IMG/VR virus record: IMGVR_UViG_3300008262_000128
Coordinates: 1 to 39,491 of that record
Reading direction: 5' to 3' (one strand)
Length of the DNA: 39,491 bases
Origin: a virus
Shown here: positions 1-39,491 of the stretch, piece after piece
How the letters are laid out: each line of letters opens with the position of its first letter
How positions within the stretch are numbered: the first letter of the stretch is position 1
Made by a program: the position numbers and the translations under genes
Notes under the pieces: generated by a model
Databases searched by the model: none
The model's input: the letters and a program-made list of their open reading frames with translations, nothing else
Told to the model about the DNA's origin: nothing

Positions 1-114
1 GGCGCTGGCAAAGGGCGGGGCCGAGACGCAATCGGCCAGCGACCTCTTGGCCTTGGCGCAAAAGCGGCGTGAGGCGCTCTACGCCGACATCGCTCGCCGG
101 ACGGGGAACCCGAC
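1..114. repeat. Terminal direct repeat (left copy)
   Basis: The first 114 bases are identical to the last 114 (39378-39491). Both copies lie inside the tail-adaptor gene, and the reading frame continues without a break when the ends are joined. This is what an assembler produces from a circular or circularly permuted molecule. A short physical terminal repeat cutting a structural gene is less likely. Confidence 0.95.
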
Positions 115-157
115 CTTTATGCAGTTTCCGGACCAAGCCGCCGTGTGGGGTGGCTAA
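2..157 (+). CDS. Tail adaptor (head-to-tail connector), C-terminal part
   Basis: These codons finish the gene that begins at 38848. Joined through the terminal repeat, the protein is 228 aa. This part reads ALAKGGAETQ onward and ends QAAVWGG before TAA at 155-157. The stop overlaps the ATG of the next gene as TAATG. Position between the head genes and a gp10-like tail protein, together with size, suits a P22 gp4 / T7 gp11-type adaptor that docks under the portal. The function is inferred from order and size; there is no diagnostic motif. Confidence 0.75.
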   Translation, partial: ALAKGGAETQSASDLLALAQKRREALYADIARRTGNPTFMQFPDQAAVWGG

Positions 158-1704
158 TGGTGAACCTGTCACCGGGACGGCAGAAGGTGACGGACCAACA
201 GCCCCGGATGGACGGGGGGCTGAATGACGTGTCGGACGATACGGCGCTCCAGCCGAACCAGATGCGGCGAGCGACCAACCTGCGTTTGACAGACTTCGGC
301 GCGGCGACCAAGCGGGGTGGGACCCAGCGCACCTCGACCAACGCACTTGCGGCGGCGGCGGTCCTGAACGGCTACACTTGGCATAAGGACAACGGGACCA
401 ACCAGATTATGGCGGTGTGCAATGGGGCGCTTCGGACGGCGACCTACGGCACCTTTCCGCTGACCTATGCAACCCAGTCTGGGACGCTTTCCACGACCGT
501 GCCGCCCAGCTTCGTGGAGTTTCGGGATGCCGGGAATGCCGAGGTGGTGTACATCGCCGATGGTGGCCTGCTCAACAAGTGGAACGGCACCACCTTGACG
601 GAGATTGCGAACACGCTGGCCGTCAAGCAGGTGGTCGTCTTTAACCAGCGGCTGTGGGGGGCAGGCAACAGCACCTATCCTAACAGCATCTTCTACTCGT
701 CGCTGAATAACGGCGACGACTTGGGCTATGCTACGCCTCCGGCTGGGGGCGGGCAGATTATCGTCCGGACCTTCGGGGACGAGCAGATTATCGGGCTTGC
801 GCCCATTAACACCTCGCTCCTGATTTTCCACGACCGTGGCATCTCGCGACTCACGGGGTTGGGGCAGGACGACATTAACGTCTCGCCTGCGGCAGTCACG
901 GCAGACGTGGGCATCATCGCTGGGAACACCATCGTCCCGGTCAATAACGTTGCCTACTTTATCTCCGAGCGTGGGCTGTATCGGTGCAATGAGGTCGAGG
1001 TCTCACCCGTCGGCACCCCGGTTGCGCCAGACCCGATCCTACCAATCATCCGCCAACTGACCTCGGCACAGTTTGACAAGATTCGGATGGTGCTGAATCG
1101 GGCGACCAAGGAACTCTGGATTACCCTCCCGAACTACGGGTGCTACCAGTACCACACTCTGCTCAATGCGTGGTCTGGGCCGTGGGACGGTGGGTATGTG
1201 TCCCCTGACACGACGTGCTTCTTTGAGACGCTTGACAGCGCCGGACTCCCGGTAGTGCTGAAGGGCGATGCTTCGGGCTGGGTCACCCTGTGCGATGCGC
1301 CCGGGGTGTTCGTGGACAACCAGACCGCCGCTGGGACAGGCGGGACACGCTATGCACTGACCCTTCAGATGCACCGCCTCTACTGCGGGGACGACTCGCT
1401 CTCCAAGGCGTTTCGCTGGGGCTACCTCACGGCCCAGCTCAAGGGATCGGACCAGTGTCGCGTTGAGTGGAACTCGGGCGACAGCTTCGGGTCGTACTCG
1501 CTCCCACCGTCTTACGACGAAACGTGGGGTGGGTCGGGAACCTACTGGGGGACCGGAACGTGGGGTGGGACAGGCAGTCAGAATTACCGCATCCCGATGA
1601 GCGGGACGGGCTACTATGTGGACATCAGCATCATTGACTCTGGCGAGGCATTGCCCGTCTTCAGTCGCTTTCAGTTAGAAACCTTTGCCTTGGGGCGTCG
1701 TTAA
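157..1704 (+). CDS. Tail hub/stabilisation protein, P22 gp10-like
   Basis: A 515-aa protein rich in Gly, Thr and aromatic residues. It has an N-terminal segment of the kind MDGGLN...NLRLTDFGAATKRGGTQ and repeated short beta-strand and turn patterns, suggesting a beta-propeller-like fold. The P22 gp10 family (about 470 aa) closes the portal channel and carries the fibre or needle. Gene order fits: adaptor upstream, fibre directly downstream. I chose ATG 157, which overlaps the preceding stop (TAATG), over the in-frame GTG at 145. It contains no enzymatic motif. A T7 gp12-like nozzle is the main alternative. Confidence 0.7.
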   Translation: MVNLSPGRQKVTDQQPRMDGGLNDVSDDTALQPNQMRRATNLRLTDFGAATKRGGTQRTSTNALAAAAVLNGYTWHKDNGTNQIMAVCNGALRTATYGTFPLTYATQSGTLSTTVPPSFVEFRDAGNAEVVYIADGGLLNKWNGTTLTEIANTLAVKQVVVFNQRLWGAGNSTYPNSIFYSSLNNGDDLGYATPPAGGGQIIVRTFGDEQIIGLAPINTSLLIFHDRGISRLTGLGQDDINVSPAAVTADVGIIAGNTIVPVNNVAYFISERGLYRCNEVEVSPVGTPVAPDPILPIIRQLTSAQFDKIRMVLNRATKELWITLPNYGCYQYHTLLNAWSGPWDGGYVSPDTTCFFETLDSAGLPVVLKGDASGWVTLCDAPGVFVDNQTAAGTGGTRYALTLQMHRLYCGDDSLSKAFRWGYLTAQLKGSDQCRVEWNSGDSFGSYSLPPSYDETWGGSGTYWGTGTWGGTGSQNYRIPMSGTGYYVDISIIDSGEALPVFSRFQLETFALGRR

Positions 1705-4700
1705 ATGGCAGAAACAGTCGGTCAACATTCCGTCGCCGCGTTCACCTCACCCGTCAACGGCACTACGCCGATTGACGCGAACTCGGTGCGCGGCAACGAC
1801 AACACGGTGCGCTCGGCGTATGTCGACCACGACGCGGACCCCGGCATCCACGTTCAGTCCTCTACGCTGGCCTCACGTCCGGTGGCCGGGACGGCGGGCC
1901 GCAAGTGGGTGACCGTCAGCTCGGGGCGCTACCAGTTCTGGTATGACGACGGCTCCCGCTGGCACGAGGTCGCCTCGGACGCCATCAACGTGGACTGCTT
2001 GGCCGACGCCAATCTCGCCAAGGGGGATGTGGTCAAGGTCACCGGGTTCAACAACGGCCAGAACCTGCCGACGGTGAACAAGGTCACGTCCTCGACCGAC
2101 GTGGCGTTCGGCGTGGTCGAGAACACGGTGACCTCGGGCAATATCGTCCAGATCGTCAACACGGGCTTGATTGAGGACCTGAACACGGGTGCGTTTGCGA
2201 TTAACGACATCCTCTACCCGAACACCTCGGGTGGGCTGACGCTTACCAAGCCAACGTCGGGCAACTACCAGCCCGTCGCGTTTGTCCTCCGCTCAAACAA
2301 CACGAACGGCGTCCTCTACGTCGAGTTCTCGGCCCCCCGCATCGTGGAGCGGTCGAATAACGAAGCCTCGACCATCGTCCTCCGGGACGCCTCGGGGAAC
2401 TTCGCCGCTGGCACCATCACCGCTGGGGCGCTGACCGCGTCCGGGGCGGTGTCGGCCGGATCAGTGACCTCGACTGGCCTCGTCACCTTCGCCAGCTTGA
2501 AGGGGACTGGCGCGACTACGGTGACCAATATCCTCGACGAGGATAATATGGCCTCGGACAGCGCCACGGCGCTGGCCACCCAGCAGAGCATCAAGGCGTA
2601 TGTGGACGCCAAGGTCGCCACGGTGGACACGCTGGCCGAGGTGCTGGCCAACGGCAACACCACGGGCGCGACGGACATCATTGTCACGGCGGGCCAGAAG
2701 ATTACGACCGACACCATCGCCGAGACGAGTTCTGGCTTTGGCGTCACCATCGACTCCGTCCTGCTCAAGGACGATGTGGTCAACGCGACCGACATCGAGG
2801 TCGATACCATCTCGGCGAACAACGGGACGCTGGCGGTGACGCTGGCCAGCACGGGCGTAGCGACCATCGCGCAACAGCCCATCCTCTCGTCCCTGACCGC
2901 CTCGCAGGCCGTCTTCACGGACGCCTCCAAGGGCCTCGTCTCCAACGCCATCACGGGGACGGGGAACGTGGTCATGTCGGCCAGCCCCACGCTGACGGGG
3001 ACGGTGACGGCGGCCACGATCAACGCCACCACGCTGGGCGGGACGCTGTCCACGGCGGCCCAGCCCAACGTCACCTCGCTGGGGACGCTCTCCTCGCTCG
3101 CGGTCACGGGGAACCTGACGCTCGGGGCCGACGTGGTCCTGTCGCGTGGGGCCGCTGACCGCTTGGATTTGGCCTCGGGCGACGCGCTCAACGTGGTCAG
3201 CGGGACGTACAAGATTGCCAACACCGATGTCCTCTCGGCGACCACGCTCGGGAGCGGCGTCACGGCGTCCAGCCTCACCTCGGTCGGCACCCTGTCCTCG
3301 CTGACGGTCAGCGGCGACCTGACGGTGGATACCTCGACGCTCAAGGTCGATAGCGCGAACAACCGCGTTGGCATCGGGACGGCGAGTCCGGCAGTGCGGC
3401 TTGATGTGGTAGATACGGCGGCGGTTGCTCGTCTTCGTAGCAGTAGTTCGACTGCCGCTGATGCGCCTCGCTTGCGATTCTTTCACGAAGGCAACGACGA
3501 GTTCCATATCGCTGGTGGCGATGGCCTGTTGTTTTATGGTGGCGGTACCAACCTGCGGATGACGCTCACGGGTTCCGGCAACCTCGGCCTCGGGGTGACG
3601 CCGAGTGCGCCGTTGCACGTTAAGGCCGCGAGCAACGAAATCATGCGGCTACAGTCGTCGGATGCGACGACGGGTTCGCTGTATTTCTCGTTTTACGATT
3701 CAGCAGACGCGGAAAAGGCGTACATTGGATACGGCTCTAGCTCGAACGATGACTTTCTCTTTGTCCAAAGAGAAAACGCAGCAATGGCCTTTTACACCAA
3801 CGCCACCGAACGCGCCCGCATCACGTCGGGGGGCGATGTTCAGATACGAACGGCTGATGCGTACCTCTATTCCAACGGCACATCTGGCGGCACGACGATT
3901 GACGCTGGTTTTAGATTCTTGTCGTCGTCAAAGGTTTTGTCGTTCTGGACTAACGACACCGAGAAAGCCCGCATCACGTCGGATGGTTACTTGTGCGCTG
4001 GGCGGACCACGACGGTCAACGGTGCGCGGTTTATGTCGAGCGGCGCATCGGTAGCCTACGGAACCGAGTGGGCAGCTAACACCTATTTGAGTCAGATGTA
4101 TTTTGACTCATCGTACTATATGGGTGTGCTTGCTGATTCTGGTGGGCGTGAGTTGCGGATGGTTGCCAACAGCGGCGACAGTACGGCAAAAATTACGTTT
4201 TACACGGGCGGCGCTGGCACCCCAACCGAACGCGCCCGCATCACGTCGGGGGGCTACTTCAAGGCGTCGAATGATGGGACGTATCAAGGTTCGACAGGTG
4301 CCTATCACGAATTCCGCACGACGCAGAATGACCAAGTGTCGCTTTTTGTTACCTCAACTGCCGCAAGTGGAAATCAATACGGTATTCAGGTCCGTACAGC
4401 TAACGACCAAAACAACGGAACGAACAACTTTTTAACGTGCTACGGGGCAAGCACCGAACGTGCCACGATTAATTCCAATGGCGGCTTGTCGAACTACAGC
4501 GCCAACAACGTCAACCTCGCCTCGGACTTCCGACTCAAGCAGGACATCGCCCCGCTCGCCTCGACGTGGGACAAGCTCAAGGCCATCGAGGTCGTGAACT
4601 TCCGCTACAAGGACTGCAACGAGGACGACCCTGCGCTGTACGGCGTCATCGCCCAGCAGGTCCAGCCCATCGTGCCGGAACTGGTGGTCGTGACCCGCGA

Positions 4701-4887
4701 GGCGGTTGAGGCGAAGGACGCGGAACTGGACGAGGATGGCAACGAGGTGAAGCCAGCGGTCGAGGCCGCGCCAGAGTATTACGGCATCCGTGAACAGCCG
4801 ATGTATTGGCTGGCAATCAAGGCGTTGCAAGAGGCGCAAGCCCGTATCGAGGCGCTGGAAGCCCGCCTTGAGGCGCTGGAAGCGTAA
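1705..4887 (+). CDS. Tail fibre with C-terminal S74 intramolecular chaperone
   Basis: A 1060-aa fibre starting directly after the preceding TAA. Residues 1-200 look like the virion-attachment head. Residues 200-560 carry repeats of the form TSLGTLSSLAVTGNL, typical of trimeric beta-rich shafts. Residues 570-930 carry repeats ending in TERARITSGG. The C-terminus is a Peptidase_S74 domain: Ser940-Asp941 in SDFRLKQDI is the expected autocleavage site, followed by YGVIAQQV and a final EALEARLEALEA coiled coil. In this family the domain (about 121 aa here) folds the trimer and is then cut off. The 3400-4500 segment is visibly poorer in GC than its flanks, as expected for a swapped receptor-binding module. 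Confidence 0.9.
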   Translation: MAETVGQHSVAAFTSPVNGTTPIDANSVRGNDNTVRSAYVDHDADPGIHVQSSTLASRPVAGTAGRKWVTVSSGRYQFWYDDGSRWHEVASDAINVDCLADANLAKGDVVKVTGFNNGQNLPTVNKVTSSTDVAFGVVENTVTSGNIVQIVNTGLIEDLNTGAFAINDILYPNTSGGLTLTKPTSGNYQPVAFVLRSNNTNGVLYVEFSAPRIVERSNNEASTIVLRDASGNFAAGTITAGALTASGAVSAGSVTSTGLVTFASLKGTGATTVTNILDEDNMASDSATALATQQSIKAYVDAKVATVDTLAEVLANGNTTGATDIIVTAGQKITTDTIAETSSGFGVTIDSVLLKDDVVNATDIEVDTISANNGTLAVTLASTGVATIAQQPILSSLTASQAVFTDASKGLVSNAITGTGNVVMSASPTLTGTVTAATINATTLGGTLSTAAQPNVTSLGTLSSLAVTGNLTLGADVVLSRGAADRLDLASGDALNVVSGTYKIANTDVLSATTLGSGVTASSLTSVGTLSSLTVSGDLTVDTSTLKVDSANNRVGIGTASPAVRLDVVDTAAVARLRSSSSTAADAPRLRFFHEGNDEFHIAGGDGLLFYGGGTNLRMTLTGSGNLGLGVTPSAPLHVKAASNEIMRLQSSDATTGSLYFSFYDSADAEKAYIGYGSSSNDDFLFVQRENAAMAFYTNATERARITSGGDVQIRTADAYLYSNGTSGGTTIDAGFRFLSSSKVLSFWTNDTEKARITSDGYLCAGRTTTVNGARFMSSGASVAYGTEWAANTYLSQMYFDSSYYMGVLADSGGRELRMVANSGDSTAKITFYTGGAGTPTERARITSGGYFKASNDGTYQGSTGAYHEFRTTQNDQVSLFVTSTAASGNQYGIQVRTANDQNNGTNNFLTCYGASTERATINSNGGLSNYSANNVNLASDFRLKQDIAPLASTWDKLKAIEVVNFRYKDCNEDDPALYGVIAQQVQPIVPELVVVTREAVEAKDAELDEDGNEVKPAVEAAPEYYGIREQPMYWLAIKALQEAQARIEALEARLEALEA
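3805..3834 (+). repeat. 30-bp direct repeat in the fibre gene (copy 1)
   Basis: A 30-base stretch encoding TERARITSGG is identical at 3805-3834 and 4225-4254. A diverged third copy lies near 3957. Identity at the DNA level, not only the protein level, points to recent duplication or recombination between fibre modules. Confidence 0.85.
4225..4254 (+). repeat. 30-bp direct repeat in the fibre gene (copy 2)
   Basis: Second identical copy of the 3805-3834 element, 420 bp downstream and in the same reading frame. It encodes the shaft motif TERARITSGG. Confidence 0.85.
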
Positions 4888-5288
4888 TGCGGAACTGGCT
4901 GGCGTCCATCGGGCGGCAACTGCTTCGCGCCTTCGGGCTGGGGCCGAAAGCTCTGCCGCTTGACTGGGGCGTCACGGTGTTCCCGGTGACCGACCGTGCG
5001 GCGATTGACGCCCTGTGGTGGACCCAACACGCCATCGTCACGGGTCGCGGGACGGCGGCGGCGTATGCGAACCCCGAGGGACTGCGCTACGGGGTCTATC
5101 AGGGCGACCGCTTCCCCGACGGCTCGACCCATTGGGGCAAGTACTGGGCGCACTCACGGGTCATCGTGGTGCTGAAGGCGCACGAACGCAACACCGCCCT
5201 CTGGGCGCACGAGTGCCGCCACGATGTGCTGGGGACGGAGACGCACCCGGCGGCGTGGTTCAACGGATCATCACTGGAGCTACCGTAA
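4887..5288 (+). CDS. Small putative zinc metallopeptidase (HExxH)
   Basis: A 133-aa protein with the zincin signature HECRH (His108, Glu109, His112), preceded by helix-like ERNTALWAHE and followed eight residues later by His120 (ETHP), a candidate third metal ligand. The start overlaps the fibre stop (TAATG), so it is translationally coupled to the fibre, and its own stop overlaps the next ATG. The motif is visible; activity is inferred. It could be a tail-borne or lysis-related peptidase, or a catalytically idle structural protein. No signal peptide is visible. Confidence 0.65.
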   Translation: MRNWLASIGRQLLRAFGLGPKALPLDWGVTVFPVTDRAAIDALWWTQHAIVTGRGTAAAYANPEGLRYGVYQGDRFPDGSTHWGKYWAHSRVIVVLKAHERNTALWAHECRHDVLGTETHPAAWFNGSSLELP

Positions 5289-5458
5289 TGCCAAGGAATA
5301 TGCAGGAGTTCTGGAATACCCCGAACCCGAAGAGCAAGTCTACGAAGCTGACGCCGAAGGAGAAGGCCGCCGCCAAGGATCGGGCGGAGGCGGCTGGGCG
5401 TCCCTATCCGAACCTCGTGGACAACGCCGCTGTGGCTCGGAAAAAGCAGGCAAAGTAG
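5288..5458 (+). CDS. Small conserved phage protein, unknown function
   Basis: A 56-aa, Lys/Ala-rich, basic protein starting with MPRNMQEFWN and overlapping the preceding stop as TAATG. The C-terminal part, AEAAGRPYPNLVDN, matches a pattern I recall from small proteins placed between tail and ejection genes in podoviruses, so it is probably conserved. A short linear helix is likely. The function is unknown. Confidence 0.7.
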   Translation: MPRNMQEFWNTPNPKSKSTKLTPKEKAAAKDRAEAAGRPYPNLVDNAAVARKKQAK

Positions 5459-5500
5459 CTACTAAGTAATTACCTTTACCAGTACCACACAGAGGACGAT

Positions 5501-6400
5501 ATGGCGCAGAAGACAGCGAAACAGATTCAGGACGAGGCCAATCGCCTCTTTGGTAAAGGGGCATCGGACAAGAAGTTCGAGTGGCGTCGGCAACAGCAGG
5601 CCGAGGCGGGGCTAGAGCAAGAGAAGAAGACCCGAGGCGGAGTGGCCGGAGCCTACGACCGCAATAAGGCATTGGTGCAGGCGGCGGTCCCGCTGATTGC
5701 CGGGGCGCTGATTCCGGGGTCCTCGATGATCGCCGGAGCCTTGGCTGGCGGAGCCGCTCGTGGTCTCGACCGTGAGGGCAAGGGCGGGATCGGGCTTGAC
5801 CTCGGTCAGGCCGCCAAGGGCGCGGCGGCTGGGGCGCTTCTTGGGAGTGCTGGTGGGGCCGCCCGGACCGGGATTCAAGGGATGCTTGGTGGCGGTATGA
5901 AGGCGATGCCTGCCCCGGGGGCGGGAATTACGACCGTGGGCGGACAGGCTCCGGGGGCGGTCACCGGGATGCCGGGTATGGGCGCTGGTGCGGGTGCGCC
6001 TCTTAAGGCGCTTCCCGGGATGGGGCAGGGCGCGACGACGATCGGTCAGCGGGTTGCCGGGGCGGTGATGCCGCCGACTGGCGCTGGCTCGCTGACGACC
6101 GCCGCGCCAAGCCTTGGACAGCGGCTTGGAGCTGGGGCGATGAATGTGGCTGGCAAGATCGGGTCGCGGGTGATGGAGAAGCCGGAGCTGGCCGGACAGG
6201 CATTTCTCGGCTACACCAAGTCGCGGCAGGAGTCGGAAAAGAATAAGATCGCCCGTGAGCAATTGGCGCAGGCGGAGTCGCAGTTCCAGCGCACTTTCGG
6301 GCAGTCCGAATCCGAGCGCCAGCGCGAGGTTGAGCGCCAGCGCCGGATTGCCCAGTTGCTGGCTCCCCTCTTCCAGCGCATTAGCGGAGGGCAGGGCTAA
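5501..6400 (+). CDS. Putative ejection/internal virion protein, Gly/Ala-rich
   Basis: A 299-aa protein. Residues 1-50 are charged and helical. Residues 55-230 are Gly/Ala-rich with long hydrophobic stretches (for example VPLIAGALIPG), compatible with membrane insertion. Residues 235-299 form a Gln/Arg/Glu coiled coil containing QRTFGQSESERQRE, which resembles the repeat unit of the next protein. The stop overlaps the next start (TAATG). It lies between tail and lysis genes, where DNA-ejection proteins (P22 gp7/16/20, T7 gp14-16) sit. Composition and place are the only evidence. Confidence 0.6.
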   Translation: MAQKTAKQIQDEANRLFGKGASDKKFEWRRQQQAEAGLEQEKKTRGGVAGAYDRNKALVQAAVPLIAGALIPGSSMIAGALAGGAARGLDREGKGGIGLDLGQAAKGAAAGALLGSAGGAARTGIQGMLGGGMKAMPAPGAGITTVGGQAPGAVTGMPGMGAGAGAPLKALPGMGQGATTIGQRVAGAVMPPTGAGSLTTAAPSLGQRLGAGAMNVAGKIGSRVMEKPELAGQAFLGYTKSRQESEKNKIAREQLAQAESQFQRTFGQSESERQREVERQRRIAQLLAPLFQRISGGQG

Positions 6401-8421
6401 TGACTAGCCGCTTGATGACGGAAGAAGAGCGCAAGAGGATGATGGAGGATTCCCGGAACTCCGGGATGTGGGGAGCGCCAACGCGCCAACCGAGTCCACC
6501 GCCTCAAGGAACGCGGATGGCCGAGCGGATGGGTGGCGGAGCAAGCCCGATGGGAACGGGGATGGCAACCCTCCAGCCGACTGCGCCGACTGCGCCCCAG
6601 CCGCTCCAGCAACAGCCCGGGCAAGCCCAGCCTGCCCAGCAGATGCAGGCGGCTCCGGCCCCTCGTCAGCAGACCTTCGCCCAGATGCAGGCGTCCGGGC
6701 AGGCCCGTCCGGCCCCGCCACAGCCGATGCAGATGCAGGCCCAGTTGGCTGGCGTGGAAGAGCAAGTGCGAGCCGCACCGAACATAACCTACAGTATGGC
6801 CGGGACGCCCACGGCGGGTGCGCCAACCGCTGGCGCTCCCACCCAGCAGGCTCCGGCCCAGCCGAACCTCCAGCAGATGGCCTTCCAGCAGATGCGGCAG
6901 GCCAGTCAGGCGGATCTGCAAGCCCAGTTCCAAGCCCAGCAACAGCAGTTGAACGAGGAGATGGCTCGCCGTGGGCTGGCCGCGTCCTCGATTGCCTCCG
7001 GGCGGATGGGTGACCTTGCGGGTCAGCAGGCTCGGGCGCTGGCAGGGTTGGATGCCCAGCTTCTCCAGCAACAGGCCCAGCAGTCCTTCCAAGCCGAGCA
7101 GGAGGCCGCCCAGCGAGCCTTTGCGGGCGGGGAATCGGCCTTGGAGCGCCAGCTCCGTGAGCAGATGCAACGGGAGGGCTTTGGACAGGAGCGCGACATC
7201 CTTGGTCGGACGCAGACATTCGCTGGTAGCGAGTCTGCCGCCGAGCGCGAACTCCGTCAGCAGTTGATGCGCGAAGGCAATACGTTTGAGGCGGCCCAAG
7301 CGGAAGCCCAGCGTCGGTTTGCCGGGGGTGAGAGCGCCTTGGAGCGCGGTCTCCGTGAGCGGCTCCAGTCGGGGGCGCAAGCCTTTGAGGCGGGTCAGGC
7401 GCGGGAACAGCGGACCTTCGCTGGTGGCGAGTCGGCCTTGGAGCGCGAGGCGCGGATGAACCTCCAGACGGGCGCACAGGAGTTCCAGCGCGGCGAGACC
7501 GCTTTGGAGCGCGAGTTGCGGGACCGTCTCCAGCTCGGGTCGCAGGTCTTTGAGGCCGGACAGGCCGAGCAACAGCGTCGCTTTGCCGGGACCGAATCTG
7601 CCGCCGAGCGGGCGGCACGGGAGCGGCAACAGACCCTCGCCCAGATGTTCGAGCGTGAGCAGGCGGGCGAGCAACGGAAGTTTACTGGCACCGAGTCCCA
7701 GTTCCAGCGCGATCTCCAGCGTCAGTTGCAGTCGGGCGCACAGTCGTTCGAGGCCCAGCAGGCGCTGGCCCAGCGGCTCTTTGCGGGGACGGAGTCGGCG
7801 GCGGAACGCGAGCAACGGCTGGCGTTGCAGGCCCGCCAGTTCGCGCAGGAAGAGGCGCAGGCCCAGCTCCAGCGCGACTTTGCGCGTGGGGAGTCGAGCG
7901 CCGAGCGGACGCTCCGGTCGCAGTTGCAGACCGGGGCGCAGGAGTTCCAGCGCGGGGAGTCCGAACTTGAGCGGCAACTGCGGACGACCCTACAGGGCCA
8001 GCAGATTGCCGAGTCGGCGGCAGACCGTGCGATGCGTCAGCGGTTTGGCGAGGCGGACATCACCGGGACGTATGGCGGCCAGCAGACGATGGCGGCACGG
8101 CAGTTTGCGGCCCAGCAGGATATGGCCCGGAACCAGATGCTCACCCAGTTGGCGGGGCAACTGGCGGGTGGCGCACCGGAAACGATGGAAGCGTTGTTTA
8201 AGGCCCTCGGTATTACTCCGCCCGGTGGTGGCGGCGGCGGTGGTGGCGGGGGTGGTGGTGGTGGCGCTGGCGGCGGCGGCGCGGTTGGCGGTGGAATGGG
8301 TGGCGGCGTTACTGGCGGTGGCTATGCTGGTGGCGCATTAGGCAATGCTGGCACGTTAACCGGATTTTCGTCCAACGATTTAGCGGCACTCAGTCAAATG
8401 TTCCTCCCACAGGCGTACTGA
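6400..8421 (+). CDS. Gln-rich repeat protein, putative ejection protein
   Basis: A 673-aa protein. Residues 1-160 are Pro/Gln/Ala-rich and low in complexity. Residues 160-240 are Gln-rich helix. Residues 240-550 hold about ten tandem units of 22-35 aa, each with a core like FAGGESALERELR followed by LQSGAQ and FEAGQA. Residues 608-645 are almost all glycine, and the tail contains SSNDLAALSQMF. The repeats should form long helices or coiled coils. The position after another Gly/Ala-rich virion-type protein and before the giant protein suggests an injected channel protein, analogous to T7 gp15. No family was recognised. Confidence 0.6.
   Translation: MTSRLMTEEERKRMMEDSRNSGMWGAPTRQPSPPPQGTRMAERMGGGASPMGTGMATLQPTAPTAPQPLQQQPGQAQPAQQMQAAPAPRQQTFAQMQASGQARPAPPQPMQMQAQLAGVEEQVRAAPNITYSMAGTPTAGAPTAGAPTQQAPAQPNLQQMAFQQMRQASQADLQAQFQAQQQQLNEEMARRGLAASSIASGRMGDLAGQQARALAGLDAQLLQQQAQQSFQAEQEAAQRAFAGGESALERQLREQMQREGFGQERDILGRTQTFAGSESAAERELRQQLMREGNTFEAAQAEAQRRFAGGESALERGLRERLQSGAQAFEAGQAREQRTFAGGESALEREARMNLQTGAQEFQRGETALERELRDRLQLGSQVFEAGQAEQQRRFAGTESAAERAARERQQTLAQMFEREQAGEQRKFTGTESQFQRDLQRQLQSGAQSFEAQQALAQRLFAGTESAAEREQRLALQARQFAQEEAQAQLQRDFARGESSAERTLRSQLQTGAQEFQRGESELERQLRTTLQGQQIAESAADRAMRQRFGEADITGTYGGQQTMAARQFAAQQDMARNQMLTQLAGQLAGGAPETMEALFKALGITPPGGGGGGGGGGGGGGAGGGGAVGGGMGGGVTGGGYAGGALGNAGTLTGFSSNDLAALSQMFLPQAY
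7117..8045 (+). repeat. Tandem protein-level repeats (GES-x-x-ER units)
   Basis: About ten in-frame units share the core F-A-G-G/T-E-S-A-x-E-R, spaced 22-35 codons apart. The DNA copies have diverged, so this is an old internal amplification maintained at protein level. Confidence 0.8.
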
Positions 8422-8422
8422 T

Positions 8423-9271
8423 ATGGCAAACGGCGAGTGGTTGACCCAGTTGATGGCAGGCCTTGGTGGCGCGTTCACCGGGGAGTCGATGGCCCGGGAG
8501 CGGATCGCTCAAGAACAGGAGGCCGAGCGCAAGCGGCAGGAGGCCGAGAACGAGCGGGAGCGCCTACGGCAGATTCAAGAGTTGCGCGGCCAGCCTTTCA
8601 GCGACGCGAATGCCGCGAAGTTGCTTGGCCTTGGTGATACGCCGCAGGCCGTTGCGGCCTTGAAGGATATGTTCACGCCGAAGACACAGCGGAAGTCGCT
8701 GATCGAGGGCGTGGGCAAGGACAATCGGCGATACAGTTTTGACCCCAATACTGGCGAGACGACGTTCTCTCCGGTCGAGGAATACCGTGCGCCTCGCGAG
8801 CCGAAGTCCGATGAGCCAACGGCGGCGGACAGACGGGCTGTTGAAAACGCGTTCCGTGGTGCGACGGGTGACGTGCAAAGACGGATACGCACCCAGCCAA
8901 AACTGGCTGATGTAAAGTATAAAGGTCTTACGTCGTCAGCGGCTCGCGACACCGCCTCGTTCTTGCAGGACCGAGCTGGATTCGACGCTGACACGGCGTT
9001 CAGTATGGAGCAAGCCAGAATGGCCGCTCGGGATCCTGCACTGAGCCCTCAACGTCAGCAGGAAATGGACAATCTGCTTGCCACTTTGTCCGGACAAAGA
9101 CCACAAATGTCGCCGACAGCGGCGGCGGAACAGGCCGAGGCGCGTGAGGTTCAGCAGGCCATTGCTCGCGTGATGGCGAGCGGTGCGTCTGATGAGGAAA
9201 AGCGGGCGGCGGTGCAAGAGATTAATAGAGAGTTCCAGCGAGCCATCCTTGAGATCCGGAGCGGTCGGTGA
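8423..9271 (+). CDS. Putative internal virion protein
   Basis: A 282-aa protein, mostly helical and charged. It starts one base after the previous stop. Residues 20-55 are a dense coiled coil (RQEAENERERLRQ). The middle contains a plausible beta segment, YSFDPNTGETTFSP, and the C-terminus is again helical. The stop overlaps the GTG of the next gene (GTGA). Codons after about 8800 become less GC-rich, continuing into the next gene. It is probably part of the ejection-protein set by position. No family was recognised. Confidence 0.55.
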   Translation: MANGEWLTQLMAGLGGAFTGESMARERIAQEQEAERKRQEAENERERLRQIQELRGQPFSDANAAKLLGLGDTPQAVAALKDMFTPKTQRKSLIEGVGKDNRRYSFDPNTGETTFSPVEEYRAPREPKSDEPTAADRRAVENAFRGATGDVQRRIRTQPKLADVKYKGLTSSAARDTASFLQDRAGFDADTAFSMEQARMAARDPALSPQRQQEMDNLLATLSGQRPQMSPTAAAEQAEAREVQQAIARVMASGASDEEKRAAVQEINREFQRAILEIRSGR

Positions 9272-12200
9272 CGGGACCTTCTCGGTATGACCAATTCATT
9301 CCCGGTGGCACCACACGGCAACAGCCGCGTAGCCGCTATGATGCGTTTGTACCGCAGGAGACAGAAGAGGAAAAGCGCCAGCGCGAAGAGCGGGAGCGGC
9401 GTGAGCGAGAAGAGCGCGATCGGCGTCAAGGTATTCTACGGTCCGCACTTATGCCGACTCTGGCTGACCCCGGCGTTACGACTGTAGAGGAGAGTCAGCG
9501 AGCGAAACGCTTTGCTGATTTGGAAAAGCGTCAGGTCGAGCGTGAGCTTTCGACATTGGGTGAACGAGCCGCCAATCGATTCAAGGCTCGTGGCGCGTCG
9601 CTTGCGAGTGCGTTTGCGAATATGGCTCCCGGTGACATTGGATCGGAAGCGGCAAAGACGTGGCAAGAATTGAGTCGTGGTATTGAAGGACAGGTTCCTG
9701 CGGCAAAGACTATTACGGGTAAAATAGCGAGTGGTGTTGGGTATGTCGGTCCTGATGTCCTCGCCACCATTCTTGGTGGCCGTATGGCGATTGGGGCGGC
9801 AGAGGCTAGTGCATTAGGACGTGTTGGGGCCACTGGCCTTAATGCGGCACAACGCGCACAAGCCACCGCAGAACTGGCGTCTCGTGGAAATCAGGCGGCA
9901 CGGTTAGCGGAAATCTTTCGCGGTTCGACCGCAAAGACTGGGATCGGCGGACTGGCGCAACGTGCTACGGTGGGTGCGGTTGCGTCTGCCCCGCTGGTAA
10001 CCATTCCCGGGGCATTGGCTGATGACCCACGGTTGTCCGTTACTGGCGGAGTTGGTGAGATGTATGGCGTTGACGTTCCCAAGCCCCTACGGTTGGCTGG
10101 CGACCTTGCCGTCGATGTTGGTGCTGGTTTCGTTGGCGAAGGACTAATGGCTGGTGGTGGTCGCGGACTATCCCGTCTTGCACAGGCGTTCGGCATCGGT
10201 GATGGTGCCGCTGGCAGGGCGGCTGGACAGGGACCATCGCTTCCGACGCGCAATGTGGCACGGGCAACCTATGCCGCCGAACAAGCGGCTGGCGAAACGC
10301 CAATTTTTGACAGGCGGTTAGGGGATCTGCGACGGCGAGCTGAACAACAAGCTCTGACCGTCACCGATGAGCAGATGCCGTTAGATGTGAACGCTCGCCT
10401 TCAGCGGTTGCGCGAGATTCGCGAAAGGATGGGTCAACCCGCTATCGAAGTGGTGCCAGCGATTGGCGGGAACGTTGTCCGGCAACAGGAAGATGCCGCC
10501 GCTCGGGCGGCCCGTGAAACCGCAGAACGAGAAGCTCGTCGGCAACGCGCCGTCCAGATCCCTGATGCGGAGGCCACGGCTCGACTGGAAGCGGCGGCGG
10601 CTCAAGCCACGCCCACACCTACCCCGGGCCTGATTGGTGGGTCACCGCTTGGTGTCGCTGGAGCCGTGGGGCAAATAGCGGCTGGGGCTGGGGCTGGGTA
10701 TTCGCTTGGTGAAACTCCCGAGGAGCAGGCGCTATATGCGTCAATGCTTTCTGGCGTTCCTGCTGGACGGAAACAAGTTATCCGGTCAGCAGATCAGTTG
10801 TTCCGATCCACACTCCCGCAAGAGGTCCGGTCGGTCGGACGCTTTGGGTTCGTGCAGTTGCCTGAAGCGTATCGGGCGGCTCCGAATCTCGCCTTGGAAA
10901 CGGAACACGTCGGTAACGTCATACGCGCAACCGAGCGACAACTGGCGGGTTTGGGGGCGGCTTCCCAAAATGTTGAACAGGGTGCTGGATTGTTTGGCGG
11001 TGATAATTCGCCTAATGCTTTGTATCGGTTTGTCGAGGATGCAACGGACGACCAAATGAGACAGGCGACGGCGATGCGCGGCATTGCCTATGGACAAGAT
11101 CAGCAGTTGTGGTATCGCCCTTCTCGCCAGACAGATACACCAGATAACGTCACGTCAGCGATTGTAGTAGCTGGACCGAAGTTTGGCGAATTGTCGGATG
11201 ATGCCATTAACGCAATCGTTAATCGGCTTCGTGCTTCGGACGCACTAGGTGTGGATGGTGGCGCAACGCGAGATGGTAACCATTTGCTACTCTTGAACTT
11301 AAAGCGTTATACGGAGATGGATGACGCTCAGTTTGAGTCGGCGGTTCAACGCGCTCTTGCGGATGTGGCCGAACAATACGATATTCAGCCCTACAGAACC
11401 ACCTATTACACGGAACATCTCGATGGCACTCCTGCCTATGTTAGATCTCTTGCCGGACGACCCGACGCCATTCAATCGGCCCGGGATGCTCTCGTGGAGG
11501 CGATCCCTGAATACATCCGGTACGCCGAGCGCACCGGATCAGATGTCGCAGAAACCATCGCCCGCCTTGACGGACGAGTCGCAGAACTCGATCAACTCCT
11601 CAAGCAGATAGGTTCGCCGCCACCCCGGGGGAACACTAAGGGGTCGCCGTTAGCAGAAGTAGCTAAAACGATTTACAAAGAGTTCCCGCGTCTCCGATCG
11701 ACGCGCCTTGAGGCGCAGGTGCCGGAGATGGTGTCGCGTCTAAAGACGGTGGTCGATAGCTTGATTGCGGATGGGGTTATCCCCCGCGAACTGGCAGAAG
11801 ATTGGTATCGGACGCTGACCGGATCGCAACGGCAAGTAGCGCAGTTAGCAATGCCAGAGGTACGGCAAGATCCAAAATACGTCCTGTATACAATCGTCAA
11901 TTCCATTCTGTCGTCCGGACAAGAAGTTCCGGTTGAGTCACGGGTCGGCTTGAACGTGTTCGATCAGTATTTGCGGACAAAGCGTTTTACGATGCTAAAT
12001 CCCGATGACCCAGCCTACGCCACCGCATATCGGCAAGGGACAAAAATTGACGCCAAGGGCAGAGAGGTGCTTGCGAGGGGACTTCGTTCGCCCAGTCGTG
12101 TGGTCGGCATATTAGGGGAATCTGCTCCCGCCGCTCCGCGCACGGTCAATCACGAAATGGCCCTGCAACGCCTTGACGCACTTGTGCAAGCCTACGGTGA

Positions 12201-15200
12201 GGAGGGTGCGGTCGAGCGGTTGCTAGGAACTGTACCGATTATGCAGGGCAAGACGGTAAAAGAACAGCGCCCAGCTTTGTTGGAGTTGTTCGGCCCAAAG
12301 ATTGGGCAGTATGCAATGGACAAACTCAACATCCCGGGAAGCGGTTCGACCATCGATCTGTGGATGGCGCGGATGGATTACTTCCTGCGTGGCGATGCGG
12401 CTGGTGGCATTCGCAATGGTAAATTGAATGATGTCGTTACGCCGTTGATGCGGCGACGGATGCAGACAGTGCTGGAGCAGTACGCGCAAGAGTACGGGAT
12501 GTCGCCATCTAGCGCACAGGCGCTAGCGTGGTATGCCATCAAGTATGCGTTTAGCAAGGCGGGTGGCACAATGAAGCCACAGACCTATGCGACGCTAGCC
12601 TCCGCCACGACAGACGCCCTGACACGCGCAGGGAAAAAGTACGCCCAGCCCATTGTACAGGGTGTGGGCAAAATGCGGACGGAAAACATCGGCTGGTCTT
12701 CCGATGAGGCGCTATCAAAGTATTTGAAGCGAACGGGACAAACCGGACAGGTGGCACCGCAATATGGAGGCTACGCTGGAACGGCGTTTGATATTGGTGG
12801 CGCGGTCGGCGAGGCGCTTAAGACCCCAATCGGCAGGCAGGTCCTGACCAAGGGTGGCGTGTACGGGGCCGGAGAGATAGTCGAGTCGGTCGGTGAGGGT
12901 GGCGAGACGTACGATGAGAGTCCGTTCCTGCGCGAGACTGGACGTGCGATGAAGGGGCTGGCACTCATTACGGCGGCCTATCCGGCAATAAGGGCTGGCA
13001 GTCGGGTGGGTGGAGCCAAGCTCCGCGATACGATAGCGCAGACCCCGCAGGGTCGGGCGGTACTGAACTCGATCAGCCGCGACATCCTCATCGATCCACG
13101 CATCCGAGAGATTGTTGAAGCGACCATCACCGAGATGTCGCGGTATCGGGCGATTGGGCGTGAGTTGGCGGCAGAGGCCAGAAAGCTCGGCCCTGCTGGC
13201 GACCGCTTGGTGTCCGACTTGGTCGAGATGGAGAACTTTGAGAACGTGGTCCTTGACCCCAATGAGATGGCGACGGCGGTCGCGCTGGCAAACCGTATAG
13301 CGGACTCTGTTGACAAGCTAGGGCTAGCGAAGGTGGAGCAGGGGTTGATTTCACAGGAGACCTATCAGGCTCGCCAGCGTGATTACCTCCGCCGTATTTA
13401 TGCGCGGTATGCGGGCGAGGAGGCAATGGAGGGGGTGCCGTCTGGAGCGCAGGCGCAACCCTTCCGCATTAAGGGAGAGAAGCAACGGCTCGACCTGTCG
13501 CCGGAACAGCGCAATGAACTGGGCGAGATTCGCGAGGCGTCGTATCGTCTGACGGAAACATTTGGGCGTGGCGGGAAGGACATTGCCACGGCCCGGATGT
13601 TCTTGGCATTGTCGGATGTCCCCGGCGTTATTGAGCCGCAGTACAAGCAGATCTTCGAGGAGGCGGCGATGGCGCGTGGTCTCCGCGATGCGGCCATCGC
13701 CAGCGGGGATAAGGAGGCCGCTCGCGATGCCTCCCGTGCCTACCTTGAGGCGAAGGCAACACTCGACAAAATGCGGCAGACGTTCAAGAAGGGCGACGAG
13801 TATGTCACCCTGCCGGATACCCCGGGGCTTGGGGTGTTGCGCGGGGCGGTCGTGCGTCGGGATGCCGCCGAGTATTTGCTAATGGTCGATGATTGGGCCG
13901 ATACGAAGCACGTCTGGGATAAGGCGTTGCAGGCGTGGAAGAAGATTCACACGGTCTACAACCCCGGGACGCACGTCGGAAACTTTGCGTCGAATGCCAT
14001 TATTACGGCGTTGGCTGGTATCCCACTTCCGATGCAACCGATCTATATGCGATCGGCATATAAGGACCTGAAGGCGTATGGTCCGGCGACTCGCTTCCTC
14101 ACCGAGAATGGTATCCTTGAGCGTGGTCTCCCGCTGTACGGGGTGACGCCAGTCAAGGGGTTGGCTGAGGACAAGGCGGCTCTGCGGACACTCGCTCGCA
14201 CGACCCGTCCGGAAACTCAGGCGGCACTAAAGAAGCAGGGCATTACGCCGATGAGTGCGGTGGAGCTAATGGCACGAGAGCGTGGGAATAAGATCACCCG
14301 TGCCTACGCGCTTGAGGACGGCGTCTATCGGGTGATGCTGTTCCAACGCTACGTCCAAGATGGGATGGAGCCGGAAGCGGCAATGAAGAAGATGATGGAA
14401 GCGTTACCGAATTACGACACGCGCTCGCCGATCCTGAAGGCGCTCAAGAACTCGGTGTCGCCGTTTATTATGTTCCCGGCTAAGTACATTCCGGCGGCGT
14501 TGAATCTGATTATGGAACACCCTGAGCGGTGGGTGGCGGTGGCCGCGATGTGGGGTGCGCTAAACGAGGCTAGCCGTCGTCTCTACGAGCCTTTGGAGCA
14601 GAAGGATCTCCCGCCGAACCAGCGCGGATATAACTACCTGATCCCGGGCCGCATTCAGGTCGATGCCATCGCCCGTCCTGCATTTAATCTCCTCGGTATT
14701 GAGCCGCCACCGGGGGACAAGTACACCTTTGACGTGGCGCGGTGGACGCCGTTCTCAGCGATCACCGGATCGCCTGCCCCCGGTGCGATCGCGACGCAGA
14801 TCAGCGAGGATATTCCGGGCATCCTCCAGCCGGGAGGTCCGATCGCGGACATCGGTGCGCTGTTTGTCAACCGCGATCCGTTCACAGGGGAGGAAGTGAT
14901 CCAACCCGGAATGACGGGGGGCGAGAAGGCTCGAGCGGTTGGTGGGCGGTTGGCTTCGCTGGCACTACCCTCGGCGGCATCGTTCCAAGCGCCTCGTGTT
15001 ATCAAAGATATTTTGCGGCAAGATCCGGCGGCGGCGGCCATCGATATGATGGGTCTCGTTGGACTACGTCCGTCGGTCGTTCGTCCGGGGATGGAAGAGT
15101 GGCGACAGACCAAGAAATACGAGCAGGCTGTGGAAGGCATTAAGACGCGCCTCGAACGGGAGCTTCGGAAGAGCAAGAATCCGGAGCGCAACGCCAGACT

Positions 15201-15279
15201 TGAAGAAGAAGCTGTGCAAGCAATCCTGCGTGAGGAGCAGAAGTATATGGACGCGCTAACGGTGCGGGTGCCGCGATGA
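9268..15279 (+). CDS. Giant (2003 aa) internal virion/ejection protein
   Basis: The largest gene. It starts at GTG 9268, overlapping the preceding TGA. Residues 1-110 are highly charged (REERERREREERDRR). Residues 140-320 contain Gly/Ala hydrophobic segments. Around residue 1010 is a helical block, FGPKIGQYAMDKLN followed by STIDLWMAR, resembling a domain in phage large polyvalent proteins. Around 1565 is KKIHTVYNPGTHVGNF, which I associate tentatively with the LPD38-type domain. The C-terminus is charged helix. No peptidoglycan-hydrolase motif was found. Size and place match the injected giant proteins of podoviruses. Base composition changes along the gene: roughly 9268-12950 is less GC-rich than the rest. 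Confidence 0.7.
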   Translation: MTGPSRYDQFIPGGTTRQQPRSRYDAFVPQETEEEKRQREERERREREERDRRQGILRSALMPTLADPGVTTVEESQRAKRFADLEKRQVERELSTLGERAANRFKARGASLASAFANMAPGDIGSEAAKTWQELSRGIEGQVPAAKTITGKIASGVGYVGPDVLATILGGRMAIGAAEASALGRVGATGLNAAQRAQATAELASRGNQAARLAEIFRGSTAKTGIGGLAQRATVGAVASAPLVTIPGALADDPRLSVTGGVGEMYGVDVPKPLRLAGDLAVDVGAGFVGEGLMAGGGRGLSRLAQAFGIGDGAAGRAAGQGPSLPTRNVARATYAAEQAAGETPIFDRRLGDLRRRAEQQALTVTDEQMPLDVNARLQRLREIRERMGQPAIEVVPAIGGNVVRQQEDAAARAARETAEREARRQRAVQIPDAEATARLEAAAAQATPTPTPGLIGGSPLGVAGAVGQIAAGAGAGYSLGETPEEQALYASMLSGVPAGRKQVIRSADQLFRSTLPQEVRSVGRFGFVQLPEAYRAAPNLALETEHVGNVIRATERQLAGLGAASQNVEQGAGLFGGDNSPNALYRFVEDATDDQMRQATAMRGIAYGQDQQLWYRPSRQTDTPDNVTSAIVVAGPKFGELSDDAINAIVNRLRASDALGVDGGATRDGNHLLLLNLKRYTEMDDAQFESAVQRALADVAEQYDIQPYRTTYYTEHLDGTPAYVRSLAGRPDAIQSARDALVEAIPEYIRYAERTGSDVAETIARLDGRVAELDQLLKQIGSPPPRGNTKGSPLAEVAKTIYKEFPRLRSTRLEAQVPEMVSRLKTVVDSLIADGVIPRELAEDWYRTLTGSQRQVAQLAMPEVRQDPKYVLYTIVNSILSSGQEVPVESRVGLNVFDQYLRTKRFTMLNPDDPAYATAYRQGTKIDAKGREVLARGLRSPSRVVGILGESAPAAPRTVNHEMALQRLDALVQAYGEEGAVERLLGTVPIMQGKTVKEQRPALLELFGPKIGQYAMDKLNIPGSGSTIDLWMARMDYFLRGDAAGGIRNGKLNDVVTPLMRRRMQTVLEQYAQEYGMSPSSAQALAWYAIKYAFSKAGGTMKPQTYATLASATTDALTRAGKKYAQPIVQGVGKMRTENIGWSSDEALSKYLKRTGQTGQVAPQYGGYAGTAFDIGGAVGEALKTPIGRQVLTKGGVYGAGEIVESVGEGGETYDESPFLRETGRAMKGLALITAAYPAIRAGSRVGGAKLRDTIAQTPQGRAVLNSISRDILIDPRIREIVEATITEMSRYRAIGRELAAEARKLGPAGDRLVSDLVEMENFENVVLDPNEMATAVALANRIADSVDKLGLAKVEQGLISQETYQARQRDYLRRIYARYAGEEAMEGVPSGAQAQPFRIKGEKQRLDLSPEQRNELGEIREASYRLTETFGRGGKDIATARMFLALSDVPGVIEPQYKQIFEEAAMARGLRDAAIASGDKEAARDASRAYLEAKATLDKMRQTFKKGDEYVTLPDTPGLGVLRGAVVRRDAAEYLLMVDDWADTKHVWDKALQAWKKIHTVYNPGTHVGNFASNAIITALAGIPLPMQPIYMRSAYKDLKAYGPATRFLTENGILERGLPLYGVTPVKGLAEDKAALRTLARTTRPETQAALKKQGITPMSAVELMARERGNKITRAYALEDGVYRVMLFQRYVQDGMEPEAAMKKMMEALPNYDTRSPILKALKNSVSPFIMFPAKYIPAALNLIMEHPERWVAVAAMWGALNEASRRLYEPLEQKDLPPNQRGYNYLIPGRIQVDAIARPAFNLLGIEPPPGDKYTFDVARWTPFSAITGSPAPGAIATQISEDIPGILQPGGPIADIGALFVNRDPFTGEEVIQPGMTGGEKARAVGGRLASLALPSAASFQAPRVIKDILRQDPAAAAIDMMGLVGLRPSVVRPGMEEWRQTKKYEQAVEGIKTRLERELRKSKNPERNARLEEEAVQAILREEQKYMDALTVRVPR

Positions 15280-15581
15280 GCAAGACCAAGAAGCTGATGG
15301 ACGAGGCCGTCACCAAGCGGTACAAGACGGCGGCGTGGTCACGAAAGGAAGGGCAGGACCCGGAGGGCGGCCTCAATGCAAAGGGGCGGGCCAGCCTCCG
15401 GGCGCAGGGCCAAGACATCCGGCCCCCGGTGACCAAGGAAAAGGCCGAGCGGTCGGAGAGTGAGGCGGCGAGCCGCCGATCGTTCTGTGCGCGGTCGGCA
15501 GGGCAGATGAAGATGTGGCCGAAGGCCGCGAAGGATCCCGACAGCCGCCTCCGCAAGGCGCGTCGGGCGTGGGATTGTTAA
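15276..15581 (+). CDS. Conserved phage protein, DUF6321-like
   Basis: A 101-aa basic protein overlapping the giant gene by ATGA. The pattern AWSRKEGQDPEGGLNAKGRA, then RRSFCARSAGQ and RRAWDC at the C-terminus, matches a widespread small phage family I recall as DUF6321. Two Cys residues are conserved in that pattern. Its function is unknown. It is usually found near structural or lysis genes, as here. Confidence 0.75.
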   Translation: MSKTKKLMDEAVTKRYKTAAWSRKEGQDPEGGLNAKGRASLRAQGQDIRPPVTKEKAERSESEAASRRSFCARSAGQMKMWPKAAKDPDSRLRKARRAWDC

Positions 15582-15601
15582 CCCTCAACTGACTGTATGG
15601 T

Positions 15602-15889
15602 ATGACGCCCCAGCACACTATCTCTCTCTTCATCGGTGCCGTGACGGGCATTAGCACGGGCGCGATGCAGACCGCCGCCGCCCAGCCGACGATGAGTCCG
15701 CTCTTGGTGCCGACGGTCTCGGCGATCGTCGGCGCGATCTTCAGCTACGCCGTCCTCAAGACGACGGTGAGCGTGATGGAGAAGGACCTGATGCAGATGC
15801 GGCAGGACTTGGGGCAGGTCTATGACCTGATTCGGGAATCGCACAGCCGAATTGCCCGGATCGAGGGGCGGCTGGACGAGCGCGAGTGA
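15602..15889 (+). CDS. Putative holin/antiholin, membrane plus coiled coil
   Basis: A 95-aa protein. One or two hydrophobic segments (about residues 8-28 and 34-52, LLVPTVSAIVGAIFSYAVL) are followed by a charged helix (DLMQMRQDLGQVYDLIRE and RIARIEGRLDERE). This layout resembles XhlA-type lysis helper proteins. The gene overlaps a second small membrane protein and lies just before the amidase, so a role in membrane permeabilisation or its timing is likely. Confidence 0.55.
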   Translation: MTPQHTISLFIGAVTGISTGAMQTAAAQPTMSPLLVPTVSAIVGAIFSYAVLKTTVSVMEKDLMQMRQDLGQVYDLIRESHSRIARIEGRLDERE

Positions 15890-16077
15890 TCACCAAACTA
15901 GGGGGGCGGAAGTTTGTCCTCTCGCTTCTTGGGGTTGTGGCGATTACTGCCCTCTCGCTTCACGGGGCCGACGCCACCGCCTACGGATCCATCGCCCTTA
16001 TCGTCACGGCCTACGCCGGGGCCAACGGCTACATCGAAGGACGCTATGCTCACCCATCCAAGCCCGAATCACAATAG
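15886..16077 (+). CDS. Putative holin
   Basis: A 63-aa protein starting at GTG 15886, overlapping the preceding stop (GTGA). It has the form LGGRKFVLSLLGVVAI (first membrane segment), a short loop, a second segment AYGSIALIVTAYAGAN, and a charged tail. Phage holins beginning LGGRKF are familiar beside endolysins. Its 3' end overlaps the amidase start by 32 bases in another frame, a compact lysis-cassette arrangement. Confidence 0.6.
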   Translation: MITKLGGRKFVLSLLGVVAITALSLHGADATAYGSIALIVTAYAGANGYIEGRYAHPSKPESQ

Positions 16078-16501
16078 CCGGGGCGAGCAGGAGGTGAAGG
16101 GCATCCTCCTCCACGCCGACGCCAGCCCCTCGGAGAAGGGGACGCTCTCGTGGATCCAGTCGTCCGAGAGTAAGGTGAGCTACCACGCGCTGGTCGGGCG
16201 GGACGGGGCGGTGTATACCTGCGTCCCCTACGATCGGCGAGCGTGGCACGGCGGGAAGGGGTATTGGTTGGGGTCCAAGGATGTAAACGGGATCACGATC
16301 GGGCTGTGCTTTGCGAACCGCAATAACGGCAAGGAGCCGCTGACCCCGGCCCAGATGGAGGGAATGCAGGCGCTCATTGCCGAGGTCCGGCGGCGGTACG
16401 GGTGGCTTCCGGTCGCGACCCACGCGCAGGTGGCGTTACCACCGGGACGCAAGAACGATCCGGAACACGTTCCCAATTTTCGCCTTGAGGACTATGCGTA
16501 G
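16046..16501 (+). CDS. N-acetylmuramoyl-L-alanine amidase (endolysin)
   Basis: A 151-aa, single-domain Amidase_2/PGRP-fold enzyme that cuts the amide bond between the sugar and the stem peptide of peptidoglycan. Likely Zn ligands are His23 (LLHADAS), His126 (THAQ) and Asp138 (GRKNDPE). SYHALVGRDGAVYTCV and WHGG match the core fold. ATG 16046 gives the length of T7 lysozyme (151 aa). Longer in-frame extensions lie over the holin gene and are unlikely. There is no signal peptide, so release depends on the holin. Confidence 0.9.
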   Translation: MLTHPSPNHNSRGEQEVKGILLHADASPSEKGTLSWIQSSESKVSYHALVGRDGAVYTCVPYDRRAWHGGKGYWLGSKDVNGITIGLCFANRNNGKEPLTPAQMEGMQALIAEVRRRYGWLPVATHAQVALPPGRKNDPEHVPNFRLEDYA

Positions 16502-17060
16502 GGACTGGCCGATGACCGTCTTCCTCTGGGTACTGGTGGCGCTGGGGGTCTGGTATGTGGCAGGCCGGGAGCAGGACGCCAAGATGAAGGCGTTATTGGC
16601 TAAGGCGGACACCGCCCGGGTTGCCTTCGACACGGCGCGGACGGTTGTCATACAAACGCAATACAAGACAAAGGCCGCATCCAAGCGGGAACGGGAGGCG
16701 CAGATGGTGTTAACGGCACGGCTGGCCCTGCTTGAGGACAGCATCGCCACCTATCGGGCGGTGGCGGCAGACGGGACCTCGACCGCCGACACCCTACGGG
16801 AGGCGCTGGTTCGGGCGACCGACCAACTCGATACCCTCAAGGGTATGGCGATAGCCTACTCGGTATCGGTAGACAGCCTCAAGGCCGCCTACGCCGAGGA
16901 ACGGCGGGCCGCGATCGTGGCGCTCACCAAGGCTGACGCCGTGATCAGGATGCAGGACAGCGTTATCTATCGGCTCCAGCGCCCCCTGCCCCGCACCCAA
17001 ACCGTCAAGGTGTTCGCGGCGGGAATCGGGATAGGGATTGCCATCGCCGTACTCAGGTAG
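16494..17060 (+). CDS. Putative spanin-like membrane coiled-coil protein
   Basis: A 188-aa protein overlapping the amidase stop by 8 bases. Residues 6-23 form an N-terminal membrane anchor (MTVFLWVLVALGVWYVAG). It is followed by about 140 residues of charged helix (EREAQMVLTARLALLED) and a hydrophobic C-terminus (AAGIGIGIAIAVLR). An N-anchored periplasmic coiled coil after an endolysin is the layout of Rz-type i-spanins. The C-terminal hydrophobic patch is unusual for Rz and could mean a two-anchor spanin. No o-spanin lipobox was noticed. Confidence 0.5.
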   Translation: MRRDWPMTVFLWVLVALGVWYVAGREQDAKMKALLAKADTARVAFDTARTVVIQTQYKTKAASKREREAQMVLTARLALLEDSIATYRAVAADGTSTADTLREALVRATDQLDTLKGMAIAYSVSVDSLKAAYAEERRAAIVALTKADAVIRMQDSVIYRLQRPLPRTQTVKVFAAGIGIGIAIAVLR

Positions 17061-17069
17061 TTACGGGTA

Positions 17070-17123
17070 TTGACAGATAAGCTCGGGGATGTTACCTACG
17101 GGTAACCACCACCGGGGGGAGAA
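17070..17123 (+). promoter_or_regulatory. Possible promoter, hairpin/operator and leader
   Basis: TTGACA at 17070-17075 is followed 17 nt later by a poor -10 (TACCTA). A perfect inverted repeat, GTTACC-TACG-GGTAAC (17091-17106), overlaps the -10. The bases before ATG 17124 (ACCACCACCGGGGGGAGAA) resemble the CA-rich, G-run leader seen on other non-virion genes. Confidence 0.4.
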
Positions 17124-17348
17124 ATGATTGCCGTGACCGTTGTGTGTCCGGGCTGTAACGGGACAGGGAACGCCAGCGATGGCTGGCGAGGGTGCGGGGA
17201 GTGCTTGACGCAGGGCCATATCCGGGTCAACCGGAATGCGGACGGGACGATCCCGAAGGGACTGCGGGAGTGGGTCGATGAAATGGATTTTGGGGAGATC
17301 CCCGAGAACCCGCTGACGCTCCGCTCCGAGAGCTATGGGCGTCCGTAG
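17124..17348 (+). CDS. Small zinc-ribbon protein
   Basis: A 74-aa protein with a DnaJ-type metal site: CPGCNGTG near residue 8 and CGEC near residue 24. The rest is acidic. The strong G-run leader fixes the ATG at 17124. Its last 14 bases overlap the metallophosphoesterase gene, so the two are probably co-translated. The function is unknown. A nucleic-acid or protein adaptor is possible. Confidence 0.7.
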   Translation: MIAVTVVCPGCNGTGNASDGWRGCGECLTQGHIRVNRNADGTIPKGLREWVDEMDFGEIPENPLTLRSESYGRP

Positions 17349-18669
17349 CGATCTAGTCGGCTGGTCCGACGCCGAGTGTCGCCGCTTAGCTAAACTGTTT
17401 GCCGAAGGCTCCACCACCGAACAAGTGGTCGAGACGCTCAATCGCGAGTTCCACGGTGGCCGCAAGGTCCGGAACTTTACGGCGGTGCGCCTCAAGCGGG
17501 GTAAGTTGAAGGTCTGGATCGGCCCCAAGAAGCACCAGACCCCACTCACCCCGCCCGTCCTGACCGAGCAACAGGTCGAGACCCGGGCGACCGAGGACGC
17601 GACCGAGGTCAAGTCGGTCGGCTCCAAGATCAAGAGCGTCGAGGATCTGCTCCGCCACATCCAAGCGGACCTGATCCGCTTCGAGATCGAGCGGTCGGAG
17701 GCGACCAAGTGGGAGACCGCCACGGTGGATCCTCAGACGGGCAAGCCCGTGGTCACCGAACTGCACCGTGTCTTCGTCCGCCTCAAGCCCAAGGCAGGGC
17801 CGTCTGCCGAGGAGTTAATCCAGAGCTTAATCGATGGGGCCGGAAAGTTACGGCGGACGTTAATAACGCCTCGCGTTATCAAGAGCCGTAGCACCGATGT
17901 GCTACAGGCGCTGGTGATCGCGGACCCCCACATCGGCAAGTATGCGTGGGCCGAGGAGACGGGCTGGCAGGACTACGATATTGGGATCGCCAAGCGGCTC
18001 CTCCAACAGGCCGCAGGCCAGCTCCTCGAGGAAGGCGAGTATCGGAAGGTGGGCAAGCGAGCCATCTTCCTGCTCGGCGACTACTTCCACTACGACACCC
18101 CGGACGCCAAGACCACCAAGGGGACGCCGCTGGAGCGAGACGGGCGGATGGAGAAAATGGTTGAGGAAGGGGCGGCTATTCTCTTTGATATCATCGAGCA
18201 GTCGGCCAGCATCCCGACTGAGGTGGTGTTGGTGAACGGCAACCACGACACGATGTTGACGGTCGCCCTCAGGCACATCCTCAAGGCGTATTTCCGGAAC
18301 GACAAGCGGATCACGCTCAACGATGCCAAGACCAGCCGCAAATACTACACGCACGGCAAGGTCCTGATCGGCCTGACCCACGGGGACAAGGGCAAGAAGC
18401 GGCTGGGCGAGATTATGCCTGCCGAGGTGCCGCACCTCTGGGGGACTAGCACCTACCGGGAGTGGCATACGGGCCACCTCCACGGGGAGGCGGAGGTCCA
18501 GACGGTCGGCGGGGTGGTGATCCGCACCGCCCCCGCGCTCTGCCCCCCGGACGGCTGGCACTCGGCAGAAGGGTATGTCGGCAAGCCCCGGGGGATGCAG
18601 ACCTTCTTCTACCACAGCGGGGGGTCGTTACTGGGGATGTCGGTTAGCAATCCGGACCAGACCCCTTAG
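17335..18669 (+). CDS. Metallophosphoesterase (predicted phosphohydrolase/nuclease)
   Basis: A 444-aa protein. Residues 1-65 look like a small helical DNA-binding region (LFAEGSTTEQVVETLNREF) and residues 70-185 form a linker. The catalytic calcineurin-like domain follows, with the full motif series: D197-P-H199, G248-D249, G302-N303-H304-D305, T348-H349-G-D and G380-H381-L-H383. Members bind two metal ions and hydrolyse phosphodiesters; Mre11/SbcD nucleases belong to the same superfamily. Here a role in DNA processing or nucleotide turnover is plausible, but the substrate cannot be told from sequence. Confidence 0.85.
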   Translation: MGVRSDLVGWSDAECRRLAKLFAEGSTTEQVVETLNREFHGGRKVRNFTAVRLKRGKLKVWIGPKKHQTPLTPPVLTEQQVETRATEDATEVKSVGSKIKSVEDLLRHIQADLIRFEIERSEATKWETATVDPQTGKPVVTELHRVFVRLKPKAGPSAEELIQSLIDGAGKLRRTLITPRVIKSRSTDVLQALVIADPHIGKYAWAEETGWQDYDIGIAKRLLQQAAGQLLEEGEYRKVGKRAIFLLGDYFHYDTPDAKTTKGTPLERDGRMEKMVEEGAAILFDIIEQSASIPTEVVLVNGNHDTMLTVALRHILKAYFRNDKRITLNDAKTSRKYYTHGKVLIGLTHGDKGKKRLGEIMPAEVPHLWGTSTYREWHTGHLHGEAEVQTVGGVVIRTAPALCPPDGWHSAEGYVGKPRGMQTFFYHSGGSLLGMSVSNPDQTP

Positions 18670-18680
18670 ATTGCTCGGGT

Positions 18681-18902
18681 ATGGAGGAGTGCCGCCGCGA
18701 CCAGAAGTCCGCCTGCCCGGAGCGATATACGGCCATCCGCGACGGGCGGTGCTGGTATAGCTGGGAGGCCAAGGGCTGGTTCACGATAGTGCGCGGGATC
18801 CCCACCCGCTATGACCATTGCCGCTGGTGCGGGGGCCGCCTCCCCACCCTGACCGACGCCATCCTCCGGGCGTTGGCGGAACACGAAGACGATGCCAGCT
18901 AG
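18681..18902 (+). CDS. Small protein with a C-terminal zinc knuckle
   Basis: A 73-aa protein rich in Trp, Cys and Arg. It contains CRWCGGRLPT near residue 47 and an N-terminal Cys pair (MEEC and SAC), which could make one four-Cys zinc site. It begins 11 bases after the metallophosphoesterase stop and overlaps the next gene by 11 bases. No recognisable family or function. Confidence 0.6.
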   Translation: MEECRRDQKSACPERYTAIRDGRCWYSWEAKGWFTIVRGIPTRYDHCRWCGGRLPTLTDAILRALAEHEDDAS

Positions 18903-19185
18903 AAAGCGCCGGACGAGTAACGTCCTCACAGGCAAGACCGCCTCGGTTTCTATCTCCCGCAACGGGCTGGGGATCGAGGTGGCGGATGTGCCTGCGGTCG
19001 ATGCCGCACTAGTTGCCAAGTGCCTCTTGGACGCCGTCCGTGGCCTCCAGCAGGCAGGCTACGAGGAGCTGGTGATGGACGGCGGCTCGGTCCACGGCGG
19101 GGTCATCGAAATGCCCGACGAGATAGACGGCGATGACTTCGTCCTCCCGCCGGAAGCCAAGCGTCGCATCGGCTTTACCATATAA
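18892..19185 (+). CDS. Hypothetical protein
   Basis: A 97-aa protein, basic at the N-terminus (MPARKRRTSN) and acidic at the C-terminus (EMPDEIDGDDF). A helical middle reads VDAALVAKCLLDAVRGLQQA. It is the last gene of the long rightward virion/lysis arm; a hairpin terminator follows 26 bases after its stop. The function is unknown. Confidence 0.6.
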   Translation: MPARKRRTSNVLTGKTASVSISRNGLGIEVADVPAVDAALVAKCLLDAVRGLQQAGYEELVMDGGSVHGGVIEMPDEIDGDDFVLPPEAKRRIGFTI

Positions 19186-19210
19186 CCACCCAAAAGTATC
19201 CATAAAACGC

Positions 19211-19239
19211 ACGAACCCCCGGACGAATCCGGGGGTCGT
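19211..19239. terminator. Strong hairpin terminator between convergent units
   Basis: A perfect 9-bp stem, ACCCCCGGA / TCCGGGGGT with loop CGAA, is extended by ACG/CGT past a one-base bulge. On the minus strand it is followed shortly by GCGTTTTA, so it best serves the leftward cluster. It may also stop rightward transcription, though that side lacks a T-run. Confidence 0.7.
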
Positions 19240-19241
19240 GG

Positions 19242-19266
19242 GTCACACAAGGGGGAAGGTGACAAG
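19242..19266 (+). promoter_or_regulatory. Orphan copy of the CACACAAGGGGG leader
   Basis: GTCACACAAGGGGGAAGG sits on the plus strand between two hairpins and is followed by a second ACAAGGGG. It is not followed by a plus-strand gene: the nearest ATG (19286) opens only a 19-codon frame. It looks like the start of a lost gene, or the element has a role other than translation. Confidence 0.5.
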
Positions 19267-19269
19267 GGG

Positions 19270-19287
19270 CATCTGTTTACACAGATG
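19270..19287. terminator. Hairpin over the end of the leftward cluster
   Basis: A perfect 7-bp stem, CATCTGT / ACAGATG with loop TTAC. On the minus strand it contains the stop codon of the last leftward gene. There is no T-run directly after it. It may act with the stronger hairpin at 19211-19239, or protect the 3' end of the mRNA. Confidence 0.5.
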
Positions 19288-19465
19288 TGCCTGTATAGTA
19301 GGTCCCGGTGGCGGGGGTGTCAAGGGGGTGCTGGTACTCGTTAATCAGGACCGCCAGCTCCTGCATCCAGACCTTCCCCTGCCCCGCATCCCCCGCCGCA
19401 TCGGCCAGCCACAGCTCCTTGGTGGCGCGGACGATCGCTCGCCGGAGCAGGTCACCATTCGCCAT
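19277..19465 (-). CDS. Hypothetical protein
   Basis: A 62-aa helical protein (MANGDLLRRAIVRATKELW). Its ATG lies 14 bases inside the end of the upstream gene, so the four leftward genes are coupled one to the next. It is the last gene of the cluster and its stop lies in a hairpin. No family or function recognised. Confidence 0.6.
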   Translation of the reverse strand: MANGDLLRRAIVRATKELWLADAAGDAGQGKVWMQELAVLINEYQHPLDTPATGTYYTGTSV

Positions 19466-19628
19466 AGTGCCTCCACGTTCCCCGGGCCACCAGCACCCGG
19501 GCGTACTGGTGCGGGTAGACCCGATGGGTGATGCGGTTCCCTCGGTACTGATCCTTCCACTCCACGGCAGGCTCCTCCACTTGACGGTCCGCGATGGACT
19601 GCTCGTCCGGCTCCTTACACCGTTTCAT
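19452..19628 (-). CDS. Hypothetical protein
   Basis: A 58-aa protein from ATG 19628 (MKRCKEPDEQ). This start overlaps the stop of the acidic upstream gene within 14 bases. A longer in-frame start at 19682 lies inside that gene and is less likely. It is charged, with aromatic and basic residues (HRVYPHQYARVLVARGTW) at the C-terminus. The function is unknown. Confidence 0.6.
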   Translation of the reverse strand: MKRCKEPDEQSIADRQVEEPAVEWKDQYRGNRITHRVYPHQYARVLVARGTWRHYGEW

Positions 19629-19761
19629 CGTCGTCCTCCTCGTCTTCGTCGTCCTCTTCCTCTGGCCCCGGGCCATCGACATCCAGCCCCCAGTAGGTGG
19701 GGTCGTTCAGTATCCCCTCCCCCGGTGCGCCTCCGCTCCAGCTCCCAAAGTTGTTCGGCAT
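19615..19761 (-). CDS. 48-aa protein with poly-Asp/Glu tail
   Basis: A 48-aa protein, too short for common gene-calling cut-offs. It begins MPNNFGSWSG; from residue 33 on, nearly every residue is Asp or Glu (PEEEDDEDEEDDDETV). The leader CACACACCACAAGGGGGAGCT stands directly before ATG 19761, and the stop overlaps the next gene's start. Such acidic tails occur in DNA-mimic and histone-like-inhibitor proteins, but charge alone does not prove that. Leader, overlap and cluster order make it a real gene. Confidence 0.7.
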   Translation of the reverse strand: MPNNFGSWSGGAPGEGILNDPTYWGLDVDGPGPEEEDDEDEEDDDETV

Positions 19762-19785
19762 AGCTCCCCCTTGTGGTGTGTGGTA
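19762..19785 (-). promoter_or_regulatory. CA-rich, G-run leader of the acidic 48-aa gene
   Basis: CACACACCACAAGGGGGAGCT fills the whole gap between the HTH stop and ATG 19761. AAGGGGG can pair with the 16S anti-Shine-Dalgarno through one G-U pair. No good promoter is visible just upstream, so the element works inside an operon here. Confidence 0.65.
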
Positions 19786-20031
19786 CTACACGTCGGCGCG
19801 GGGCATCCGCGACGGTTGTGGGTCCAGCTCCCGCATCTCCAGACAGTAGGTCCGGAGGCGGTCCTGCACCGCTTGCGGCATCGGGTGCGCCTTCCGGAGC
19901 CAGCGCCAGATGCTGACCCGACTCCGGCCTAACACCTCCTTGGCGAAGGTGTCAATGGTTCCCCCGTGCAGACGCATCGCTCGCTTGAGGAGGATGGTGC
20001 CGGGGCGGTTGCGAAATAAGGTGGTCGTCAT
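19786..20031 (-). CDS. HTH DNA-binding regulator, apparently leaderless
   Basis: An 81-aa protein from ATG 20031 (MTTTLFRNRPG). A helix-turn-helix spans about residues 24-50: GGTIDTFAKEVLGRSRVSIW, then RWLRKA. The ATG lies only 7 bases after a -10 box, and no ribosome site precedes it, so the mRNA should begin at or next to the ATG, as lambda cI does from PRM. The gene is divergent from the early rightward arm and faces a perfect inverted repeat. A repressor of one or both divergent promoters is the natural reading. Confidence 0.7.
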   Translation of the reverse strand: MTTTLFRNRPGTILLKRAMRLHGGTIDTFAKEVLGRSRVSIWRWLRKAHPMPQAVQDRLRTYCLEMRELDPQPSRMPRADV

Positions 20032-20038
20032 AGCGGGG

Positions 20039-20067
20039 ACGATACCGCTCGATCGCCAGCCTGTCAA
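20039..20067 (-). promoter_or_regulatory. Sigma70-type promoter of the leftward HTH cluster
   Basis: On the minus strand: TTGACA (20067-20062), 17 nt, TATCGT (20044-20039). The -35 is a perfect consensus match. The predicted transcript starts at or within a base or two of ATG 20031. Confidence 0.75.
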
Positions 20068-20100
20068 GTCCCAGATGCAACACGTTTCAGGTGGGACTTG
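20065..20100. promoter_or_regulatory. Inverted repeat spanning both divergent -35 boxes (candidate operator)
   Basis: Perfect 9-bp arms, CAAGTCCCA (20065-20073) and TGGGACTTG (20092-20100), are separated by 18 bases. Each arm runs into the -35 box of one of the divergent promoters, so a dimeric regulator bound here would cover both. The neighbouring HTH protein is the first candidate ligand. Confidence 0.6.
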
Positions 20101-20152
20101 CGCCGAGGGGGAAACGGTGCTATCCTTCGGCACACACTCACAAGGGGGATGG
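20098..20152 (+). promoter_or_regulatory. Early rightward promoter and CACACACTCACAAGGGGG leader
   Basis: TTGCGC (20098-20103), 17 nt, TATCCT (20121-20126). The expected start point, about 20133, falls at the start of the CA-rich leader, so the mRNA would begin CACACTCACAAGGGGG and reach ATG 20153 after about 20 bases. Confidence 0.75.
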
Positions 20153-20329
20153 ATGTCTGAGGACGTGCGCGTTGAGGTCGAGAAGCTCCAGCGGATGGTC
20201 GGGCTGTTGGCGATCCAGATGTTTGAGTTGAAGCGGCAGATCGAGTTGGCGGATCGGGACCGGATCGCGGACTACGAGCTGGTGCAGGCGGAGTTAGTTA
20301 TGCGGGACCAGCGATTCGTGCTGGAGTAG
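20153..20329 (+). CDS. Small helical protein, first gene of the early arm
   Basis: A 58-aa protein, almost entirely charged amphipathic helix (VRVEVEKLQRMVGLLAIQMF), likely a coiled coil. The ATG at 20153 is fixed by the promoter and leader; a longer upstream frame crosses the promoter and is not real. It is first in the arm and divergent from the HTH repressor, so it may be a regulatory or host-takeover protein. No family was recognised. Confidence 0.65.
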   Translation: MSEDVRVEVEKLQRMVGLLAIQMFELKRQIELADRDRIADYELVQAELVMRDQRFVLE

Positions 20330-20368
20330 GACCCCCGTCACACGTCGGTGGCGGGATACATACTTGAC

Positions 20369-20382
20369 GGGGTCGCGACCCC
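20369..20382. promoter_or_regulatory. 14-bp perfect palindrome before the SSB gene
   Basis: GGGGTCGCGACCCC lies 12 bases upstream of ATG 20395, just after a TTGACG. It could be a repressor site or an mRNA hairpin controlling translation of the single-stranded-DNA-binding protein. No convincing -10/-35 pair was found here. Confidence 0.45.
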
Positions 20383-20394
20383 AAGGAGCAGGCG

Positions 20395-21075
20395 ATGAAT
20401 CAGAAGTTGACGTTGGAGAACGCAGGCGATGCCGCGACGGTGACCATCACCGAGTGCAAGACGGTGCAGACCAAGTTCGGGAACAAGCTGGTGTTTGTGG
20501 GCATCACGCCCGATTGGGATGGGCCAGTCGAGACGCCGCTGATCCCGGACACCACGGGCCTCAAGCAGTTGGAGCGGATCGGCCTGACCACCGAGACGTG
20601 CGTGGGCGAGACGCTCACATTCAGCCGTGCGCCGAACCCGAGCGGCAAGCCCTACTGGAATATCGATCCCGCCACGCCGCAGGCCGCGCCGACCAAGCGC
20701 ATCACCCCGGCGGCGGCTTCCAAGGCGGTACCACAGGCGGTACCAGCCAGCAACGCAAGCCTCGACCAGCGCCGGGACAAGATGCTGACGCAGTACCTGA
20801 TGCTCTGGCAGACCACCGCCAAGGCGTTGGTGCAGGCGGGGCAGACTTACGGCGTGGCGGTGGATGGGGCGGTGGTGCAGTCGGCGGCGGCGACCGTCTG
20901 GATTAGCTGGAAGGACAAGGGCCTCCAGCCGGACGGCCTCGATGCGGTGAAGGTGTCTGCGCCGGAGCCTGTGCCTGCGGTCAAGGTGCCAGCGCCAAGC
21001 GGCAAGCGGGTGGCCCCGCCCACCTTCGACAAGTTCCCGCCACCGCAGGACGCCGATGATGACCTCCCATTCTAG
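20395..21075 (+). CDS. ssb: Single-stranded-DNA-binding protein
   Basis: A 226-aa protein. The N-terminal 95 residues are beta-rich (TVTITECKTVQTKFGNKLVF), suggesting an OB-fold. A Pro/Ala linker leads to a helical region near 120-170 (LTQYLMLWQTTAKALVQAG) and a second Pro-rich linker. The protein ends in DDDLPF (221-226), the acidic SSB tip that recruits replication and repair partners. An AAGGAG site precedes ATG 20395. The C-terminal tip is the strongest evidence; the OB-fold is inferred. It should coat phage ssDNA and recruit host enzymes. Confidence 0.8.
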   Translation: MNQKLTLENAGDAATVTITECKTVQTKFGNKLVFVGITPDWDGPVETPLIPDTTGLKQLERIGLTTETCVGETLTFSRAPNPSGKPYWNIDPATPQAAPTKRITPAAASKAVPQAVPASNASLDQRRDKMLTQYLMLWQTTAKALVQAGQTYGVAVDGAVVQSAAATVWISWKDKGLQPDGLDAVKVSAPEPVPAVKVPAPSGKRVAPPTFDKFPPPQDADDDLPF

Positions 21076-21247
21076 GTTTGAGTGGTCGCCGGAGTTCTTG
21101 GAGTTCGGGCGCTACGCCGAGATGTCGATTGAGGGCGAGCTGGTTTCCGTCTGGATCCCGCATTGTCCTCAGCATCCGGGGTTTCCCAAGCCCTGCACGG
21201 TGTGCGAGGCGGCTCCGCTGGGGCCGGACGAGGGGCGTGAGGCGTGA
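21056..21247 (+). CDS. Small Cys/His protein
   Basis: A 63-aa protein overlapping the end of the SSB gene by 20 bases; ATG 21056 and 21059 are both possible. A HCPQHPGFPKPCTVC cluster near residues 36-50 could bind one zinc. Its stop overlaps the next GTG (GTGA). The function is unknown. It lies in a tight SSB-to-nuclease operon. Confidence 0.6.
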   Translation: MMTSHSRFEWSPEFLEFGRYAEMSIEGELVSVWIPHCPQHPGFPKPCTVCEAAPLGPDEGREA

Positions 21248-21771
21248 GGTGTCCGCTGACGCATTGCCGCGCCCAGATGGTCGAGCGGGTCGATCGTCTG
21301 GGGCGGCTCTCGTGGGACTGCCCGTGGTGTGCGCGGCGGAAGGCAGGGGTCTGTCGCCATTGTCCTCGTCTCGTGTTTGGGACCATCGGGCGGTCGCACT
21401 TTTGCGTCGAGTGTCGCGCCGAACGAAAGAAGGTGGTGCGGAAAATATGGCTAGCAAACAACAAAGAACGAACGCGCAAGTGGTCACGGCGGTGGCGGAG
21501 GAAGCACGTCAAGCAACACCGCGAAGCGTGTAAGAAGTGGCGGGAAAACAACAAAGCCTACAACACCATTCGTGTTCGGGCCTACCGATGGTCGAAGCGT
21601 GGACAACTTGCGCCAGCCAAACCGATGACCCGTTCGGAAGCTGGAAAGCTCGGCGGGAAGCTGGGAGCCGCCGCACGGATGGCCGCGATCGGGCCGGAGC
21701 GAGTGCGGGAGATCGCGCTCAATGCAGGCAGGGCGCGGTGGGAGAAGTATCGCCGGGAGCGTGGGCAATGA
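21244..21771 (+). CDS. Zinc-finger, very basic protein
   Basis: A 175-aa protein from GTG 21244. Several Cys pairs lie in the first 60 residues (CPWCARRK, CRHCPRLVFG, CVECRAERKK). A strongly basic middle follows (RKWSRRWRRKHVKQ), then a C-terminal KLGGKLGAAARMAA motif resembling a short nucleic-acid-binding helix. It should bind DNA or RNA. An HNH-type nuclease was considered, but the His-Asn-His core is not evident. Overlaps at both ends (GTGA, ATGA) place it firmly in the operon. Confidence 0.6.
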   Translation: MRCPLTHCRAQMVERVDRLGRLSWDCPWCARRKAGVCRHCPRLVFGTIGRSHFCVECRAERKKVVRKIWLANNKERTRKWSRRWRRKHVKQHREACKKWRENNKAYNTIRVRAYRWSKRGQLAPAKPMTRSEAGKLGGKLGAAARMAAIGPERVREIALNAGRARWEKYRRERGQ

Positions 21772-22241
21772 CGCTCGCGATCACGACCGCGCTCGGACAG
21801 GCGCACGAGCGCCGGGGCTGGCGGCTCCTGATGGACTTCGGGTCGCACACCCGATCGACGTGTCACCCCACCCCGGCCCACGTTCCCGCCACGCTCGATG
21901 CGGTCTATAGCCGGGACGGGGTGCTGGTGGCGGTGGCGGAGGCGAAGACCCGCATCCGCTACGACTATCCCAAGATCGCGGAGTACGGCTCCTATCTTGT
22001 GACGGAGGACAAGCTGGAGGTTCTCTGTGCCACGGGCAAGGCGCTCGGTGTGCCGTCCTTTCTGGTGACCGAGCTATCGGATAGGGTGCGCCTCTACTGG
22101 CCCATCGGGACGGCGATGGGTGATCCGGTCCACGGCTGGACAGCGGCCTACTCGCGGACGCTGGCGACCTCGGTTGATCTGGAGACGGTGGTCCGCCGCA
22201 ATGCCTATCTGCCCCTTGCGAATGCGGTGATCTGGGGGTAG
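21768..22241 (+). CDS. PD-(D/E)XK nuclease-like protein
   Basis: A 157-aa protein from ATG 21768 (ATGA overlap). Asp44 in ATLDAVYSRDG and Glu58-Ala-Lys60 in VAVAEAKTR give the D...ExK metal site of PD-(D/E)XK enzymes, followed by a helix (YDYPKIAEYGSYL) and strand (KLEVLCATGKALG). The core matches resolvase- or RecB-like nucleases in order and spacing. A role in recombination, resolution or host DNA breakdown is plausible; the substrate is unknown. It is the last gene before the long non-coding region. Confidence 0.65.
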   Translation: MTLAITTALGQAHERRGWRLLMDFGSHTRSTCHPTPAHVPATLDAVYSRDGVLVAVAEAKTRIRYDYPKIAEYGSYLVTEDKLEVLCATGKALGVPSFLVTELSDRVRLYWPIGTAMGDPVHGWTAAYSRTLATSVDLETVVRRNAYLPLANAVIWG

Positions 22242-22791
22242 ATTGGCGGTGCGGTGACCTCGAAAGCATCGTGAGTTAGCAGTTACAAGAGAACCGCCCC
22301 GGCCAGTATCTCCTGCTCAATTCCTTCTACGGGGGTCGAGCCTTTCGAGAGGAGAGAACGTCGGGGTCTCTTGTTTGACTGCTGGCCTACTCTCGGTCTC
22401 CAGCAGGGGCGGTAATCCGATACCGCTCGCTCAATCCTGACCGTGCTGGCGTATCCGCTTCTCCAAATCCCCGCGCTGTCAGCCTACAACGGGGTCGGTC
22501 ATCTCGGATCACGCTGGGAGCAGGACGGTGGAATAGCACCACCGACAGGTCACCCGTCGAGGGACTTCGTGCGAGACCCCCGCACAAGCGCAGACGGCCC
22601 CGGTGCTAGCCTTCGGACCTGACGCTTGCATAACTGCCCTGATGACCGGGAATGGCCGGGGTGTATCCGTTATCGTCAGCCGTTGCATATCGTCGGTATG
22701 TATGCAGAACTACCGACAAATCGCACCCGTAGTGGGTAGACTTATACCCGTACTGGGCGCGTTCGCCGCCTAAGAGATAGCAGAATGCCAT
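22242..22791 (+). ncRNA. 550-bp non-coding region with many hairpins (candidate structured RNA)
   Basis: No credible gene occupies this gap. It holds at least six strong local inverted repeats: CTGCTGG/CCAGCAG (22380-22406), GCGGTA/TACCGC (22409-22426), CGGTGG/CCACCG (near 22525-22545), GTGCG/CGCAC (near 22570-22585), TGACG and ATAAC pairing with GTTAT and CGTCA (22620-22680), and GTCGGTA/TACCGAC (22692-22717). Longer-range pairs are GGCGGT/ACCGCC, TCTCCT/AGGAGA and TGACCG/CGGTCA. It runs straight into a tRNA gene. Alternatives are a replication origin or a decayed gene. The strand is assumed from the tRNA and flanking genes. Confidence 0.45.
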
Positions 22792-22862
22792 TGCCCTCTC
22801 GTTCAATGGCAGGACCCCGCACTTTGGATGCGGTGATCGTGGTTCGATTCCACGGGGGGCAA
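22792..22862 (+). tRNA. tRNA-Gln (anticodon TTG)
   Basis: A full cloverleaf by hand: acceptor TGCCCTC/GGGGGCA (one T-G pair), D stem GTTC/GGAC, anticodon stem CCGCA/TGCGG with loop CTTTGGA (anticodon TTG, positions 34-36), four-base variable loop, T stem CGTGG/CCACG with loop TTCGATT, discriminator A. The 3' CCA is not encoded. It reads CAA and, by wobble, CAG. The phage carries very Gln-rich virion proteins. No obvious promoter lies directly upstream, so it may be processed from a longer transcript. Confidence 0.95.
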
Positions 22863-22869
22863 TTCGCTC

Positions 22870-22929
22870 TTGCGTGTTCGTGGTTACGGTGGTATACTCG
22901 TGACCACACACATCACCACGGGGGAAGGA
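22870..22929 (+). promoter_or_regulatory. Promoter directly after the tRNA, with CACACACATCACCACGGGGG leader
   Basis: TTGCGT (22870-22875), 17 nt, TATACT (22893-22898), a near-ideal sigma70 layout starting 8 bases after the tRNA. The expected start, about 22905, again coincides with the CA-rich leader, which ends in GGGGGAAGGA before ATG 22930. Confidence 0.8.
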
Positions 22930-23157
22930 ATGACAGACGCTGTCGCGGCTAAGGAGCCGCATCCGGTCGTGCGCGAGGCGCTCGCCGTATTGACCGAAGC
23001 AGGCGACCGATCGCCTGCGCCTGCGAAGCTCCGGCTCGCGCTCAAGATCGGCTACAACTTCGGCAGTATCGGGCATTGGTATTCGGGACGGCGTCAGCCC
23101 TGCCCGGATGCGGTCGCTCGGATGGAAGCCATCATCACATCACACAAGGGGAACTAA
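22930..23157 (+). CDS. Small HTH protein
   Basis: A 75-aa protein from ATG 22930. A Cro/XRE-like helix-turn-helix is suggested in KLRLALKIGYNFGSIGHWYS, followed by GRRQPCPDAVARMEAII. A longer frame from 22870 would start within the promoter and is rejected. It heads the second early transcript, so it is probably a regulator of phage early or middle genes. Its DNA target is unknown. Confidence 0.6.
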   Translation: MTDAVAAKEPHPVVREALAVLTEAGDRSPAPAKLRLALKIGYNFGSIGHWYSGRRQPCPDAVARMEAIITSHKGN

Positions 23158-23159
23158 CC
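23136..23159 (+). promoter_or_regulatory. CA-rich, G-run leader of the exonuclease gene
   Basis: CACATCACACAAGGGGAACTAACC precedes GTG 23160 and overlaps the last codons of the HTH gene. No promoter is present, which shows that the element can act within an operon at the level of translation. Confidence 0.6.
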
Positions 23160-23888
23160 GTGGCACTCGTACTCGACATCGAAACCGTCCCGCTCTCTTC
23201 AGCGGCAGACGCGCCGTACCCGGAAGACCGCCAGCCGCCAGCGAACTACAAGTCGGCGGAGACCATCGCCAAGTGGCGCGAGCAGGACCGCCTCCGCTGG
23301 GTCGATGAGCGCATCAAGAAGGCCAGCCTCAATGCTCGGCTCGGGCGGGTGCTGTGCCTCGGCTGGGCGATCTCTGGAGAGGACGGCCCGGATCGGCAGG
23401 GCGTGATCTACGCCGAGACAGAGGACCGCGAGGCCGATCTCCTGCGCCAGTTCTGGCGGCTGGTTGAACACGAGAACGGCGCGGTCGTGACGTGGAACGG
23501 GACGTGGGACCTTCGCTTCCTGACCCTGCGCTCGCTCTATCACGGCGTGATCCCGACGATCCCGCCCAACCTCATCGCGCTCTGGTTTAAGCGGTACCGC
23601 ACCCAGCCGCACTTCGACTGCAAGGCCGTCCTGCTCAACTGGGATGTCATCCAGTCCGGCGAGGGCCTCAACGAGTGGGCCAAGTTCTTCGGCGTCCCGG
23701 GCAAGACGGACGGCCTGTCGGGTGGCGATGTCTACCCGCTCTTCGCTGGCGGGATGCACGACGAGGTCGCGGAGTACTGCCTCGCCGATGTCCTCGCGAC
23801 CAAGGCCATCTACCACAAGATGCTGTCGGTCTTCGGCTCGGCGCACGGGGTGAAGCACCCCACGGAGGACGAGTGGATCACCGAGTGA
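23160..23888 (+). CDS. DEDDy 3'-5' exonuclease (PolB-exonuclease-like)
   Basis: A 242-aa protein from GTG 23160 (MALVLDIETV). All three exonuclease motifs are present: Asp6 and Glu8 in LDIET, Asn113 and Asp117 in TWNGTWDLRFL, and Tyr206-x3-Asp210 in EYCLADVLATKA. It fits the stand-alone family related to the proofreading domain of family B polymerases (COG3298-like). It removes nucleotides from 3' ends using two metal ions. No polymerase is visible in this genome, so it probably works with host replication or in recombination and host DNA turnover. Confidence 0.85.
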   Translation: MALVLDIETVPLSSAADAPYPEDRQPPANYKSAETIAKWREQDRLRWVDERIKKASLNARLGRVLCLGWAISGEDGPDRQGVIYAETEDREADLLRQFWRLVEHENGAVVTWNGTWDLRFLTLRSLYHGVIPTIPPNLIALWFKRYRTQPHFDCKAVLLNWDVIQSGEGLNEWAKFFGVPGKTDGLSGGDVYPLFAGGMHDEVAEYCLADVLATKAIYHKMLSVFGSAHGVKHPTEDEWITE

Positions 23889-24109
23889 CGCCCTGCCACG
23901 ACGAGGACTTCGAGGGCTACGTCAAGACCCACGAGAACGCCAAGGTCGTGACGGGCGAGTACAAGATTCCGTGGCCTCCGTTGAACGTGCATCGCCACCC
24001 CTCGACCTTTGCCGAACCGCTCTTCGCGCTCGGGTGTACGCTGGTGTTCATCACGCTCTTCGGTCTCGCCGCGCTCGGCATTCTCACGGTGATGCGATGG
24101 CTATTCTAA
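23885..24109 (+). CDS. Small single-span membrane protein
   Basis: A 74-aa protein from GTG 23885 (GTGA overlap with the exonuclease stop). The N-terminal half is charged. The C-terminal half contains one membrane segment, LFALGCTLVFITLFGLAALG, and ends VMRWLF, so the N-terminus should face the cytoplasm or the periplasm as an anchor. Its end overlaps the VRR-NUC gene by 13 bases. The function is unknown. Confidence 0.6.
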   Translation: MTPCHDEDFEGYVKTHENAKVVTGEYKIPWPPLNVHRHPSTFAEPLFALGCTLVFITLFGLAALGILTVMRWLF

Positions 24110-24504
24110 AGAGCCGCAAGCGGCCCCAGTATCTGGAGGCCATCGAGCAACGGCTCTTCATCAAGCGCCTGCGTCTCGATCCGCGCACCAAAGACCTGCC
24201 GTGGTGTAGTGTGCCGAACGGGGGTAAGCGAAGCCCTCGCGAGGCGGCGTTGCTCAAGGCCGAAGGGGTGCAGGCCGGGGTGCCGGACTGGTTGTTGTTC
24301 GAGGTCCTCGCCAATACGGAAACGCACTTGCTCACGAGCGGCCTTGCCATCGAGTTCAAGTCACCGTCAGGCAAGGGAAGAGTGTCGGACAATCAGCAAG
24401 TGTGGCACGAGAACCTTCGCCGCAACGGTTGGGATGTCTACATCTGCACCACCGCTGAAGAGGCGTGGCGCATCACGATGGAGTACCTGCAACTTGAGCT
24501 ATAA
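24097..24504 (+). CDS. VRR-NUC domain nuclease
   Basis: A 135-aa protein from ATG 24097. Markers of the VRR-NUC (PD-(D/E)XK) family are NGGKRSPREAALLKAEGVQA, then GVPDWLLF with Asp64, AIEFKSPSGKGRVSDNQQ with Glu86 and Lys88, and a final strand WDVYICTTAEEA. Stand-alone VRR-NUC proteins are frequent in phages and can cut structured DNA such as Holliday junctions. It should process replication or packaging intermediates. Overlapping genes lie on both sides. Confidence 0.85.
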   Translation: MAILKSRKRPQYLEAIEQRLFIKRLRLDPRTKDLPWCSVPNGGKRSPREAALLKAEGVQAGVPDWLLFEVLANTETHLLTSGLAIEFKSPSGKGRVSDNQQVWHENLRRNGWDVYICTTAEEAWRITMEYLQLEL

Positions 24505-24679
24505 GCCTGTCGCCTGTTCCTGCTGGGAGTACTGCCCCGTCTGTGCGGGGGAGCCGCTCACCGCCCAAGCCCTCGCCGTCCACAATCGGCGCGTGGCCTG
24601 TCACGGGGAGCGTGACTATCCCGCCGAGCCGATCCTGCCCCACCCCTTTCTCCGGAGACCCGAATGGTTATCGCGTTAG
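24494..24679 (+). CDS. Possible small zinc-finger protein (TTG start)
   Basis: A 61-aa frame from TTG 24494 (MSYKPVACSC). The N-terminus carries a tight Cys cluster, CSCWEYCPVCAGE, and a later CHGERDYP. It overlaps the VRR-NUC stop by 11 bases and the next ATG by 16, filling what would otherwise be a 159-base gap in a gapless operon. The weak start codon makes this less certain. The Cys cluster and spacing argue that it is real. Confidence 0.5.
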   Translation: MSYKPVACSCWEYCPVCAGEPLTAQALAVHNRRVACHGERDYPAEPILPHPFLRRPEWLSR

Positions 24680-24885
24680 TCGTTTCGTTCGCCGCGCTGG
24701 GCTACTGCATCTGGCTGTTGCGGAAGATGGCAGTCGAAATCATCGCCCTTCGCACCACGCTCAAGGCACTCTCGACCGAGACCGCTACGCTCGCGAATGC
24801 GTTCGAGTCGGTCATCTGGAACGTCACCGTGACGCCTTCTGCTACTAAGACCACCACCAAGAAGCCCCGCGCCCGAGTGCGCTAG
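24664..24885 (+). CDS. Small membrane protein
   Basis: A 73-aa protein with an N-terminal membrane helix (MVIALVVSFAALGYCIWLL), a helical stretch (MAVEIIALRTTLKALSTETA) and a basic Lys/Arg/Thr tail. It has one predicted anchor and a cytoplasmic basic end. The function is unknown; superinfection exclusion or membrane attachment are guesses only. Confidence 0.6.
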   Translation: MVIALVVSFAALGYCIWLLRKMAVEIIALRTTLKALSTETATLANAFESVIWNVTVTPSATKTTTKKPRARVR

Positions 24886-24894
24886 GAGTTGTCG

Positions 24895-25068
24895 ATGTCA
24901 CAGGGGAAGGGAAGCACGGCGCGACCGCTGACCGTGAGTCAGGATGAGTACGCACGGCGCTGGGCGCTCGCGTTCGGCTCGGAGGAGGCGCTCGAAGAAG
25001 CGGTCGCGAATGCCGATCAGCACTACACACTCAAGCGCGAAGCGCAGGAGGCCGAGCGTGGCGCATAA
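24895..25068 (+). CDS. Hypothetical 57-aa protein
   Basis: Starts at ATG 24895 after an AGGAG site. Its sequence begins MSQGKGSTARPLTVSQDEYA and continues as acidic helix (FGSEEALEEAVANADQ). It is short enough to be missed by usual cut-offs, but a good ribosome site and an 11-base overlap with the next GTG support it. No family recognised. Confidence 0.6.
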   Translation: MSQGKGSTARPLTVSQDEYARRWALAFGSEEALEEAVANADQHYTLKREAQEAERGA

Positions 25069-25618
25069 CATCGACCTGCCCCGCCACCGCTACTGCCACG
25101 TCATCGAGGCGGCGGTGCATCGCAAGGGCCGCGAGGATAAGACCCTGCCCTGCGTCTGGTGGGGGATGAGTGCTACGCCCGGGCGGATGTTCGGCTGTCA
25201 CATTCTCCTCGAATCAGGCGCGGTCATCGTGGACCTCCCGCTCCACGCGCTCCGCCACGAGCGCGATGTGCCGTGGATGACGCAATGGTTGCCTGAGCAG
25301 GCGCAACGCTGGGACGCCTATGGCTGGTCGCTTGAGGCGCACGAGCCTGCCTTCCTCTCCGGCCTCGCCTGTCAGGTGTTGAGCGATGATCACCACCACA
25401 TCACGGGGACGGGCGAGCTGTGGTTCCTGCTCGACCACGTTCGGGACGGTTACTCGCTGGAGCCGGGACAGCATAAGCACCATTGGGTCGTGGCGCTCAC
25501 GGGCGGGACGTTCACCTGTGTGCCGCAGGATATGCTCCTCGTGCAGGAGCTGTCCTTCACCGCCGTCGATGGCATCCCGCCGATCAAGCGGCAGTCCACC
25601 GTCTGGACCTGCGAATGA
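25058..25618 (+). CDS. Hypothetical protein
   Basis: A 186-aa protein from GTG 25058 (MAHNIDLPRHRYC). It is rich in Trp and His, with beta-like segments (GCHILLESGAVIVDLPLHAL, then WVVALTGGTFTCVP). HHHITG and KHHW could bind metal but match no known motif. Its stop overlaps the next ATG (ATGA), coupling it to the glycosyltransferase-like gene. No family was recognised and no function is assigned. Confidence 0.6.
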   Translation: MAHNIDLPRHRYCHVIEAAVHRKGREDKTLPCVWWGMSATPGRMFGCHILLESGAVIVDLPLHALRHERDVPWMTQWLPEQAQRWDAYGWSLEAHEPAFLSGLACQVLSDDHHHITGTGELWFLLDHVRDGYSLEPGQHKHHWVVALTGGTFTCVPQDMLLVQELSFTAVDGIPPIKRQSTVWTCE

Positions 25619-26940
25619 GTGACGCGCTCGAGACCCCGCTCGATGACGCCGGGATCATCAAGGTGATCGCCGCCGCCTACGATGCCACCCGTTGGGAGAC
25701 GATCGTCGAGATCACCGATGCGTGGCTGGAGTCGCGGGGTGAACTGCCGCGCCCTGCCGCCCACTTCCGTGCCGCCGCCCTGCAAGGGGTGGGGCGGTTC
25801 GAGGAGGCCGTGGGCTGGGCGGAGATGGCGGCCCTCACCACCACCCAACCCACCAACCCGCTCGACCCTGCCGCTGTGCAGTACTACGCCGCGCAGATCG
25901 GGTTGGGCCAAGCCTACGCCGTGTGCGGTCGCACGGATGAGTCGCTGAGGGCCTATCGCAAGGCGCTCAGGGTTCCGGTCCTCCAGCCGGAGGCGCTCGC
26001 GTCGAAGGGTCACCTCCGGCTCGCGATCAAGCCGAAGCAATGGCGCAAGGCGTGGCGCGAACACGAGGCGCGTATCCTCGACAAGCGGACGGGCAAGAGC
26101 CGCCTCGACGGGGTGCCGGAGTGGGATGGGAAGCCGACCGATGGTCCCGTCCTCGTCCTGCACGAGCAGGGGATCGGCGATGCGGTGCTGTTCGCTCGCT
26201 GGTTGCCGCTGGTCGCGGAGCGGTCAGGCCATCCACCGATCTGGGTGGGCGAGCGGATGTTTCACCGCTACGTCGAGGCGTTGGGCGACATCCGAACGGC
26301 GGTCGCGGAGGAGGTCTTTGAGCAAGTCGGCGAGGGCGACGAGGCGCGGCTCAAGATGACGCAGGGCGTCTGCTATGTCCGGGCGATGTCGCTCCCGCAC
26401 ACTTTCGACTGCACCCCGGAGAACATCCCCGCGCCGATCGCTCCGCCCTTCTCTCGCGAGCCGCTCCACGCGCACCGTCCGCTTCGGGTGGGCGTCTGCT
26501 GGGAGGGGAGTAAGGGAGCCTATCACAACTTCGACCGCTCGCTCACGCTCGACACCGCCGCCCTGCTCTGGGAGAAGCCGCTGTCGAATGTCGAGTGGGT
26601 CTCGCTCCAGTACAACGTCGAGCCGCCAGCTAGCGCACCCTTCACCAAGATGCCGGAGGGCGATCTCCTCGACACGGCGGAGCGGGTGGCCTCGTGCGAT
26701 CTGGTGGTGACGGTGGACACGAGCGTCCTGCATCTGGCGGGGAGCCTTAACATTCCGACGATCGTGATGCCGCCGATGACGGTGGACTGGCGCTACTCGG
26801 GCTGGCCCGGGGGATCGTCCACGCTCTGGTATCCGAGTGTGCTGGTGGTCAGACGCGACAACGCCCGGGAGACGGAGGCTCAGGTCCGTACTGCCCGGGC
26901 GGTGCTGGAGTCGCTGGTCGAGGCGCTATCGTTTCGCTGA
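25615..26940 (+). CDS. TPR protein with glycosyltransferase-like C-terminal domain
   Basis: A 441-aa protein from ATG 25615. Residues 10-150 are TPR-like helices (AAALQGVGRFEEAVGWAEMA, AYAVCGRTDESLRAYRKAL). From about 170, a Rossmann-type region begins VLVLHEQGIGDAVLFARWLP. It continues through RVGVCWEGSK to DTSVLHLAGSLNIPTIV (about 366), the nucleotide-sugar-binding end seen in GT9 and O-GlcNAc-transferase-like GT-B enzymes. TPR fused to such a domain is known in bacteria. In a phage it could glycosylate virion or host proteins. The acceptor is unknown. Its 3' end overlaps the convergent gene by 15 bases. Confidence 0.75.
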   Translation: MSDALETPLDDAGIIKVIAAAYDATRWETIVEITDAWLESRGELPRPAAHFRAAALQGVGRFEEAVGWAEMAALTTTQPTNPLDPAAVQYYAAQIGLGQAYAVCGRTDESLRAYRKALRVPVLQPEALASKGHLRLAIKPKQWRKAWREHEARILDKRTGKSRLDGVPEWDGKPTDGPVLVLHEQGIGDAVLFARWLPLVAERSGHPPIWVGERMFHRYVEALGDIRTAVAEEVFEQVGEGDEARLKMTQGVCYVRAMSLPHTFDCTPENIPAPIAPPFSREPLHAHRPLRVGVCWEGSKGAYHNFDRSLTLDTAALLWEKPLSNVEWVSLQYNVEPPASAPFTKMPEGDLLDTAERVASCDLVVTVDTSVLHLAGSLNIPTIVMPPMTVDWRYSGWPGGSSTLWYPSVLVVRRDNARETEAQVRTARAVLESLVEALSFR

Positions 26941-27153
26941 TCGCCTCGCCTTCTTCGCCGCCAGCTTCTCGCGGCGATCGGCCTCGACCTGAAGCCGCAC
27001 GGCCTGCATAAAGGCCACGCCGTAGGGCAGGACGAACCCGGAGCGGCGGCGTGGTTCGCGGATCGTGATCCCTTCGGGGGTGAGGGTCACCACCAGCACT
27101 TCGCCGCGATGGGTGGTGACCTTGCGGGTGACGGGGCGGGTCAGGTCGGTCAC
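26926..27153 (-). CDS. Hypothetical basic protein downstream of ArdC
   Basis: A 75-aa protein from GTG 27153, overlapping the ArdC stop (GTGA). A small beta region (VTTHRGEVLVVTLTPEGITI) is followed by a Lys/Arg-rich helix ending KARRSAKR. It could bind nucleic acid. It ends inside the 3' end of the convergent glycosyltransferase-like gene, so no separate terminator exists. The function is unknown. Confidence 0.6.
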   Translation of the reverse strand: MTDLTRPVTRKVTTHRGEVLVVTLTPEGITIREPRRRSGFVLPYGVAFMQAVRLQVEADRREKLAAKKARRSAKR

Positions 27154-28040
27154 TTGCCAGCCTCCACCACAACCGGGGCCGACTGCTCCCCGGTCAGGTA
27201 GTCTGCCGCCTTCTGGGCGAGGCTGGCGGCCTTGGCGAGCATCTCCGGATGCTGGCGGCAGGCCTTGGCCCAGCCCTTCAGGTAGGCCGCGCTCTGGCTG
27301 ATCTGCGCGAACCCGAACCGTCCGGCGAGGAAAGCGGAGGCCAGCTCCGCGACCAGCTCCTCGAAGGCGTAGTCGGCGGTCCCGAACCGTGCCGGGGTGA
27401 TCCGCTTGAGCCGCTTCTCGCCGCCCGTCCAATGGGCCAGCTCGTGGAAGAGGGTCGCGTAGTAGCCCTCGCGGCTGGTGAAGGTCTCCGGATCGGGCAT
27501 CCGGATGGCATCGAGCGCCGGGATGTAGCAGGCGACTGACGCGCCGTGCTTGACATCGGCCCCGCTCCGCTCGACCAGCTCCTCCGCCTCCTCGATCGCC
27601 TCGAAGCCGTTCAGGGTCTCCGGGGTGTGCCGTGCCTTCAGGCTGGCGAGCGCCCCCGGCTCCAGCTCGTCGAGCTGGTCGAGATTGAAGACCCGGAAGC
27701 CACGGGCGAAGAAGTAGCTGGCGGGATCGTTGTCAGCCTCGCTCGGCCCGTTCCCCTGCGTGGCCTTCTTGACGGCCTTGGACATAAAGAACACGGTCGT
27801 GGACCGCTCGCCCTTCCGGACCACGCATCCGGCCTCGATCGCTTGGTTCCACGTCAGCCAGCCCTGCGTCGAGTACTGCGCTCCGGCGAAGATCAGCGCG
27901 ATCACGTTCCCGCCGGAGTAGCGGCGTCCGGTCGCGGCGTTGTACGGGCCACCGCCCGTCCACGGACGCACCCACGGCGTCCGGCCCTGTTCCATCTCGG
28001 TGATGATCTGCTCGAACACATCGGCGTAGACCTTTTGCAT
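27150..28040 (-). CDS. ArdC-like antirestriction protein
   Basis: A 296-aa protein. The N-terminal ArdC domain (residues 1-125) begins MQKVYADVFEQIITEMEQG, followed by the typical RPWTGGGPYNAATGRRYSGG and a ssDNA-binding fold. The C-terminal zincin domain contains HELAHWTG (His199, Glu200, His203) and EELVAE (about 227-232) as third ligand. Plasmid ArdC protects incoming DNA from host restriction, partly by binding single strands. Here it probably protects phage DNA early in infection. Its own promoter and strong leader fix ATG 28040 over a longer frame. Confidence 0.88.
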   Translation of the reverse strand: MQKVYADVFEQIITEMEQGRTPWVRPWTGGGPYNAATGRRYSGGNVIALIFAGAQYSTQGWLTWNQAIEAGCVVRKGERSTTVFFMSKAVKKATQGNGPSEADNDPASYFFARGFRVFNLDQLDELEPGALASLKARHTPETLNGFEAIEEAEELVERSGADVKHGASVACYIPALDAIRMPDPETFTSREGYYATLFHELAHWTGGEKRLKRITPARFGTADYAFEELVAELASAFLAGRFGFAQISQSAAYLKGWAKACRQHPEMLAKAASLAQKAADYLTGEQSAPVVVEAGK

Positions 28041-28121
28041 ACTGCCCCCTTGTGGTGAGTGTTGAACGTGGAACGTAGTGAACACGGGTGAATACTAGTT
28101 AGCCTGCTCGGTGGTTGTCAA
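28041..28121 (-). promoter_or_regulatory. ArdC promoter and CACCACAAGGGGG leader
   Basis: On the minus strand: TTGACA (28121-28116), 18 nt, TAGTAT (28097-28092). The TTGACA contains the stop codon of the upstream gene. A leader of about 45 bases ends in ACACTCACCACAAGGGGGCAGT before ATG 28040. Confidence 0.75.
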
Positions 28122-28318
28122 GCCCTCTTCTCGAGGTGGTGCAGGACGGCGAGCCAGAACATCGAGCGGGTCAGGTACTTGGCGGTGGTCCGGCTCTCCT
28201 GCGCCGGGGTCTGGTTGAGGAGGTCTCGCGCATCCTCCGCCATCATCAGGCCGAGCGAGATCGCGATCGTCGGCCCGTACTTGGAGCGCAGGCGCTGGGC
28301 GGTTCCCTTGCTGGTCAT
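28118..28318 (-). CDS. Hypothetical protein
   Basis: A 66-aa helical protein (MTSKGTAQRLRSKYG), with AISLGLMMAEDARDLLNQTP and a short hydrophobic stretch MFWLAVLHHLEKRA. It starts three bases after the upstream stop. Its own stop codon lies within the ArdC -35 box. The function is unknown. As part of the ArdC arm, an anti-host role is possible. Confidence 0.6.
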   Translation of the reverse strand: MTSKGTAQRLRSKYGPTIAISLGLMMAEDARDLLNQTPAQESRTTAKYLTRSMFWLAVLHHLEKRA

Positions 28319-28321
28319 CGC

Positions 28322-28534
28322 TCAGTCCTCCTCGAACAGCAGGGCCGCGAGCCGCTTTGCTCGCTCGATCCGCTCTCTCAGCTTGTTCGCCACGCGCTCC
28401 GCCGTCCGGATGTGGAAGCCTCCGGTGCCGTCCGCGAAGCGCGGGTCCAGCTCCATCTCGTCCACGCGCTTGAGAAGGATCAGCCGCACGATCGAGGCTT
28501 CCTCCACGCTCAACTTCAGCTTGACCTTGTCCAT
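28322..28534 (-). CDS. Hypothetical protein
   Basis: A 70-aa, highly charged helical protein from ATG 28534 (MDKVKLKLSVEEAS), with ERVANKLRERIERAKRLAAL in the second half. The leader GAGACAAGGGGGACAGG stands before the ATG. Longer upstream frames lie outside the leader and are rejected. No family or function was recognised. Confidence 0.65.
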   Translation of the reverse strand: MDKVKLKLSVEEASIVRLILLKRVDEMELDPRFADGTGGFHIRTAERVANKLRERIERAKRLAALLFEED

Positions 28535-28555
28535 CCTGTCCCCCTTGTCTCTGAT
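28535..28555 (-). promoter_or_regulatory. Leader of the 70-aa gene
   Basis: Minus strand ATCAGAGACAAGGGGGACAGG, a shorter form of the CA-rich, G-run leader. No promoter is evident in the 107-base gap. The rest of the gap holds imperfect GC-rich inverted repeats (CCCACCCC...GGGGTGGG). Confidence 0.55.
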
Positions 28556-28641
28556 CCCCGGAGGCCGTCCGGTGCGGTCCTGCCAGTCCCACCCCCCGGC
28601 TTGCACGGGGTCGCCGCCTGACTCGCGGGGTGGGGGGTGAC

Positions 28642-28995
28642 TTACTGCGCCTGCCCGTCGTGGTGCCGCGCCTTCTGGGCGTAGGCTGTTGCGTCCTGCA
28701 CCGCCAGCTCGAACTGCCACTTGAGCCATTGAGTCCGGGTCATCCGGCTGACGTTCGTCTTCAGGCCGACGAAGCGGTGCAGTTCCGGCCAGAGGTACAC
28801 CGGGGTGTTCTTCGCGGTGTAGTACTGCGGCCCGTTCAGCCCCTCGTAGATGCGGGTCCGAGCGATCGCCTCCGGCAGGGTCTTCTCCGTCAGCGATCCG
28901 ACCTTGATCGCCATCAGATTCCAGATCGCCTTCTGGAAGAGCGGGTCGTTGCGATCCGCTTCCGGCACCCGCTTCGCATCCCAAGTCAACGCCAT
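28642..28995 (-). CDS. Hypothetical protein
   Basis: A 117-aa protein from ATG 28995 (MALTWDAKRVPEADRNDPLF), mixed alpha/beta in character (YLWPELHRFVGLKTNVSRMT). Its leader, GACAGACACAAGGGGGTAGGAA, is one of the clearest copies. It is the second gene of the leftward arm. No family recognised. Strong translation signals suggest a protein needed in quantity early. Confidence 0.65.
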   Translation of the reverse strand: MALTWDAKRVPEADRNDPLFQKAIWNLMAIKVGSLTEKTLPEAIARTRIYEGLNGPQYYTAKNTPVYLWPELHRFVGLKTNVSRMTRTQWLKWQFELAVQDATAYAQKARHHDGQAQ

Positions 28996-29017
28996 TTCCT
29001 ACCCCCTTGTGTCTGTC
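28996..29017 (-). promoter_or_regulatory. Leader of the 117-aa gene
   Basis: Minus strand GACAGACACAAGGGGGTAGG. The rest of the 102-base gap (to 29097) holds a TACCCG-CTTCA-CGGGTA hairpin and a CCCC/GGGG pair but no clear promoter. Confidence 0.6.
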
Positions 29018-29097
29018 CTGCCTCGAGACTGCTGGCCTCGTCAGTACCCGCTTCACGGGTAGACGCCCCCGATCCTCTGGGGACGTTTCGGCCTGAC

Positions 29098-29430
29098 CTA
29101 GCGCGGCAACTGCGTCAGCTCCCACAGGCGGCGACCGATCGCCAGATGTACATCGCGGCGGTCGTGAGCGATCTCCGCCTCCCCGATCTGGTTCCCCTCG
29201 CCATCCACCACCTGACCCACCCAGCTCTTGGTGTCGTGATCATACCAGAGGCGGGTGTCCACCTCGTGCGCCCAATGCAGGGCCTCCGCCGCCAGCCTCG
29301 CCAGCTTCTCAGTCGTGTAGCGTCCGGCGGTGGCCCGAAGCGCGGTGCGAACATTGTACACCCGCCACCCCTGCTCATCGTTGCCCTCGATCTCTGCGGT
29401 CGGGTTGATCCGGATCAGCGTGGTCTGCAT
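29098..29430 (-). CDS. Hypothetical protein, first gene of the leftward arm
   Basis: A 110-aa protein from ATG 29430 (MQTTLIRINPTAEIEGNDEQ). A beta-rich N-terminus and a helix (LARLAAEALHWAHEVDTRLW) are followed by a beta hairpin (WVGQVVDGEGNQIGEAEIA). Promoter and leader directly upstream fix the start; a longer frame from 29505 begins at the promoter. No family is recognised. As first gene on an early-type promoter it is a good candidate for host takeover or anti-defence. Confidence 0.65.
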   Translation of the reverse strand: MQTTLIRINPTAEIEGNDEQGWRVYNVRTALRATAGRYTTEKLARLAAEALHWAHEVDTRLWYDHDTKSWVGQVVDGEGNQIGEAEIAHDRRDVHLAIGRRLWELTQLPR

Positions 29431-29505
29431 TGTGTAGCCCCTTGTGTGAGTGCCGCCGTGATTGGCGACTGGGTAGATAGTAATCACTCCCCCGTGATCA
29501 CGCAA
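29431..29505 (-). promoter_or_regulatory. Promoter and CACTCACACAAGGGG leader of the leftward arm
   Basis: On the minus strand: TTGCGT (29505-29500), 17 nt, TACTAT (29482-29477), then about 40 bases to the leader and ATG 29430. The spacer contains an inverted repeat, ATCAC-N6-GTGAT, a possible operator. The remaining intergenic DNA to 29578 holds a tandem TTCGGGGTCT repeat (29543-29564). Confidence 0.75.
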
Positions 29506-29578
29506 GGGGTCCGCAAGGGTTCCCGAAAGTTGTTACATAACGTTCGGGGTCTCTTCGGGGTCTAACCCGTTCGCTCGC

Positions 29579-29607
29579 TTGCGCTTCCCTCTGCTTCGGG
29601 TTATGTT
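29579..29607 (+). promoter_or_regulatory. Packaging promoter, apparently leaderless
   Basis: TTGCGC (29579-29584), 17 nt, TATGTT (29602-29607). ATG 29616 follows after 8 bases and no ribosome site precedes it, so the terminase mRNA should start at or within two bases of the ATG. The same pair, TTGCGC and TATGTT, recurs at 31461-31489. Confidence 0.75.
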
Positions 29608-29615
29608 CGGCCTAT

Positions 29616-29987
29616 ATGGCACCCGATGACAATACGGCAGAAAAGATCGCACCGACCGCGATCGTCCCCGCTGACGAGGTCCGCCTCGACAAGTGGGGCC
29701 GTCCGCTCGTCGGCTGGGCGATCGACCGATCCAAGAGCGGACGAGGGCCAGCGAAGGGCGCACCGAATGCAGGCCGTCCGCCGGATGCGTGGAAGGCGAC
29801 CCTCCGCGAGCTGGCCTCACGGGAGAACGTGCTGGCCCATATCCAGACGGTGCTGGATGCTGGCCCCGATCACCCGTTCTTCGCCAAGGCGCTGGAGTAC
29901 GTCACCGAGTACGGCTACGGCAAGGCGACCCAGCACATCGAGCAGTCGGGTGGCACCACGCTGGAAGTCATCGTCCGGCACGAGTAG
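29616..29987 (+). CDS. Putative small terminase subunit
   Basis: A 123-aa protein directly upstream of the large terminase. Its N-terminus is disordered and acidic. GRGPAKGAPNAGRPPDAWK resembles the basic linker of several phage small terminases, followed by helices (ATLRELASRENVLAHIQTVL) and a C-terminal EQSGGTTLEVIVRHE, a common ending in such proteins. The small subunit selects phage DNA for packaging and regulates the motor. The call rests on context and overall pattern; no definite HTH was seen. Confidence 0.7.
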   Translation: MAPDDNTAEKIAPTAIVPADEVRLDKWGRPLVGWAIDRSKSGRGPAKGAPNAGRPPDAWKATLRELASRENVLAHIQTVLDAGPDHPFFAKALEYVTEYGYGKATQHIEQSGGTTLEVIVRHE

Positions 29988-31433
29988 GTGGCGGCCCTCT
30001 ACCTCCCCGCCCCGATGGCGCACCAGTCGGAGGTGCTGGACGCCCCGGAGCGGTTCAAGGTCTGGCGAGCGGGTCGCCGAACAGGCAAGTCTCGCACCGC
30101 GCTGATCGCCAGCCTGCTAGGTCACGGTCAGGGCAAGCATCGCGGGGCGTTGCAGGGTGGTGACATCGTCTGGCTGACCCCCGACTACCCGCAGTCCCGA
30201 GCCATCTGGCGGGAGGAGCTGAAGCCTCGACTGGCTGGCCTCCCCGGTGTCACGCTTCACGAGACCGATCGCCGCATCCAGCTCGCGGGGCTGGGATCGC
30301 TGGAGCTACGGTCAGCGGAGTCGATCGACAACTTGCGCGGTCGATCGCTTGACGGGGCGGTCATCGACGAGGCGGCCTTCCTCGATCTGGAGTACGCCCT
30401 TGGCGGGGTGGTGATGCCTGCCCTCTTGGATCGCGGCGGGTGGCTGATCATCGCCTCGACCCCATCGGCAGGCTGGGATGGCAACAGCGGACGCCTGACC
30501 CCCAGCTACTTCAACCGACTCTGCGTGGCGATCGAGAACGGCGGTCGCGGGGCTGACTGGCGGCATTGGCACCACCCGACTGAGGCGAACACCCGCCTGT
30601 CGCCGACCGACATCGAGGCCCTGCGAGCCGAGTACCCACCGAACAGCGCCACCGCCCAGCAGGAACTCGACGCCAGCCTCACCGCGAGCGGTGCCGCCTT
30701 CTACCCCGAGCTATCCGACTGGGACAAGCTGGTCATCGATCGCTCACAGCTCCCGCACTTCCTGCCCGATTGGTGGCAGTTCTGGGCAGGGTACGACTGG
30801 GGCTACTCGCATCCGGCGGTCTTCGTCCCCTGCGCCGATGACGGCACTACGCTCTACGTCTTGGACGCCCTCTACCTGCACCGCGAGCAGGACCACGAGC
30901 AGGCCGCCAGCATCCGGGGATCGCTGGTTCTCCCCGGGCAGGACGGTCGCGTCCCATCGGCTTGCAGTCGGCGGGTCTACGCAGGCCACGATGCCTTCGC
31001 CCAGCGGATGGCGCACACCGCCCAGCCGGAGACGGTGGCAGACGTGTTCGACCAGTACGGGATCGCCCTGTCCAAGGCCAGCCTCGACCGTGACGCTGGG
31101 GCCAAGGTCATCCGCCGCCTGCTCAGTCAGGATCGCCTGCGCTTCGTGGACACCGTGGGGACGCGCCGTCTCTTGGCTGAGTTGCAGGCGCTGGTGCCGG
31201 ACCCCAAGCGACCGAACGTGCCGCTCAAGCGGGATGCCAACGAGCGGGGCGAGAACGGTGATGACGGGGCGGATGCGTTCCGGTACGCGCTGGCCTCCCT
31301 GCCCTACTTGGTCACCGAGCCTGCCCCACCCAAGGGGATCGGTCCGGAGGGGCGCGATCCCGGGAGCTGGGAGCAGTATGTGCCGGGGGTGGCGGAGGAC
31401 TACCGGGACGAGGCAGGCGGGTTCGTGATGTAG
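29988..31433 (+). CDS. terL: Large terminase subunit (packaging ATPase/nuclease)
   Basis: A 481-aa protein from GTG 29988, immediately after the small subunit. ATPase: Walker A GRRTGKS (29-35), Walker B AVIDEA (Asp127, Glu128), and coupling motif ASTPS near 156-160. Nuclease (RNase H fold): Asp270 in AGYDWGYSHP, a second Asp near 293 (VLDALY), and DGADAFRYAL near the C-terminus. It pumps DNA into the prohead and cuts concatemers. Length and motif order are normal for the family. A compact hairpin follows the stop. Confidence 0.95.
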   Translation: MAALYLPAPMAHQSEVLDAPERFKVWRAGRRTGKSRTALIASLLGHGQGKHRGALQGGDIVWLTPDYPQSRAIWREELKPRLAGLPGVTLHETDRRIQLAGLGSLELRSAESIDNLRGRSLDGAVIDEAAFLDLEYALGGVVMPALLDRGGWLIIASTPSAGWDGNSGRLTPSYFNRLCVAIENGGRGADWRHWHHPTEANTRLSPTDIEALRAEYPPNSATAQQELDASLTASGAAFYPELSDWDKLVIDRSQLPHFLPDWWQFWAGYDWGYSHPAVFVPCADDGTTLYVLDALYLHREQDHEQAASIRGSLVLPGQDGRVPSACSRRVYAGHDAFAQRMAHTAQPETVADVFDQYGIALSKASLDRDAGAKVIRRLLSQDRLRFVDTVGTRRLLAELQALVPDPKRPNVPLKRDANERGENGDDGADAFRYALASLPYLVTEPAPPKGIGPEGRDPGSWEQYVPGVAEDYRDEAGGFVM

Positions 31434-31448
31434 GGCAACCATTGCCCT
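31432..31448 (+). terminator. Hairpin after the large terminase gene
   Basis: AGGGCAA-CCA-TTGCCCT is a perfect 7-bp stem overlapping the terL stop. There is no T-run. It may reduce read-through from the terminase transcript into the separately promoted head operon. Confidence 0.4.
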
Positions 31449-31460
31449 TGCGCGGAGGGG

Positions 31461-31518
31461 TTGCGCTTGACCGAGGTTCGGTGTATGTTCGGGGTGCGTT
31501 ATTCTGCCAGAGGTGTAT
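31461..31518 (+). promoter_or_regulatory. Head-operon promoter
   Basis: TTGCGC (31461-31466), 17 nt, TATGTT (31484-31489), identical in both boxes to the terminase promoter. The leader of about 23 bases carries AGAGGTG before ATG 31519 and lacks the CA-rich element. It probably drives the virion genes. Confidence 0.75.
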
Positions 31519-31782
31519 ATGCAAGCTGGGAAGAAGCGATATGCAGTCGATCGGCTTGAAGGCGACTACGCCGTCCTCGTCGATGACGATTCCGGGGCAG
31601 AAGTGGTGATTCCACGCGCCAAGCTCAAGCAGGCCAAAGAGGGCGCGATGTTCAACGTCTCGATGCGCGGTTCGTCACCGATGTGGGAGTCCGCCGAGCG
31701 TGATCTGCGTTCGGAAGTCGCCCGCAAGATGGATATGCAAAAGCGTCTCGGTTCGATGCGCCGTCCGGAGGGCAAGTACTAA
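31519..31782 (+). CDS. DUF3006-like small protein
   Basis: An 87-aa protein from ATG 31519. Residues 8-55 match the DUF3006 pattern: YAVDRLEGDYAVLV, an acidic turn, then VVIPRAKLKQAKEG, a small beta-barrel-like fold common in Firmicutes proteins of unknown function. The C-terminus is charged helix. It is first in the head operon and overlaps the next gene by TAATG. Its role in the virion or in assembly is unknown. Confidence 0.65.
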   Translation: MQAGKKRYAVDRLEGDYAVLVDDDSGAEVVIPRAKLKQAKEGAMFNVSMRGSSPMWESAERDLRSEVARKMDMQKRLGSMRRPEGKY

Positions 31783-32273
31783 TGCGCGGACTTGGTCGGA
31801 TGCTGATGACAGCAGTAGGCGATTCGCTGATGGCGCGACCCGATACAGTTGGGCTAAAGAAACGCATCGTGGAGAACCGCGAAAAAGTGCAGGAAATTGG
31901 CAATCCGCTCCTTCAGGAAATGCTTCGCAAGGACGGTATTTCGCAGGAGCGTATTGATGCGATGCGTGGAATGCTGGGTCGTCAGCTCGGCGCACAAGAA
32001 GACTCGCTGTATCAGGAGCGCATCAAGCCAGCGGTTGCCGCAGGCTGGAAAGGCCGGGGTGGCAACTGGACGTACGAAAGCCCCGACTCGGTGGACACCC
32101 CGCAAGGACGCCGTCCGCGAGTGCGTCAAACACTGACGGGCGTCATTCCCCTTAGCGCCGAGCATCGCGACTTAGAAAATATGGGAGCGCGAATGGAGGA
32201 AGAAAACGCGTTGCCCCTCGATGAACGAATCCGCCGTATGAGAGAGCGGATGGCCGCTCGCCGTAACCCCTAA
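31782..32273 (+). CDS. Hypothetical head-operon protein
   Basis: A 163-aa basic, helical protein (TAATG overlap with the preceding gene). It contains KKRIVENREKVQEI, a glycine-rich middle (GWKGRGGNWTYE) and an Arg-rich C-terminus (DERIRRMRERMAARRN). It may bind DNA or the portal. No family recognised. Base composition here is slightly less GC-rich than in the terminase genes. Confidence 0.55.
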   Translation: MRGLGRMLMTAVGDSLMARPDTVGLKKRIVENREKVQEIGNPLLQEMLRKDGISQERIDAMRGMLGRQLGAQEDSLYQERIKPAVAAGWKGRGGNWTYESPDSVDTPQGRRPRVRQTLTGVIPLSAEHRDLENMGARMEEENALPLDERIRRMRERMAARRNP

Positions 32274-32284
32274 CACCTCGCACA

Positions 32285-32608
32285 ATGTCAGCCACCGTCC
32301 TCAAATCCGCAGTCAAGACCATCGGCGCAGAGGGTGACGCCGCCAGCATCACAGGCTTCCCGTCAGCGGGTGGCGTGGCGGTGCAGATTGTCGGCTCGCT
32401 CTCGGCCACCATCACGTTCGAGGTCACGATCGACGGCACCAACTGGGTGGCGTTCAACATGACCCCGAGCAACTCTGGCACCGATGCCTCGACCGCGACA
32501 GCGGCGGGTGCTTTCAGCAAGCCGATGAACGGCTTCGCCGGGTTCCGGGCGCGTTGCTCGGCTTACTCCAGCGGTGCGCCTGTTGTGACCGTGCGCTACA
32601 CCTCCTGA
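32285..32608 (+). CDS. Putative small beta-sandwich structural protein
   Basis: A 107-aa, Ala/Thr/Ser-rich, strongly beta protein (VQIVGSLSATITFEVTIDGT, NWVAFNMTP). FAGFRARCSAY and VVTVRYTS resemble the last strands of Ig-like or decoration-type folds seen in phage head proteins. The position in the head operon supports a virion role. It is not assigned to a family. Confidence 0.5.
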   Translation: MSATVLKSAVKTIGAEGDAASITGFPSAGGVAVQIVGSLSATITFEVTIDGTNWVAFNMTPSNSGTDASTATAAGAFSKPMNGFAGFRARCSAYSSGAPVVTVRYTS

Positions 32609-32630
32609 TTCACCACACACCTGAGGCTGT

Positions 32631-32774
32631 ATGACCGAGTTCGTCATCTCGCAGGAACTGCTGGAGAAGATTCTCGCCTATCTGGCAAGCCGCCCGTACC
32701 ACGAAGTGGCGGGTGGCATTGAGGCGCTTAAGGCGCTGAAGCCGTTGGAGACGGGACCCAAGGCGGTCGAGTGA
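32631..32774 (+). CDS. Small helical phage protein, 47 aa
   Basis: Starts at ATG 32631 with MTEFVISQELLEKILAYLAS, then RPYHEVAGGIEALKALKP. Short proteins of this pattern are common beside phage head genes. The stop overlaps the next start (GTGA). Its brevity means it is easily missed. The function is unknown. Confidence 0.65.
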   Translation: MTEFVISQELLEKILAYLASRPYHEVAGGIEALKALKPLETGPKAVE

Positions 32775-33061
32775 GTGCGCTGATCTGGGCGGCGGTGGCG
32801 GTCTTCGCGCTCGTCCGGATCGAGGCGGTGGTTCGCCATTGGCTCCGGCTGGTCTATGTGGCACCTGTCGCGACCGAGCAGGACGTGGAGGTGCCGCAGG
32901 ACATTGCGGCACTGGCGATGCGGGAGTCGGAAGAGTGGGCGCAGGAAGAAGTCATCAAGGCCGCCAAGGAGCGGTTCCTCAAGGTGAAGGACACGACGAT
33001 GCCTGACGCGCAACGGTGGAACCTCGTGCGTCGGGCGCTTGGCATTGGAGAACTCGTATGA
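32771..33061 (+). CDS. Hypothetical protein with N-terminal membrane segment
   Basis: A 96-aa protein from GTG 32771. Residues 3-20 are hydrophobic (LIWAAVAVFALVRIEAVV). The rest is acidic helix (AMRESEEWAQEEVIKAAKER) with a C-terminal RWNLVRRALGIGELV. It overlaps the portal start by 4 bases (ATGA). A membrane protein directly before the portal could play a part in assembly. No family recognised. Confidence 0.6.
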   Translation: MSALIWAAVAVFALVRIEAVVRHWLRLVYVAPVATEQDVEVPQDIAALAMRESEEWAQEEVIKAAKERFLKVKDTTMPDAQRWNLVRRALGIGELV

Positions 33062-35361
33062 CCATCCCCTTCCTCGACCCTGAATACGACGAGACGCTTG
33101 AGCAACTCGTGCCGGAGGACGTAGAGTACGAGGAAGAGGCGGAAGCTGAGAACGAGATTCCCGGGGCCGCCGAGCCGTACGTCGCCGCCAGCTCTGGCGT
33201 GACAACGGTCGTGATGGATGCGAATGGGCAACGCGCCAACGAGGAGATCGCGCCCAACGACATCGAGACCGCCGCTCGCATCACGCTTCCTGAAGACGCC
33301 CAGCTTCGCGCCTTGTCTCGTGCGTTGTATGGCGATGATTTTCCGCTCGCCGAGGACAACGACGGCGAGGACCCCGCGCAGTGGGTGTCGTGGGTGCGGA
33401 ACCGCTGGACCGAGCGGCGGATGGCGATTGAGACCCATATGCACTTGGTCGAGCGCAATCGCTTGTTCCGCGCAGGCCAGCAGTGGGTGAGTGCGACTGG
33501 AATGGGACCGTGGCGTGAACCCGTCCGCCCGACCGAGTCAAGCCGTGTCGTCTACAACCTGATGGACAAGGCGCTGGACTCGCGCTTGCAGGTCATCACC
33601 GAGCAACGCCCCGGCTTCTCGGTGAACCCGATGACGCTGGACCCTGACGATCAGCGCAAAGCCGAAGCGCGGCAAGCCGCTCTCGATTACGCTTACGAAT
33701 CGCAACAGATGGCAGGCGTGATTCACGAGGCCTGCTACTGGGCGCAGACCGATGGCGTCTCGGGCCTTCACGTCTACTGGGATGCCGAGGCAGGACCGTG
33801 GGACGAGGCGATGGGCGAGAACGGCGAGAAGAAGCCGCTTGGCGATCTTCGCACCGACGTGGTGCGTGTCGAGCAGTTTCGCGTCTCCGCGAACGCCAGC
33901 TCAACGAAGAAGCCGTACTACGTCATCCTGCGTGAGGTCATCCCCGCCGTCGAGGCCGCGCAACGCTACGGCGCGACAGGCGCGGTGGCGTCGGGGCAGG
34001 CGAGCAATATCGCGCTGGGCGATGGGGCCGACTCGCTGGGCGACAACGGCGCACTCTCGCAGTGGACGATGCAACTCTCGAACCCCGGCGAGGCCGACCG
34101 CCTCAAGAACGCCGACGTGGTCGAGCGGTTTACGGTCTACGTCGAGAAGCACCCCGAGCTACTGCCCGAAGGGTTGCAATGCATCATTGTGGGCGATGCC
34201 GTTGTGGTGGGGCCGATGCCGCTTCTCTTTGGGGCGATTCCCTTTGTGCGCGTGACTGATGGCTCAAGTGATCCGAGCTACTTCCCGCGCCCGATTATGG
34301 AGCAGTGGATTCCGCATCAGCAGAGAATCAATGCGCTGATGTCTAAGTGGGTGGACTCCATTCGCGTCAACTCGGGCGGTCGCTTGCTCGCCCGTCCGGG
34401 CGTCATCCAGAAGGAGACCTTCATCGGCGGCCTGACTTCGGTGGTCGAGGTGACGGGCGCGGGGAGCCTCAACGATTCCGTGACGCCGATGCCGAGCTTC
34501 TCGGTGGCGAACGACGTGAAGGAGGCGCTCTCGCTAGAGAAGAAGGCGTTTGAGGATGCATCGGGCTACAACGATACCAGCCGTGGGCAGTTCTCCAGCT
34601 CGTCGTCGGGCCGTGCGATCCTCGCCGCCCGTGAGCAGTTGGAGCGCGTCTATGCGCCGTCCGTGCTGGCGATTGCAATGGCAATGACCGAGTGGGCCAA
34701 GGTGCAGTTGGCAGGAATGGCGTGGGGCTACGATGTGCCTCGCGATCTCGGAGCCGTGGGCAAGTCGCGTCCCGATCTTGCTCGCGCCCTCAACGCGCAG
34801 GACTTTGATGGCTCGGCGGATGTGAAGGTCGAACCGGAGACGCTGATGCCAATGCCCAAGGCAATGCGCCTCTTCCTGCTCGACGAGATGTTCAGCAAGC
34901 AACTTATCGATGCGCGGCAGTATCAGCGGCTGATGCCCTTTGCCATTATGAAGCAAATCCAGTCGCCGGATGCGGATCAAGAAGCGCGAGCCAATCGCAT
35001 CGCGGATGCGTTGCTCACGCGGCAGAACCCGCCGCCGATGCGCTGGCAGGACAACGAGGCAATTCATCAGGACATCTTGGAACGCAAGATCCTGTTGCAG
35101 GACGACATTGACGAGGACGTGATTCAAGCGGCAGACGCTCGCTGGCGAGAGCTGGCAAACCAAGCCGCACAGAAGCAAGGCGCTCCCGCTCCGGCTGGTC
35201 CGGAGCAAGCGCCCGCAGGACCCCAAGCGATGGGTGGGGCTAGTCCCTTCGCTCCCTCACCGGAGATGATGCCTACATCGACGACGCTCCCCGGCATTGC
35301 GGCTGAACCCGCGATTGCCCAAGGGGCGGCGAATATGTTCGAGGCGTTTGCTCCGCAGTAA
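33058..35361 (+). CDS. Portal protein (P22-type, long)
   Basis: A 767-aa protein from ATG 33058. The N-terminus is very acidic. RVVYNLMDKALDSRLQVITE and RPGFSVNPM match the start of the portal clip/stem domain. Later are FGAIPFVRVTDGSSDPSYF, the region before the tunnel loop, and SGYNDTSRGQFSSSSSGRAI, a characteristic portal segment. The C-terminus is Pro/Ala-rich. Twelve copies would form the DNA channel at the packaging vertex. The length matches P22- and N4-like portals (about 720-765 aa). Confidence 0.88.
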   Translation: MTIPFLDPEYDETLEQLVPEDVEYEEEAEAENEIPGAAEPYVAASSGVTTVVMDANGQRANEEIAPNDIETAARITLPEDAQLRALSRALYGDDFPLAEDNDGEDPAQWVSWVRNRWTERRMAIETHMHLVERNRLFRAGQQWVSATGMGPWREPVRPTESSRVVYNLMDKALDSRLQVITEQRPGFSVNPMTLDPDDQRKAEARQAALDYAYESQQMAGVIHEACYWAQTDGVSGLHVYWDAEAGPWDEAMGENGEKKPLGDLRTDVVRVEQFRVSANASSTKKPYYVILREVIPAVEAAQRYGATGAVASGQASNIALGDGADSLGDNGALSQWTMQLSNPGEADRLKNADVVERFTVYVEKHPELLPEGLQCIIVGDAVVVGPMPLLFGAIPFVRVTDGSSDPSYFPRPIMEQWIPHQQRINALMSKWVDSIRVNSGGRLLARPGVIQKETFIGGLTSVVEVTGAGSLNDSVTPMPSFSVANDVKEALSLEKKAFEDASGYNDTSRGQFSSSSSGRAILAAREQLERVYAPSVLAIAMAMTEWAKVQLAGMAWGYDVPRDLGAVGKSRPDLARALNAQDFDGSADVKVEPETLMPMPKAMRLFLLDEMFSKQLIDARQYQRLMPFAIMKQIQSPDADQEARANRIADALLTRQNPPPMRWQDNEAIHQDILERKILLQDDIDEDVIQAADARWRELANQAAQKQGAPAPAGPEQAPAGPQAMGGASPFAPSPEMMPTSTTLPGIAAEPAIAQGAANMFEAFAPQ

Positions 35362-35387
35362 CGGACCATTTACCCAAGGAGTACCGT

Positions 35388-36542
35388 ATGACCGCACCCA
35401 CGTTTCCCGGCGACGCCCCAGCCACCCCCGAGGTGGGGCCGGAGAACACCGCTGTCTACCTCGACCAACTTGCGGAGGACGCCGCTAAGGCCGCGCTCCC
35501 CGTCGATGAGGACTACGAGGCACAGGCGCGGGATGAGAAGGGCCGCTTCACCAAGGTCGAAGATGTTGCCAAGGCCGATGCAGGCGAGGGCGACAGCGAA
35601 GAGACGGCGGAAGAAGTGACGGCAGAGGCGACCGAAGGCGAGGCTCAGGCGGAGGCGATTGATTCGCCGATCCCGCTGACCGACCGCGACCCGATTGTTC
35701 CCATTAGCGTCAAGGTGGGAGACAAAGAGGTTCCGGGATTGCCGGATCTGATGGTAACCTACACCACGCCCGGGGGCAAAACCCGCACCGATCCGATTGA
35801 TAAGCTGGCGCGGTTGGCGGCGGATGGCATCTACAGCGAGCAACGCGAACAGCGGTTTCGTTCGATCGAGCAACAGAACTTGGAAACCCAGCAAATGCTG
35901 GAACAGTACAAGCAGACGCTCGAACAACGCGAATCCTATCTGGAGCAACTGCTGGCTGACGAGACGACCTATGTGGCGGAGAAGGATGCGTGGGACCGCC
36001 AGAATACGCCCGAGATGCGGTTGGAGCGCGAGCGTCAGAAGCTGGAGTACGAGCGCCAGCAGATGGCGTTACAACAAGTCGCGCAACAGGGCGAGCAGTA
36101 TTTTACGGGGACACTGACCCCAGCTTTGGACCTCATCGCGGAAGCCGTCCCGATGGTGGAACCTGAGGAGATCGTGGCGAAGGTGGCGCTCTACGTCCGG
36201 ACCCTTGAGGGCAGGAAGGGCTACGTCACGCCCGACCAGTATATGCAGTTAAATCAGTTCGTCCTTGATGAGGTCGCGCCGTGGGCGCAGACTTTGAACG
36301 AAGCGAGGGCGGAGAAGTACGGCACTCGAACCGCCGCGTCTGAGACGCTTGCCACAACGGTGCAGGATAAGAAGGCGATGGCGGTGCAAAGTCAGAAGGC
36401 TAAGGCGGTAGTCGCCAAGGCCGTCAAACCTGTCGGGAAGGGAGCCGGAGTGGCTCCAAAGTCCCGACCTGCTCCGACGAACGTGGATGATGCGATGGAA
36501 GACGCGGTGCAATCCGCCATCAATTCCGTTCTCGGGGGCTAA
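35388..36542 (+). CDS. Scaffolding protein
   Basis: A 384-aa protein between portal and major capsid, preceded by AAGGAGT. The N-terminal 110 residues are acidic and disordered. A long coiled coil spans about 155-230 (LETQQMLEQYKQTLEQRESY, RLERERQKLEYERQQMALQQ). The C-terminus is basic and Lys/Ala-rich (AMAVQSQKAKAVVAKAVKP), as needed for binding the coat. Scaffolds guide capsid assembly and then leave. Composition and position make the call. No protease motif is seen. Confidence 0.8.
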   Translation: MTAPTFPGDAPATPEVGPENTAVYLDQLAEDAAKAALPVDEDYEAQARDEKGRFTKVEDVAKADAGEGDSEETAEEVTAEATEGEAQAEAIDSPIPLTDRDPIVPISVKVGDKEVPGLPDLMVTYTTPGGKTRTDPIDKLARLAADGIYSEQREQRFRSIEQQNLETQQMLEQYKQTLEQRESYLEQLLADETTYVAEKDAWDRQNTPEMRLERERQKLEYERQQMALQQVAQQGEQYFTGTLTPALDLIAEAVPMVEPEEIVAKVALYVRTLEGRKGYVTPDQYMQLNQFVLDEVAPWAQTLNEARAEKYGTRTAASETLATTVQDKKAMAVQSQKAKAVVAKAVKPVGKGAGVAPKSRPAPTNVDDAMEDAVQSAINSVLGG

Positions 36543-36568
36543 CCCTTTTTCTGTGAGATAGTACAGCA

Positions 36569-37894
36569 ATGCCAAATCCTACTACGATTACCGATGCGGA
36601 ACTTCAGGGCCTCCTGAAGAATGTGTATTCCAACTTCCGCGAGAAGGTGCAGAACACTGTGACCCCGCTCGTCGCCCAGTTGTCGAAGGCGCGTGAGGGC
36701 GGGCCGAAGAACCTCCGTTGGGGCGGCAACGGCGTGTATTGGGACGTGGTTGTTGGGCGTCCGGCGGGTGGTAACTTCTCGAACGCTGGCTACTTCGGGC
36801 AGGACAGCACCGCTCGTGAAGTGCAGGCGTACACGGGCGTCGTCCGTGGCTACGTCCGTCGTCAGGTCGATGGGCTGGCGCTGATCGGCACCAAGTCCAA
36901 GGAGGCCGCGTTCCAGACCCTCGCTCGCAAGACGATGGAGGAGCTTCGTGAGGCCTCGGCCCTTATGATGCAGGGGTCGTTCCACGGCGCTGGCAACGGC
37001 ATCCTTGCGACGGTTGTCGCGGGTGTCACCAATGCCACCCAGACCATCACCGCGCCCTACGGCGTGGCGTCGTCGGGTCCGGCCACGCTCCTCCTCTCGG
37101 TCGGTGACTACGTCGCCGTGACCGATTCGACGGGCGCGACGGTTCGTGGCCGTGCGACGGTGAATGCCATCAACAGCTTCCCGTCCTCGACGCAGGCGAT
37201 TGTCACCCTCTCGGGGACAATCACTTCGACCACCAACGACATCATTGTCAAGGCTTCGACGAGCGACACGTCGTACAACTCGGCCACCAACGGCCTCATC
37301 AACATCACCAACCGGAGCGCGTCGTATGCGCTTCTGCACGGCATCACCGCCTCGACCTACGGGATTTGGGATGCCATCCGGATGGTGGCTGGCACTGATA
37401 CCCCGGATGCCGCTCAGCCGACCGAGTCGGACATTTGGGACCTCATCCAGAAGGTGTCTGGTTCGTCCGGTAAGGACGCGATGCTCCGTCCGCAGGAGTT
37501 CCTCCTGATGACGACCCCGGGCATCGGCAAGAAGCTGATGGAGAGCTTCGTCGGCCAGCGTCGCTTCGACGCCAAGGAGACCGCCCGCGTCATCAAGGGT
37601 GGCTACAAGGCGGTTGAGATCTGCGGCCTGCCGCTGGTGATGGATTACTACGTCCCCGCCGGGACCATCTATCTGCTCCACATCCCGTCCCTCGCGCTCG
37701 TCGATGCGAAGGATTGGGGCTTCGTGGAGTACGAGGGCGCGGGTCCGGTGCGGTGGCTTGACGGGCGCGATGCGTTCGAGATGACCTACGGGTACTACGG
37801 GAATCTCGCCTCGCTCCAGCGCAACAGCCACGGGTCCATCACGGGCTACACCGACACCGTCTTCTACAGCCACGCGGCTGTGCAGTCGGCGTAA
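36569..37894 (+). CDS. Major capsid protein (HK97 fold)
   Basis: A 441-aa protein. The N-arm (NVYSNFREKVQNTVTPL) is followed by an E-loop-like Gly-rich region (VVGRPAGGNFSNAGYF) and the spine helix SKEAAFQTLARKTMEELREA. A long beta insertion lies at 150-240 and the P/A-domain at 260-400 (FLLMTTPGIGKKLMESFVGQ). It is placed after the scaffold, with a strong hairpin behind it. The insertion at 150-240 (for example TLSGTITSTTNDIIVKAST) may be an I-domain-like module. The name rests on order, size and fold pattern. Confidence 0.85.
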   Translation: MPNPTTITDAELQGLLKNVYSNFREKVQNTVTPLVAQLSKAREGGPKNLRWGGNGVYWDVVVGRPAGGNFSNAGYFGQDSTAREVQAYTGVVRGYVRRQVDGLALIGTKSKEAAFQTLARKTMEELREASALMMQGSFHGAGNGILATVVAGVTNATQTITAPYGVASSGPATLLLSVGDYVAVTDSTGATVRGRATVNAINSFPSSTQAIVTLSGTITSTTNDIIVKASTSDTSYNSATNGLINITNRSASYALLHGITASTYGIWDAIRMVAGTDTPDAAQPTESDIWDLIQKVSGSSGKDAMLRPQEFLLMTTPGIGKKLMESFVGQRRFDAKETARVIKGGYKAVEICGLPLVMDYYVPAGTIYLLHIPSLALVDAKDWGFVEYEGAGPVRWLDGRDAFEMTYGYYGNLASLQRNSHGSITGYTDTVFYSHAAVQSA

Positions 37895-37897
37895 CGT

Positions 37898-37941
37898 CGC
37901 TAACGGGTGGAGGTGGGGTGGTCCCACCTCCCCCCTTAGCG
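37898..37941 (+). terminator. Long hairpin after the major capsid gene
   Basis: A perfect inner stem, GGAGGTGGG / CCCACCTCC with loop GTGGT, is continued by outer pairs CGCTAA / TTAGCG around a small internal loop. It is followed by GACCTTTCTT. It probably attenuates transcription, keeping capsid mRNA in excess over the downstream tail genes. Confidence 0.75.
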
Positions 37942-37963
37942 GGACCTTTCTTCGGAATCTTGT

Positions 37964-38392
37964 ATGCCTCTTAACTTCTTTGCTCCAAAGCCCGGACGGT
38001 TCGGCGTCGAGGTCGTGACCTTGACGGTGAAGCCGACCTTCGGGACGCTGGCGGCGGGGACCGTGGCCCATATGCTGGGCGGATATAACAAGCGAGCGCA
38101 GGTGTCGAGCGTCTCGATTGCGGCCACGACCTTCCCGACGGCGGCTACGTCCATTGTGGCGACCCTCCAGAAGAAGCCCTCCGGCACCGCCGTGGCGCTG
38201 ACCTCTGGGATTGACATCAACACCCAGACCGCGCAGACCGCTGTGCGTGGGAACGTGGCGGGGACCGTGACGGATGCGGCCCGCACCCTGAACCCCGGCG
38301 AGACCCTCCTCCTCTCGGTCGTGACGACCGGGGCGGTGAGCGTCCAGCCGAGCGATGTGGTGGTCACCGTTGAGCTGTTGGTGCTTGAGTAA
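37964..38392 (+). CDS. Putative capsid decoration/head-fibre-like protein
   Basis: A 142-aa, Thr/Val/Ala-rich, almost entirely beta protein (VEVVTLTVKPTFGTLAAGTV, and SIVATLQKKPSGTAVALTSG). It follows the capsid gene after a terminator-like hairpin and overlaps the next start by TAATG. Similar small beta proteins decorate capsids in many phages. There is no specific motif, so a head-completion role is the alternative. Confidence 0.55.
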   Translation: MPLNFFAPKPGRFGVEVVTLTVKPTFGTLAAGTVAHMLGGYNKRAQVSSVSIAATTFPTAATSIVATLQKKPSGTAVALTSGIDINTQTAQTAVRGNVAGTVTDAARTLNPGETLLLSVVTTGAVSVQPSDVVVTVELLVLE

Positions 38393-38844
38393 TGCCACTC
38401 TCGGTCATCGTGAATGACCGGGGAACCCCCGAGCCGCCGACGGAAGTCGTCCGGCGGCTTCGGGCGGTGGACCCCAAGCTCACGCTCCGGTGGGGGCCGT
38501 GGGGTGCGTGGCAGTTAGTGCGCGAGTGGCGGTCGGGTGACCGTCGCTGGGAGCGGGTGCAGACCGAGCGGTATGATCCCGCGATGGCCTTCGATGTGAT
38601 CGGCCATATCCCGAATCAGTGCGGCGTGGATGAAGTCCCGGCCTATGTGGAGCGCCTGCTCCGCGAGTGGTCGAATGCGGACGAGGCTACGCAGATGTTG
38701 AAGCAGATGGATCACTACCACACGGGGACGGCGACGAGTGAGGTAGAGGAGGCGGTGCAGGAGGCGATCGAGGAAACGATTGCTTCGGTGACCGCGCCAC
38801 TGGTCAAGAAGGGCCGTCGCAAGAAAGTCACTCTCGGGAGCTAA
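38392..38844 (+). CDS. Hypothetical structural-region protein
   Basis: A 150-aa protein. Residues 30-75 are beta-like and Trp-rich (LRWGPWGAWQLVREWRSGDR, then RWERVQTERYD). The C-terminal half is an acidic helix (TSEVEEAVQEAIEETIASVT) with a basic end (KKGRRKKVTLGS). It lies between the decoration-like and adaptor genes, three bases before the latter. Probably a virion or assembly protein. Family not recognised. Confidence 0.6.
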   Translation: MPLSVIVNDRGTPEPPTEVVRRLRAVDPKLTLRWGPWGAWQLVREWRSGDRRWERVQTERYDPAMAFDVIGHIPNQCGVDEVPAYVERLLREWSNADEATQMLKQMDHYHTGTATSEVEEAVQEAIEETIASVTAPLVKKGRRKKVTLGS

Positions 38845-38847
38845 CGA

Positions 38848-39491
38848 ATGGCGTGGACTAAGGCGACCTATCTGGCACGAACGCGGGATTGGATGGACGC
38901 CACGGCGTCTGACCGCTGGAGTGACACGTTCCTGTACTCGATTCTCGGGATGGTGTTTCGGGACGAGTGGCAGGGGATGCTGGACACCAACCCCTACTAT
39001 CGGTTTGCCAAGCGGTCGGTGACCACGGATAGCACGGGGGCATTTCTGTTGACCGATTTGGATAACGGGTCTGGGGATGCCAAGCAGTATGCCTACAAAA
39101 TCATCACGTTGACGGACGGCGCGAATACGGTGTATCGCGAGACGGATTGGCGGCAGGTGCCGCTCGCCCTCTCGGGTACGGAGGACTATTTGAGCTATGA
39201 CCGTCAGTATTACCTCATTGGAGACACGGTCCAGATTCTCCCGCAGACGGGGAACTTGAGCCTACAGGTGGGCGTCAACTGGACGCCGACCCCGATTGAC
39301 GACCTCGGATCCGAGCTGTCCGAGGCGGACTTCCCCCCGGGCCACGAAAACCTCATCGCCTTGTCGGCGGCGGGGATGGCGCTGGCAAAGGGCGGGGCCG
39401 AGACGCAATCGGCCAGCGACCTCTTGGCCTTGGCGCAAAAGCGGCGTGAGGCGCTCTACGCCGACATCGCTCGCCGGACGGGGAACCCGAC
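38848..39491 (+). CDS. Tail adaptor (head-to-tail connector), N-terminal part
   Basis: Starts at ATG 38848 (MAWTKATYLARTRDWMDATA) and runs off the window in frame with positions 2-157; the whole protein is 228 aa. An N-terminal helix is followed by a beta-rich centre (YRFAKRSVTTDSTGAFLLTD, TVQILPQTGNLSLQVGVNW) and C-terminal helices (HENLIALSAAGMALAKGG). This helix-beta-helix plan is that of P22 gp4 / T7 gp11-like adaptors that bind the portal and carry the tail. Confidence 0.75.
   Translation, partial: MAWTKATYLARTRDWMDATASDRWSDTFLYSILGMVFRDEWQGMLDTNPYYRFAKRSVTTDSTGAFLLTDLDNGSGDAKQYAYKIITLTDGANTVYRETDWRQVPLALSGTEDYLSYDRQYYLIGDTVQILPQTGNLSLQVGVNWTPTPIDDLGSELSEADFPPGHENLIALSAAGMALAKGGAETQSASDLLALAQKRREALYADIARRTGNP
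39378..39491. repeat. Terminal direct repeat (right copy)
   Basis: Identical to positions 1-114. Removing one copy gives a circular map of 39,377 bp with an intact adaptor gene across the join. Confidence 0.95.

Follow-up and report, generated by a model that had tools for sequence, protein, structure and literature searches.

A conserved two-domain structured RNA with crossing helices in a phage genome and its relatives

We describe a conserved structured RNA of two domains, encoded on the plus strand at positions 22250-22668 of a virus record of 39,491 bases (the window, by which we mean the whole stretch of DNA that was analysed). The record carries genes for a tail fibre, terminase, portal and head along with a DNA-metabolism region, and its proteins are remote from those of the nearest isolated phages, with ~20–31% identity. 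We think it probable that the locus encodes a phage non-coding RNA of a new class, large and multi-pseudoknotted, which is expressed from its own promoter and acts in trans as a particle.

The RNA lies in a gene-free gap of ~549 bases that follows a PD-(D/E)XK-like gene (stop at 22241) and leads up to a tRNA-Gln gene. The locus has these features:

21768..22241, plus strand: upstream neighbour gene, a PDDEXK_14-like nuclease (weak match)
22216..22244, plus strand: promoter-like site of the RNA (TTGCGA, 17 nt, TAGATT), read from the sequence, overlapping the upstream stop codon
about 22250 to 22668, plus strand: the large RNA (~420 bases), conserved extent from comparison with relatives
22251..22272, plus strand: hairpin P1 (GCGGUG/CAUCGU), whose loop (22259-22266) pairs with 22342-22349 as a pseudoknot
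22285..22374, plus strand: long stem P2 (ACAAGAG..CCCCG / CGGGG..CUCUUGU) with apical helices
22375..22378, plus strand: linker between the 5' and 3' domains, the site of an ORF in L011, L014, L026, L028 and L015
22379..22662, plus strand: 3' domain of covarying helices
22663..22668, plus strand: last conserved bases and approximate 3' end of the RNA, where similarity stops
22682-22718, on to 22775, plus strand: separate small conserved hairpin element (GTTGC..CGTCGGTA..TACCGACA..TTCGCCGC), outside the large RNA
22791..22863, plus strand: tRNA-Gln (UUG), a neighbour outside the large RNA
22870..22898, plus strand: promoter-like site of the next gene (TTGCGT, 17 nt, TATACT), read from the sequence

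An earlier note on this DNA had proposed that 22242-22791, free of genes, rich in perfect short inverted repeats and joined to the tRNA, is a candidate new structured RNA. The absence of a credible gene is borne out, as are the repeats: 22242-22790 holds 10 perfect stems of at least 6 bp, a modest excess over the 4.4 ± 2.1 found in dinucleotide shuffles, 2 of 200 of which reach 10. The folding energy is unremarkable alone, with z = -1.6 on the plus strand (5 of 100 shuffles equally good) and -1.7 on the other. Since the hairpin excess in a single sequence is modest, the certainty of a structured RNA comes from the comparison with relatives. The same comparison trimmed the proposed element: its first part is the conserved RNA, while the last ~120 bases before the tRNA (22670-22790) are occupied by the small hairpin element. 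The gene-free stretch does adjoin the tRNA in the window, but the RNA has this neighbour elsewhere only in L018; tRNA-Gln is found at other places in L002 and L005, most loci have no tRNA at all, and we consider the adjacency incidental. A terminator scan of the window showed no intrinsic terminator near 22663..22668, and the tRNA was the sole match in an Rfam scan of the window, at permissive thresholds too.

Besides the window, 34 IMG/VR contigs, several of them near-duplicates, carry the RNA, and there are two remote relatives. Each contig searched has one RNA locus, the two pieces listed in G000 and in G313 being parts of one copy. L002 was reached via the downstream exonuclease, and blastn then recovered the RNA stretch in it, which is 79% identical to that of the window, compared with ~70% for nearby coding DNA. 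Further contigs were gathered by DNA patterns taken from conserved blocks, and the family was followed by profile HMM and direct pair counts. A profile of two sequences matched the first-scan loci with E < 1e-40 for all except the divergent L026, and later loci were confirmed with a profile of the 3' domain. One contig found via the exonuclease, L003, was rejected as a member, having no recognisable copy of the RNA. Searched with blastn against isolated phages and plasmids, the RNA returned only the tRNA or nothing; one exact pattern run against bacterial and archaeal genome contigs gave four chance matches and not the RNA itself, and a protein search with the upstream nuclease as query returned no relatives.

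The remote relatives lie in other phages, at about 6145-5960 on the minus strand of L034 and about 3760-3950 on the plus strand of L043. Both share the hairpin of helix G, helix H (listed below), an ACCCC loop and the end AUGGCGGGGGUGU, and neither has the first helices or the 5' domain. The G hairpin of L043 has 31 of 32 bases in common with L002, and a pattern scan for additional RNAs of this type found just those two. Two differences between near-identical contigs were also noted: L016, unlike L023, lacks the 5' part of the RNA, and at 6143 its upstream gene extends into the RNA, through either a real deletion or an assembly join; and 65 bases of the window (27476-27540) are not present in L004.

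The 3' domain is the constant part of the RNA. When 24 sequences were searched for covarying helices, 13 helices with 71 pairs emerged, placed in the window as follows, all on the plus strand:

22379-22385/22400-22406: helix A
22394-22398/22439-22443: helix B, crossing other helices
22407-22414/22421-22428: helix C
22417-22420/22613-22616: helix D, crossing other helices
22446-22449/22514-22517: helix E
22455-22459/22504-22508: helix F
22469-22473/22490-22494, inner 22477-22479/22486-22488: helix G
22495-22503/22641-22649: helix H, crossing other helices
22526-22530/22540-22544: helix I
22534-22539/22603-22608: helix J, crossing other helices
22554-22558/22593-22597: helix K
22576-22580/22658-22662: helix M, crossing other helices

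Compensatory changes in these helices were abundant. Counted on an alignment of 23 sequences (A4), 98.7% of cells are paired and 42 of the 71 pairs are changed on both sides, with a covariation score of 0.423, compared with 0.140 after shuffling and no more than 0.062 after sliding; these figures are somewhat flattering because the helices were picked on nearly the same sequences, and the margin is far beyond the likely effect of this. Because kinship among sequences can mimic covariation, we ran a tree-aware null in which the changes of each column were re-placed randomly on the tree. Over 300 simulations it yielded 79.7 ± 1.8% paired cells (maximum 84.7), 18 ± 2.8 doubly changed pairs (maximum 26) and a score of 0.106 ± 0.013 (maximum 0.144). 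The five crossing helices by themselves are 99.1% paired, with a covariation of 0.356 against at most 0.063 when slid. Helix H keeps its pairing despite differing letters, as UCGGUCAUC/GAUGACCGG in the window, UGCUCAUC/GAUGAGCG in L043, UGGGGCAG/CUGCCCCG in L026 and UCGGUGGUG/UACCACCGG in L044, and in each of these four AUGGC follows within a few bases; in L034 and L041 the automatic search chose other partners, and the equivalent pairing was seen by eye only. The multi-pseudoknot core also holds many invariant unpaired bases. No reading frame stays open through the 3' domain across all relatives, so the reading as a structured RNA stands. Some of the crossing helices could join two copies rather than closing within one RNA.

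The 5' domain is the changeable part. An alignment of 13 sequences of its commonest type (A5) is 96.1% paired, with 14 of 36 pairs doubly changed and a score of 0.308 against 0.105 shuffled. All cells of P1 and of the loop pseudoknot are paired, and 4 of the 8 pseudoknot pairs are doubly changed; the lower part of P2 pairs in 80% of cells, a value that partly reflects misaligned gaps. By inspection, P2 also has a conserved, loop-E-like AGUA/GAA internal loop. Other types of 5' domain have little sequence in common with this one, yet form the same loop pairing in other letters: UUCACGG/CCGUGAA in L002, UUCGUGG/CCACGAA in L028, GUGAGAA/UUCUCAC in L005, UAGGG/CCCUA in L013, AGAGG/CCUCU in L022 and L015, GGUCAA/UUGACC in L044 and GAGACC/GGUCUC in L041. 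L025 has none of the recognised types, and L036 lacks the 5' domain, with a promoter-like site immediately before the 3' domain.

Between the two domains, five contigs (named in the first list) have an ORF that starts just past the 5' domain and ends just short of the 3' domain. It encodes a C5 DNA methyltransferase in L011, an N4/N6 DNA methyltransferase in L014 and L026, and a DUF5843-type protein in L028 and L015; the families were assigned by Pfam on L011, L014 and L007, a cluster mate of the L028 and L015 proteins. The 3' helices are kept in the four of these contigs that are rows of A4 (L014, L011, L015 and L028). Varied genes have thus come to occupy one permissive site, and with an ORF inside the unit in these five contigs, part of the family may be messenger RNA with structured ends. 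Most members have no ORF there. In other members a methyltransferase or nuclease-like gene stands beside the RNA, not inside it. The surrounding genes change sides and differ between phages, and no protein neighbour is constant: the RNA in L002 is on the opposite side of the nuclease gene compared with the window, and relatives of the upstream nuclease gene come after the RNA in L002, L005 and L029. By eye, the DUF5843-type proteins encoded within the RNA or adjacent to it (L007 3645-4130, L002 4213-4755, L018, L015 and L028) have a D..VDVK.T-like motif and the look of a PD-(D/E)XK nuclease. The L044 linker (about 380-480, minus strand) has, also by eye, a tRNA-like T-arm stretch, GGTTCGATTCC, with matching acceptor-like ends, for which ARAGORN made no call.

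The strand was assigned as plus because of the pair counts and the conserved promoter-like site. There are 89 G-U cells and 8 A-C cells on the plus strand, the reverse being expected on the other. The fold of the reverse strand necessarily covaries too, and its covariation term is smaller (-5.9 versus -9.4). Upstream of the RNA, aligned members share the consensus CTTG(A/C), about 17 nt, TA; of 15 aligned relatives, 14 have CTTG at an equal distance from the RNA and the remaining one has CTTT there. A generic promoter scan at 9 or more of 12 consensus bases listed neither this site in the window nor that of the next gene. The plus strand also agrees with the direction of the neighbouring genes.

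The earlier note had suggested a likeness to GOLLD or ROOL, or else a new class. GOLLD combines a conserved 3' region with a less conserved 5' region, joined by a linker in which a tRNA is sometimes found; it contains pseudoknots and assembles into a cage, and ROOL is a large phage-encoded RNA with multiple pseudoknots (PMC12286853). The layout of GOLLD (RF02032), the closest plan described so far, does recur here: a large phage RNA with a constant 3' and a variable 5' region, a linker able to hold genes, pseudoknots and sometimes an adjacent tRNA. However, the new RNA has ~420 nt where many GOLLD RNAs exceed 800, its linker holds protein genes (and the tRNA-like stretch of L044), and it is not tied to tRNA islands, tRNA genes being the usual though not obligatory neighbours of GOLLD. 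Like ROOL (RF03087), it is phage-encoded, large and multiply pseudoknotted, but it is smaller and has two clear domains, the 5' one exchangeable. Neither covariance model matched: RF02032 gave nothing with E up to 10 in 10 records, and RF03087 gave nothing at E up to 10, with control genomes also without a match. HEARO, the IscB omega RNA (RF02033), is comparable as a pseudoknotted RNA next to genes of mobile DNA. A HEARO test was prompted by an apparent resemblance in L034 and L043; the identity was rejected, as RF02033 gave nothing at E 10 and the one weak HEARO hit that was retrieved looks different. The IscB-type (RRXRR) gene family PF14239 had no match in the window's record, in a search whose control was silent too, and the annotated neighbours are other genes. 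Because the GOLLD, ROOL and HEARO models do not match, GOLLD membership is not claimed and the likeness is architectural. The RNA was found neither in any Rfam family nor in the literature searched, which took in few subscription papers. In our judgement it belongs to the large ornate phage RNAs, a kind already known, and forms a new class among them whose unusual trait is the nested protein gene.

To our knowledge, few large RNAs preserve so much structure, the phage ones (GOLLD, ROOL) are still without a function, and GOLLD is among the least understood RNAs in biology. An independent, smaller class built on a similar two-domain plan offers a second, separate source of evidence on the purpose of such RNAs, and its natural core-only (L036), swapped-domain and gene-in-linker forms are a ready-made experimental series.

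Under the explanation that we favour, the RNA would be transcribed early in infection under its own promoter and would act in trans as a compact particle, made of RNA alone or with protein. The 3' domain would be the common core or machine, the 5' domain a changeable face, exchanged or adjusted from phage to phage, and the linker a loop that tolerates cargo, as in GOLLD, whose cage is a 14-mer. We would entertain only tentatively the wider idea of a phage RNA-particle superfamily, in which a constant pseudoknotted core is combined with an interchangeable recognition domain and a nested methyltransferase or nuclease-like gene, so that one transcript would be both structural RNA and messenger and would be directed early at the host or its defences.

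A special case of the favoured explanation is a trans-acting counter-defence or decoy RNA whose variable 5' domain answers changing host targets. The 5' domain does diversify with its fold kept, and methyltransferase and nuclease-like genes occur in the linker and neighbourhood, a mix that is common in anti-restriction regions. The neighbours are not constant, however, and the same traits suit a structural particle of other purpose, which leaves this version rather unlikely. Slightly less likely again is a cis-acting leader or regulatory RNA that would serve early DNA-modification genes, methyltransferases for example, through a riboswitch-like 5' domain and a protective 3' domain. The ORFs in the linker agree with it, but most members lack one, the genes that follow vary by phage, and a large 3' domain placed after the ORF is odd for a switch. 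In the window, the next gene is preceded by a promoter-like site of its own, which suggests that it is probably independent of the RNA as a leader.

We consider it improbable that the RNA is a ribozyme or a self-splicing or mobile intron-like element with ORFs in a peripheral loop. The multi-pseudoknot core with its invariant unpaired bases, the differing ORFs in the same linker and the swapped order of element and nuclease gene between the window and L002 would fit such an element, but the RNA sits between genes and interrupts none, has its own promoter-like site, occurs once per contig and in every case shares the strand of its neighbouring genes. No group I or II intron or ribozyme model in Rfam matched it, and the ORF products are methyltransferases, not homing enzymes of the typical kind. 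A decayed gene or a replication origin, the alternatives offered by the earlier note for a gene-free stretch rich in inverted repeats, is hardly credible, because pairwise compensation over long distances, pseudoknots included, needs RNA pairing, the 3' domain has no frame that all relatives keep open, and the GC skew of the window shows no switch at the locus.

The small hairpin element of the window also lies 3' of the large RNA in L011 (7337 on), L024, L019, L035, L038 and L039, with a promoter-like TATACT ahead of it in L011 and L024, and is possibly another small RNA. A further conserved stretch, GCAAG.TCCCCG..CTCCGTGTCGGGGGATAC, was observed downstream of the RNA in L024, L015, L028, L042 and L035; in several loci it ends in a hairpin and T-run (GGCGGGTTTGTTTTT), resembling a small RNA with an intrinsic terminator. 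Finally, L009 has a candidate hammerhead type II ribozyme at 6566-6636 on the minus strand, with 35 bits against a gathering score of 37.
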